From the NCBI GenBank assembly GCA_029858255.1, contig JAOUFJ010000021.1:1-41829 (forward strand): a stretch of 41,829 nt of DNA, read 5' to 3'. A program made the translations under genes and the position numbers. The notes under the pieces are model-generated. The model was not told the DNA's origin, made no database searches, and saw only the letters and a list, made by a program, of their open reading frames with translations. The DNA is from a candidate division WOR-3 bacterium. Lineage in GTDB: Bacteria > Hydrothermota > Tepidihabitantia > SM23-42. Of this stretch, positions 1-41,829 are shown one piece after another. Every line of letters begins with the position of its first letter. Position 1 is the stretch's first letter.

Positions 1-417
1 GTTGGTTTGGAGTATTATTATGATGGGGTGTATCATGCCTGGGCTTGGGCGGTGACCGATTCGTTTGCGGTGCGGTATACGACCTATCCGCCGGATTATT
101 TAGGTGTTGAGGAGTATACGAAGTTGACCACGGTGCCGCTGCAGACCATGATGGGTGTGGTGTATCCGAATCCGTTTGTGCGGAATCTGCAGGTCAATTA
201 CCAGCTTGCAGCGCAGGGCCGGGTCAATCTGGCGGTTTATGATGCTGCGGGGCGCTTAATATCCGCACTCGCCGAGGGCATGAGTGAACCTGGTTACTAT
301 ACGGTCCATTGGAATGGTCTTGATGACCAGGGTCGTCAGGTGCCGGCGGGTGTTTACTTTATCCGTCTCGACACTGACAACTACCAGCACGTTCAGAAGA
401 CGGTACTTTTGAAATAA
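1..417 (+). CDS. C-terminal end of a secreted protein with a FlgD-like / type A sorting domain (5' truncated)
   Basis: The reading frame is open from the first base, so the true start lies upstream of the window; 138 residues are visible. From about residue 55 the protein has the typical C-terminal sorting domain: a YPNPF motif, a LAVYDAAGRLI strand, a YTVHWNG motif and PAGVYFIRL, ending in a basic KTVLLK tail. In FCB-group and several candidate phyla such domains end large secreted proteins (proteases, hydrolases, propellers) and act as export or sorting signals or as Ig-like folds. The function of the missing N-terminal part cannot be told. Confidence 0.85.
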   Translation, partial: VGLEYYYDGVYHAWAWAVTDSFAVRYTTYPPDYLGVEEYTKLTTVPLQTMMGVVYPNPFVRNLQVNYQLAAQGRVNLAVYDAAGRLISALAEGMSEPGYYTVHWNGLDDQGRQVPAGVYFIRLDTDNYQHVQKTVLLK

Positions 418-440
418 CGGCTGACGACAGCCGGTTTCGA
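418..440 (+). terminator. Possible terminator hairpin after the first gene
   Basis: Directly after the stop codon there is a perfect 6-bp stem (CGGCTG / CAGCCG) with an ACGA loop at 418-433, followed by GTTTCG. The stem is GC-rich and well placed, but the T tract is only three long, so this is a weak intrinsic terminator at best. Confidence 0.35.
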
Positions 441-774
441 GAAGCGATACGTTAATGGCACGTCGGTTTCGACAAGCAGGACCGGCGTGCCAAATCCTAC
501 TACCATAAACCAAGTCATAAATTCCGTTAGTTTCGTTATTCCCGTTAATCTCGCTAATTTCGTTATTATCGTTTCGTCTCTCAGCGTCTTAACCTCTTAT
601 CTTCACAACTTCTGTCACATCGAACCTCGTAACCGTAGGATGCTAAACCATACCTTGGTCTTCCCCCCAAATCTTGACTTTATGTCGTTTTTTTGTATTA
701 TTACTGGAGTATCAAAATACGTTTTTGCCATGTCGGGATAGCCACGCGAACGAGTGCGTATGATACTGGATAGC
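434..774. other. Intergenic region without a convincing gene
   Basis: About 340 bases between the truncated gene and tRNA-Thr. It holds an inverted copy of the 9-bp repeat array (523-576), two similar CGGTTTCGA(g/c)AAGC stretches near 432 and 464, and a possible -10 (TATGAT, 759-764) before the tRNA with no matching -35. The short open frames here lack a ribosome binding site and recognisable motifs. Confidence 0.6.
523..576 (-). repeat. 9-bp tandem repeat array, inverted copy (six units)
   Basis: On the minus strand the units read AATAACGAA, ATTAGCGAG, ATTAACGGG, AATAACGAA and ACTAACGGA, plus a degenerate sixth. It is the reverse complement of the arrays at 1395-1439 and 35589-35633. The 9-base period and shared core TAACGA are seen directly; the function is unknown. 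Confidence 0.8.
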
Positions 775-846
775 GCCGGTGTAACTCAGTGGTAGAGTAG
801 CTGTTTTGTAAACAGCAGGTCGCCAGTTCGAATCTGGCCGCCGGCT
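775..846 (+). tRNA. tRNA-Thr (anticodon TGT)
   Basis: The cloverleaf can be drawn by eye. The 7-bp acceptor stem GCCGGTG / CGCCGGC has one G-T pair; the anticodon stem GCTGT / ACAGC encloses the loop TTTGTAA, giving anticodon TGT; the T arm contains GTTCGAATC. The discriminator is T846. No CCA is encoded; the bases after it are TCT. Confidence 0.95.
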
Positions 847-988
847 TCTCTAAAAGAAGTTGGACGTATTGGTTATACATTGTGGCAGCCAGTTTTGTTG
901 TTAGGTTTTGTCGTTGGGTCGCAAAACGGAAAACCGATGAAGATTAACGATACCGGCATCGCAACCTTAACCGTTAAACGATCTGTTG

Positions 989-1071
989 GGGCAGGTACCC
1001 AAGTGGACAACGGGGGCAGACTGTAAATCTGCTGGCGAAGGCCTTCGGAGGTTCGAATCCTTCCCTGCCCA
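989..1071 (+). tRNA. tRNA-Tyr (anticodon GTA)
   Basis: The acceptor GGGCAGG pairs with CCTGCCC, discriminator A1071. The anticodon stem GCAGA / TCTGC encloses CTGTAAA, anticodon GTA. A long variable arm (class II tRNA, as bacterial tRNA-Tyr is) lies before the T arm GGTTCGAATCC. No CCA is encoded. It lies 142 bp after tRNA-Thr on the same strand. Confidence 0.95.
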
Positions 1072-1131
1072 TGTGAAATAGACCCGCAGGCATCGAATGA
1101 AATGAAGATGACTGTGGTCGTCGATTTCAAC

Positions 1132-1172
1132 ATCCCGTGTTTTCGCAAGAAAATACGGGATTTCATTATCTT
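1132..1172 (+). terminator. Terminator-like hairpin after tRNA-Tyr
   Basis: A 13-bp stem (1132-1144 with 1149-1161) closes on a GCAA tetraloop, with one pair that is a G-U wobble in RNA. A T-rich stretch (TTTCATTATCTTT) follows. Position and structure fit termination of the tRNA-Tyr transcript. Confidence 0.55.
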
Positions 1173-1190
1173 TGATTTACCCCGCTCCCC

Positions 1191-1363
1191 ATGAGCAGGA
1201 TTCTCACAAATTTAGCCTCCCATAATGCTAAGTATTTTGGGGTAGCTGCGAAATTGAGGACCCTCGTTCAAGCGCAGCGAAGAACGGGGTATCACCAAAA
1301 AAAGGCCCACACCAAATTTCATAAAATCTTGATTTCAAGAGAAATTTGAGTGCCCCTGCTCAT
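1191..1363. repeat. Small element bounded by imperfect inverted repeats
   Basis: The left end starts ATGAGCAGG and runs to AAATTT (1191-1213). The right end, read in reverse complement, starts with the same ATGAGCAGG and ends with the same AAATTT (1342-1363). The 173-bp segment between contains the shared 27-bp sequence (1242-1268) and a further hairpin near 1260-1290 (ACCCTCGTTC against GAACGGGGT). It resembles a small non-autonomous, MITE-like element, but no target-site duplication is evident, so mobility is inference. Confidence 0.4.
1242..1268 (+). repeat. 27-bp intergenic repeat, copy 1
   Basis: Begins GTAGCTGCGAAATTGAGG and is identical over 27 bases to 35562-35588. Here it is about 126 bp from the 9-bp array; in the other copy it abuts the array directly. 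Confidence 0.85.
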
Positions 1364-1394
1364 TCCATAAGGGAATCTGTAACTTGCCACCTAT

Positions 1395-1439
1395 ATTAGC
1401 GGGATTAACGAAATTAACGAGAATAACGAAAGTAACGAA
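1395..1439 (+). repeat. 9-bp tandem repeat array (five units)
   Basis: Units ATTAGCGGG, ATTAACGAA, ATTAACGAG, AATAACGAA and AGTAACGAA follow one another without gaps. Unit order and variants match those at 35589-35633 closely, so the whole array, not just the unit, was copied. Confidence 0.85.
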
Positions 1440-1474
1440 CATTATTCATGATCTAGCAGGAAACCAGAGTATTC

Positions 1475-2713
1475 CTATATTTTGTTTATCTTCTCTGCTA
1501 ATATTCGTGTCAGATTTTTGCGAGTATATGCTTGATAAGGTGTTTTCCCTTTAATAACAATTCCTTTCCTGTACTTACCATACAAATCGCTGAATCGTTT
1601 CGTCATCCCGTCAATGTCGTCAAAATCGAAGATCCAGCCAGGATAGCCTTTCTCAAGAGCGCCGGATAGCATATGCAGCCCCTTGGATCTGCCACAAACG
1701 ATAATCGGCAATCCTGATGCAAGATATTCATTCTGCCGACTCGGGAAGAAATATTCACTACCGGTGGTGATCAATACGGCCAGATGCGAGTTGCAGAATA
1801 TATCGATTGCTTTCTTGTAAGGCAAATGACCGGTCAACTCAACGAAATTGTAATTCTTTATGATGCGCAGAAAGCGCTCCTCGACATACCCTATGAACCT
1901 GAATCTGATTCTATCTTTGTCCAATCTGTTTTTCGACATGACGTGCGAAATAGCTTTCAAGATATTCTCAGGATTCCTTTCTTTCCTTACAGTTCCCAGA
2001 TAGGATATAGTGAATCTATCAGGTTCTTCAGTCCGCTTGAAATCATCCGGATCGTAACCATTTGGAATTACACATATCTTATCGCGAATCTGAGGATAGC
2101 GATCGAGGAGTGAATTACTTATATTATCGTCTACTACAATTATCAAGCTGGCAATATTGACGACCTTTCTCTCCCAGTTCCGCACAAATTCCTTTTGCAG
2201 ACGGCCTTTGTAAGGCATGAAGGGAAATTCCAACCAGGCATCACGGAAATCAACGATCAGCGGTTTGCCTGAAATTCTTGCCAGATAGTAACCAGTAATG
2301 AAAGTGCTGAACGGAGGCGCAGTCGCGAATATAGCATCAAACCCGGTCTTTCTGGCCGCGCTCAAGGCAAATGGCACCCACGGTGTCTTATTGTCCGGGA
2401 AATTAATTGTGCGTTTGATCGGACCATGCCATCGGCTCACGCTGTAATTTCTCATTCCCAGCAAGTAGAGTATGCGCGCCGGGTCCATACTGCAGGTTCG
2501 TAATACTTTTACGTTTCGCACGTCCCGCCCAATTTCATCATCAAAGCTGTGATACGCAACATTCTTGCGCGTGAGAATTATTGGTGTTATGCCGAAGGAA
2601 GGCAAATACTTCGCGAATTTTACTGGTCGTAGTGATCCAGGGCCGCCAAGCGGCGGCCAGTAATAAGTCAGAACAAGAAGTTTCTTATCGGATTGCCCGA
2701 TGGGCTGTTTCAT
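1475..2713 (-). CDS. Glycosyltransferase, GT4-like (GT-B fold)
   Basis: 412 residues. The N-terminus (LVLTYYWPPLGGPGSLRPVK) is the acceptor-side start typical of family 4 enzymes that build cell-surface polysaccharides. A central VDFRDAW motif and the linker IPNGYD (about residue 215) mark the join to the nucleotide-sugar domain. The C-terminal half has SYLGTV, a FIGYV strand and the PSRQNEYLASGLPIIV region, where the E of the usual EGFGLP-type site is present as QNEYLASG. No membrane span or signal is seen, so it is probably cytoplasmic or peripheral. It is the last gene of a three-gene minus-strand operon with a nucleotidyltransferase and a TPR protein, which suggests surface glycan or glycolipid synthesis. 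Donor and acceptor are unknown. The ATG start at 2713 has only a weak ribosome binding site. Confidence 0.85.
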   Translation of the reverse strand: MKQPIGQSDKKLLVLTYYWPPLGGPGSLRPVKFAKYLPSFGITPIILTRKNVAYHSFDDEIGRDVRNVKVLRTCSMDPARILYLLGMRNYSVSRWHGPIKRTINFPDNKTPWVPFALSAARKTGFDAIFATAPPFSTFITGYYLARISGKPLIVDFRDAWLEFPFMPYKGRLQKEFVRNWERKVVNIASLIIVVDDNISNSLLDRYPQIRDKICVIPNGYDPDDFKRTEEPDRFTISYLGTVRKERNPENILKAISHVMSKNRLDKDRIRFRFIGYVEERFLRIIKNYNFVELTGHLPYKKAIDIFCNSHLAVLITTGSEYFFPSRQNEYLASGLPIIVCGRSKGLHMLSGALEKGYPGWIFDFDDIDGMTKRFSDLYGKYRKGIVIKGKTPYQAYTRKNLTRILAEKINKI

Positions 2714-2731
2714 GCTGGTTGTGATCTTTCT

Positions 2732-3706
2732 CTACAGCAGGCGGTTGAGTAATGCATACGCCTCGCGACAGTATCCATTGATCTGAGGGTACTTATCCGA
2801 GTGCTCCTTTAATCCTATGACTGCCTTCAGATTTGCCCTCGCGTTCTCCTTATCGCCCAATTCGGCCAGACACTTACCAATATAGAGGTGACACTGTGCC
2901 AGGTTCGCGTAATTCTTTACGTTATGTGCATCATAACGTTCATAAAGATCTTCAAAAGCGCTGGCAGCAACCCGGTAGTTCTCTCTCTTGAACTCCAGTT
3001 CTGCCTTATTCCACATGAATGTTCTTGATACGGGATATTCTTCTAAAAGGGCATCAACAATCACTTCGGCCTTTTCGTATTGACCCTCTTCACCGTAGAT
3101 GAAAACCAGAGAATTTCTCGCAGTAGGCCCTGAATAAATACTCTTCTGAGCTGCGATATTTAATTTCCCGATTGCCCCTTCGACATCGCCTCCACCAAGG
3201 TTGAGAAAAGGCAGATACCGCGACGCTCGCGCCCAGAAATATTCAAAAGTCCCGGCCGCCAGGTAGGCGTCATAAAATGCAGAATCCTCTCTCACCAACT
3301 CCTGCATCATCCTACCGCCTTTCATGCCTAACTTGAACGTCTCGAAATACTCCTTGCGAAACCCCTTATATACAGCCTGATATATGTATGCATTTGCTAA
3401 GTAGTATTTCGCCCAGACATTAGTTTCTTCGGAAAGAATTGTCTGCGAACGTTTAATTGTCTCTCGCATCAAACCGTTGTAATCGTCTTCATCCAGAAAT
3501 TGACATTCATCCATCATCTTCAATTGAATGAGGGCGGCGCTAAAAAAATAGCCTGCTGGGTTTTCAGGGTATGTTTCCTTTAACTGATTGAAATAGTAGT
3601 GGGCGCTGTCGAACTGCTCAACGTAAGAATATTCGAGACCTGACTTTACCAGATACTCCACTTCGGGGGAATTGAGTTCAATTGAAATGCACAGCAGCAA
3701 AATCAT
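2732..3706 (-). CDS. TPR-repeat protein, probably exported
   Basis: 324 residues. It begins with a very short hydrophobic stretch (MILLLCISIEL) that could act as a signal, then TPR-like helix pairs: the first near residues 18-50 (GLEYSYVEQFDSAHYYFNQL), others around residues 180-310 (GQYEKAEVIVDALLEEYP, CLAELGDKENARANL). Such scaffolds hold partner proteins together. The ATG overlaps the stop of the upstream nucleotidyltransferase by 4 nt (ATGA), so the two are translationally coupled; a role in the same envelope pathway is inferred. There is no catalytic motif and I do not recognise a named family. Confidence 0.75.
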   Translation of the reverse strand: MILLLCISIELNSPEVEYLVKSGLEYSYVEQFDSAHYYFNQLKETYPENPAGYFFSAALIQLKMMDECQFLDEDDYNGLMRETIKRSQTILSEETNVWAKYYLANAYIYQAVYKGFRKEYFETFKLGMKGGRMMQELVREDSAFYDAYLAAGTFEYFWARASRYLPFLNLGGGDVEGAIGKLNIAAQKSIYSGPTARNSLVFIYGEEGQYEKAEVIVDALLEEYPVSRTFMWNKAELEFKRENYRVAASAFEDLYERYDAHNVKNYANLAQCHLYIGKCLAELGDKENARANLKAVIGLKEHSDKYPQINGYCREAYALLNRLL

Positions 3707-4671
3707 GGTATCTCGACAAGCGAAGATTCGCTTACGTTCAATCTCTTGTAACCACCCTTAACAACCGCGTTCTCGCCGATAATGGATTCTGTGAGAAGCG
3801 CATTTTCAACAGTTGCGCTTCGGTTGAGGATTGAATCTCTGACTATTGAATTCCGTACGGTCACATTGTCACCTATTGAAACGTATGGCCCAATGATCGC
3901 CTGCGATATCTTTGCCGAATCGGCTACGAAAACCGGCGGTAATATGATATTATCACCCCTTTTCTTGTAGTACTGCGTTTTTTTCAAGAGATAGCGATTA
4001 GTCTCTATCAACGCATCAACAGTACCGCAATCGTACCAGTTCTCTATTCTCTGAATCTTGAATTTTTCACCGCTGTCCAACAAATACTTCAGCGCATCGG
4101 TTAGCTGGTATTCATTTTTGGTCTTGATATCCTTCTCCATGATGTACTCAACCGCACCTCTGACTTTCGAAATATCGTGAAAATAGTACAAACCGACGAT
4201 GGCTAGATTGGACGTAGGATGTTTTGGTTTTTCGACGACGCTTATTACACTATCATCTCTGACCTCAACAACGCCGAACCGCTGCGGGTCATCAACCTCT
4301 TTTACGGCAAGCATGTTAGCCTTACCCGCACAGAATTTCTTATAATCAACATCTATTATTGTATCCCCCAGAAGGACCAATGTTGGCCCTTCCAAAGCCT
4401 GTGCTCCAACAAGAACTGCATGACCGAGGCCCAGCCTTTTCTCCTGCAGTACATACTTGAAATCATAGGGAAAGGTATTACAGAAATCGACTATCGCCTC
4501 TCCTCTCGCGCCAAGAACAATGGCAAAATTGTCTATGTTCAAACCCTCAAGGCTATCGAGGATGTGTCCTAAAATCGGTTTACCGGCAACATACAAAAGA
4601 CTCTTGGGCACGGAATGCGTGTGGGGTCTAAGTCGTGTTCCTTCACCGGCAACAGGTATTACGACGTTCAC
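3703..4671 (-). CDS. Sugar-1-phosphate nucleotidyltransferase with left-handed beta-helix tail
   Basis: 322 residues from the chosen start. The N-terminus VVIPVAGEGTRLRPHT followed by PKSLL is the nucleotide-binding signature of NTP-transferases such as glucose-1-phosphate thymidylyl- and UTP-glucose-1-phosphate uridylyltransferases. LGDT (about residue 100) and EKP (about 146) match the metal- and sugar-binding loops. After about residue 240, hexapeptide-like repeats (ISQAIIGPYVSIGDNVTV, IVRDSILN) indicate a beta-helix, as in archaeal-type bifunctional enzymes. I chose GTG 4671, not the upstream in-frame GTG at 4686, because it gives the standard family N-terminus and coincides with the predicted transcription start. 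It probably makes the activated sugar for the glycosyltransferase downstream. The exact nucleotide and sugar cannot be told. Confidence 0.85.
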   Translation of the reverse strand: MNVVIPVAGEGTRLRPHTHSVPKSLLYVAGKPILGHILDSLEGLNIDNFAIVLGARGEAIVDFCNTFPYDFKYVLQEKRLGLGHAVLVGAQALEGPTLVLLGDTIIDVDYKKFCAGKANMLAVKEVDDPQRFGVVEVRDDSVISVVEKPKHPTSNLAIVGLYYFHDISKVRGAVEYIMEKDIKTKNEYQLTDALKYLLDSGEKFKIQRIENWYDCGTVDALIETNRYLLKKTQYYKKRGDNIILPPVFVADSAKISQAIIGPYVSIGDNVTVRNSIVRDSILNRSATVENALLTESIIGENAVVKGGYKRLNVSESSLVEIP

Positions 4672-4676
4672 ATTTA

Positions 4677-4705
4677 ATGATAACACAGATTTCTTGTCAT
4701 GTCAA
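4677..4705 (-). promoter_or_regulatory. Promoter of the nucleotidyltransferase operon
   Basis: On the minus strand, TTGACA (4705-4700), a 17-bp spacer, then TATCAT (4682-4677); with a 16-bp spacer the hexamer would be TTATCA. The expected start point is 4670-4671, on the GTG codon. A second TTGACA at 4734-4729 has no good -10. Confidence 0.6.
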
Positions 4706-4766
4706 CTACATGCAGCAGCGGCAAGCACTGTCAACATCCGTAATATTTGCGTTATTCTTTTCGGGA

Positions 4767-6020
4767 TTAAAATGTGGTATGACAGATCGGTTTTTGTCCA
4801 ACTTTGAAGGTATTAGTAACAGTATCGATATATTGCTGGTTTGAGATCTCGGTCAAACCGTACTGATACAGACTGCCGTAATCTACCGAGCCAACCAATA
4901 GAGAAGAAAAATCAGAGACATCAAGAGAAACTTCAACGTCGTAGTTACCGCCTTTCTTTATTGAAGCACGACCATCATCAAATTCCAGAATGACTGAGCC
5001 GCTATTTTTCTTCAAGAAACTATCGTGTATTGATAACTTCAGACGATAGCTTTGACGTCCAAACTGATGGTTTGCGAGAACCCTGAATATGCCCATGATG
5101 TCAATCACTCGGTACATTATACCGACGCCCTGAGTATTCGTCTGATGTCCGATCAAGGGAATTATGTTCTCTGAACCATCGCGCGGGTCTTTGACAAGGA
5201 AATGTACCATATCATCCTGAGTTGGGAATACTATTTGAGGTACCTGGTCTGATTGTGTACGAAGAAACGCAAGGAGTTCGTGCAGAACATCTCTGTTTTC
5301 GTAGATCAATCTTCGGATGAGAATGTAGTTATTGAGTATATTCTCATCATTGGCCTTTTTGAATACGAATGACAGATAGCCCAGAATTCTACTACTCTTC
5401 TCGTATACAACCGTCTTCGCCGCCGGATTCTTGAAAAAACTTAGCAGTTCATGCTTCTTGAGTTCGAACATACCGTGATGTTTTTTACAGAAGCGATCAT
5501 TACATTCTTTGAAAGCTCTTCTGTCCCCCGGAGCTAAGTACCGCAAGTGCTCACGTGAACCGCCTGAAGGCAGGTCCACCGGCTGAATTCTGTAGAGGTT
5601 CAACTTGGTGCCGTAACCAAAACCCATCTTCCTGTAGAAATCCGGACGGAATGGGTAGAGCGCAACCATCGATGATTTCTTCCGTAGATACAGATCGAGA
5701 AAATACAATATTAAATCCCTGCACACTTTTTCTTTTTTATGCAGGAGGTCAACGGCGACAAGGCCAACCCCACCGACCATGGTTTTAATAGAGAAGAAAT
5801 TCATGTCGAAATCGTAGGTACGCATGCCCCCAACCAGCTTGTGGTTACGGTACAAGCCATAATGTGCGATTGTAGGATCTTTTGACAACATGACGAGCCG
5901 CTGCCGCATCTTCTTGCGCTCCTCATCTGTCGTTATGCTGAATCCAGGATATGCATTCCCGACAATGGATATAAAATCATCCAGGTCGCTCAGTGGTATT
6001 TTCTTGATCTTGCTTGACAT
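4767..6020 (-). CDS. Eis-like GNAT N-acetyltransferase with SCP2-like C-terminal domain
   Basis: 417 residues from ATG 6020, chosen because GAGGAAG lies just upstream; the longer ATG and alternative starts at 6035 and 6098 lack a site and run into fabD. Residues 1-150 form a GNAT domain: HYGLYRNHKLVGGMRTYDF, then a GVGLVAVDLLHKKEKV strand and loop for acetyl-CoA, and ALYPFRPDFYRKMGFGYG. A second GNAT-like region follows. The last 110 residues (YRLKLSIHDSFLKKNSGSV, VSLDVSDFSSLLVG) resemble the sterol-carrier-like domain of the Eis family. Mycobacterial Eis acetylates aminoglycosides and protein lysines; the substrate here is unknown. It is the last gene of the gltX operon, 25 bp after fabD. 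Confidence 0.8.
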   Translation of the reverse strand: MSSKIKKIPLSDLDDFISIVGNAYPGFSITTDEERKKMRQRLVMLSKDPTIAHYGLYRNHKLVGGMRTYDFDMNFFSIKTMVGGVGLVAVDLLHKKEKVCRDLILYFLDLYLRKKSSMVALYPFRPDFYRKMGFGYGTKLNLYRIQPVDLPSGGSREHLRYLAPGDRRAFKECNDRFCKKHHGMFELKKHELLSFFKNPAAKTVVYEKSSRILGYLSFVFKKANDENILNNYILIRRLIYENRDVLHELLAFLRTQSDQVPQIVFPTQDDMVHFLVKDPRDGSENIIPLIGHQTNTQGVGIMYRVIDIMGIFRVLANHQFGRQSYRLKLSIHDSFLKKNSGSVILEFDDGRASIKKGGNYDVEVSLDVSDFSSLLVGSVDYGSLYQYGLTEISNQQYIDTVTNTFKVGQKPICHTTF

Positions 6021-6045
6021 GATCTTCCTCTTCATATTTGCCGCA

Positions 6046-6972
6046 CTACAAAGTCGCCGCGAAATCTCCCAGGTCACTGTGAAGGGCGATTGAGTCAACT
6101 TTGATGCTCGGGTCGATCCGTGTTATCAGGTCCCGAAGAATCTTGCTGGGTCCGATCTCCAGAAATAATTTGTTCTCCGTCTTAAGATTATTGATCGCAT
6201 CAACCCAGTTCACGCGGGAAAGCATCTGCCGTTTCAGCGAATCTTTGATTTTAACCGGTGCTTCAAGAATACTCTGGTCAACAACCGAGTAGAACTTACG
6301 CTGCGGCTTCTTGAATTCAACACCGTCCAGGTATGTAGCGAACTCTGCAGCAGCGTCTTCCAGATAAGGACTATGCCATGCTCCTCCGATACCGAGTGGA
6401 ATGGCGCGCCCGTGTTTTTCTGCTACACTTTGCGCGACTTTCTGTATCGCCGCCTGGGAACCTGAAACAACGATCTGATTCGGGGCGTTGATGTTGGCCA
6501 CAACAACCGGTTCTGAAATCTCTTCCGTTGCTTGCTGGCACATTTTCTCAAGGTCGGACAGACCAATGTTCAATACCGCCATCATCGCGCCTTGCCCCCC
6601 GCCGGCCTCCATGACTTCACCGCGCTTCATTATCATTTTGACTCCATCATTCAAAGATGTGATACCTGTGTAGACGATAGCCGTTGCCTCCCCGAGACTG
6701 TGACCTAGCGACACCTTTCCCTCCACACCGAGATCTTTGAGAACCTCAGCATACGCGAGTGAGATGACGCTTATTGCGGGCTGTGCGATACTGGTACGAC
6801 CTGCAGTGGCGTTGGACTTATCACCCCAGAGGTACTCTGTCAAATCATATCCCAGTATCTCACTACACTCATCCACAAGGTTCCTGGCCATGGAATATTT
6901 TGCACAAAGTTCCTTGCCAATACCGGAACGGAATGCACCCTGGCCATCAAATGCGAAAATGATATCTTTCAT
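6046..6972 (-). CDS. fabD: Malonyl-CoA:ACP transacylase
   Basis: 308 residues from ATG 6972, which has a strong AGGAGGT four bases upstream. It loads malonyl units from CoA onto acyl carrier protein for fatty-acid elongation in the cytoplasm. FDGQG is at residues 8-12, the nucleophile is Ser92 in GHSLGE, Arg117 (MKRGEVM) binds the malonyl carboxylate, and His200 (GAWHSPYL) completes the dyad. Length is normal. It lies 14 bp after acpS, whose product activates the same carrier protein, so the pair belongs to one pathway. Other fab genes and acpP are not in the window. Confidence 0.95.
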   Translation of the reverse strand: MKDIIFAFDGQGAFRSGIGKELCAKYSMARNLVDECSEILGYDLTEYLWGDKSNATAGRTSIAQPAISVISLAYAEVLKDLGVEGKVSLGHSLGEATAIVYTGITSLNDGVKMIMKRGEVMEAGGGQGAMMAVLNIGLSDLEKMCQQATEEISEPVVVANINAPNQIVVSGSQAAIQKVAQSVAEKHGRAIPLGIGGAWHSPYLEDAAAEFATYLDGVEFKKPQRKFYSVVDQSILEAPVKIKDSLKRQMLSRVNWVDAINNLKTENKLFLEIGPSKILRDLITRIDPSIKVDSIALHSDLGDFAATL

Positions 6973-6986
6973 AATACCTCCTGGCA

Positions 6987-7367
6987 TCACTGATTGGCGA
7001 TGATCACAATGCCTGTTGCCAAGTCAGTTGTATGACTTATGCTGACGAAGATACTATTTGCGCCCAGTGATTCAGTGATTTCTTTTGCCCTGCCGGCTAA
7101 CTTTATGTACGGCGCTCCGGATGGTTCATTCAGTACAATGACATCACTGAACGTGACGCCACGACGCCACCCGCTCTTTATCGCCTTGAAAAATGCCTCC
7201 TTTACTGCGAACCTACCAGCCAGCTCTTGATAACGGAACTCACCCTTTGGATTCGTCTTTATTTCCTCGGGAGTGTATATTCTTTTCAGAAAATTCTTTC
7301 TCTTATTTACTGCCGACTTGATCCTCTCTACTTCCACGATGTCTATGCCAATACCGATTATTGGCAT
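6987..7367 (-). CDS. acpS: Holo-[acyl-carrier-protein] synthase
   Basis: 126 residues, the usual size. It transfers 4'-phosphopantetheine from CoA to a serine of apo-ACP. The N-terminus MPIIGIGIDIVEVERI supplies the Mg-binding Asp9. FAVKEAFFKAI (about residue 60) carries the second metal ligand Glu, and FVSISHT near the C-terminus is typical. I chose ATG 7367 because it matches the family start; a GGAGG lies 12 bases upstream, a little far. An upstream in-frame TTG (7388) overlaps the JAMM gene and adds only seven residues. The start is one base beyond the stop of the upstream gene. Confidence 0.92.
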   Translation of the reverse strand: MPIIGIGIDIVEVERIKSAVNKRKNFLKRIYTPEEIKTNPKGEFRYQELAGRFAVKEAFFKAIKSGWRRGVTFSDVIVLNEPSGAPYIKLAGRAKEITESLGANSIFVSISHTTDLATGIVIIANQ

Positions 7368-7368
7368 A

Positions 7369-7965
7369 TCAATCTTTTTCCTCCACAATACCTGTCATAG
7401 CCGGGCATTTGATGAAAACCCGCTGATACTGCCGACCGATGGTCGCCTCTTCCACGTAGTATCCACCGATTTCAATACGATATTCCCCTATCGTCCCCAC
7501 CAAAATGCCCCGGTCACTCTCATACCAGCGCACCGCACGTTTTTTCATGTTTACCGCGCAAATAATATTCAACTCGCCCGGGATTGTCGACATCAGGTCA
7601 GTGTTTGACGGTACAACTGTTGCGGGGCTCTTACCAAACATCGTATGCGAATGAAAGTCACCAACGAATTCGAGTCCCTGTCCTTGAGAAACCTTGCTGA
7701 GAATATCGTTGATCCTGGTAACCCTGTCCATATCAACCGTAGCATGTACATAACCACTCTCTGCCGTCTGGTAAGGAATAGCATATTCAACCATATATTT
7801 GTTCTCACCCTTGAAGCCCACAAGATAGCCGATCGTCTCCTTTCTGAAAACCTCAACCGACGATGAAACAATTGTCAGAAATGCCGGGAAACTCAAGAAA
7901 GCAGTCACCGGTTCTTCTTTTATCTCTTTTTTATGTTTTCTTTTCTTCTTGTCTTTTGAAGCCAT
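7369..7965 (-). CDS. JAMM/MPN-family metalloprotease (JAB1/Mov34-like)
   Basis: 198 residues from ATG 7965, eight bases after AAGGAGA. A very basic N-terminus (KDKKKRKHKKEIK) precedes an MPN domain. All zinc-site and catalytic residues of the JAMM motif are visible: Glu43 (KETIGYLVG), His105 and His107 (DFHSHT), Ser120 and Asp123 (PSNTD). JAMM enzymes cleave isopeptide or peptide bonds at the C-terminus of ubiquitin-like proteins, or process other proteins in bacteria. No ubiquitin-like, E1-like or sulfur-carrier gene is nearby, so the substrate is unknown. The start lies inside the 3' end of gltX (35-bp overlap), so translation is probably coupled. Confidence 0.85.
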   Translation of the reverse strand: MASKDKKKRKHKKEIKEEPVTAFLSFPAFLTIVSSSVEVFRKETIGYLVGFKGENKYMVEYAIPYQTAESGYVHATVDMDRVTRINDILSKVSQGQGLEFVGDFHSHTMFGKSPATVVPSNTDLMSTIPGELNIICAVNMKKRAVRWYESDRGILVGTIGEYRIEIGGYYVEEATIGRQYQRVFIKCPAMTGIVEEKD

Positions 7966-9385
7966 CAATGAATCTCCTTATGCGCATTAGACATTTTTCC
8001 TTGCCTATGATTTCCATTGTCTCAAAGAGCCCAGGACCACCCTGCTTGCCGGTAACAGAAAAACGCAATGGATGAATTATTTGGCGTGCTTTGATTTTGC
8101 TGGCATCAGCAAAATCTCGAACGCTTTCTTCGATTTCCTGGGCAGTATATTTGTCTATCTTTTCGAGATGCGGGAGAAAAGCACGCAGCAAAGTGAGCGT
8201 CTCCGTGGTATGATGTTTGCTCAAACCATCTTCATCAAAGTCAAAATCATCAACAAAGAAATAAGCTGCCGCTTCTCTGAAATCTACCAGAGTTTTCAAG
8301 CGTAATTTTACCAGCCCACAAACCTTTGTCAGATATCCCTTCTTTTCTTCTATCTCATCTGCACTCAAGAAACCCGATTTTAGAATAGCCGGGCGTAACT
8401 GCTCACACAGGTCCTCGTCTGACATCGCGTAGATATACTGTCCATTCATCCACTCCAACTTCTGTTCATCGAATACTGCGTTCGATGAACTTATGCGGTC
8501 CAAGCTAAAGGATTTAATAATATCATCGGTGCTCATTACTTCCCTGTCATCTCCGGGTGACCATCCCAGCAATGCGAGGTAGTTCAAAACGGCGCCGGAG
8601 ATGTAGCCTTTCTCTTTATAACTCATTAAAGACGCTGCACCATGCCGTTTTGACAACTTGCTTTTATCTTCGCCGAGAATTAGCGGCAGGTGTGCAAACT
8701 CCGGAAGAGGCAAACCTAGAGCATTGTAAAGCAGTATCTGTTTGGGGGTGTTTGTGATATGGTCGACCGCGCGGATCACATGAGTAATGCCCATTTCATG
8801 GTCGTCAACAACACACGCCAGATTGTAGGTCGGGATACCATTTGAACGCATGATCACAAGATCTTCAATGTCCCGGGCTTCCCGTTTTATTTCATGATGG
8901 ACAATATCGTTGAAAGACACCGTTTCATCGGGGACCAAAAAGCGAACGACTCTGGGTATTTTCTGCTTCTCCTTATCAGAACGTTCGGCTGGAGAGAGGT
9001 GCAGACACCTTCGATCATACTGCCAATCTTCTTTCCGTTTGTAGGCAGCCTGTTTTTCTCGTTCAAGGTCTTCAGGGTCACAGTAACAATGATAGGCTCT
9101 ACCGTCGTCGAGCAACGACTGCACGTATTTCTCGTAGATCGATATTCTTTCTGACTGGAAAAAGGGACCCTCGTCCCAATCGATGCCCAGCCATTTCAAC
9201 CCGTCAAGAATAACACTGATCATTTTTTCTGACGAACGGACGACATCGGTATCCTCAACACGCAGGATAAACTTGCCTCCATGGTGCCGGGCAAAAAGCC
9301 AATTATACAATGCCGTACGGGCACTACCGACGTGGAAAAAACCGGTAGGGCTTGGTGCTATTCTGACCCTCATTTCTTTTGTCAT
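7931..9385 (-). CDS. gltX: Glutamate--tRNA ligase
   Basis: 484 residues, typical for bacterial GluRS. It charges tRNA-Glu (and in many bacteria tRNA-Gln) with glutamate. The class I signatures are present: HVGS (HIGH) at residues 18-21 after RIAPSPTG, and KLSKR (KMSKS) at 243-247 followed by HGA. Cys100, Cys102, Cys127 and His129 match the zinc site of the E. coli enzyme. The helical anticodon-binding domain fills the last 170 residues. It heads the gltX-JAMM-acpS-fabD-Eis run. ATG 9385 has an AAGGAA about 13 bases upstream; the second ATG (9373) cannot be excluded. A tRNA-Gln gene is in this window but no glnS, so a Glu-to-Gln amidotransferase route elsewhere is possible. Confidence 0.96.
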   Translation of the reverse strand: MTKEMRVRIAPSPTGFFHVGSARTALYNWLFARHHGGKFILRVEDTDVVRSSEKMISVILDGLKWLGIDWDEGPFFQSERISIYEKYVQSLLDDGRAYHCYCDPEDLEREKQAAYKRKEDWQYDRRCLHLSPAERSDKEKQKIPRVVRFLVPDETVSFNDIVHHEIKREARDIEDLVIMRSNGIPTYNLACVVDDHEMGITHVIRAVDHITNTPKQILLYNALGLPLPEFAHLPLILGEDKSKLSKRHGAASLMSYKEKGYISGAVLNYLALLGWSPGDDREVMSTDDIIKSFSLDRISSSNAVFDEQKLEWMNGQYIYAMSDEDLCEQLRPAILKSGFLSADEIEEKKGYLTKVCGLVKLRLKTLVDFREAAAYFFVDDFDFDEDGLSKHHTTETLTLLRAFLPHLEKIDKYTAQEIEESVRDFADASKIKARQIIHPLRFSVTGKQGGPGLFETMEIIGKEKCLMRIRRFIDGFKRQEEKKT

Positions 9386-9426
9386 ACTATATCCCGTTCC
9401 TTTTATCGCTGTAATCTTATTTTGGT

Positions 9427-9504
9427 ATCACTGTAATCTACCCCGCACTTTTGTGGTCACAATAAGGCTCTATTGAATTCTTCTTTTCAATTGACCGAAC
9501 GCTT
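9427..9504. repeat. Direct repeat A (duplicated 3' end of a GIY-YIG gene)
   Basis: This 78-bp segment aligns without gaps to 9520-9597 at roughly three-quarters identity. Read on the minus strand it continues from 9520 as HYGKEAFGQLKRRIQ and stops at 9470-9472, which is the canonical C-terminus of small GIY-YIG proteins. It is therefore a leftover C-terminal fragment of a second copy. Confidence 0.7.
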
Positions 9505-9519
9505 CTTTGCCGTAGTGCC

Positions 9520-9597
9520 ATCACCGTAATCTATCCCGCACCTTTCGGGGCATAACAAGGCTGTACAATAGCCGTCTTTTCAATTGACCCAATGCTT
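9520..9597. repeat. Direct repeat B (3' part of the GIY-YIG pseudogene)
   Basis: Second copy of the 78-bp direct repeat. On the minus strand it encodes GKALGQLKRRLLYSLV in the shifted frame of the GIY-YIG pseudogene. Both copies begin with an ATCAC(t/c)GTAATCTA sequence. Confidence 0.7.
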
Positions 9598-9783
9598 TCC
9601 CGTGCTGCTTCAATCTTTTCTCTCTTATATTGCATCCTTCCGCGCCTTGTATGCTTCATAATATAAAAGCTCCCACACTTTTCCTCCGCGATTATGTTCA
9701 CCGAATCGCCTCTTGAGATTGTTGGAATAACCAACATAGATTTCGTTATCTTTGCATTTCCTTAGAAGATACACGTAGTACAT
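9521..9783 (-). pseudogene. Frameshifted GIY-YIG nuclease-domain protein
   Basis: From ATG 9783 the frame reads MYYVYLLRKCKDNEIYVGYS, then NLKRRFGEHN and YYEAYKARKDA, the standard GIY-YIG domain start (YVYLL...IYVGYS, Arg and Glu sites). It stops prematurely at 9625. In the next frame it continues as IREKRLKQHGKALGQLKRR to a stop at 9521-9523, exactly the family C-terminus. One missing base near 9637-9642 explains the break; restored, the protein would be close to the usual 85-95 residues. Such small proteins are stand-alone nuclease domains of unclear role. It lies 46 bp downstream of tRNA-Ser(GCT) on the same strand. A sequencing error would be the alternative explanation. Confidence 0.75.
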
Positions 9784-9829
9784 AATGCTTGCACCATGAA
9801 AAATCTCATATGCCCCGAAAGGTGCGGGA

Positions 9830-9918
9830 CGGAGAGGGGGAGATTCGAACTCCCGTCCCATCTTTCGACGAGAAACCGCTTAGCAAGCGGGTGCCTTCGA
9901 CCGCTCGGCCACCTCTCC
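9830..9918 (-). tRNA. tRNA-Ser (anticodon GCT)
   Basis: On the minus strand GGAGAGG pairs with CCTCTCC. The anticodon stem CCCGC / GCGGT encloses TTGCTAA, anticodon GCT. A long variable arm and the T arm GTTCGAATC follow. The discriminator is G, as expected for serine. No CCA is encoded (TCC follows). Confidence 0.95.
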
Positions 9919-10015
9919 ATCAACGATTGTTACCACACACCCCGAAAGGTGTGGAACACAACAAGGCTATGCTCAATCCGGCGCCTCAAACCTATCACAC
10001 AAATTCCGAAAAACC

Positions 10016-10046
10016 ATCGCTGTAATCATTTCGAGCCAAGCTCGAA
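10016..10046 (-). other. Hairpin directly 3' of tRNA-Ser(TGA)
   Basis: A perfect 7-bp stem (TTCGAGC / GCTCGAA, 10030-10046) with a three-base loop starts one base after the tRNA 3' end on the minus strand. It is followed by ATGATTACAGCGAT, whose 12-base core also occurs at 9405-9416. It lacks a T tract, so RNA processing or partial termination is more likely than a classic terminator. Confidence 0.4.
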
Positions 10047-10130
10047 CGGAGAGCGGGGGATTCGAACCCCCATGGGATTGCTCCCGGCGGATTTCAAGTC
10101 CGCTGCCTTACCAGTTAGGACTAGCTCTCC
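10047..10130 (-). tRNA. tRNA-Ser (anticodon TGA)
   Basis: On the minus strand GGAGAGC pairs with GCTCTCC. The anticodon stem GCGGA / TCCGC encloses CTTGAAA, anticodon TGA. A class II variable arm and the T arm GGTTCGAATCC follow; the discriminator is G. No CCA is encoded. It is 128 bp upstream of tRNA-Ser(GCT), probably in one transcript from the promoter at 10171-10198. Confidence 0.95.
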
Positions 10131-10170
10131 AATGCAGCAGTATCATCATAATCTAAGATACTATTCTATG

Positions 10171-10198
10171 ATTATACACGGCAAGTAATGCTTGTCAA
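10171..10198 (-). promoter_or_regulatory. Promoter of the tRNA-Ser pair
   Basis: On the minus strand, consensus TTGACA (10198-10193), a 16-bp spacer, consensus TATAAT (10176-10171). The start is expected near 10164, about 34 nt before tRNA-Ser(TGA). Confidence 0.8.
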
Positions 10199-10208
10199 CT
10201 TTGTAAGC

Positions 10209-10236
10209 TTGACGATGGGTAAATGCTAAGTATAAT
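10209..10236 (+). promoter_or_regulatory. Promoter of tRNA-Gln
   Basis: TTGACG (10209-10214), a 16-bp spacer, TATAAT (10231-10236). The start is expected near 10243, giving a leader of nearly 60 nt. It is back to back with the tRNA-Ser promoter, with 10 bp between the two -35 boxes. Confidence 0.8.
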
Positions 10237-10276
10237 CAATAAGATTTAGGATTTCGAAATTCGTGCTTCTTATTTG

Positions 10277-10298
10277 AGCAAGCTCGACAGGGCTTGCT
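10277..10298 (+). other. Hairpin in the tRNA-Gln leader
   Basis: AGCAAGC (10277-10283) and GCTTGCT (10292-10298) form a perfect 7-bp stem around an 8-base loop, ending two bases before the tRNA 5' end. It may guide 5' processing; that is inference. Confidence 0.4.
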
Positions 10299-10300
10299 AT

Positions 10301-10371
10301 TGGGGGATCGTTCAATGGTAGGACGGTTGACTCTGGATCAACTAATCGGGGTTCGACTCCCTGTCCCCCAG
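10301..10371 (+). tRNA. tRNA-Gln (anticodon CTG)
   Basis: The acceptor TGGGGGA / TCCCCCA begins with the U1-A72 pair typical of tRNA-Gln. The anticodon stem GTTGA / TCAAC encloses CTCTGGA, anticodon CTG. The discriminator is G371 of the 10 kb block (10371), also typical. No CCA is encoded. It reads only CAG, so a TTG isoacceptor is expected elsewhere. Confidence 0.95.
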
Positions 10372-10384
10372 TATCTGAAAACAA

Positions 10385-10422
10385 GGCTCGGGGCCGCGTA
10401 CGGCCCCGAGCCCGTGCTTTTT
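10385..10422 (+). terminator. Strong, probably bidirectional terminator
   Basis: A perfect 12-bp GC-rich stem (10385-10396 with 10401-10412) closes on a CGTA loop. On the plus strand CGTGCTTTTT follows, ending the tRNA-Gln transcript. On the minus strand TTGTTTTC follows, 30 bp after the stop of the propeller gene, so it can serve both convergent units. Confidence 0.85.
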
Positions 10423-10442
10423 ATGAAACGTATAGGCCAGTT

Positions 10443-12374
10443 TTAATTGAGCTTTATGATCTTCCTGGTTGTCTGCTGCCCGCCGGCCTTGATATCCGCA
10501 AAATAAATACCCTGCGGAATCTTGTAGTCAGTCTGCCAGATAACACTACCTTGCCCGGCAATCTCCTCAACAAGCGAACCGGTAACGTCGTAAATCCTTA
10601 TGTTCATATTATCGGTGGACCGTGACGAGAAACTGACAGAACCGTGAAATGGATTCGGAGAAACGGTAATATTGGTAACCAGGTTCTCCGTAACCTCACT
10701 CACACCAACCGGCGCGCTCACCTCGTTACTCAAACGCGACTCGGTCACTGCATGTATCTGAGCAGTAACACAATAATAGTAGTCACCCGTACCCGGAACA
10801 TCAGCGTAGACAAGTTCTGCAACAACTTCTTCATTAATCTTGTCATAAGGACCGCCGCTAACATCGCTGCGGTACACATTGTAGCCAGCAATATCCGGTT
10901 CAGCGTTCGCGTCCCAGGACAACGAAACCGTGTCACCACTCACATCTGCAACGAGATTCTCAGGCGGCAGCGGGTGTACCCATCCGGTATTCCAGTTATC
11001 ATGGAAGAACGTGCCCCAATCAACAAGGTAATTCCTCAATGACACGCCCTCAATGGTCCACAGATTCACCGTTCCATCGGCGACCAGCAGAGCGATTTCT
11101 ATATCACCATCCGCATCGACGTCCGCGACCGAAGCACTGTTCACATAGACGTTTGTCGCAGTTTGAATTGGCCAATCATCCACGACTGTTCCGTCTCCAT
11201 GAAAAGCCAGAAGATAGCCAGGATTGACGTTCTCACCAACGATCACTTCACGGTCGCCATCATCGTCAAGATCAAAGACAATTGGTGAGCACTCATTATT
11301 GTAAACTTCAACCGGCCATCCGCCGACTTGCCCACCAGTATGATGCCGAGCAAGGAAGCCGTTATAGCTCTCATGCCCGCCGCCGAATATCTCATAATCA
11401 CCGTCGCCATCAATATCTCCGGTGACCGGCGTAACATATGACTGGGGTCCGGGGTATGCTTTTGGCCAGCCGGCATAGCCCGACCCGTCATACTGCCAAA
11501 CTTTTACTGAATCACAATAATCGGTATAAGTGGCCACCAGAACATCACCGTTACCATCGCCGGTAATATCACAGAGCACGGGCTGGGCATAGCTTATCCC
11601 GCCGCCAATAACACCGCCTGCAATATTGAGCTTTGGCCATCCTGGTTCATCATTACCGTCTTTGTCCCACACATAGACGGAATTAAAAGAGACCGCACAT
11701 ATTTCAATAACACCGTCATTGTCAATATCACCGACTGAAGGTGTTGAGACGCACATGTAATCAACCACTTTGGGCCAGCCGGCAAACGGCGTGCCATCGT
11801 GATGGAACACACGTACGCGTCCTTCAGGATAATATCTCTGGCCGAGGATGACCTCGAGGTCACCATCTCCGTCAATATCAAAAATGACGGCGGATTTGAA
11901 GCCACTGGTTTCGCCGACTATCTGAGGCCAGCCAGGTACGTTCGTGCCGTCATTGTGCCAAGCATACAATGTATTCGCCCGGCCCGGAACGATGATCTCC
12001 AAACCGGGAAAACTCGTATCTATGTCAGCAACTGCAGCCTTGGTTTGGATCTCTTCAATCCCGGTCTTTGGCCAACCCGTCAAGAGATTCCCCTGGTAAT
12101 CCCAGATGTAGAATGCATTCGAAGTCGTACCCGTCAAGACCTCGCAATACCCGTCTTCATTAATATCCGCGAGGACAACACCGCTCGGTGCAAAGAAAGC
12201 GGCGGCCGGCATTTGTTTTGGCCACCCGGGCATCTGTTCTGGCGGCGTCCGCGCCGGGTATGTTTTATGATGAGACTGTTCACCGATCGTATAGGAATCA
12301 TCGAGGTTTGTCCTGCTGATGTCGGCTTGTGTTGTCGAGAATACCAACAACAAAGACATTATAACTATACTCAC
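10443..12374 (-). CDS. Secreted FG-GAP/VCBS beta-propeller protein with fibronectin III and C-terminal sorting domain
   Basis: 643 residues. A short hydrophobic signal ([17 protein letters not shown]) is followed by eight repeats of about 48 residues. Each has a calcium-loop motif such as [13 protein letters not shown] or [13 protein letters not shown] and a GWP motif (PGWPQ, AGWPK, GGWPV). This is an FG-GAP/VCBS propeller. A fibronectin type III domain follows ([20 protein letters not shown] to residue about 560), then a type A sorting domain ([32 protein letters not shown]). These proteins sit on or leave the cell surface and bind ligands or matrix; the ligand is unknown. The GTG start at 12374 is set by GGAGG five bases upstream. 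It begins 14 nt after the tRNA-Leu 3' end and has no promoter of its own, so it probably shares the tRNA promoter. Confidence 0.9.
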
Positions 12375-12388
12375 TGGTTCCTCCCAGA

Positions 12389-12470
12389 TGCCGGAGGGGG
12401 GATTTGAACCCCCATGCCCGAAGGCCTACGCCCCTCAAACGTATGTGTCTGCCAATTCCACCACCCCGGC
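12389..12470 (-). tRNA. tRNA-Leu (anticodon GAG)
   Basis: On the minus strand GCCGGGG pairs with CTCCGGC and the discriminator is A. The anticodon stem TACGT / GCGTA encloses TTGAGGG, anticodon GAG. The long variable arm (AGGCCTTCGGGCAT) and T arm GGTTCAAATCC fit class II tRNA-Leu. No CCA is encoded. The propeller gene's ribosome binding site lies in the 14 bases after it. Confidence 0.93.
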
Positions 12471-12489
12471 AGTTGATGTTTGAATGTTA

Positions 12490-12517
12490 ATAATACACAT
12501 AAATCAGGCATTGTCAA
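12490..12517 (-). promoter_or_regulatory. Promoter of tRNA-Leu and the propeller gene
   Basis: On the minus strand, TTGACA (12517-12512), a 16-bp spacer, TATTAT (12495-12490). The start is expected near 12483, 13 nt before the tRNA 5' end. No other promoter fits between the tRNA and the protein gene. Confidence 0.75.
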
Positions 12518-12574
12518 TTGTCTCCGGGAAAGAACCTGCAGCCTGCAGCAGAACAGGCGATGTTAAACAAACAC

Positions 12575-12602
12575 TTGAATTCTAGCCTATTTATCCTATA
12601 AT
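12575..12602 (+). promoter_or_regulatory. Promoter of the DUF512-der-plsY-gpsA operon
   Basis: TTGAAT (12575-12580), a 16-bp spacer, consensus TATAAT (12597-12602). Seven bases on is 12609, the first base of the ATG, so a leaderless mRNA is predicted; no ribosome binding site is present. Confidence 0.7.
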
Positions 12603-12608
12603 CACCAT

Positions 12609-13823
12609 ATGGTCAAGGTTATCGCAAGCCGAGATAAGAGAATCCCTCAAGGCGCAAGACTAACAACGATTAATGGCCATAAAATTGAAGACTTCCTCGA
12701 ATTCCAGTTCTACAATGACTCCGATACGACCCGTCACATCGTGTTGGAGTACAATAGCACTCGAAAGAAGGTAACATACAGGCGGTGTCAGGAAATACCA
12801 GTTACGCTTGATACGCCACGCTACAGAGTGTGCACGAACAATTGCCATTTCTGTTTCATCAAGGGTCTGCCAGGATCTTTAAGAAAGGAACTCTACTTTA
12901 AGGACGATGACTACCGGCTTTCTTTCGTGTTCGGTAATTTCCTGAGCCTGACCAATATCAAACGCTCGGATATCTCAAGAATCGCTCGACTCAAACTTTC
13001 TCCACTCTATGTATCAGTGCATACTACAGACCCAGAATTGCGTGCCAGGCTCTTCAAGAATGAGAGAGCAGCCATGATCACGGAGCAATTGAAAGCACTT
13101 GGGAGTCATGGTGTGAAATTGCACTGCCAGATCGTAGTAATCCCTGGAATTACCGATGGAAGAAGTCTTCTCAAAACCATAGCTGAACTGTGGCAATTGT
13201 ATCCGGCGGTCGCTTCGATCGGAATTGTACCGGTAGGAAAAACCAAATACATGAAAGGAATTCCACTTGTTTCGAAAAAAGAGAGCCGGTCGATCTTGAA
13301 AATTGTAAATATGTTACACCAGTATTTCCGGGGAATCACCCATCGCGGACTTGTGTACCTGGCAGACGAGTTTTACCTGAAGGCAGGTTATCCGATACCA
13401 GAAAGAGAATACTATGATGACTACCCTCAATACGAGAATGGAATCGGCATGGTCAGATCTTTCCTCGAAGAAATGAAGGGGATCAGAAGGCTCAAGAAAT
13501 CGAAGGGCAGACATCTGATCCTGACCGGTGTCTCCGCCTATCCATATCTGGAGCGACTCAAAACTCGACTGGCCCCTGGCATCCGCATAGAAATCAACCC
13601 TGTCACAAACAGATTTCTCGGAAAAACCGTAACCGTTTCTGGACTGCTGTGTGCGGGTGATATAAACCGGCATATATCGGCTCATGGAAGTAAATTTGAT
13701 CGCATAATCCTACCCCCAAATTGCGTAAACGACAAAGGTCAGTTTCTGGACGGCAAAACAATCACTGATAAACGCGCTTTCATATCTCCGAAGAGCCTGA
13801 AGGAGTTGATCTCGTGCCTATAA
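12609..13823 (+). CDS. DUF512 radical-SAM-like iron-sulfur protein
   Basis: 404 residues. An N-terminal PDZ-like segment (PQGARLTTINGHKIEDFLEF, residues 13-32) precedes Cys75, Cys79 and Cys82 (CTNNCHFCF), the CxxxCxxC iron-sulfur motif of radical SAM enzymes. The downstream KELYFKDDDYRLSFVFGNF and YVSVHTTDPELRARLF blocks are hallmarks of the DUF512 family. PVGKTKY and the C-terminal FLGKTVTVSGLLCAGDI motif complete it. The biochemical role of the family is not established; a link to ribosome or translation maintenance is only suggested by its frequent place beside der, as here. The ATG at 12609 has no ribosome binding site and coincides with the predicted transcription start. The stop overlaps der by 10 bp. 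Confidence 0.88.
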   Translation: MVKVIASRDKRIPQGARLTTINGHKIEDFLEFQFYNDSDTTRHIVLEYNSTRKKVTYRRCQEIPVTLDTPRYRVCTNNCHFCFIKGLPGSLRKELYFKDDDYRLSFVFGNFLSLTNIKRSDISRIARLKLSPLYVSVHTTDPELRARLFKNERAAMITEQLKALGSHGVKLHCQIVVIPGITDGRSLLKTIAELWQLYPAVASIGIVPVGKTKYMKGIPLVSKKESRSILKIVNMLHQYFRGITHRGLVYLADEFYLKAGYPIPEREYYDDYPQYENGIGMVRSFLEEMKGIRRLKKSKGRHLILTGVSAYPYLERLKTRLAPGIRIEINPVTNRFLGKTVTVSGLLCAGDINRHISAHGSKFDRIILPPNCVNDKGQFLDGKTITDKRAFISPKSLKELISCL

Positions 13824-15097
13824 TAGCAATAGTCGGACGGAAGAATGTAGGGAAATCCACGATTTTCAACCGGTTAACCGGCATGCGGTACAGTATCGTT
13901 TACAAGGAGCCGGGTGTCACCCGGGACCGTGTCTACGGCGAAGTTCAGTGGTGTGGCCGTTCGTTTGGGCTGATCGACACAGGCGGTTTCTTCCCCGATG
14001 AAGATTTTCCTCTCGCCACGAGCATACAAAATCAAATCGAAACTGCCCTTGAGGAAGCGGACATCATTTACTTCGTCGTTGACGGACGAAGTGGACTCAA
14101 GCCGATAGACGAAGAGATCAGCAGTGAATTAAGAAAAGTAAACAAACCGATCTTCCTTCTGGTCAATAAGATCGACGACAGGAAAATCAAACACAACGCC
14201 GCTGAATTCTACAGGCTAGGCCACAAGAAAATGTTCGTAGTGTCAGCCGAAGGAGGGATCGGGTTCGGAGACGTGCTGGAAGCCACCTTGAAACAGCTTC
14301 CTGCACCGCCAATATCAAAAAAGACGTCTTGCGTCAGGTTATTGATCATGGGAAGACCGAATTCCGGTAAATCGACCTTGCTCAACGCATTTCTGAGAAA
14401 AGAAAGAGCAATTGTCGATGTCAAACCGGGCACGACCAGAGATCCGGTCAATGCAAGAATTACCTTTAATGGAAATGACGTGGAAATAATCGACACAGCA
14501 GGCATCAGAAAACGCTCACGCATCAAAGAACCAATCGAATTCTATTCGGTAATGCGTGCTATCAATATGATCGAGCAAACTGATATCACGATTTTGATCT
14601 TCGACACTACGACAGGCATCGTCGATCAGGACCAAAGAATCGCGGAGCTGGTTCTCTCCAAGGCAAAAGGGTTGATAATAGCACCCAACAAAATCGATCT
14701 TATCGAACCCAATGAACAGCGGAAAATAATCCCCTCCACAATCAGGTCCATGCCCTACCTTGATTTCGTACCAGTGATCCCAATATCAGCAAAGACGCGT
14801 GCGAACGTCCCAGCGCTCATGCAAAAAGTCATGGATATGTACGAAGAAAGCAATAAAATAGCAGAACAGGGCACGCTCGACGACATTACCAAAGTGCTCA
14901 AGCCACCGCCAAGGGGCGAGATATTCATGCTCAGGCAGGTAGGTCATCGGCCGCCGGTGTTTCAGGTTACTCTCTCTTCACCAGCAAAAGAAAGTTATAT
15001 AAAATACTTGAGACACGTGATAAGAAATTATCTTGGTTTTGCTGGCATACCGGTGCTCATAAGAACAAAGATCAGAAAGAAGTACAGGAGGAGATAA
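13814..15097 (+). CDS. der: Ribosome biogenesis GTPase Der (EngA)
   Basis: 427 residues with two tandem GTPase domains and a KH-like C-terminal domain, the layout unique to Der, which acts in late 50S subunit assembly. Domain 1: GRKNVGKST (G1, residue 8), a DTGG G3 and NKID G4. Domain 2: GRPNSGKST (about residue 179), DTAG and NKID. The C-terminal basic tail RTKIRKKYRRR is usual. The start is GTG 13814, eight bases after AAGGAG and inside the upstream gene's last codons, so translation is coupled. Confidence 0.97.
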   Translation: MPIIAIVGRKNVGKSTIFNRLTGMRYSIVYKEPGVTRDRVYGEVQWCGRSFGLIDTGGFFPDEDFPLATSIQNQIETALEEADIIYFVVDGRSGLKPIDEEISSELRKVNKPIFLLVNKIDDRKIKHNAAEFYRLGHKKMFVVSAEGGIGFGDVLEATLKQLPAPPISKKTSCVRLLIMGRPNSGKSTLLNAFLRKERAIVDVKPGTTRDPVNARITFNGNDVEIIDTAGIRKRSRIKEPIEFYSVMRAINMIEQTDITILIFDTTTGIVDQDQRIAELVLSKAKGLIIAPNKIDLIEPNEQRKIIPSTIRSMPYLDFVPVIPISAKTRANVPALMQKVMDMYEESNKIAEQGTLDDITKVLKPPPRGEIFMLRQVGHRPPVFQVTLSSPAKESYIKYLRHVIRNYLGFAGIPVLIRTKIRKKYRRR

Positions 15098-15101
15098 ATT
15101 G

Positions 15102-15692
15102 ATGGTGAAGTATTTTCTTTCGTTCCTGATCGGTCTGCTTTTTGGTATCGTGCCCTTCTCATACATGCTCGGGATGTTGCGTGGAGTGGACATTAGAAAA
15201 ACGGGCAGCGGAAACATCGGCGCCACAAATCTGGGGCGTAATCTTGGGTTCCCATTCTTCGTATTGGGATTCCTGCTCGATGCCCTAAAAGGTGTAGTAC
15301 CGGTTATCCTCAGCCAGTCGCTTCTTGATACCGGTACATTTGCCGGCGCCGGCGCGATACTCGGTCATATCTTCAACCCGTTCTTCGGTTTTCGAGGCGG
15401 TAAAGGGGTCGCTACGACAATCGGAGTTGCGGTATCTCTTGCAGCAAAATCATTTGGCCTCTCGCTCGGTATCTGGCTGCTGGTCTATCTTACTACAATG
15501 CTCGTATCGCTTGCCTCCCTGTGTTTTGCTGTCGCACTACCACTTTTTTCGTTCATCCTGCACGACGGAGCAGTAGCTGACCGTTTGCTTTTTATCCTTG
15601 TCGCCATCATGGTGTTCTTCGCACATCGACATAACATCGAACGTCTCCTTCGGGGTAGAGAACCCAAGACTGTACTATGGAGGAGAAAGTGA
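15102..15692 (+). CDS. plsY: Acyl-phosphate:glycerol-3-phosphate acyltransferase
   Basis: 196 residues with several membrane spans. It acylates glycerol-3-phosphate from acyl-phosphate, the first step of phospholipid synthesis. The three conserved motifs are visible: PFSYMLGMLRGVDIRKTGSGNIGATNLGR (motif 1, shown in part as SGNIGATN), the GxxDxxKG-type LLDALKG, and the FRGGKGVATT loop; HRHNIERLLRG closes the protein. ATG 15102 follows AGGAGG by ten bases; an in-frame TTG (15099) is three bases upstream and also possible. Its product pathway joins gpsA immediately downstream. Confidence 0.95.
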   Translation: MVKYFLSFLIGLLFGIVPFSYMLGMLRGVDIRKTGSGNIGATNLGRNLGFPFFVLGFLLDALKGVVPVILSQSLLDTGTFAGAGAILGHIFNPFFGFRGGKGVATTIGVAVSLAAKSFGLSLGIWLLVYLTTMLVSLASLCFAVALPLFSFILHDGAVADRLLFILVAIMVFFAHRHNIERLLRGREPKTVLWRRK

Positions 15693-16678
15693 GGATCGGC
15701 ATCTTGGGTTGCGGTAACTGGGGATCGGTATTCGGCATAATGCAGTACCTGAAAGGACACGAGATAAGAGTATGGGAATACAATAAAGAACGCGCCCGCC
15801 ACGTTAGCACAACAAGAAATAACGAACCCTTCTTGACTGGCTACAGAATACCCGACAAGATCCAGGTCCACTGGGAACTCGAGAAAGCAGTCACCGAAGC
15901 TGATCTCATCGTTTTTGCAGTACCTTCGCAAGTGTTGAGAAGTGTTGTCTCAGCATTGAAGAAACTCGAACCCGACAACAAATATTATCTGAGCTTGACT
16001 AAAGGCATTGAGATCAGCACGTTGCTTCGCCCATCTGAGGTAATCGGAGAATTAGCCAATGCAAAGGGTAATGTCTACGTGCTTTCGGGGCCGTGTATCG
16101 CCAACGAAATCATAAGAAAAGAACCTACTGCGGTCGTGGTGGTCGGAGAAAAAATGGAGGGAACAAAAAAGCTGCAGGAGGAACTATCGACCGATTACTT
16201 CCGTATATATCAAAGTGATGATATCATAGGTGTCGAATTGGGCGCAGCGGTCAAGAACGTTGTAGCCATAGCATGCGGTATTATCGACAGCCTGGGTTTT
16301 GGCTCCAATGCTAAGGGAGCTCTAATAACGAGAGGCATCGTTGAAATACAGCGTTTCGGCATCGCGATGGGAGCAAAAGAAAAGACCTTCTGGGGTCTTT
16401 CTGGAGTCGGCGATCTGGTAACTACAGCGTTCAGCGAGGAATCACGGAATCATACCCTTGGCAGGAAGATCGGTGAGGGTAAGAATCTTGCACAGGCGAC
16501 CAGTGAAATGGTCATGATCGCCGAGGGTGCTCCGACCGCCAAGGCGGTAATAAAACTTTCTACCCGGCACAACATCGAAATGCCGATTTGTGAAGCTGTG
16601 CATAAGATACTATATGAAGACGAAAAGCCGCAAACTGCGATCGGCAGTTTAATGCGAAGACCTTTAAAGAATGAGTAA
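15689..16678 (+). CDS. gpsA: Glycerol-3-phosphate dehydrogenase [NAD(P)+]
   Basis: 329 residues. It reduces dihydroxyacetone phosphate to glycerol-3-phosphate, the substrate of PlsY. The NAD-binding GCGNWG follows the first strand. FAVPSQVLR, LTKGIE, LSGPCIANE and the catalytic-lysine region LGAAVKNVVAIACG match the family, as does GLSGVGDLVTT. I start it at GTG 15689, because GGAGG is five bases upstream and the codon overlaps the plsY stop as GTGA. The in-frame ATG at 15677 has no ribosome binding site and would add four residues. Confidence 0.95.
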   Translation: MRIGILGCGNWGSVFGIMQYLKGHEIRVWEYNKERARHVSTTRNNEPFLTGYRIPDKIQVHWELEKAVTEADLIVFAVPSQVLRSVVSALKKLEPDNKYYLSLTKGIEISTLLRPSEVIGELANAKGNVYVLSGPCIANEIIRKEPTAVVVVGEKMEGTKKLQEELSTDYFRIYQSDDIIGVELGAAVKNVVAIACGIIDSLGFGSNAKGALITRGIVEIQRFGIAMGAKEKTFWGLSGVGDLVTTAFSEESRNHTLGRKIGEGKNLAQATSEMVMIAEGAPTAKAVIKLSTRHNIEMPICEAVHKILYEDEKPQTAIGSLMRRPLKNE

Positions 16679-16704
16679 TTCAGTGTATAGATTAAAGGAG
16701 GAAC

Positions 16705-17037
16705 ATGGCTGAAAAAGAATTCTACTCAATCAAGGAAGTGGCTGATTTGCTTGAATTGAAACCGTATGTATTAAGGTATTGGGAAAAAGAATTCTCCATA
16801 CTGCGGCCCAAACGAAACCGGGTCGGACGCCGCTACTACACAAAAAAAGACGTGGATATTGTGCGTATGATAAAAAATATCCTTCACGAGCAGGGTTATA
16901 CAATCGCTGGGGCAAAAAAGAAGATCATACAGATAATCGAAGGACCTGAGCAATTATCGCTCCCGTTGAAGAATAGAAATAAATTTCTCCGCGAACTAAA
17001 GGATGAACTGACTAAAATAGGAAATCTCTTGAAATAA
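16705..17037 (+). CDS. MerR-family transcriptional regulator
   Basis: 110 residues. A winged helix-turn-helix of the MerR type fills residues 5-70: YSIKEVADLLELKPYVLRYW, then the wing RRYYTKKDVDIVRMI. A short C-terminal helix lacks the cysteine or ligand-binding domain of metal- or drug-sensing members. Such minimal MerR proteins often follow gpsA or pheT in diverse bacteria and their targets are unknown. The ATG has a strong AAGGAGG site. It ends the plus-strand operon; no clear terminator separates it from the convergent TPR gene. Confidence 0.9.
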   Translation: MAEKEFYSIKEVADLLELKPYVLRYWEKEFSILRPKRNRVGRRYYTKKDVDIVRMIKNILHEQGYTIAGAKKKIIQIIEGPEQLSLPLKNRNKFLRELKDELTKIGNLLK

Positions 17038-17063
17038 CCGTATTATTCAATTCCTCGAGCAAG

Positions 17064-19136
17064 TCACTCTTCAGTCAATGTAGTCAGTTTCTGCATCGCC
17101 CTGTTTTTCATGAGATGAGATTCGGCGATCATGTTTGCACGTAAGTAGTACTCCTTGCCTTTAGCAATATCACCGATGGCCACCGAGGCATCACCAGCAA
17201 GCATCAGAGCTTCGGCTGCGTCTTCCCTATTCTGCGTATATAACTCACATGCCCGCAAGTAGTTCGTTCGAGCATCCAAAAATTCTTCTGATTCAAAGAA
17301 CAAATTTCCGATTTCCATATACACATCGGCACGTTCCCCCACTTCATTGATGAGATCAAGGAGAATGTTCGTAGCGGAGATGTAATCACCTTCATTCTTC
17401 AGCGCATGGGATTTCAGCATAACCGCATCAATTCTATAGGCTGATCGGGGATACACGTCAATCAACCTATCCGTCATCGCAATTGACTCCTGGTTACGCC
17501 CCAGCTGACTATAGAGCCCGGCAATCTTCAGTATTGCGTTCTCCCGGTATGTATCAGATTCAAGGAGAAGATTATAGTAATAAAGTGCTGAATCATATCT
17601 CATCTCATCAGCCCACAAAGCGCCAAGTTCATTGGCTGCATAAAGACGGTACTCGGCAGCGTTTTCATTATTCAACAAGGAACGTAGTGAAACAAATAAT
17701 TCGGTCTTGTCGTTCACGGCGCGAGTCACCTGTATTCTCTGCATCAATGCCTCTACCTCGATCGCCTGATTCTTATAATCCTCGATGATTCTATCCAGTT
17801 CATGAATGCTCTGGTAATATTCTCCTCTTTCATAGTTTATTTTGGCAATACGTAATCTCACTCTGTCGACCAGAATTGACTTCGGATTTTCCCTGACGTG
17901 CTTTCTCAATGCATCAAGCAGCGATGGATAATACCCCAGATTGTATTCAGTCTCATAAATCCTCAAACTCACCTCGGCCGATATTCGCTCAGAAGGGAAA
18001 TGTTCCGCAACACGATTGTATGCACTCAGGGCGTTCGAATATTCACGCATATTGAAATATGAATCACCCATGCCCTGAAGCGCAGAGGCGACGTAAGGTG
18101 ATAGCGGGAATGAATCAACCAATACCTTCCAGAACTGTACTGCGTTTCTGTATTCCTTACGCTTGAAGTTAATCGAAGCCAATATATATAAAGTCCGATC
18201 CGCATACATGGATTTCGGAAAAGCCTCTTGATGACGCAGCAACTTCTCCTCTGCTTTACCCCATAGGCCTAAGAAATACTCGGTCCTGCCTTTGTAGAAA
18301 AGAAATGCGTCAACCGTATCTGACAAATCTTTCAAATAAGTCCTCGCCGAATCATATTTTGCCTCTTCATTCAGTATTTTGCCCATCAGGAATTTGGCAT
18401 TATCATCGGATGTTATCTCCAGATATTCTCGGAGGTACTGCTTCGCCTTACGCAATTCCTGAAGCAATGCAAGTTCCCTGCCAGCTTCGAGAAGCCCCCA
18501 TTGAACAAGCATTTCATCACCGCTGTGATCAATGACGCTGTCAAGCAGAGATAGACTCTCCTTGTACCTACCCATTCTTGCATAGGTGAGCGCCATGCCT
18601 ATCTCACGGTAGCCCCCAAAACCTTCAACCTGTTTGTACAAATCAATAGCTTCATCATATCTCTTTTCGGCATGCCTTTTGCGCGCTTCGCTTAACATCC
18701 CGTAATTCGAAATGTAATCAAATATACGCTGGCGTTCAGCAGTATCGGGGATCCTACTCAAAAGACTCATTGCACCATCAAGATTGCCCTGCTTCAAATG
18801 GATAAGAATGAGGTAATAGTAAGCCTGCCAAACATCATGTCGGTACTCAATAAATTCTTCGAAACAACCTACCGATCGATCATACTCACCTAACCGGTAG
18901 TAAGCGATGCCGAGATAATAGTGCGCATCAGGCATCACACGCTTGACACCTTCAAGCAGGTCGATGCTTTCCTTAATCTGCCCCTGGGCGAGACGACTGC
19001 GTCCGACCGTGAATTGGTTGGCATAATTGGGTGTTGTGGCCATCTCTATTTCATAGAACCTCAATTCGTCTTGCGCTTCTCCCGCCACAAGACTACAAAT
19101 GAGCAAGAGGCTGCTCACCAGGAAGTTCCTACTCAA
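17064..19136 (-). CDS. Large periplasmic TPR-repeat protein
   Basis: 690 residues. A signal peptide (MSRNFLVSSLLLICSLVAGEA) precedes about 15 TPR-type helix pairs through the whole length, for example AHYYLGIAYYRLGEYDRSVG (about residue 72), QALQGMGDSYFNMREYSNAL-like units near 350, and YRLYAANELGALWADEMRYD near 510. Such proteins act as scaffolds in envelope assembly or secretion. I see no catalytic motif. The start is TTG 19136: GAGGAGG lies six bases upstream, and the codon overlaps the end of the lipoprotein gene by 8 bp. It is the third gene of the xer operon. Confidence 0.85.
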   Translation of the reverse strand: MSRNFLVSSLLLICSLVAGEAQDELRFYEIEMATTPNYANQFTVGRSRLAQGQIKESIDLLEGVKRVMPDAHYYLGIAYYRLGEYDRSVGCFEEFIEYRHDVWQAYYYLILIHLKQGNLDGAMSLLSRIPDTAERQRIFDYISNYGMLSEARKRHAEKRYDEAIDLYKQVEGFGGYREIGMALTYARMGRYKESLSLLDSVIDHSGDEMLVQWGLLEAGRELALLQELRKAKQYLREYLEITSDDNAKFLMGKILNEEAKYDSARTYLKDLSDTVDAFLFYKGRTEYFLGLWGKAEEKLLRHQEAFPKSMYADRTLYILASINFKRKEYRNAVQFWKVLVDSFPLSPYVASALQGMGDSYFNMREYSNALSAYNRVAEHFPSERISAEVSLRIYETEYNLGYYPSLLDALRKHVRENPKSILVDRVRLRIAKINYERGEYYQSIHELDRIIEDYKNQAIEVEALMQRIQVTRAVNDKTELFVSLRSLLNNENAAEYRLYAANELGALWADEMRYDSALYYYNLLLESDTYRENAILKIAGLYSQLGRNQESIAMTDRLIDVYPRSAYRIDAVMLKSHALKNEGDYISATNILLDLINEVGERADVYMEIGNLFFESEEFLDARTNYLRACELYTQNREDAAEALMLAGDASVAIGDIAKGKEYYLRANMIAESHLMKNRAMQKLTTLTEE

Positions 19137-19560
19137 GAGGAACCTCCTCGGTGTATATTCCCTTCAACCGTCGCGATTCGGCATCGAACAGGAACTGTAT
19201 TTGATAACCGGCATACACAGGGTGTTCCCTTATTCTCGCGAAGTACCTCAACACCATCATTCCACTTTCCGTGTCCAGCGCAGCATACTTGAACCTGTAG
19301 CCCATATGAGGTATGGCATAAAATCTCTCATTTATCAACTCCAGTATCCCAAAATTATTGTCGACCAATCCTTTCAGGTATTCGACAGTTTCGCGATGTT
19401 CTCTGCCGTCACCCAGGAACAGAAGATGTCCACGATATGACCCCTTTGTTACAATACTGAAATCTCCTTCATGTAATAAGGCAAACTCATCTCTCTTCTT
19501 GCACGATATAGAAGTAACAAACAGAAGAATGCTGGATATGAAAGCGATATTCTTTTTCAC
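19129..19560 (-). CDS. Small putative lipoprotein, unknown function
   Basis: 143 residues. The N-terminus MKKNIAFISSILLFVTSISC is a signal peptide with a loose lipobox (SISC), so the mature protein would start at Cys20 and be lipid-anchored. The rest looks like a small beta-rich domain (YRGHLLFLGDGREHRETVEY, GYQIQFLFDAESRRLKGIY). No family is recognised. It sits 7 bp after xer and overlaps the following TPR gene; the pair may work together in the periplasm. Confidence 0.75.
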   Translation of the reverse strand: MKKNIAFISSILLFVTSISCKKRDEFALLHEGDFSIVTKGSYRGHLLFLGDGREHRETVEYLKGLVDNNFGILELINERFYAIPHMGYRFKYAALDTESGMMVLRYFARIREHPVYAGYQIQFLFDAESRRLKGIYTEEVPLE

Positions 19561-19567
19561 ACTGATC

Positions 19568-20443
19568 TTATTCTGCCCTTGGATGAGCCTTAGCGTATAT
19601 ATCTTTCAAGCGCTTTGTGGTAAGGTGTGTGTAAATTTGTACGGTGGAGAGTGATACGTGCCCCAGTAACTCCTGTACTGCCCTCAGATCGGCACCGCGC
19701 TCAAGTAGATGCGTTGCGAAGGTATGTCTGAGTATGTGTGGGTTCGTTCCTGAGGCTCGTGCAACTTTCATAAGGTGTTTCCGTACGATGCGCTGCAAGG
19801 AACGATTCGACAGCCGTCCTCCCCGGCAGTTAAGGAAGAGCGCTTTCCGAGCATTCTCCCCAGCCGGCTGCTTACGAGAACCCAGATACGCTACTATCGC
19901 CGCCCGTGCTTTCCGGCCCATGGGCAGAATCCGTTCCTTACCACCCTTTCCCATGACACGCACCTCATCTTTTTGCAGATCGACATCATCGACATTCAAT
20001 CCAGTAAGTTCGCTTGCCCGCAGACCGCACGAATAAAGCAACTCCATCATCGCGTAATCTCTCGGGTCATCTATCTTGAGACCTTCTTCAATCTGTTCGT
20101 AGGTGAGAAATCCCGGCAGATGTTTCTTCTTCTTTGGCGTTCTTATCACGTCTGCCGGGTTATCGGATACGAATCCCATTCTCTTCAATGCTTTGAAATA
20201 TGACTTCAGACTTGACAATTTTCTTGCCACCGTTGTTGTATCGAGACCATATTTCATTAGAAAAGCAATAAAGTATGATATAATAGTACTATCTACTGCC
20301 GAGATGTCTTCTTCACTCAGAAATTCAAAAAATGACTCGATATCCTTCCGATAGGCCCTTATCGTGTGTTCTGAATAGTTCTTCTCTTTACGTAGATAAT
20401 CTATGAAAAGGGGTATTTTGTCCAACAGAAATGCTGTATCCAT
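19568..20443 (-). CDS. Tyrosine recombinase XerC/XerD
   Basis: 291 residues. An N-terminal SAM-like core-binding domain (FIDYLRKEKNYSEHTIRAYR) is followed by the catalytic domain with all residues: Arg142 (GLRASELTG), Lys166 (GKGGKERILP), His236 and Arg239 (HILRHTFATH), His262 (LLGHVSLST) and the nucleophile Tyr271. These enzymes resolve chromosome dimers at dif sites near cell division. The length and lack of phage neighbours point to a housekeeping Xer and not an integrase. XerC cannot be told from XerD without a phylogeny. It heads a three-gene operon from the promoter at 20457-20484, whose leader is only about 7 nt. Confidence 0.93.
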   Translation of the reverse strand: MDTAFLLDKIPLFIDYLRKEKNYSEHTIRAYRKDIESFFEFLSEEDISAVDSTIISYFIAFLMKYGLDTTTVARKLSSLKSYFKALKRMGFVSDNPADVIRTPKKKKHLPGFLTYEQIEEGLKIDDPRDYAMMELLYSCGLRASELTGLNVDDVDLQKDEVRVMGKGGKERILPMGRKARAAIVAYLGSRKQPAGENARKALFLNCRGGRLSNRSLQRIVRKHLMKVARASGTNPHILRHTFATHLLERGADLRAVQELLGHVSLSTVQIYTHLTTKRLKDIYAKAHPRAE

Positions 20444-20456
20444 GATTCAACAGCTA

Positions 20457-20484
20457 ATTTTACCACTCATTCAGCTGATGTCAA
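20457..20484 (-). promoter_or_regulatory. Promoter of the xer operon
   Basis: On the minus strand, TTGACA (20484-20479), a 16-bp spacer, TAAAAT (20462-20457). The predicted start is about 20450, seven bases before the ATG, too short for a ribosome binding site. Confidence 0.75.
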
Positions 20485-20544
20485 GAAGCGCCTGGAACAC
20501 TCGATCAAGGTCCGCCGGTTCGAGCATCTGCCGATTACTCGTTC

Positions 20545-21522
20545 CTACTTGTATTTTGACATTTCCTTCTTGAGTTGTTCAATTCTAACAACCGGCATCG
20601 GGTCGATACCCTGCTCGATTGCCAGGTAATAACTGATAAAATCACCCAGCATAATGGTCCAGAATATGTGCTGCAAGGCGTCATTTCCCCTGGGTTCGAC
20701 ATCGTTGATCGCAGAGATCTCGCTACTGACCAGAGATTTCAACAGCCTTCTCCTCAGCTTGTTTCGTGGATGCGCCCCGGGATCATTGAGAAAAACAATT
20801 GTGATATACTTATTTAAGAATGCAGGTCTACCCAAACCTACAATTTCGTTATGATTCATTTCCGGTATTACGTTGAAGTGAGCAAGCACCTTTGCATTCT
20901 CATTCAACTGACAGCGCCAGCGATTTGCCACGGGCATGAACTTCGCCGAGTCGGAATAGATGACAGGCAATTTATCGTGAAATTTGACCGCCATCTTTTT
21001 TGCCATTTGTTCAATGCCGTCTCTTTCACTCACGAGGAATTTTGATAGAGAGATCAAATTTTTCCGGGGGTCAACCTTGGTGAGACCCACCTGGTGTATT
21101 ATGATGGGAAGAGGTGTGAATAAATACCCCAGCGCCCCGCGCGGCGGCAATCCCCCAGGTACCCGGATCTTTCTAAGTGCCTTCTTCTTGAGCAATTTGC
21201 CGTTCGAAGAAATCACCACCGTGTCAGTTTTTCGCCGCAGCAGCTGCTGGAAATTACTGAGTGTTTCTTCTGTATTACCCGAATAACTCACAAGAATCGC
21301 AAGTGTCTTACTATCGATAAACTTGGGTATATTGTAATCTTTGTTTGAAATTATCATAAGCTCCAGGTACAGCGCAGACAGTATCTCGCCGCTGATTCCC
21401 GATCCTCCCATCCCGCATATCAGAACCTTATCATATTTTTTTCTGCCGAATGACTCTTCGGGCACAAGCCTTATAGTCTCCGATATCTGTTCGGGTAAAG
21501 AGTATATTATTGCACGCATCAT
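20545..21522 (-). CDS. Bifunctional phosphoglucose/phosphomannose isomerase (SIS domains)
   Basis: 325 residues. It interconverts glucose-6-P or mannose-6-P with fructose-6-P. The first SIS domain has ICGMGGSGISGEI and LVSYSGNTEETL; the sugar and catalytic region is ENAKVLAHFNVIPEMNHNEI, of which the HNEI block is diagnostic. The C-terminus DPMPVVRIEQLK is typical of the PGI/PMI family. Its ATG overlaps the ptsI stop as ATGA, so it belongs to the PTS operon and would feed a PTS-imported hexose phosphate, plausibly mannose or glucose, into glycolysis. Confidence 0.93.
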   Translation of the reverse strand: MMRAIIYSLPEQISETIRLVPEESFGRKKYDKVLICGMGGSGISGEILSALYLELMIISNKDYNIPKFIDSKTLAILVSYSGNTEETLSNFQQLLRRKTDTVVISSNGKLLKKKALRKIRVPGGLPPRGALGYLFTPLPIIIHQVGLTKVDPRKNLISLSKFLVSERDGIEQMAKKMAVKFHDKLPVIYSDSAKFMPVANRWRCQLNENAKVLAHFNVIPEMNHNEIVGLGRPAFLNKYITIVFLNDPGAHPRNKLRRRLLKSLVSSEISAINDVEPRGNDALQHIFWTIMLGDFISYYLAIEQGIDPMPVVRIEQLKKEMSKYK

Positions 21523-23267
21523 TTTATGCCCCCAATACCTGGAAACCTCTTGGCTATCATGCGATTGAGAAACTTCTGTACCTCACTTGCGCATCGAAAG
21601 TTGAGCGCCCTTTCTGCGATCTTTTCGCATTCCGGAACGGTGAGCGCCCGCAAGACCATTTTTGCTTTGGGTATTGCTACCGGGCTCATCGACAATTCAT
21701 CAATGCCCAATCCAACAAGCAAGGGAATTGCCAGGGGATCGGCCGCAAGTTCACCGCACAGACCCACCCATATGTGAGACTTGTGGCCGGCATCGATCAC
21801 TTGTTTAATCAGACGCAGCACCGCCGGATGAAAATGGTCGAATAGGTGACTCACCCTTTCGTTACCGCGATCGACCGCCAGAACGTATTGCGTCAGGTCG
21901 TTCGAACCGATGCTGAAAAAATCAACATGTGCCGCAAACTCGGTGCTCATGATCGCCGCGGAAGGAGTTTCGACCATGATACCTACCTGTATGTGGTCGT
22001 CGAAATCGACCTTCTCCTTTTTCAATTCTTCAGTAACCTCTTTGAAATAAGCATTCGCCTCCCTGATCTCCTCGTAGGTCGATATCATAGGATACATTAC
22101 CCTTATGTTTCGATTAACCGAGGCACGTAGAATAGCCCGCAATTGTATTTTGAAGAAATCGAAATTATCGAGGCTGACCCTGATTGCTCGCCAGCCAAGA
22201 AAAGGATTCGCTTCGTGATAATCAGAAAATATCTTGTCGCCGCCGAGATCGTACGTCCTGATAATCACCGGGTCGGGCTTCATTTTTTTTGCCAGTTCAT
22301 CGTAAACGCGGAATTGCTCTTCTTCGGAAGGGTTGCCGCGCCTTGTAAGGTAAAGAAATTCTGTTCGGAACAAACCAATCCCCATCGCACCTGACCTCTT
22401 TGCATGAGCATATTCTACGAAGAACTCGATATTGGCCGATATGTCAATTTGACGCCCATCACGCGTCTTCGCCGGCAACTCGCAAAACGGCGAGAGCATC
22501 TTCTGATACTCAATCTCCTTTTTTATCTCACCACGGTAGAACTGAATGCGCCCCGGAGTTGGGCTTTTAATGAGAATCCCGCGATTTCCGTCAAGTATTA
22601 CCTTCTCTCCATTCTTTATCTTAGTGAGCAGATTCTCCACCCCGACAACAGCAGGTATCTCCAGAGCGCGCGCTGTGATCGCAGTATGTGATGTGCGCCC
22701 CCCAACCTCTATCGCAATGCCGAGAACATTGATGGGGTTTATCAATGCCGCATCGGACGGTGAAATATCGTGTGCAACCAGAACCGAACCTTGGGGAACA
22801 TCAACAACAGAACTATGAGTCATACCGACGAGATTGCGTAATACACGTGTACCAACGTCCCAGATATCGGCAACCCGCTCCCTCAGGTATTGGTCTCGGC
22901 TTGCGCCAAGCTTTCTTGCATACTCATCGAGGACTTCATGATATATATACTCAGCATTGGTTTTTTCTGTTTTTATTCTCTCACTGACAGTTTCAATAAT
23001 TTCACGGTCTTTGAGCATCAATATCTGCGCATCGAGAAATTGTGCAAAATCAACACCGATCTCTTCATTGATACGCTCCTTTATACTGCTCAGTTCCTTT
23101 TCAGTTTTTTTCAGCGCTTTGGCGAAGCGTTCAACTTCTGTCGCCAGATAGCGCACCGGTATCGGCGTCTGCAAGATCTTGACTTCTTTCGTCTCGTAAA
23201 CAAAAACCACACCCTGACAAATGCCTTTCGAAACAGCAATGCCTTTCAATATTCTCTCTTTGGCCAT
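21519..23267 (-). CDS. ptsI: PTS Enzyme I (phosphoenolpyruvate-protein phosphotransferase)
   Basis: 582 residues, standard length. It autophosphorylates from PEP and passes the phosphate to HPr in the cytoplasm. The active histidine is His194 in GGRTSHTAITARALEIP. The PEP-binding TIM barrel has GIGLFRTEFLYL and the catalytic cysteine in VGLCGELAADP. All hallmark motifs are intact. ATG 23267 overlaps the ptsH stop by one base. Confidence 0.96.
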   Translation of the reverse strand: MAKERILKGIAVSKGICQGVVFVYETKEVKILQTPIPVRYLATEVERFAKALKKTEKELSSIKERINEEIGVDFAQFLDAQILMLKDREIIETVSERIKTEKTNAEYIYHEVLDEYARKLGASRDQYLRERVADIWDVGTRVLRNLVGMTHSSVVDVPQGSVLVAHDISPSDAALINPINVLGIAIEVGGRTSHTAITARALEIPAVVGVENLLTKIKNGEKVILDGNRGILIKSPTPGRIQFYRGEIKKEIEYQKMLSPFCELPAKTRDGRQIDISANIEFFVEYAHAKRSGAMGIGLFRTEFLYLTRRGNPSEEEQFRVYDELAKKMKPDPVIIRTYDLGGDKIFSDYHEANPFLGWRAIRVSLDNFDFFKIQLRAILRASVNRNIRVMYPMISTYEEIREANAYFKEVTEELKKEKVDFDDHIQVGIMVETPSAAIMSTEFAAHVDFFSIGSNDLTQYVLAVDRGNERVSHLFDHFHPAVLRLIKQVIDAGHKSHIWVGLCGELAADPLAIPLLVGLGIDELSMSPVAIPKAKMVLRALTVPECEKIAERALNFRCASEVQKFLNRMIAKRFPGIGGIK

Positions 23268-23524
23268 CAGTCTTGTCCCTCCAAAATCTTCTTCAAAACC
23301 TCATAAGCCTCTTTCTCATCATCGCCCTCAGTGGTCAAAATCACGTTACTCCCCTTCTCGCAAGCTAGTGTGAGAATACCCATGATGCTCTTGCCGCTGA
23401 CCTCCACTCCATCTTTTGTTATTGTTATATCGCTCTTGAATTTCTCGGCCTGCTTCACGAATCGTGAGGCCGGAAGAGCATGCAGACCATTTTCATTTAA
23501 TATGGTAACTTTTTCTTTAATCAT
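23267..23524 (-). CDS. ptsH: PTS phosphocarrier protein HPr, with Leu at position 17
   Basis: 85 residues. It shuttles phosphate from Enzyme I to PTS IIA domains. His15 (GLHALPA) is present, and Ser46 (GKSIMGI), the regulatory serine of many HPr proteins, is also present. Position 17, which is Arg in the GLHxRPA consensus and stabilises the phosphohistidine, is Leu (codon CTT, one base from CGT). The fold is otherwise normal in length and pattern. It sits between IID and Enzyme I with 1 to 3 bp spacing. Confidence 0.93.
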   Translation of the reverse strand: MIKEKVTILNENGLHALPASRFVKQAEKFKSDITITKDGVEVSGKSIMGILTLACEKGSNVILTTEGDDEKEAYEVLKKILEGQD

Positions 23525-23527
23525 ATA

Positions 23528-24220
23528 CTACACCATACCTATTATCAGAACGACCAGCAGGACAGATACGATTATCATGACCGCAGAGTATCTCTTAACG
23601 AGCATTATCAAGAAGAGTGCCGTTAAAGGAAGAACGAGCAGGTAGTTGACCTCGACGGCGATCAGCGAGAGCAATAATCCACTGAGCAACGCACCAACTG
23701 CCTCGAATACCTGTCTGACAGTTTTGAATCGTCGCTTGTTCAGCAGATATATTACATCCCAACCCATACTGTACCCATCACTGATTCCCTTGATGCGATG
23801 GAACAGATGAAAAACGTTATAGACGACAAGAAATGTCAGCGGTCCTATGATCCCATAATGGACACCCAAGATCACGGCCGCGAGGAGCAATGCCGGGCGG
23901 AGCGTGCGCCAGAAGAGAAGATCACCTGCTGATGCAAAACTTGTTTGTGCAACCGAAATAAATTTCTTTATCTCTTCGGCAGAAGCCTTACCTTCATCGT
24001 ATGCGCGCACGGTTGCGCCAACAATATAAGAAACCATGTACGGATGAGTATTGAACAGACCTTTTTGGGTCTTCATTATCTCGGCCCTCTTATCTTCATC
24101 AACGCCAACAAGCACACCCGATAAAAAACCCATGCTCTGCATCGAAGGAAAAGACCATGAGGTCTGGATGAACAAACTCTGGAAGAAAATCCTCAGAAGA
24201 CGACCAAGGCTAAGCCGCAT
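23528..24220 (-). CDS. PTS mannose/fructose/sorbose family IID component
   Basis: 230 residues. With IIC it forms the membrane channel of mannose-class PTS permeases. Typical blocks are FIQTSWSFPSMQSMGFLSG at the N-terminus, NTHPYMVSYIVGATVRAYDEG, and GDLLFWRTLRPALLL, followed by hydrophobic segments to the C-terminus. It is shorter than many IID proteins (about 270-300 residues). The ATG at 24220 follows GGAGG by three bases and lies within the end of IIC (28-bp overlap). Confidence 0.92.
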   Translation of the reverse strand: MRLSLGRLLRIFFQSLFIQTSWSFPSMQSMGFLSGVLVGVDEDKRAEIMKTQKGLFNTHPYMVSYIVGATVRAYDEGKASAEEIKKFISVAQTSFASAGDLLFWRTLRPALLLAAVILGVHYGIIGPLTFLVVYNVFHLFHRIKGISDGYSMGWDVIYLLNKRRFKTVRQVFEAVGALLSGLLLSLIAVEVNYLLVLPLTALFLIMLVKRYSAVMIIVSVLLVVLIIGMV

Positions 24221-24837
24221 ATGCCTCCAATCAACAAATAAACAGTTGTTTTGACTTTGACAAAGAGATAGAAACTATTCGCCAGTCCCAGACTTACACC
24301 GATGATCGCCATCGTTTCCGCATGGACCTGCGGAAACAAACCCGGAATTACAAACAGAGTTGAGAACACGAATATCGGGAGGAAAAGACACAGGCCCCGG
24401 CCAAATGCCGTCACCAGACCTGCGGTGTGGCAAATGTAGAGACTTTCTTCGTGATGAATGAAGCGAGCATACAATTTTTCATTGAATCGGCGCGCATATA
24501 TCTCCAGCACACCACCTGCGATGCCCCCGGCAAGACCGAGAACCGCGGCAACGAACAAAGAATGGCCAAGTGTGTTATTACCCCTCAAGAGGAAGTAGCT
24601 GGTGACCGTTATAATTCCTGCAGCCTGTCCATCCGGCGGAACATCGCGCCCGATTGGCAGACCACCAAGAAATATCAATTGTATCATAGCGCCAAGAAAA
24701 ATCCCGAACCAAACATCACCGAAAATGGCTCCGATGATGGTCCCGGTCATTATCGGCTGCGAAACGCCAAACTCACCCAGCGCATATTTATCAAGGATTA
24801 TTACTGAACCCAGCAAACTCAACAGAACCGCATTCAT
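24193..24837 (-). CDS. PTS mannose/fructose/sorbose family IIC component
   Basis: 214 residues, nearly all hydrophobic, with about six membrane spans. It is the sugar-translocating subunit. The GTIIGAIFGDVWFGIFLGAMIQ, GGLPIGRDVPPDG and AAGIITVTSYF blocks match the IIC (EII-Sor) family. ATG 24837 is eight bases after AAGGAGAT. Confidence 0.92.
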   Translation of the reverse strand: MNAVLLSLLGSVIILDKYALGEFGVSQPIMTGTIIGAIFGDVWFGIFLGAMIQLIFLGGLPIGRDVPPDGQAAGIITVTSYFLLRGNNTLGHSLFVAAVLGLAGGIAGGVLEIYARRFNEKLYARFIHHEESLYICHTAGLVTAFGRGLCLFLPIFVFSTLFVIPGLFPQVHAETMAIIGVSLGLANSFYLFVKVKTTVYLLIGGICGLALVVF

Positions 24838-24874
24838 GTATTACTATCTCCTTCTCTATATTTTGCGATACCGG

Positions 24875-25348
24875 TCATTTTATTCCAGCCAATTTCTTTA
24901 CAACATCCACCGCAACCGAGTTTGGCAGTTGCTTTCCTGTAACCTTGATGCCAATGCTATGTAGATATACTACCGATTCGATATCATTGGGTGAGAGATA
25001 TATGTATGGAGCTATTTCTCTCGTGCCTTCGTGATAACCCAATCCACCAACATTGACCTCAGGCACCCTGATTCCTTTGGCGACCAGCTCGGAAGCCTCT
25101 CCTACCGATTCAACAATTATCATTATGCGTCTCTTGTTTGTGTTGTTCATCCGCGTCGCGCACTCTTCTATGGTGTAGCAGCTGAATTCGATCCCTTCGG
25201 GAATCGCCAAGCGGTATGCATTGCAGGACCATTCATCACGGCTCAACCTATCCGATGCCAGGATTATGAAGTGAATACCCAGCGGTCTTGCCCAGCCGGC
25301 AATCACCTGGCCGTGGATCAATCGGTCATCAACTCTCAAGATCAACAT
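24875..25348 (-). CDS. PTS mannose/fructose/sorbose family IIB component
   Basis: 157 residues. It takes phosphate from IIA on His12 (RVDDRLIHGQV) and passes it to the incoming sugar. NVGGLGYHEGTREIAPYIYLS is the conserved second half. The length is normal for a stand-alone IIB. The ATG directly follows the stop codon of the receptor-like gene. No IIA gene or domain is present in this operon or elsewhere in the window. Confidence 0.93.
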   Translation of the reverse strand: MLILRVDDRLIHGQVIAGWARPLGIHFIILASDRLSRDEWSCNAYRLAIPEGIEFSCYTIEECATRMNNTNKRRIMIIVESVGEASELVAKGIRVPEVNVGGLGYHEGTREIAPYIYLSPNDIESVVYLHSIGIKVTGKQLPNSVAVDVVKKLAGIK

Positions 25349-27088
25349 TTAGTCCCAGAACTCCCATTTGACCGACACATCAAAATTCCTCGGCGCCATC
25401 GGATAAAAAGGCAGGTAAGCATACTCTTCATCAAAAATGTTGTTCAATCTCAGTACACAGGAAAGACCCATGAACTTGACCAAACCAGCCGCCGAAAAAA
25501 CACTGTACCCTGAATACTCTGCGCCTGAAATGTCGTACCTCTCGTTGCTGTACTCTGCGCGCAGTACAATTCCAAAACCGAAACGCGGTGTCTCGCGTCT
25601 GAAGGCTGCAACCGCGCCGACGCCGAGGCGAGGAAAATAAACCACTGTATCCCCGCTCAAGATCATGTTACCGCTAAGACCGACCACGAATTCGTTCAAC
25701 GTACTGCTGTCCGCGTTGTATGAACGCATCGGTAGGTTCACGTAACCCTCGAATCCGTTCATCTCCCATTTATCCACATTACCGTACCTGTAATAGTTTG
25801 GACTGTCGGAAAGTACCGTGATATAATCTGTGAACATGAGGCGATACGCATTGAGGATGAACTCATCGCTTCTGAACCCGACTTCCCCGCACCAGCAGTA
25901 CTCAGGGTTCATAAACTCATTGCCGGCTATCGCGAGATATGGGTTCAGCGTGTCGAACGGCGCCGAAGTTTCCATATCCGAAGGGCTGCGAGCATCCCTC
26001 GAGAATGCGGCATAAACAGCCGCAGAACGCAATGCCTTGACTCCCAATTCAATCCTGGGGAATAAGAAAATATCATGGTAACTTGCACGTTCGAGTTTTC
26101 CCGCCGCACGTACAAAACCCCGGCCAAACGATTTCACCAATCTCACCCAGACGTCTAACCCATTCGAAATGGTTGGCAAATATGTTTCCCCTTCCATCAG
26201 GGTGAAAAATGTGCTCGCCCCGTAATCCAACACAACACCCAACAAAGTATCGCTGCCTTCCGACCTCGCCCCAAAATGATCTACTTGCACACCCCAGGTT
26301 CTGTCATATACTGTGTCACGGTAATCCATAGTCTGACGTTCATAGAATAGAGTGAGCATCTCATTGCCCAACTTGGTCGTTCCGCTGACATCGAGGAATT
26401 CGTCTTTCTGGCGGCCTTCGACCGGTACCGAGGTACTACCCGGGAACCCGTAGTCGTCGTTAGCGTAGAGAATATCAAAACGTAAAGGAATAAAATAGTC
26501 AACATAAATATTGGTATACACTGAAAGGATTTGAGCATCAGCATTCTCACGGTGACCGTTTGTCTTATGGTATGAACCGCTCAGATAGAATCCCAGATCA
26601 TTTGTGATGCCGCGTGTCAGGTCAAAGCCATATGTATTGCTCTCGAAACTGCCGAACATGAAGTGAACAAGCGAGTATGGCCGTTCGTAACGGTTGATCT
26701 TAGACATGAAATTCATGCTGCTAAACTCGGCACCTGCAGTGGTTTGTCCGAATGACAATCTGTCAAAAAAATGAAGGGACAGCAAGCCTAGGTTGAAATT
26801 ACCAAATGGATGAGTGTTGAGTGAGTGGCCGTTAACGCTGACATGCGTATATGATGGCTTTCGCCCCTTGTTCATGACGGCACTCAACATGCCATAACCA
26901 TAAGACACCGGCGCGATCGGGAGATTCATTAATATATCGAGCGCCGTCTGCTCATGATACCTAACTGTTATCTCACCAACTGGATAGATTTCGCCAAAGG
27001 GTTCGACTACCTCCGGAATTTCATAAGTTATCACGGTATCAACTGCGGTTGAATCCCCATTGACTAGAAAAATAAGCATGAAAAACAC
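25349..27088 (-). CDS. TonB-dependent-receptor-like outer-membrane protein
   Basis: 579 residues. After a short hydrophobic start come a plug-like domain (ALDILMNLPIAPVSYGYG, VSVNGHSLNTHPFGNFNL, LSFGQTTAGAEFSSMNFMSKI, residues 50-130) and a long region of alternating aromatic-rich beta strands, ending in VKWEFWD as outer-membrane barrels do. No clear TonB box is visible. TonB receptors take up bulky ligands through the outer membrane; as the first gene before PTS IIB, with no gap, it may bring the sugar or an oligosaccharide into the periplasm. The start is GTG 27088, at the predicted transcription start, or ATG 27079 with a leader of about 9 nt. Neither has a good ribosome binding site. Confidence 0.8.
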   Translation of the reverse strand: MFFMLIFLVNGDSTAVDTVITYEIPEVVEPFGEIYPVGEITVRYHEQTALDILMNLPIAPVSYGYGMLSAVMNKGRKPSYTHVSVNGHSLNTHPFGNFNLGLLSLHFFDRLSFGQTTAGAEFSSMNFMSKINRYERPYSLVHFMFGSFESNTYGFDLTRGITNDLGFYLSGSYHKTNGHRENADAQILSVYTNIYVDYFIPLRFDILYANDDYGFPGSTSVPVEGRQKDEFLDVSGTTKLGNEMLTLFYERQTMDYRDTVYDRTWGVQVDHFGARSEGSDTLLGVVLDYGASTFFTLMEGETYLPTISNGLDVWVRLVKSFGRGFVRAAGKLERASYHDIFLFPRIELGVKALRSAAVYAAFSRDARSPSDMETSAPFDTLNPYLAIAGNEFMNPEYCWCGEVGFRSDEFILNAYRLMFTDYITVLSDSPNYYRYGNVDKWEMNGFEGYVNLPMRSYNADSSTLNEFVVGLSGNMILSGDTVVYFPRLGVGAVAAFRRETPRFGFGIVLRAEYSNERYDISGAEYSGYSVFSAAGLVKFMGLSCVLRLNNIFDEEYAYLPFYPMAPRNFDVSVKWEFWD

Positions 27089-27094
27089 TCATAA

Positions 27095-27122
27095 ATTATA
27101 GTTTAAATATACTCAATGTCAA
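27095..27122 (-). promoter_or_regulatory. Promoter of the receptor-PTS operon
   Basis: On the minus strand, consensus TTGACA (27122-27117), a 16-bp spacer, consensus TATAAT (27100-27095). The predicted start is 27088, on the GTG codon. Confidence 0.85.
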
Positions 27123-27133
27123 TCCCGCTCCTA

Positions 27134-27155
27134 TTGTATCGTTCGAATGATACAA
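27134..27155. promoter_or_regulatory. 22-bp palindrome, likely operator between the PTS operon and rocD
   Basis: TTGTATCGTTCGAATGATAC followed by AA is a 22-bp palindrome with only one mismatched pair (G27141 against T27148) around a TTCGAA centre. It ends three bases before the rocD -35 and 12 bases from the PTS -35. That spacing suits an activator, or a regulator acting on both promoters. No known consensus is assigned. Confidence 0.65.
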
Positions 27156-27158
27156 CTC

Positions 27159-27186
27159 TTGAAAACTCGGCAATTTTCTGTATAAT
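27159..27186 (+). promoter_or_regulatory. Promoter of rocD
   Basis: TTGAAA (27159-27164), a 16-bp spacer, TATAAT (27181-27186). The start is expected near 27193, followed by AGGGAGG and the ATG at 27209. Confidence 0.8.
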
Positions 27187-27208
27187 GGTAAAAAATTAGG
27201 GAGGTTGC

Positions 27209-28402
27209 ATGAAAACAAACCATGACTACGTTGAATTTACGGATCGATTTAGCGCCAATAATTACCACCCGCTACCCGTTGTGCTGACGCGCGGCAAAGG
27301 AATCTGGGTATGGGACGTCGAAGGTAAAAAGTATCTTGACATGCTCAGCGGTTATTCAGCCTTGAATCAAGGGCATTGTCACCCCAGAATTGTCAACGCA
27401 TTGAAGAAACAGGCAGAGAAACTGACCCTCACGTCGCGCGCCTTTCATAACGACAGAATGGGTGAGTTTCTCAAGAAAATATGTGATCTGACAGGATATG
27501 AAAAGGCATTGCCCATGAATTCCGGTGCCGAGGCCGTAGAAACTGCTATCAAAGTAGCACGCAAGTGGGGATATAGCAAGAAGAAAGTGGCTGAAGACAA
27601 GGCAGAAATTGTAGTATGCGAGAACAATTTCCACGGTCGTACAACAACGATCGTTGGATTTTCTTCTGAAGCACAGTACCGCGCTGGATTCGGGCCTTTT
27701 GCACCGGGTTTCAGAATCATACCATACAATGACACAAAATCGCTCCAGCGAAACATCAACCAGAACACGATCGGGTTCATGGTTGAACCCATCCAGGGCG
27801 AGGGCGGCGTGATCGTACCTTCAGAGGGCTACCTGCGCAGATGTCGTGAAATCTGCAGCCAGCACAACGTTTTGCTCATTCTTGACGAGATCCAGACCGG
27901 GCTGGGCAGAACCGGCAAGCTTTTTGCCTACGAATACGAACAAATAAGACCCGACATCCTGATCATGGGCAAAGCCTTGAGCGGCGGGTTCTACCCAATT
28001 TCCGCAATTGCCTGTGATGACAGCATCATGGAGGTAATAAAGCCAGGTGATCACGGCTCTACGTTCGGCGGAAATCCGCTCGCTTCGGCAATCGGCCTTG
28101 CCGCGCTTGAAATAATCATCGAGGAAGATCTTGCCCAGCACGCCTATGATCTCGGTAACTGGTTCATGGATGAACTCAGGAAGATCAAAAACCCGTTGAT
28201 CCGGGAAGTCCGCGGCAGGGGGTTATTGGTTGGTGTCGAACTGAGTGAAAAAGCAAGACCATATTGTGAGAGATTGATGGAACTGGGCATACTGGCAAAG
28301 GAGACTCACGAAAAGGTAGTTCGGTTCGCCCCGCCGCTGGTCATAACTAAGAAAGACCTGCAATGGGCATTAGAACATATTAGTAATGTTCTCTCTGTAT
28401 AA
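27209..28402 (+). CDS. rocD: Ornithine aminotransferase
   Basis: 397 residues, a class III PLP aminotransferase. It converts ornithine and 2-oxoglutarate to glutamate semialdehyde and glutamate. MNSGAEAVETAIKVARKWGY binds the PLP phosphate, NNFHGRTTT holds the ring-stacking region, LDEIQTGLGRTGK carries the Asp, and the Schiff-base Lys is in MGKALSGGFYPISA. STFGGNPLAS and RGRGLLVGVEL complete the family pattern. The N-terminal SANNYHPLPVVLTRGKG fits ornithine transaminases better than acetylornithine or GABA enzymes, but close paralogues cannot be excluded. A strong AGGGAGG precedes the ATG. Confidence 0.9.
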   Translation: MKTNHDYVEFTDRFSANNYHPLPVVLTRGKGIWVWDVEGKKYLDMLSGYSALNQGHCHPRIVNALKKQAEKLTLTSRAFHNDRMGEFLKKICDLTGYEKALPMNSGAEAVETAIKVARKWGYSKKKVAEDKAEIVVCENNFHGRTTTIVGFSSEAQYRAGFGPFAPGFRIIPYNDTKSLQRNINQNTIGFMVEPIQGEGGVIVPSEGYLRRCREICSQHNVLLILDEIQTGLGRTGKLFAYEYEQIRPDILIMGKALSGGFYPISAIACDDSIMEVIKPGDHGSTFGGNPLASAIGLAALEIIIEEDLAQHAYDLGNWFMDELRKIKNPLIREVRGRGLLVGVELSEKARPYCERLMELGILAKETHEKVVRFAPPLVITKKDLQWALEHISNVLSV

Positions 28403-28458
28403 TTAGCAAAAAATCGTTCGCTTTAGTGATTCATCCGTATAATAAGGAGGTATCGTAC

Positions 28459-29190
28459 ATGAACGTACTGAGACTTTGTCGAATTCCTCTGTTCGCTGTC
28501 GCGATCTTCTTGTCGACTTGTGCCCCGGTGGTCTACTCACCCCATGCCCAGAATGAAATGGTTGCTCCATACAACCGCGCAGGCGAGAGTCATGAACTGG
28601 GGGCAACATCTGCCCTGAACTTTTGGTTCATTGCTCAGCACCAGGATACCATCTATCTGCGAACATATCCCATCGCTAGTTTCAGTCTCTTTCACAATGC
28701 GCAATATGGAATAGGAAATTTTGGTAGTATCGGAGGCATAGAATTGCTGGCTTTTCCTACGACCTGGTATGTTTCCGGCGGCGAAGGTTTTGTATTTGTT
28801 TTCAAGCCCTATTTGGGAATGCAATATGAAAGCGATAATCTCACTTTCCGTCTGAATTTGTCACCCATCAGCTTTGCCTTTGGTGTTGCAGGAGGCGAGT
28901 GGGATATGGGAGGTGATTTAAACCGCCTTACGCTTTATCAAGCGAGCCTACTGCTGCACAACCAGCAGCCTTCGAAACATACGTATTGGGTTGGGATTCG
29001 AAACTCACCGGCCGCGCTCGGCGGGCTATGTGGTTATCAATATTCTTTCACGAACAAATATGTTTTGCGTGCAGAATGCAGCCTTCTCACAAAACCGCCA
29101 TTCTCTTTGACGTTAAGTAAGCAGGAACGCGACTCAATAAAAGGATACGTCCTGTACTTGACGGCTGGATTCTTTTTCAGGCTAAAATAG
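28459..29190 (+). CDS. Putative lipoprotein with beta-rich domain
   Basis: 243 residues from ATG 28459, chosen for AAGGAGGT eight bases upstream. The signal MNVLRLCRIPLFAVAIFLSTC ends in a lipobox (LSTC), so lipid attachment at Cys21 is likely. The rest is alternating, aromatic-rich strand (WFIAQHQDTIYLRTYPIASF, YLGMQYESDNLTFRLN, YVLYLTAGFFFRLK), which suggests a small outer-membrane barrel or barrel-like protein. No family is recognised. It follows rocD by 56 bp and converges on dapF. Confidence 0.75.
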   Translation: MNVLRLCRIPLFAVAIFLSTCAPVVYSPHAQNEMVAPYNRAGESHELGATSALNFWFIAQHQDTIYLRTYPIASFSLFHNAQYGIGNFGSIGGIELLAFPTTWYVSGGEGFVFVFKPYLGMQYESDNLTFRLNLSPISFAFGVAGGEWDMGGDLNRLTLYQASLLLHNQQPSKHTYWVGIRNSPAALGGLCGYQYSFTNKYVLRAECSLLTKPPFSLTLSKQERDSIKGYVLYLTAGFFFRLK

Positions 29191-29206
29191 CCGCGCGATT
29201 GTCGGC

Positions 29207-30010
29207 TCATTCTATATAGTATACACCATCGTAAACGTATTTGACGGGACCTTCAAGGTACAGTTTATCCTTGATCGTAACGACCATCTCACCTCCCTTG
29301 GTTTTACAGGTCACGGGAGACTGGACCATAAATAGCTTCGTCGCTATATAAGCAGCAGCGAGAGTGCCGCTCCCGCAGGAAAGCGTCTCATCTTCGACCC
29401 CGCGCTCGTAGGTTCTGACGTGAAGACTGTCCTTATCGACTTTCACAAAATCAACGTTCGTACCTTCGGGTTTGAAGGTTTTATGATTACGAATGGCTTC
29501 ACCTAATTTCTTCACGTCGACCTTCTTAAAATCATCCACGAAGATGATGCAGTGCGGAACGCCGACACGCAGGAAATTAGCATTGTATTTCTTCCGCGCA
29601 ACCGTGAAACTGAAATTCAACTTCACGTCCACAGGCGGTGCAACTTCGATACTCACAGTATCTCCCCTGTAGTAGTAGCCTATAGGTCCGGAAGCTGAAG
29701 CGACTTTACCTTTATCTTTCAACAGCCCGAGCCGAAAAGCATAACTTACGACACAGCGAGCGCCGTTCAGGCAGGCAACTGCTTCACTTCCATCGCGGTT
29801 GAAATATCGCATCTCGAATGGATATTCAGCCGATTGCTCCAATAGTATTACGCCATCTGAACCAGCACCCAGCTGAGAATCAGCAAGGATTTTGACAAAT
29901 TCAGGGATACTCTGATCAGTGACATTCACGGTCAAATAGCCATTCCGGTTATCTATTATCAGAAAATTGTTGCCGGTTCCTTCCATCTTGGTAAAGAAAA
30001 TTGGTTTCAT
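29207..30010 (-). CDS. dapF: Diaminopimelate epimerase
   Basis: 267 residues. It converts LL- to meso-diaminopimelate for peptidoglycan and lysine. The catalytic pair is visible: Cys86 in NGARC and Cys212 in LSCGSGT. The N-terminal KMEGTGNNFLIID and the GSDGVILL block are typical. The start overlaps the pgsA stop as ATGA. Its presence implies a meso-DAP peptidoglycan wall. It is the last gene of the crp-like operon. Confidence 0.96.
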   Translation of the reverse strand: MKPIFFTKMEGTGNNFLIIDNRNGYLTVNVTDQSIPEFVKILADSQLGAGSDGVILLEQSAEYPFEMRYFNRDGSEAVACLNGARCVVSYAFRLGLLKDKGKVASASGPIGYYYRGDTVSIEVAPPVDVKLNFSFTVARKKYNANFLRVGVPHCIIFVDDFKKVDVKKLGEAIRNHKTFKPEGTNVDFVKVDKDSLHVRTYERGVEDETLSCGSGTLAAAYIATKLFMVQSPVTCKTKGGEMVVTIKDKLYLEGPVKYVYDGVYYIE

Positions 30011-30537
30011 GATGCTCCTCTCATTATCTTCAAATAATTCACTGTATATACTACAAACGTAACGAACATAAATGGAACACTAAGGTAAACCAGGAAACTA
30101 CCGACAGTCTTCCAACCCGCGGTAAACGCAAGGATCATCGCTCCAAAAATGAGCCCTGTTATTTTACCCAACATGTTCGATGGTTCGATGACCGATTTAA
30201 TTTTCAACAGGAAATAGCTTCCGAGCAAAATGAGAAAATCTCTAAGCACGATAACAATAACTACCCAAAGAGGAATTGCTCCCACAAAGAGCAGTGTCCC
30301 AAGGACTACTGCCAAGAAGATCTTGTCACACAGCGGATCCAGGAAACGACCGAGTTTGGATTCCTGATGAAGTTTCCTGGCAAGGTAGCCATCGAGACCA
30401 TCGGACAATAGCGAAATCAACATGATGATAAATGCGGTGAATCTATTTCCTGTGAGTATGAAATAAACAATGATGGGTAGCAGCATAAGACGTGAAATTG
30501 TGATGAAGTTGGAAATCGTTATACTATACTTCTTCAT
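30007..30537 (-). CDS. pgsA: CDP-diacylglycerol--glycerol-3-phosphate 3-phosphatidyltransferase
   Basis: 176 residues with about five membrane spans. The CDP-alcohol phosphotransferase signature DGLDGYLARKLHQESKLGRF followed by LDPLCDK has all the acidic residues in place. PgsA makes phosphatidylglycerol phosphate; the N-terminal SITISNFITISRLMLLPII matches PgsA better than PssA. It follows recN by 10 bp. Confidence 0.88.
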   Translation of the reverse strand: MKKYSITISNFITISRLMLLPIIVYFILTGNRFTAFIIMLISLLSDGLDGYLARKLHQESKLGRFLDPLCDKIFLAVVLGTLLFVGAIPLWVVIVIVLRDFLILLGSYFLLKIKSVIEPSNMLGKITGLIFGAMILAFTAGWKTVGSFLVYLSVPFMFVTFVVYTVNYLKIMRGAS

Positions 30538-30547
30538 AAAAAGATAT

Positions 30548-32206
30548 CTATGCCCTTTTTCTCTTCTTCAATATTTCATGGGCATGCTCGACAGTCTTTG
30601 TGGTGATATCCTTCCCCCCGAGCATGCGCGCGATCTCTAGTTCCCTCGTTTCACCGTCGAGTTTCGTAACACCCGAGTAAGTCGCGTCCCCTTTTATTTC
30701 TTTCTTGACCAATAGATGATTTTCCGCGAATGCCGGGATCTGTGGCAAATGCGTAATACATATTATCTGATGTGTCTTGCTTACCTTTGCTAGCATATCA
30801 CCTACTGCTTCTGCGATTCTGCCACCAATTCCAATATCCACCTCGTCAAATATTACCGTAGGGATTTTGTCGACATCTGACAGCAATGTCTTCAGGCAAA
30901 GCGTAATTCTTGATATTTCACCACCCGACGCAACCTTTCTCAGCGGTTTCAGCTCCTCGCCAGGATTGGTTGAAATGTAGAACTCGACTTCATCCTTGCC
31001 GAATGGCCCTACATCGGTTTTATGAAACCTTATCTCAAAATCCGCCTTTTCCATCCCCAGGTGTTTCAACAGACCCATGATTTTTTTTCGCAAATCGCCC
31101 GCTGATTTATGCCGCTGCGCTGATAGATCACCCGCGAGTACCAGCACTTTCTTCTCAACATCTTTGATTTCCTTTCTCGTTTTCTCGATCTCTTCATCCC
31201 GGGTCTCGATCATCGAAAGTTCATCTTTCATCCTTTTAAGGTAACCGTGTATTTCGTCAACAGATTTACCGTATTTTTTCTTCATTCTGTTGATAGTCTC
31301 CAGTCGGCCGATCACGGTATCAAGCTTCTCCTGAGAGAATTCAATTTTCTCGGCATAACTGCTCATTACGCGATAGACGTCGTCGACAGTAGACAGTATC
31401 TCATTGACCACTTCACTATACTGTTTCAGTTGTTGGTCCAGCTCGGCAAGTTCCTCGAGCGATTTCTTTACTCTCGAGAGTTTCTCAACAACCGAATCAT
31501 CCTGTTCATATAGATCATCGGCAAGCGTACTGACCAGAAGCGAACGTTTCTCGCTGGTCAGCAGCAAATTCTTCTCGATATCTAATTCTTCTTCCTCGTT
31601 CGGTCGAAGATTAGCCTTCTCAATTTCGTCAATCTGGAATTTTAGATAGTCTATGCGTTCATCCCTTGCTTCTACTTGCTCAAGCAGCATGTTCAATTTA
31701 TTATGCAGACCACGGTAGTCCTCATAGTCATCATGATATTCTTTCCTCAATCCGTCTAAACCAGCATAGGCATCAAGCAATGCCAGATGATTCCGCCTGT
31801 CAAACAGTGACTGGTTTTCATGCTGTCCGATAAGGTCTACCATTTCCTGAGCGATATCCTGCAGGAAATTCAAACTCACCATGCGGTCGTTTACATACGA
31901 ATTCTGGCGTTTACCCTTTTCAATGCTCCTTCGGATGATTATATCACTATCCGTTCCGATACCTGAATCTTCAAGTTTCTTTTTGATCGATGGCTTTATG
32001 TCAAAGACGCCGGTTATTTCGGCGCCCTTCTTGCCAGTTCGTATCGAGTCATCATCGATCCGGGCGCCGCAAAGGGACGCGATAGCGCTTACTATCATCG
32101 ATTTACCCGCACCGGTTTCGCCTGTAATGACCGTGAGACCATCTTCGAGTTCCAGCGTAACATCTTCCATAAGGGCAAAATTCTTCACCCTCAGAAGTCT
32201 AAGCAT
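30548..32206 (-). CDS. recN: DNA repair protein RecN
   Basis: 552 residues, the SMC-like ATPase of double-strand-break repair. Walker A is GETGAGKS near residue 30. The long coiled coil (about residues 150-370) is rich in Glu and Lys heptads. The C-terminal half has LRKVASGGEISRITL (ABC signature) and VIFDEVDIGIGG (Walker B). The ATG is five bases after GGGAG and overlaps the nadK stop by 8 bp. Confidence 0.95.
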   Translation of the reverse strand: MLRLLRVKNFALMEDVTLELEDGLTVITGETGAGKSMIVSAIASLCGARIDDDSIRTGKKGAEITGVFDIKPSIKKKLEDSGIGTDSDIIIRRSIEKGKRQNSYVNDRMVSLNFLQDIAQEMVDLIGQHENQSLFDRRNHLALLDAYAGLDGLRKEYHDDYEDYRGLHNKLNMLLEQVEARDERIDYLKFQIDEIEKANLRPNEEEELDIEKNLLLTSEKRSLLVSTLADDLYEQDDSVVEKLSRVKKSLEELAELDQQLKQYSEVVNEILSTVDDVYRVMSSYAEKIEFSQEKLDTVIGRLETINRMKKKYGKSVDEIHGYLKRMKDELSMIETRDEEIEKTRKEIKDVEKKVLVLAGDLSAQRHKSAGDLRKKIMGLLKHLGMEKADFEIRFHKTDVGPFGKDEVEFYISTNPGEELKPLRKVASGGEISRITLCLKTLLSDVDKIPTVIFDEVDIGIGGRIAEAVGDMLAKVSKTHQIICITHLPQIPAFAENHLLVKKEIKGDATYSGVTKLDGETRELEIARMLGGKDITTKTVEHAHEILKKRKRA

Positions 32207-32981
32207 CTTCTCTCCCGCCCCACTGCATTTTCTCGCGAAGCGTAGTAAAGAAAGTCGTGTGCAATGGTTTTATCAACTTCACGTGATAGTCTGCTTTTTC
32301 AAAGAAGATGCTGTGGCTCTTGCGCATCAACTTACATCTCTGGCCATCAGCGACCAGCACCGCACTGCCCTTTTTGCCGATCTGTATCTCTATCCGGTTC
32401 GACGCGGGCAGGACAAGCGGCCTCACCGACAAAGTGTGTGGTGCGATCGGCGTCATTATTATTGCTTCCGTGTCTGGAGGCAGGATCGGACCTCCAGTGG
32501 CAAGTGAATACGCGGTCGAGCCGGTCGGTGTCGCAATGATTATACCGTCGGCAATGAACCTGCACACGTACTCTTTATTGATCACTGCCGAGAATTCAAC
32601 AACACGCCCGGGCACACGAGTACTGATTGTAAAATCATTCAAGGCATAGAATATTTTCCGGTCGAATACCGCCTTCATCACCATGCGTCTTTCAATAGAG
32701 AATTTTCTCTCCAGAATTTCGACAAGGGTATTCGGCAGCTCCCTGAAGGTGACATTTGTGAGAAAACCAAGACTGCCAATATTCACGCCGAGGATGGGAA
32801 TTCCCTTGCGTCCATATGAATTCGCCGCAGCCAGCAGAGTACCATCACCGCCCAGGGCAATTATAAAATCGGGCTTTTCAGAAATCTTGAATCCTTTTGC
32901 GAGCAGGGCCTGCTCAGCTAACTCCAGATTCCTCTTGGCTTGCGGTTTATCCCTGTTAACGATGATTTTAGCTTTTTTCAT
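32199..32981 (-). CDS. nadK: NAD kinase
   Basis: 260 residues from ATG 32981, which has TTGGAGC seven bases upstream; the longer frame reaching 33017 lies within prmC. It phosphorylates NAD to NADP. IALGGDGTLLAAAN is the GGDG motif, the NE/D motif is seen as ALNDFTIS, and IIATPTGSTAYSLATGGPI is the conserved glycine-rich region. Its start overlaps the prmC end by 14 bp. Confidence 0.95.
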   Translation of the reverse strand: MKKAKIIVNRDKPQAKRNLELAEQALLAKGFKISEKPDFIIALGGDGTLLAAANSYGRKGIPILGVNIGSLGFLTNVTFRELPNTLVEILERKFSIERRMVMKAVFDRKIFYALNDFTISTRVPGRVVEFSAVINKEYVCRFIADGIIIATPTGSTAYSLATGGPILPPDTEAIIMTPIAPHTLSVRPLVLPASNRIEIQIGKKGSAVLVADGQRCKLMRKSHSIFFEKADYHVKLIKPLHTTFFTTLREKMQWGGREDA

Positions 32982-33792
32982 TAGGCGCTCCAATAAAAAG
33001 ATACCTGTACCGGCCACACAGGTCCTTTACAAAGCGAAACGACCCTATCTTATGATAATCCAGAAATCCTGCGAGCGTATCAACAGCTTCCTCGTCGATT
33101 TCAAAAACCATAACGCCATCGCCTTGCATATGATCCCGTCCCTCAAATATCAATCTCTGCGTGAACTCAGTGCCCCGGTGTCCGCCGTCAAGCGCGAGCA
33201 TCGGTTCGAACTCTCTTACACTTTCAGGAAGATGGTCGATACGTGGTCGCGGTATGTAAGGTGGGTTCGAAACGATCAAGTCAAATTCACCTCTTATGCC
33301 GAAGTACGTACTGCATCGGATCAATCCAATCCTGTGCTCTAATGCACAGTCTCTAATGTTATGCCTGGCATTATCGATCGCCTCGCTCGATACATCAGTG
33401 GCAATGATATGTGCGTCAGGATAAAGCGAGGCGAGCGCGATGCTGATCGCTCCGCAGCCCGTTCCGATTTCAAGAATCCTCCCCGGGTCTCTACGCATAC
33501 TTTTCTGGATGAGCTCAACCATATACTCAGTTTCTGCTCTTGGAATAAAAACACCGGCATCGATCCGCAGAGTATGATCTCTGAACTGCACAGTTCCTGT
33601 TATGTATTCGAGTGGCATTCCTTTTTTCAATTTCGCCAAACACGATAAGACGGCATTTCTGGCGCAAGCACTGACTTCATCAACCAAGTATAATTCATAA
33701 GGCCTGCGCCTCAGTATGCCCGCAATTATTTGTCCGGCATCATAAGAATCGGTCGATAATTCCCTGCTCACTGTTTTAATCAGCTCTCTCAT
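32968..33792 (-). CDS. prmC: Peptide chain release factor N5-glutamine methyltransferase
   Basis: 274 residues from ATG 33792 (GGAAG just upstream), 17 bp inside the end of prfA. It methylates the Gln of the GGQ motif in release factors. The SAM-binding strand is ILEIGTGCGAISIALA and the catalytic NPPY is in VSNPPYIPRPR. PLEYITGTVQFRDHTL and FIPRAETE match the substrate-binding region. The prfA-prmC pairing, substrate gene and modifier, is common. Confidence 0.95.
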   Translation of the reverse strand: MRELIKTVSRELSTDSYDAGQIIAGILRRRPYELYLVDEVSACARNAVLSCLAKLKKGMPLEYITGTVQFRDHTLRIDAGVFIPRAETEYMVELIQKSMRRDPGRILEIGTGCGAISIALASLYPDAHIIATDVSSEAIDNARHNIRDCALEHRIGLIRCSTYFGIRGEFDLIVSNPPYIPRPRIDHLPESVREFEPMLALDGGHRGTEFTQRLIFEGRDHMQGDGVMVFEIDEEAVDTLAGFLDYHKIGSFRFVKDLCGRYRYLFIGAPNEKS

Positions 33793-34831
33793 ATTCTTCC
33801 AGTTTGGAAAAGACCTCCTCCAGATCACCGTCCATCACATTTTCCAGATTGTATAGCGTTAGTCCAATGCGGTGATCAGTAACACGATTCTGCGGGAAGT
33901 TGTAGGTACGGATCTTCTCACTGCGGTCGCCGGTTCCGACCTGTTTCTGCCTTTGTTCATGGATCACGGCATCTCTCTTCTCCTGCTCCGCCTCTGCCAA
34001 TCTTGCGCGGAGGATCTTCATGGCCTTCTCGCGGTTCTTGTGTTGAGACCGCTCATCCTGACAGACCACGACCATGCCAGTAGGCAAGTGAGTCAATCTC
34101 ACTGCGGAAGATACCTTGTTGACATTCTGACCGCCATGGCCTCCAGCGCGGAACGTATCGACACGTAGGTCGTTCGGGTCTATCGCCAGCTGTGTCTCTT
34201 CGACCTCTGGAAGGACCGCTACCGTTGCGGTGGATGTATGGATCCTGCCGCCAGCTTCAGTTTTGGGAATACGCTGCACGCGATGGACTCCTTTTTCAAA
34301 TCTGAACAAACGGTAAGCATTCTCGCCAGAGATCAGGAAGATTATTTCCTTGAATCCACCGATCTCGCTCGGGTGGGAGGACAGGACTTCCGATCTGAAA
34401 CCATGGTTCTCGGTGTATTTCTGATACATTCTGAACAGATCCGCTGCGAACAACGACGCTTCAGCTCCACCGGCTCCGGCCCTTATTTCGACAATGCAAT
34501 TCTTCTGAAACTCTTCATAATCAGGATTGGATATATCATCGATCTCGTTTCGAACGGCTGCAAGCCGTTTCTCCAACAGGGCCAGCTCTTTTTCAGCAAC
34601 ATCCCTGAGTTCTGCCTCCGGGCTGCTCAGTAATTCTTTAACGCCGGCAATCTCGCCTTCCAGCCTGTCGTATTCTTCGTATTTCTGAGCAAGCCGCTCT
34701 AACCTCTTGTATTCACGGGACAAGTTTGCGTAGTTTCTGGGGTCCTTCAAGACCTCACCTGAAGCCATCTTCTTACTCAGTTCTTCAAGCCTTAATTCTA
34801 TTGAACGCCTTCCTTGTGTCTGTATCGGCAT
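33776..34831 (-). CDS. prfA: Peptide chain release factor 1
   Basis: 351 residues. It recognises UAA and UAG. HRVQRIPKTEAGGRIHTS contains the PxT stop-codon reader (PKT), which marks RF1 and not RF2. The catalytic loop reads GGHGGQNVNKV: the GGQ is intact, and the following residue is Asn where many RF1 proteins have His. The ATG at 34831 lacks a clear ribosome binding site and follows the crp-like gene by 26 bp, so it is probably read from the same transcript. Confidence 0.95.
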   Translation of the reverse strand: MPIQTQGRRSIELRLEELSKKMASGEVLKDPRNYANLSREYKRLERLAQKYEEYDRLEGEIAGVKELLSSPEAELRDVAEKELALLEKRLAAVRNEIDDISNPDYEEFQKNCIVEIRAGAGGAEASLFAADLFRMYQKYTENHGFRSEVLSSHPSEIGGFKEIIFLISGENAYRLFRFEKGVHRVQRIPKTEAGGRIHTSTATVAVLPEVEETQLAIDPNDLRVDTFRAGGHGGQNVNKVSSAVRLTHLPTGMVVVCQDERSQHKNREKAMKILRARLAEAEQEKRDAVIHEQRQKQVGTGDRSEKIRTYNFPQNRVTDHRIGLTLYNLENVMDGDLEEVFSKLEEYERAD

Positions 34832-34857
34832 GTTTTTTGTCTTTGGACTAGGGTGTG

Positions 34858-35490
34858 TTATATCTTCTCAAACTTCTCTTTCAGCGCAATATACCTGAGA
34901 TAGTCATCAAGATCACCGACACCCCTTATTATCAAGCTGTTTTCACGCAGTGTAACGAGATTTACCTGAATCAGCTTGTTAACATAGTCTTTTACTTTGC
35001 TTTCACTGATACCGGTTATATTGGCAAGACTCTCAAACGAAAACGGCGTAATTTCAGTACCCCCCTCTGTTTCCCGGCCGGTCTCCTTGGCTTTCGTAAT
35101 GATATGTGCCAAAACCCTTCGCTCCTCGCTCTTTATCGTCAGAAGCCTTATTTGTTCATCAGCGGTCCTCAAACGTCGTGTCAGAGTTTCAAGCATATAT
35201 TCGATGAGCGGATTCTCGCGCAATTTTTCTTTGAATGATTCCTTATCAATAACCAGAAGTGATACAGGAGTCACGGCGACTGCTCCTGCCGAACGTGGTG
35301 AACCATCAATGATCGCCATCTCGCCGAAAAAATCACCCTCTTTCAACACTGCGAGGGTTTTCTCTTCGTCTCCCTTTCCTTTGGTGATCTTGATCTTTCC
35401 TTCCCGAATAAGATACATTATCTCCCCACGGTCGCCTTCATTGAACAATATATCACCCGGCTGCAGTTGCTTCTCCATACCTTCCGCCAT
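34858..35490 (-). CDS. Crp/Fnr-family transcriptional regulator
   Basis: 210 residues. The cyclic-nucleotide-binding fold covers residues 1-115, with GDILFNEGDRGEIMYLI and the phosphate cassette FFGEMAIIDGSPRSA (Glu, Arg and Ser as in cAMP-binding Crp). A dimer helix follows, then a winged helix-turn-helix (PFSFESLANITGISESKVKDY). No Fnr-type cysteine cluster is seen. The ligand is not proven, though the RS pair favours a cyclic nucleotide. It has AGGAGG four bases before the ATG, its own promoter, and heads the prfA-prmC-nadK-recN-pgsA-dapF operon. Confidence 0.9.
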   Translation of the reverse strand: MAEGMEKQLQPGDILFNEGDRGEIMYLIREGKIKITKGKGDEEKTLAVLKEGDFFGEMAIIDGSPRSAGAVAVTPVSLLVIDKESFKEKLRENPLIEYMLETLTRRLRTADEQIRLLTIKSEERRVLAHIITKAKETGRETEGGTEITPFSFESLANITGISESKVKDYVNKLIQVNLVTLRENSLIIRGVGDLDDYLRYIALKEKFEKI

Positions 35491-35508
35491 CTTTCCTCCT
35501 TACACTAT

Positions 35509-35536
35509 ATTTTACAGATTCTGTTGTTAAAGTCAA
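35509..35536 (-). promoter_or_regulatory. Promoter of the crp-like operon
   Basis: On the minus strand, TTGACT (35536-35531), a 16-bp spacer, TAAAAT (35514-35509). The start is expected near 35502, giving a short leader with AGGAGG. Confidence 0.75.
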
Positions 35537-35539
35537 TCC

Positions 35540-35576
35540 CAATTTCGCCTACATCTTCGATGTAGCTGCGAAATTG
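35540..35576. repeat. Hairpin containing the 27-bp repeat start, in the crp-tetR gap
   Basis: CAATTTCGC plus CTACATC (35540-35555) pairs with GATGTAG plus GCGAAATTG (35559-35576) around a TTC loop, with only a two-base bulge. It lies just upstream of the crp-like -35 and shares its right arm with the 27-bp repeat. Confidence 0.6.
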
Positions 35577-35588
35577 AGGACCCTCGTT
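35562..35588 (+). repeat. 27-bp intergenic repeat, copy 2
   Basis: Identical over 27 bases to 1242-1268, and here directly joined to a 9-bp tandem array. Both copies lie in non-coding DNA. Confidence 0.85.
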
Positions 35589-35633
35589 TTTAGCGGAATT
35601 AACGAAATTAGCGAGAATAACGAAAGTAACGTA
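35589..35633 (+). repeat. 9-bp tandem repeat array, third copy (five units)
   Basis: Units TTTAGCGGA, ATTAACGAA, ATTAGCGAG, AATAACGAA and AGTAACGTA. The order of variants matches 1395-1439. It ends 15 bases before the tetR -35. Confidence 0.85.
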
Positions 35634-35647
35634 CATCGCGAAACTTC

Positions 35648-35675
35648 TTGACAACTCGCACGTACTATATATAAT
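35648..35675 (+). promoter_or_regulatory. Promoter of the tetR-efflux operon
   Basis: Consensus TTGACA (35648-35653), a 16-bp spacer, consensus TATAAT (35670-35675). The -10 and the expected start (about 35682) lie inside the 28-bp palindrome. Confidence 0.85.
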
Positions 35676-35697
35676 GACTGACTAGTCAGTCATTATA
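35670..35697. promoter_or_regulatory. Perfect 28-bp palindromic operator over the tetR -10
   Basis: The 28 bases from 35670 to 35697 are an exact palindrome with core TGACTGACTAGTCAGTCA; the outer TATAAT is itself the -10. A repressor bound here would block RNA polymerase. The obvious binder is the TetR protein encoded 26 bases downstream (autoregulation), as is usual for this family. Confidence 0.85.
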
Positions 35698-35722
35698 AAC
35701 CATTCCCCAAGATATTGGTCTA

Positions 35723-36331
35723 ATGGTTAATAAAGTGATTATGAGAAAAAAAGAGCCGATAACACGGGACAAAATCATAAAAAGCGCACTTAAGATTTTT
35801 GCGCAAAAGGGTTTCTACAAAACCACGGTTGATGATATTGCACGCTCGACCGGCGTTGCCAAGGGCACTGTTTACCTTTATTTCAAGGACAAACAGGATC
35901 TTTATGTCGCTACGATCGAGGAGCATTTCGGTAATGCACTGGGTATGCTCTCTGAAGTCGAAAACGCACCCGGTACACCCGGTGAGAAAATGCAGAAAAT
36001 CGCACGTGATTTCGCCAATTACATCATACATCTACGAACTGCTTACATGCTCTTCACATTTGAGAACATCAATTTGACCGGTAAAACACTGAAAAGAATC
36101 CATTCCACAGTTGAACCGAGAGTATCAAGCATGATAGAGACAATCAGCTGCATTATTCGAGATGGTATAGAAAAAAATGAATTCCGCAAAGTCGACCCGA
36201 CACTTGCGGCATTTCACTTTCTCAGCACGATACGGGCAATTTTCTTAAGCAGTTATTACCTGACGAATGATGCGATCAACATAGAAAGTATACTCGAGTT
36301 GTTTTTTGAGGGATTGAATAAAAGGAGGTAG
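35723..36331 (+). CDS. TetR/AcrR-family transcriptional repressor
   Basis: 202 residues. The N-terminal TetR helix-turn-helix is clear (ALKIFAQKGFYKTTVDDIAR then VAKGTVYLYFKDKQDLYVAT, residues 20-65). The all-helical C-terminal ligand domain fits the TetR_C type. It probably represses its own operon through the palindrome at 35670-35697 and is released by a pump substrate. The ATG at 35723 has a poor ribosome binding site; an ATG at 35741 is also possible. The stop is six bases before the next gene. Confidence 0.93.
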   Translation: MVNKVIMRKKEPITRDKIIKSALKIFAQKGFYKTTVDDIARSTGVAKGTVYLYFKDKQDLYVATIEEHFGNALGMLSEVENAPGTPGEKMQKIARDFANYIIHLRTAYMLFTFENINLTGKTLKRIHSTVEPRVSSMIETISCIIRDGIEKNEFRKVDPTLAAFHFLSTIRAIFLSSYYLTNDAINIESILELFFEGLNKRR

Positions 36332-36336
36332 TCTTT

Positions 36337-36921
36337 ATGTTCTTATCAGTTCTATTACTATTAACATCTCTGTTCCCGACAAGTGAAAAGATCGAAATTT
36401 CAGCAGGCCCGAATTATTCTTCGTACCTTCTTTTCCAGGATACGACCGAATCAATAGGGAAATGGAACATGGGTGGTGAAATAGGTATCAATAACATCAT
36501 ACCGCATATTGGCTTGAAACTGCGCGGCACAATGCTACACTACGATGCACCCGCTGAACAAGGACCTTATGCATGGGAATACACACCGTTGAGTCTGTGT
36601 GCAAGTTTCGATATCCTTCCTTTCTTGAGAACACCATGGATGCGTTTATCCATAGAAACCGGTCTTGGACTCTACTTCTGGCGCGGTCTCTATGACGACG
36701 AAATCATCGTTCTGCCAACCGGGGACACAGTCGAGGAAACCGACATCGGTTTTGTCGGAGGGCTTACATTCCAGATAAGACCGGTAAGATACTTCGGAAT
36801 CGAATATGCGATGCGCTATCATTATATCGCCAGTGCGAACATCAACAAATACGGATTCTCGGACAAGGACGACAAAATATGGGAAAACGGTATCGGCATA
36901 AAGTTCATACTACCTTTATGA
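36337..36921 (+). CDS. Small outer-membrane beta-barrel-like protein
   Basis: 194 residues. A short signal (MFLSVLLLLTSLFPTS) is followed by alternating strands with Gly and aromatics (IEISAGPNYSSYLLF, LRLSIETGLGLYFWR-like segments, YFGIEYAMRYHYIA) and a C-terminal IGIKFILPL strand. This looks like an 8-stranded barrel of the OmpA/OmpW-like type. No specific family is assigned. A strong AGGAGGT sets the start. Its place between tetR and tolC suggests a link to efflux or envelope stress. Confidence 0.75.
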   Translation: MFLSVLLLLTSLFPTSEKIEISAGPNYSSYLLFQDTTESIGKWNMGGEIGINNIIPHIGLKLRGTMLHYDAPAEQGPYAWEYTPLSLCASFDILPFLRTPWMRLSIETGLGLYFWRGLYDDEIIVLPTGDTVEETDIGFVGGLTFQIRPVRYFGIEYAMRYHYIASANINKYGFSDKDDKIWENGIGIKFILPL

Positions 36922-36979
36922 ATATCTTCACAATATTCTGCTCCGAATTACAGATAACCTACAAGTTTAGGAGGTAATA

Positions 36980-38251
36980 ATGTTGGCAATTTTAGCCTTA
37001 TTCCTCAGCATGACAGGTGCTGATACATTAAGCTTTACTGTGGAAGAGGCAATCGATTTTGCATTACAAAAGAATCCCGAGATCGCGCAGCTGACGATCG
37101 AATATGAGAAATCACAACAGCAGGTAGGTCAGGCGATTTCCAGTTTTTATCCAAAGGTCACTGCCAGCGGCTATTTCGCCTACATAACCGATGTTCCGGT
37201 CATTGAATTCGACAGTATACCTATACCATTTGGGTCAAACGAGAACTACGGACTTCAGCTTTCGTTGCAGCAAGTACTTTTTACCTGGGGCAAGCTCTAC
37301 AACGCATACAAAATTTCCGACCTCGCGAGCGACATTGCTGAACTTAGTCTAGTCAGAAAGCGACAAGAAATCAGGTATTCAGTAACCAACGCCTTCTACG
37401 GATTGCTCGTACTCGATGAATACATAAAGCAGGCACGCGCCAGTCTCGAGCAACTCGAACGGTTTGCAGCATCGGTCGAAACACGATTCAAAGCGGGACT
37501 GGTCTCTCGCTTCGACTTGCTGCGCGCTCAGGTGCAGGTCGAGAATCTGAAACCTCAGGTTATTCAATCCGAGAACGCATTGAACCTCGCTCGAGAAGGG
37601 TTTAAGTTGCTGTTGGGTATGGATTTGGAGACAGAATTCTATCTGGCCGGAGAGCTACGGATGATCGAGGAAGATTTCTCGCTTGACCAGCTAATAGACG
37701 ATGCGGTTCAAAATCGTGTAGAAATAAAAAATCTGAAGAAAACGGAGAGAATCGCTCAATTGGCTCAAGCCATTGCGCGTCGTGCAAACCTACCCTCAGT
37801 GGTAGGCGGTGCAACTTACGAGCGCACAAAACCATTCAGTATCACCGGCGATGAATGGGGTTCAAGCCTGACTTTCAATATAGGTTTTGAGTTTCCTCTC
37901 TTCACCGGCTTCAATAATTTATACAAGAGTCGTGAAGCTGGATTAGTGCTCAAAGAAGCACGCCTCGCTCTCGAGAACCTTGAAAGGGCGATCATTGTAG
38001 AGGTAAAAACGGCTTATTTGACTTTTCTGGCCGCCGGAGAGGCGATCGATGCGGCTGAAAAGAACGTCGGACAGGCAAGAGAGGCGTTCAACATAATCGA
38101 AACAAGATATAAGAGCGGGCTGGCTACTAATCTTGAGGTGCTCGACACTGAACTTGCGTACCGCCAGGCACAGGTCAATTATCTTACCGCTCTCAAGAAT
38201 TACAACACATCGCTGGCCGAAATTTATAAATCAATTGGCAAGGAGGATTAG
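36980..38251 (+). CDS. TolC-family outer-membrane efflux protein
   Basis: 423 residues, the outer-membrane channel of a tripartite pump. A very short signal (MLAILALFLSMTGA) precedes TVEEAIDFALQKNPEIAQ, the classic start of the family. The two internal repeats of the fold appear near residues 150 and 360, each with an RFKAGLVSRFDLLRAQVQVE or RYKSGLATNLEVLDTELAY motif. AGGAGG lies five bases before the ATG. The stop abuts the adaptor gene. Confidence 0.93.
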   Translation: MLAILALFLSMTGADTLSFTVEEAIDFALQKNPEIAQLTIEYEKSQQQVGQAISSFYPKVTASGYFAYITDVPVIEFDSIPIPFGSNENYGLQLSLQQVLFTWGKLYNAYKISDLASDIAELSLVRKRQEIRYSVTNAFYGLLVLDEYIKQARASLEQLERFAASVETRFKAGLVSRFDLLRAQVQVENLKPQVIQSENALNLAREGFKLLLGMDLETEFYLAGELRMIEEDFSLDQLIDDAVQNRVEIKNLKKTERIAQLAQAIARRANLPSVVGGATYERTKPFSITGDEWGSSLTFNIGFEFPLFTGFNNLYKSREAGLVLKEARLALENLERAIIVEVKTAYLTFLAAGEAIDAAEKNVGQAREAFNIIETRYKSGLATNLEVLDTELAYRQAQVNYLTALKNYNTSLAEIYKSIGKED

Positions 38252-39139
38252 ATGCGTAAATGGTTAATAATTATTGTCGTTGTTGTAGTATTGCTCATCG
38301 CAATTTTTCTGAGAATAGGAGCCTCAAGACGCGCTCAAAAAACCGAGGAATTCACTGCGAGTATTTCAGTGGAAGTGATGTCTGCAAAACGAGACAATGT
38401 TAAAAGCACCTGCGAAGTATTGGGTGCGATAATGGCCGTCAAGACGGCACAGGTCTTTCCCGAGACGATGGGGCGGATTACACAAATCCTCGTCAAAGAA
38501 GGCTCTTATGTCTCTAAAGAAAATAATCTAATGGCAATGCGCAATGAAACGATCGGGTTCGAATACGAAGAGGGTTTTATCAGATCGCCGATAGGTGGCA
38601 ACGTCGCTAAAGTCATGGTCGATGTCGGCTCAATGGTGACACCACAGACGCCTGTTGCCGTAGTAATGGATTACTCAAGGGTCAATGTTTCGTTCAACGT
38701 CGCCGAAACGAATATTGGCTGCATAGAGAAGAATGATAAAGTCGCAGTCAGGATTGATGCGATGCCCGGTGAGTCGTTTACGGGGACCGTTACCGAACTG
38801 ACCCCTGTCGTTGACCCAATGACACGCACGCTGGGTGTCAAGGCATCGATCAATAACGCCAAGAAAATGCTGAGACCGGGCATGACCGCGCGCATAACCA
38901 TCAACCTAGGTGAGAAGAGCAATGTCATCGTAGTTCCGCGCGATGCGCTCCTCGACGGATATCTCTTTGTCGTCAGCGATAGCACAGCCGAACGCCGTGA
39001 TGTAACGGCGGGATTGATCGGTGACAAGTATGCGGAAATTATCAGCGGCCTGAGTGATGGTGAACGTGTTGTCATCGTTGGTCAACAGCGACTTGCGGGC
39101 GGAGAAAAGGTAGTGCCTGTATTGAGGAGCGAACCATGA
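38252..39139 (+). CDS. RND efflux periplasmic adaptor (membrane fusion protein)
   Basis: 295 residues. An N-terminal membrane anchor (LIIIVVVVVLLIAIFL) is followed by a lipoyl-like half (VFPETMGRITQILVKEGSYV), almost no helical hairpin, the second lipoyl half (IRSPIGGNVAKVMVDVGSMV), a beta-barrel (VNVSFNVAETNIG) and a membrane-proximal domain (GLSDGERVVIVGQQRL). It bridges pump and TolC. The hairpin is much shorter than in AcrA (about 10 residues between the lipoyl halves, at residues 87-97), which is unusual for a TolC partner. The stop overlaps the pump start as ATGA. Confidence 0.93.
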   Translation: MRKWLIIIVVVVVLLIAIFLRIGASRRAQKTEEFTASISVEVMSAKRDNVKSTCEVLGAIMAVKTAQVFPETMGRITQILVKEGSYVSKENNLMAMRNETIGFEYEEGFIRSPIGGNVAKVMVDVGSMVTPQTPVAVVMDYSRVNVSFNVAETNIGCIEKNDKVAVRIDAMPGESFTGTVTELTPVVDPMTRTLGVKASINNAKKMLRPGMTARITINLGEKSNVIVVPRDALLDGYLFVVSDSTAERRDVTAGLIGDKYAEIISGLSDGERVVIVGQQRLAGGEKVVPVLRSEP

Positions 39140-41829
39140 ATCTGACCGACGTTTCCATAAAAAGACCTTTGTCCGTTTCCATGGTCTTTTTGGCCATTAT
39201 TCTGTTCGGTTTTATCTCGGTCACAAATCTTCCCGTCGACCTCTTTCCAAATGTAACGTTTCCCATGATGATCGTCCTTACAACTTATCCGGGAGCCGGC
39301 CCAGAAGAAATCGAAACACAGATAACCGAACCTCTCGAGCAAACTCTCGGCACGGTCAATAATATCAAAAAAGTAACATCAACAACATCAGAAAACATAT
39401 CCAACATCTTGCTGGAATTCGAATGGGGGACTGACCTCGATGCGGCATCAAATGATGTACGGGACCGCATGGGTTTCATCCTGCCATATCTGCCTGAGGA
39501 TGCAGATTATCCGCTGATCTTCAAATTTGATATTTCACAGCAGCCGGTCATGATGTACAACATATCCGGTGATATCGATCCTCTTGAATTGGATCAAATC
39601 GCCGATGATATAGCCGAACGCCTGCAACGTGTTGGCGGTGTTGCCGCTTCGTACGCCATGAGCGGCACGATGACAGAGATCCAGGTCATACTGGACCCGG
39701 TCAAATTGCGTGGTACGGGCATAACATCAGAGCAGGTGATGCAAATACTGCAGGCACAGAATGTCAATTATCCCCTGGGTAATGTCGAATCCGGCAGAAA
39801 AGTCTATATTGTACGTACGATCGGTGAGTATGCAAACGTCGCCGAGATCGAGAAAACAGTCGTCGGCAGCAGTAACGGTGTTCCTGTTTTGCTCTCCCAA
39901 GTTGGGGAAGTCCGCGAACAAGCCTCGGAAATAACTTCACTCTCGCGCACCAACGGTGCTCAATCAATATGGGGAATTGCACAAAAGCGAACCGACGCCA
40001 ATTCGGTCAACGTTGGCAATGCGCTCGCGAAAGAACTGGAAAATATCAAGAAAGACCTTCCGCCAGGGATAAAGATCGACATCATGTTCAACCAGGCAGA
40101 TTACATTACCAGATCAGTCAACAGTACAGCACAGACCTTGATAATGGGCGCAATCCTTGCGGTCATTGTTCTATTCTTGTTCCTTGGTAGTTTCCGCTCA
40201 ACGCTCTACATGGCGGTTGCGATCCCGATCGCCGTCTTCTTCGCTCTCTTTTTCATGTATCTATTCAACATGAGTCTAAATATTATCTCGCTTGGCGGTT
40301 TAACGATTGCGATAGGTATGGTGCTCGATTCTGCGATCGTCGTATTCGAAGCGATTTTCCGGCATAAGGAAAAAGGTGAAGAAGCGGTCAAGGCGGCGAG
40401 TACGGGTGCGAAGGAAGTGGGGATGGCAATTACCGCTTCAACGCTGACAACCGTTGCCGTGTTCTTGCCCCTGCTCCTGGTCAGAGGCTTCGCATCGATC
40501 TTCTTCCAGCCGCTTGCCCTGACTGTTACCTTCGCCCTGGTATCGTCACTCGTCGTTGCATTGACGATCATCCCTATGCTTTCGGTGAGATTCGGAAAAG
40601 TCAAACGCAGTAAGTTCGGTGCAAAGCTGAACGACTTCTACACGAAGATAGAAGAAGCGTACAGCCGACTGATCAGATGGGCACTTAATCACCGGCTACT
40701 CGTCGTTCTGGGAACCCTGGCTGTCTTTGTGGTCAGTCTCTTCCTCATACCTTTCATCGGCACTGAATTAAGCCCGGATGTTGACCAGGGAGAGATCATC
40801 ATCGAAGCCGAGATGCCAGTCGGCACCAACCTGTGGGTCACAGATTCCGCAGTACGACAACTGGAACAGATAATCCTCGAGGAAGTACCTGAGACCCAAA
40901 TACTTTCGACGTCAATCGGTAGCGGCGAAGGTGGATTCTCGAGTCTTTTCAGTGCCACTTCAGGACCACATGCCGCGCAAATATATCTGGAACTCGTATA
41001 TCGCGAACAACGTAATCGTTCGGTCAAGGACATCCAACGAGACTTGCGGCCTAAAATGACCGGCATTCCTGGACTCAACGTAAAATATGCAACCGAGCAA
41101 TTCTCGATGTTCGGCGGCGGTAAGCCGATCGCGGTAAAGATCCTGGGATATGACTTCGCGAGGGCAAAGGAATTTTCTGATCTGCTAATGGACACGCTCC
41201 AGAGCGTGAAAGGACTCGTCGATCTCGAAACGAGCATTGCAGAAGGGAAACCCGAATTGCGCCTGGTCATTGACCGCCAGAAAGCAGCGAATTTCGGACT
41301 AACACCATATCAAATAGGACAGGTCTTGCGTTCGCGCGTGGAAGGCGTCGTGGCAAGTCAGTATCGAAGAGAAGGCAATGAATATAACATAAAGGTTATG
41401 TTCGACAAAGAACATCACGACGACATCAAGAAGATCAGCGCGATGACAATAACCACACCCATGGGTGAAGTACCGATCGTCAATTTTATCAAAGACACCA
41501 TTGCAGTCGGTCCGGTCAAAATCGAGCACGAGGATAACTACCGGCTCGTAACCGTCAGTGGAAACATAGAAGGACGCGATCAGGGCAGTGTAGCACGCGA
41601 CGTTCAGAGAATTCTGAACACAATTCCGAAACCAGCCGATTTCACCATTGAGTTATCCGGTGGTTATGAGGAACAAGTCAACACGTTCAGAGATCTTTTC
41701 TTGGTCATCATTCTGGCAATTGTTCTCGTATACATGATCATGGTCGGACAATTTGAATCCTTCCGCGAACCATTCATCATTATGTTCACCATCCCCCTTG
41801 CGCTCATTGGCGTGCTCTGGATGTTATTC
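39136..41829 (+). CDS. RND multidrug efflux transporter (AcrB-like), 3' truncated
   Basis: The frame is open to the window end: 898 codons, about 85-90% of a usual 1,030-residue pump. It starts MNLTDVSIKRPLSVSMVFLA and has the porter-domain YPGAGPEEIETQITEPLEQ motif. TM4 reads IAIGMVLDSAIVVFEA: the first Asp of the AcrB proton-relay pair (Asp407) is kept, and the second (Asp408) is Ser. The second-half TM region (IVLVYMIMVGQFESFREPF) is reached at the end. This is the proton-driven inner-membrane subunit. It probably exports a drug or envelope compound sensed by the TetR protein; the substrate is unknown. Confidence 0.95.
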   Translation, partial: MNLTDVSIKRPLSVSMVFLAIILFGFISVTNLPVDLFPNVTFPMMIVLTTYPGAGPEEIETQITEPLEQTLGTVNNIKKVTSTTSENISNILLEFEWGTDLDAASNDVRDRMGFILPYLPEDADYPLIFKFDISQQPVMMYNISGDIDPLELDQIADDIAERLQRVGGVAASYAMSGTMTEIQVILDPVKLRGTGITSEQVMQILQAQNVNYPLGNVESGRKVYIVRTIGEYANVAEIEKTVVGSSNGVPVLLSQVGEVREQASEITSLSRTNGAQSIWGIAQKRTDANSVNVGNALAKELENIKKDLPPGIKIDIMFNQADYITRSVNSTAQTLIMGAILAVIVLFLFLGSFRSTLYMAVAIPIAVFFALFFMYLFNMSLNIISLGGLTIAIGMVLDSAIVVFEAIFRHKEKGEEAVKAASTGAKEVGMAITASTLTTVAVFLPLLLVRGFASIFFQPLALTVTFALVSSLVVALTIIPMLSVRFGKVKRSKFGAKLNDFYTKIEEAYSRLIRWALNHRLLVVLGTLAVFVVSLFLIPFIGTELSPDVDQGEIIIEAEMPVGTNLWVTDSAVRQLEQIILEEVPETQILSTSIGSGEGGFSSLFSATSGPHAAQIYLELVYREQRNRSVKDIQRDLRPKMTGIPGLNVKYATEQFSMFGGGKPIAVKILGYDFARAKEFSDLLMDTLQSVKGLVDLETSIAEGKPELRLVIDRQKAANFGLTPYQIGQVLRSRVEGVVASQYRREGNEYNIKVMFDKEHHDDIKKISAMTITTPMGEVPIVNFIKDTIAVGPVKIEHEDNYRLVTVSGNIEGRDQGSVARDVQRILNTIPKPADFTIELSGGYEEQVNTFRDLFLVIILAIVLVYMIMVGQFESFREPFIIMFTIPLALIGVLWMLF

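Follow-up and report, generated by a model that had tools for sequence, protein, structure and literature searches.

Our analysis indicates that an operon in the genome of a candidate division WOR-3 bacterium probably encodes a coupled route of hexose uptake, in which a TonB-dependent transporter (TBDT) of the outer membrane works together with a phosphotransferase system (PTS) of the mannose family. The operon lies in the window, by which we mean the whole analysed stretch of 41,829 nucleotides, and consists of seven co-directional open reading frames on the minus strand (27088-20545), in which neighbouring genes overlap or lie no more than 37 nt apart:

27089..27122, minus strand: promoter, TTGACA-N16-TATAAT-N6-GTG, directly before the GTG start; kept in the readable relatives
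25349..27088, minus strand: TBDT (the barrel), 579 aa; profile and fold model
24875..25348, minus strand: PTS mannose/sorbose-family IIB, PF03830, active-site motif DDRLIHGQV; Pfam
24193..24837, minus strand: PTS mannose-family IIC, PF03609, short form of 214 aa; Pfam
23528..24220, minus strand: PTS mannose-family IID, PF03613, short form of 230 aa; Pfam
23267..23524, minus strand: HPr, PF00381; Pfam
21519..23267, minus strand: PTS Enzyme I (EI), motif GGRTSHTAI; TIGR01417 above cut-off
20545..21522, minus strand: bifunctional phosphoglucose/phosphomannose isomerase (PGI/PMI); TIGR02128 above cut-off

The barrel gene is followed without any gap (0 nt) by that of IIB, and IIC begins 37 nt further on; IIC and IID overlap by 28 nt, 3 nt separate IID from HPr, and the overlaps of HPr with EI and of EI with PGI/PMI are 1 and 4 nt, respectively. 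Matches above the Pfam cut-offs were obtained for the six non-barrel genes (PF03830, PF03609, PF03613, PF00381, PF05524/PF00391/PF02896 and PF10432); the PF01380 match in PGI/PMI sits at its cut-off. The seven-gene order proposed in the initial annotation was confirmed, with every reading frame at its exact position within 27088-20545 on the minus strand, and the comparison with relatives, suggested there as a check, revealed the same seven genes in identical order down to about 22-35% barrel identity, which argues that the order is not random. What did not hold was the description of the locus as self-contained, since the gene for IIA lies together with hprK on another contig and TonB is also encoded outside the operon.

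An argument for a functional connection between the barrel and the PTS is their linkage. We compared 61 genomes, 27 of the order (the window's genome included) and 34 others of the class, and the barrel gene directly precedes that of IIB in all 27 genomes of the order, two of which are cut by contig ends, IIB being inferred there from an IIB-sized gap between the barrel and a GH57 gene. The genetic linkage of the receptor to the PTS is borne out throughout the order, and it persists despite fast divergence of the barrel. No strong barrel match away from the PTS was found among the 61 genomes searched. Relatives bearing the PTS genes without the receptor had been named in advance as a case that would speak against coupling; such a PTS-EI unit does exist in six class relatives (L059-L064), with PGI present where the contig extends and a sugar-1-phosphate nucleotidyltransferase after PGI/PMI where read, but none occurs inside the order. 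The barrel-less state of these six relatives suggests that this order alone added the barrel to an older PTS-isomerase unit, or retained it there. In two of these relatives without the TBDT, a different, exported-looking reading frame of about 303-305 aa stands before IIB (L060:9684-10595 and L062:8951-9868); the one in L060 runs 4 nt into IIB and matched nothing in Pfam. A separate matter is that in two single-contig genomes of the window's genus (L051 of G004 and L055 of G002) the operon ends after IID or inside HPr, either through an assembly error or through a real rearrangement.

The barrel is a TBDT by both profile and fold. When the window's barrel was compared alone with Pfam, no family was matched, so that the relationship became visible only through an alignment of 22 homologues. 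Used as a profile, this alignment finds structurally solved TBDTs (best E 9e-17), and its residues 21-124 correspond to the N-terminal plug region of 8bmx_C. Among the homologues themselves, some give hits to the Pfam models for Plug or the TonB barrel, Plug being found in 6 of the 22 (best 7.3e-7), the window copy alone not among them. The predicted model (pLDDT 71.9, pTM 0.77) contains an N-terminal plug and, behind it, 22 DSSP strands between residues 138 and 578, and its best structural match is BtuB (Z 30.4 over 491 residues, rmsd 3.0 A, 14% identity), followed by BtuB1, BtuB3, FhuA and others. The receptor-like barrel of the initial annotation, which had suggested a structure prediction of barrel and plug, is thus a TBDT. 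Siderophore and haem receptors match the fold too, with Z lower than that of BtuB, and as several receptor classes are matched in this way we did not use the fold ranking to assign a ligand. The N-terminus carries a short uncharged hydrophobic leader and then a conserved D-S/T...YEIPE(I/V); the YEIPE(I/V) element is the best-conserved stretch (0.82) ahead of an unconserved linker and, as it follows the expected pattern, is a candidate TonB box. Very short leaders, often devoid of positive charge, were seen in outer-membrane proteins in the window (25349-27088), L066 and L070, e.g. MFFMLIFLVNGDST and MLLLLLSLMISQ. Outside the operon, the genome has 6 TonB_C matches over the cut-off and five further receptors with a recognisable plug. 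The surroundings are not those of a SusCD-type importer, in which the gene of a SusD lipoprotein neighbours the barrel: here the barrel abuts IIB without a gap, and the gene diverging upstream has an aminotransferase-like sequence.

The set of mannose-family PTS components is complete, with IIB, IIC and IID in the operon and a single IIA elsewhere. This IIA, which the annotation had recommended looking for, is the sole PF03610 copy of the genome, and it is located on another contig after hprK and an hpf-like gene. Adjacency of hprK and IIA was found in 25 of 25 genomes where IIA was found, class relatives included, and HprK exceeds its curated cut-off. Motifs containing the phosphorylatable histidines are present in EI (GGRTSHTAI), HPr (GLHALPAS), IIA (IVGHGSFSE) and IIB (DDRLIHGQV), and the closest solved relative of IIC is E. 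coli ManY (7dyr). HPr, which occurs as a single copy in the genome, retains both the His15 and the Ser46 sites, the latter in the context SGKSIMGI. Its active site reads GLHALPAS, with Arg17 replaced by Leu, in 24 of 24 order sequences read (window 23267-23524 and homologues L033-L058); the six class relatives have GLHARPAA and keep Arg17. The efficiency of phosphotransfer by an HPr devoid of the usual Arg17 is thus uncertain. A PTS EIIA of the fructose/Ntr type (PF00359) is encoded at L130:1746-2210, near an exported GH13 gene, and is a possible second HPr target.

The last gene of the operon could be assigned with confidence as a bifunctional PGI/PMI, as had been proposed, because it scores above the curated cut-offs of both TIGR02128 (263.4 bits vs 213.9) and PRK08674. 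In an alignment with 1tzb its regions of Glu (NENAK), His and Lys correspond, and we take these three residues to be those of the active site. A family search of the genome for classical PGI (PF00342) found none. With HPr present only once and no classical PGI, these genes of the operon probably function for the cell as a whole, and both HPr and the isomerase have the appearance of housekeeping genes.

Every readable region upstream of the barrel contains a perfect TTGACA, a spacer of 16-17 nt and a perfect TATAAT that ends 5-6 nt ahead of the GTG start (ATG in one genome). The TATAAT position is the same in L047, and L043 fits the layout if its second in-frame GTG is the start. An earlier start is unlikely, as in-frame stops occur just upstream in most genomes. 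A promoter so close to the start codon is the layout of bacterial leaderless genes (PMC3160421), and a sigma-70 consensus promoter 5-6 nt from GTG implies that the operon mRNA is probably leaderless. Judging from the promoter sequence, expression is likely to be strong and to be subject to little control at the 5' end. A TATAAT element ends 6 nt before the start also in YggS-like genes (L036:929-1606, L050:1484-2161, L052:12944-13624 and L033:14261-14941) and likewise at the window gene at 12609; other leaderless genes are probably present in the order.

The transported sugar is suggested by glycoside hydrolases. A GH57 gene occurs within the operon in 18 of the 27 genomes of the order, where it separates IIB from IIC (or, at a contig end, occupies the place at which IIC would be expected). 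Its product matches 4-alpha-glucanotransferase of Thermococcus litoralis (1k1w, E 8e-125), and with no signal peptide seen by eye it would be cytosolic. The gene is missing in one other genome and in the window's genus, which has lost it and in most cases contains GH77 (MalQ) in its place. Among the genomes searched, GH77 was found in 7 of the 9 that lack the operon GH57 vs 1 of the 16 that have it; in the window's genome GH77 follows a GH13 resembling glycogen branching enzyme. A GH57 present elsewhere in this genome was considered as the displaced operon gene and rejected, as it is a different GH57 (688 aa). The pattern of GH57 and GH77 ties the operon to glucose polymers, either imported or stored, and because most relatives hold a 4-alpha-glucanotransferase inside the operon, glucose would be the likeliest PTS sugar, an assignment which we make tentatively from gene content. 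Glycogen would be a more natural substrate for a cytosolic glucanotransferase than an imported sugar.

An exported GH13 of the neopullulanase/cyclomaltodextrinase type is encoded next to uvrB (G000:C3:126157-127836, L130:4158-5840, and L133-L154), and was present in 23 of 25 order genomes vs none of 8 class genomes searched. It was considered as the missing periplasmic amylase and dismissed, since the catalytic motifs are lost in 22 of 22 homologues read; it appears to be a conserved secreted pseudo-amylase. No extracellular or periplasmic hydrolase is encoded in the operon itself. The exchange of GH57 for GH77 looks like one displacement event, maybe in a single genus, and the co-occurrence of GH13 goes along with the same clade split, so that neither provides independent statistical support.

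In the proposed mechanism, the BtuB-sized TBDT, powered by one of the TonB proteins of the genome, would deliver its substrate, a sugar or a short oligosaccharide, to the periplasm, from where IIC-IID would import a hexose during its phosphorylation. Judging from the protein families and the intact phosphorylation sites, phosphate would flow from PEP through EI, HPr, IIA and IIB to the sugar, most likely glucose, possibly derived from alpha-glucans, and PGI/PMI would turn the resulting hexose-6-phosphate into fructose-6-phosphate. HprK probably gates this flow by phosphorylation of HPr at Ser46. With these genes in one operon, the proteins for capture, phosphorylating import and entry to glycolysis would be made together. 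The initial annotation had read the layout in the same way, and this reading stands as far as the identities of TBDT, PTS and PGI/PMI and their order-wide linkage are concerned; it fails as to independence from genes located elsewhere. A fuller version, in which the BtuB-sized TBDT would be a dedicated and always co-expressed arm of the PTS across the order, serving a small sugar from a leaderless operon under little regulation, with the dead GH13 possibly binding alpha-glucan, is rather doubtful as a whole.

Points against the proposed mechanism, besides the replaced Arg17 of HPr and the operon's lack of an extracellular or periplasmic hydrolase, are the solved structures nearest to the barrel, which belong to transporters of B12 and siderophores and not of sugars. 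One may therefore suppose that the barrel carries cobalamin, a metal or a cofactor in the manner of BtuB and merely shares a strong promoter with the PTS; binding of metals or cofactors had been named in the initial annotation as evidence that would refute its reading. The matches closest by profile and by fold (BtuB, BtuB3-BtuG3 and siderophore receptors) agree with this supposition, as does the length of 579 aa, which is close to that of BtuB (594 aa in PDB chains) and well below that of SusC-type sugar transporters. We nevertheless regard it as improbable: a shared TBDT fold reveals no ligand, the barrel is never found away from the PTS in the 27 genomes, and a search of the window for a cobalamin riboswitch found none, nor would a probably leaderless mRNA offer room for one. 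It could also be argued that the operon is a general housekeeping unit for PTS and hexose-phosphate metabolism, and that the co-expressed barrel imports a substrate unrelated to the PTS sugar. The sole HPr copy, the absence of classical PGI, the constitutive-looking promoter and the occurrence of the same PTS unit without the barrel in six class relatives would all fit; however, the barrel and IIB would hardly be expected to stay adjacent order-wide while the barrel diverges so fast, and we consider this explanation quite improbable.

A variant that does not exclude the coupled TBDT-PTS route retains the same machine with a sugar other than glucose from alpha-glucans, be it mannose, an amino sugar or a different hexose. 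The best resemblance of IIA is to AgaF, and IIB is similar to galactosamine and mannose subunits, though all these matches are below the cut-off; the isomerase is bifunctional, and the nucleotidyltransferase after PGI/PMI in class relatives would be expected if mannose- or glucose-phosphate fed nucleotide sugars. On the other hand, the 4-alpha-glucanotransferase inside the operon of 18 of 27 genomes points to glucose polymers, and the operon contains no NagA/NagB-like gene. Another sugar is thus a real possibility, which we do not favour. The coupled route, with whichever hexose, would be a clear case, open to testing, in which an operon ties active transport across the outer membrane to phosphorylating import, in an arrangement fixed across an uncultured order. 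It leads to predictions on the ligand of the barrel, the sugar of the PTS and phosphotransfer through an HPr without Arg17, all of which are accessible to tests with purified proteins.

The initial annotation considered the pairing of a TBDT with a PTS unusual; in a strong sense this is not correct, and such coupling is not new, because the nag clusters of Caulobacter crescentus (CCNA_00452-00458) already combine a TBDT with the NagE PTS permease, a phosphotransferase, NagA and NagB (PMC13046382). According to that paper, in which Eisenbeis et al. 2008 is cited, one of the nag TBDTs is needed for GlcNAc use. In both bacteria the TBDT is encoded with a PTS permease, a phosphotransferase and onward sugar-phosphate enzymes. 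Unlike the Caulobacter clusters, with their NagE-type GlcNAc permease and GntR-type regulators, the WOR-3 operon comprises mannose-family IIB-IIC-IID and PGI/PMI, has a leaderless layout and no regulator, and belongs to a different phylum. What is new is the mannose-family permease, an operon that also takes in EI, HPr and PGI/PMI, the order-wide fixation in another phylum and the putative leaderless layout. Our word search of the open literature brought up no paper in which a mannose-family PTS is combined with a TonB-dependent receptor, which is weak evidence of absence. A word search of the main texts of two WOR-3 papers (PMC12285271 and PMC12542636) found PTS and TonB unmentioned, so that sugar uptake in this group appears to be little described.

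Other known systems share single parts of the arrangement. The CUT loci of Xanthomonas, e.g. sux, consist of a TonB-dependent receptor, a non-PTS inner-membrane sugar transporter, amylosucrase and a regulator (PMC1790865), and like the WOR-3 operon they group the outer-membrane protein with a sugar transporter of the inner membrane and with metabolic enzymes; the WOR-3 operon, however, uses a PTS for the inner-membrane step, lacks a regulator and, in the window's genus, a degradative enzyme (relatives having GH57). BtuB has the same 22-strand barrel with a plug and a similar length, whereas the WOR-3 barrel stands in a sugar-PTS context with no riboswitch found. In Brucella, hprK and EIIA(Man) form a regulatory cluster and no PTS permease is present (PMC2937029); hprK is linked there, as in WOR-3, to a mannose-family IIA away from a permease, but WOR-3 does have the permease, for which the genome offers no PF03610 candidate other than this IIA. 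The E. coli ManXYZ system (7dyr) shares the IIB, IIC and IID families and the phosphorelay with the WOR-3 operon, in which IIA is unlinked and not fused to IIB, IIC and IID are shorter, and, in contrast to the E. coli unit, a TBDT is included.
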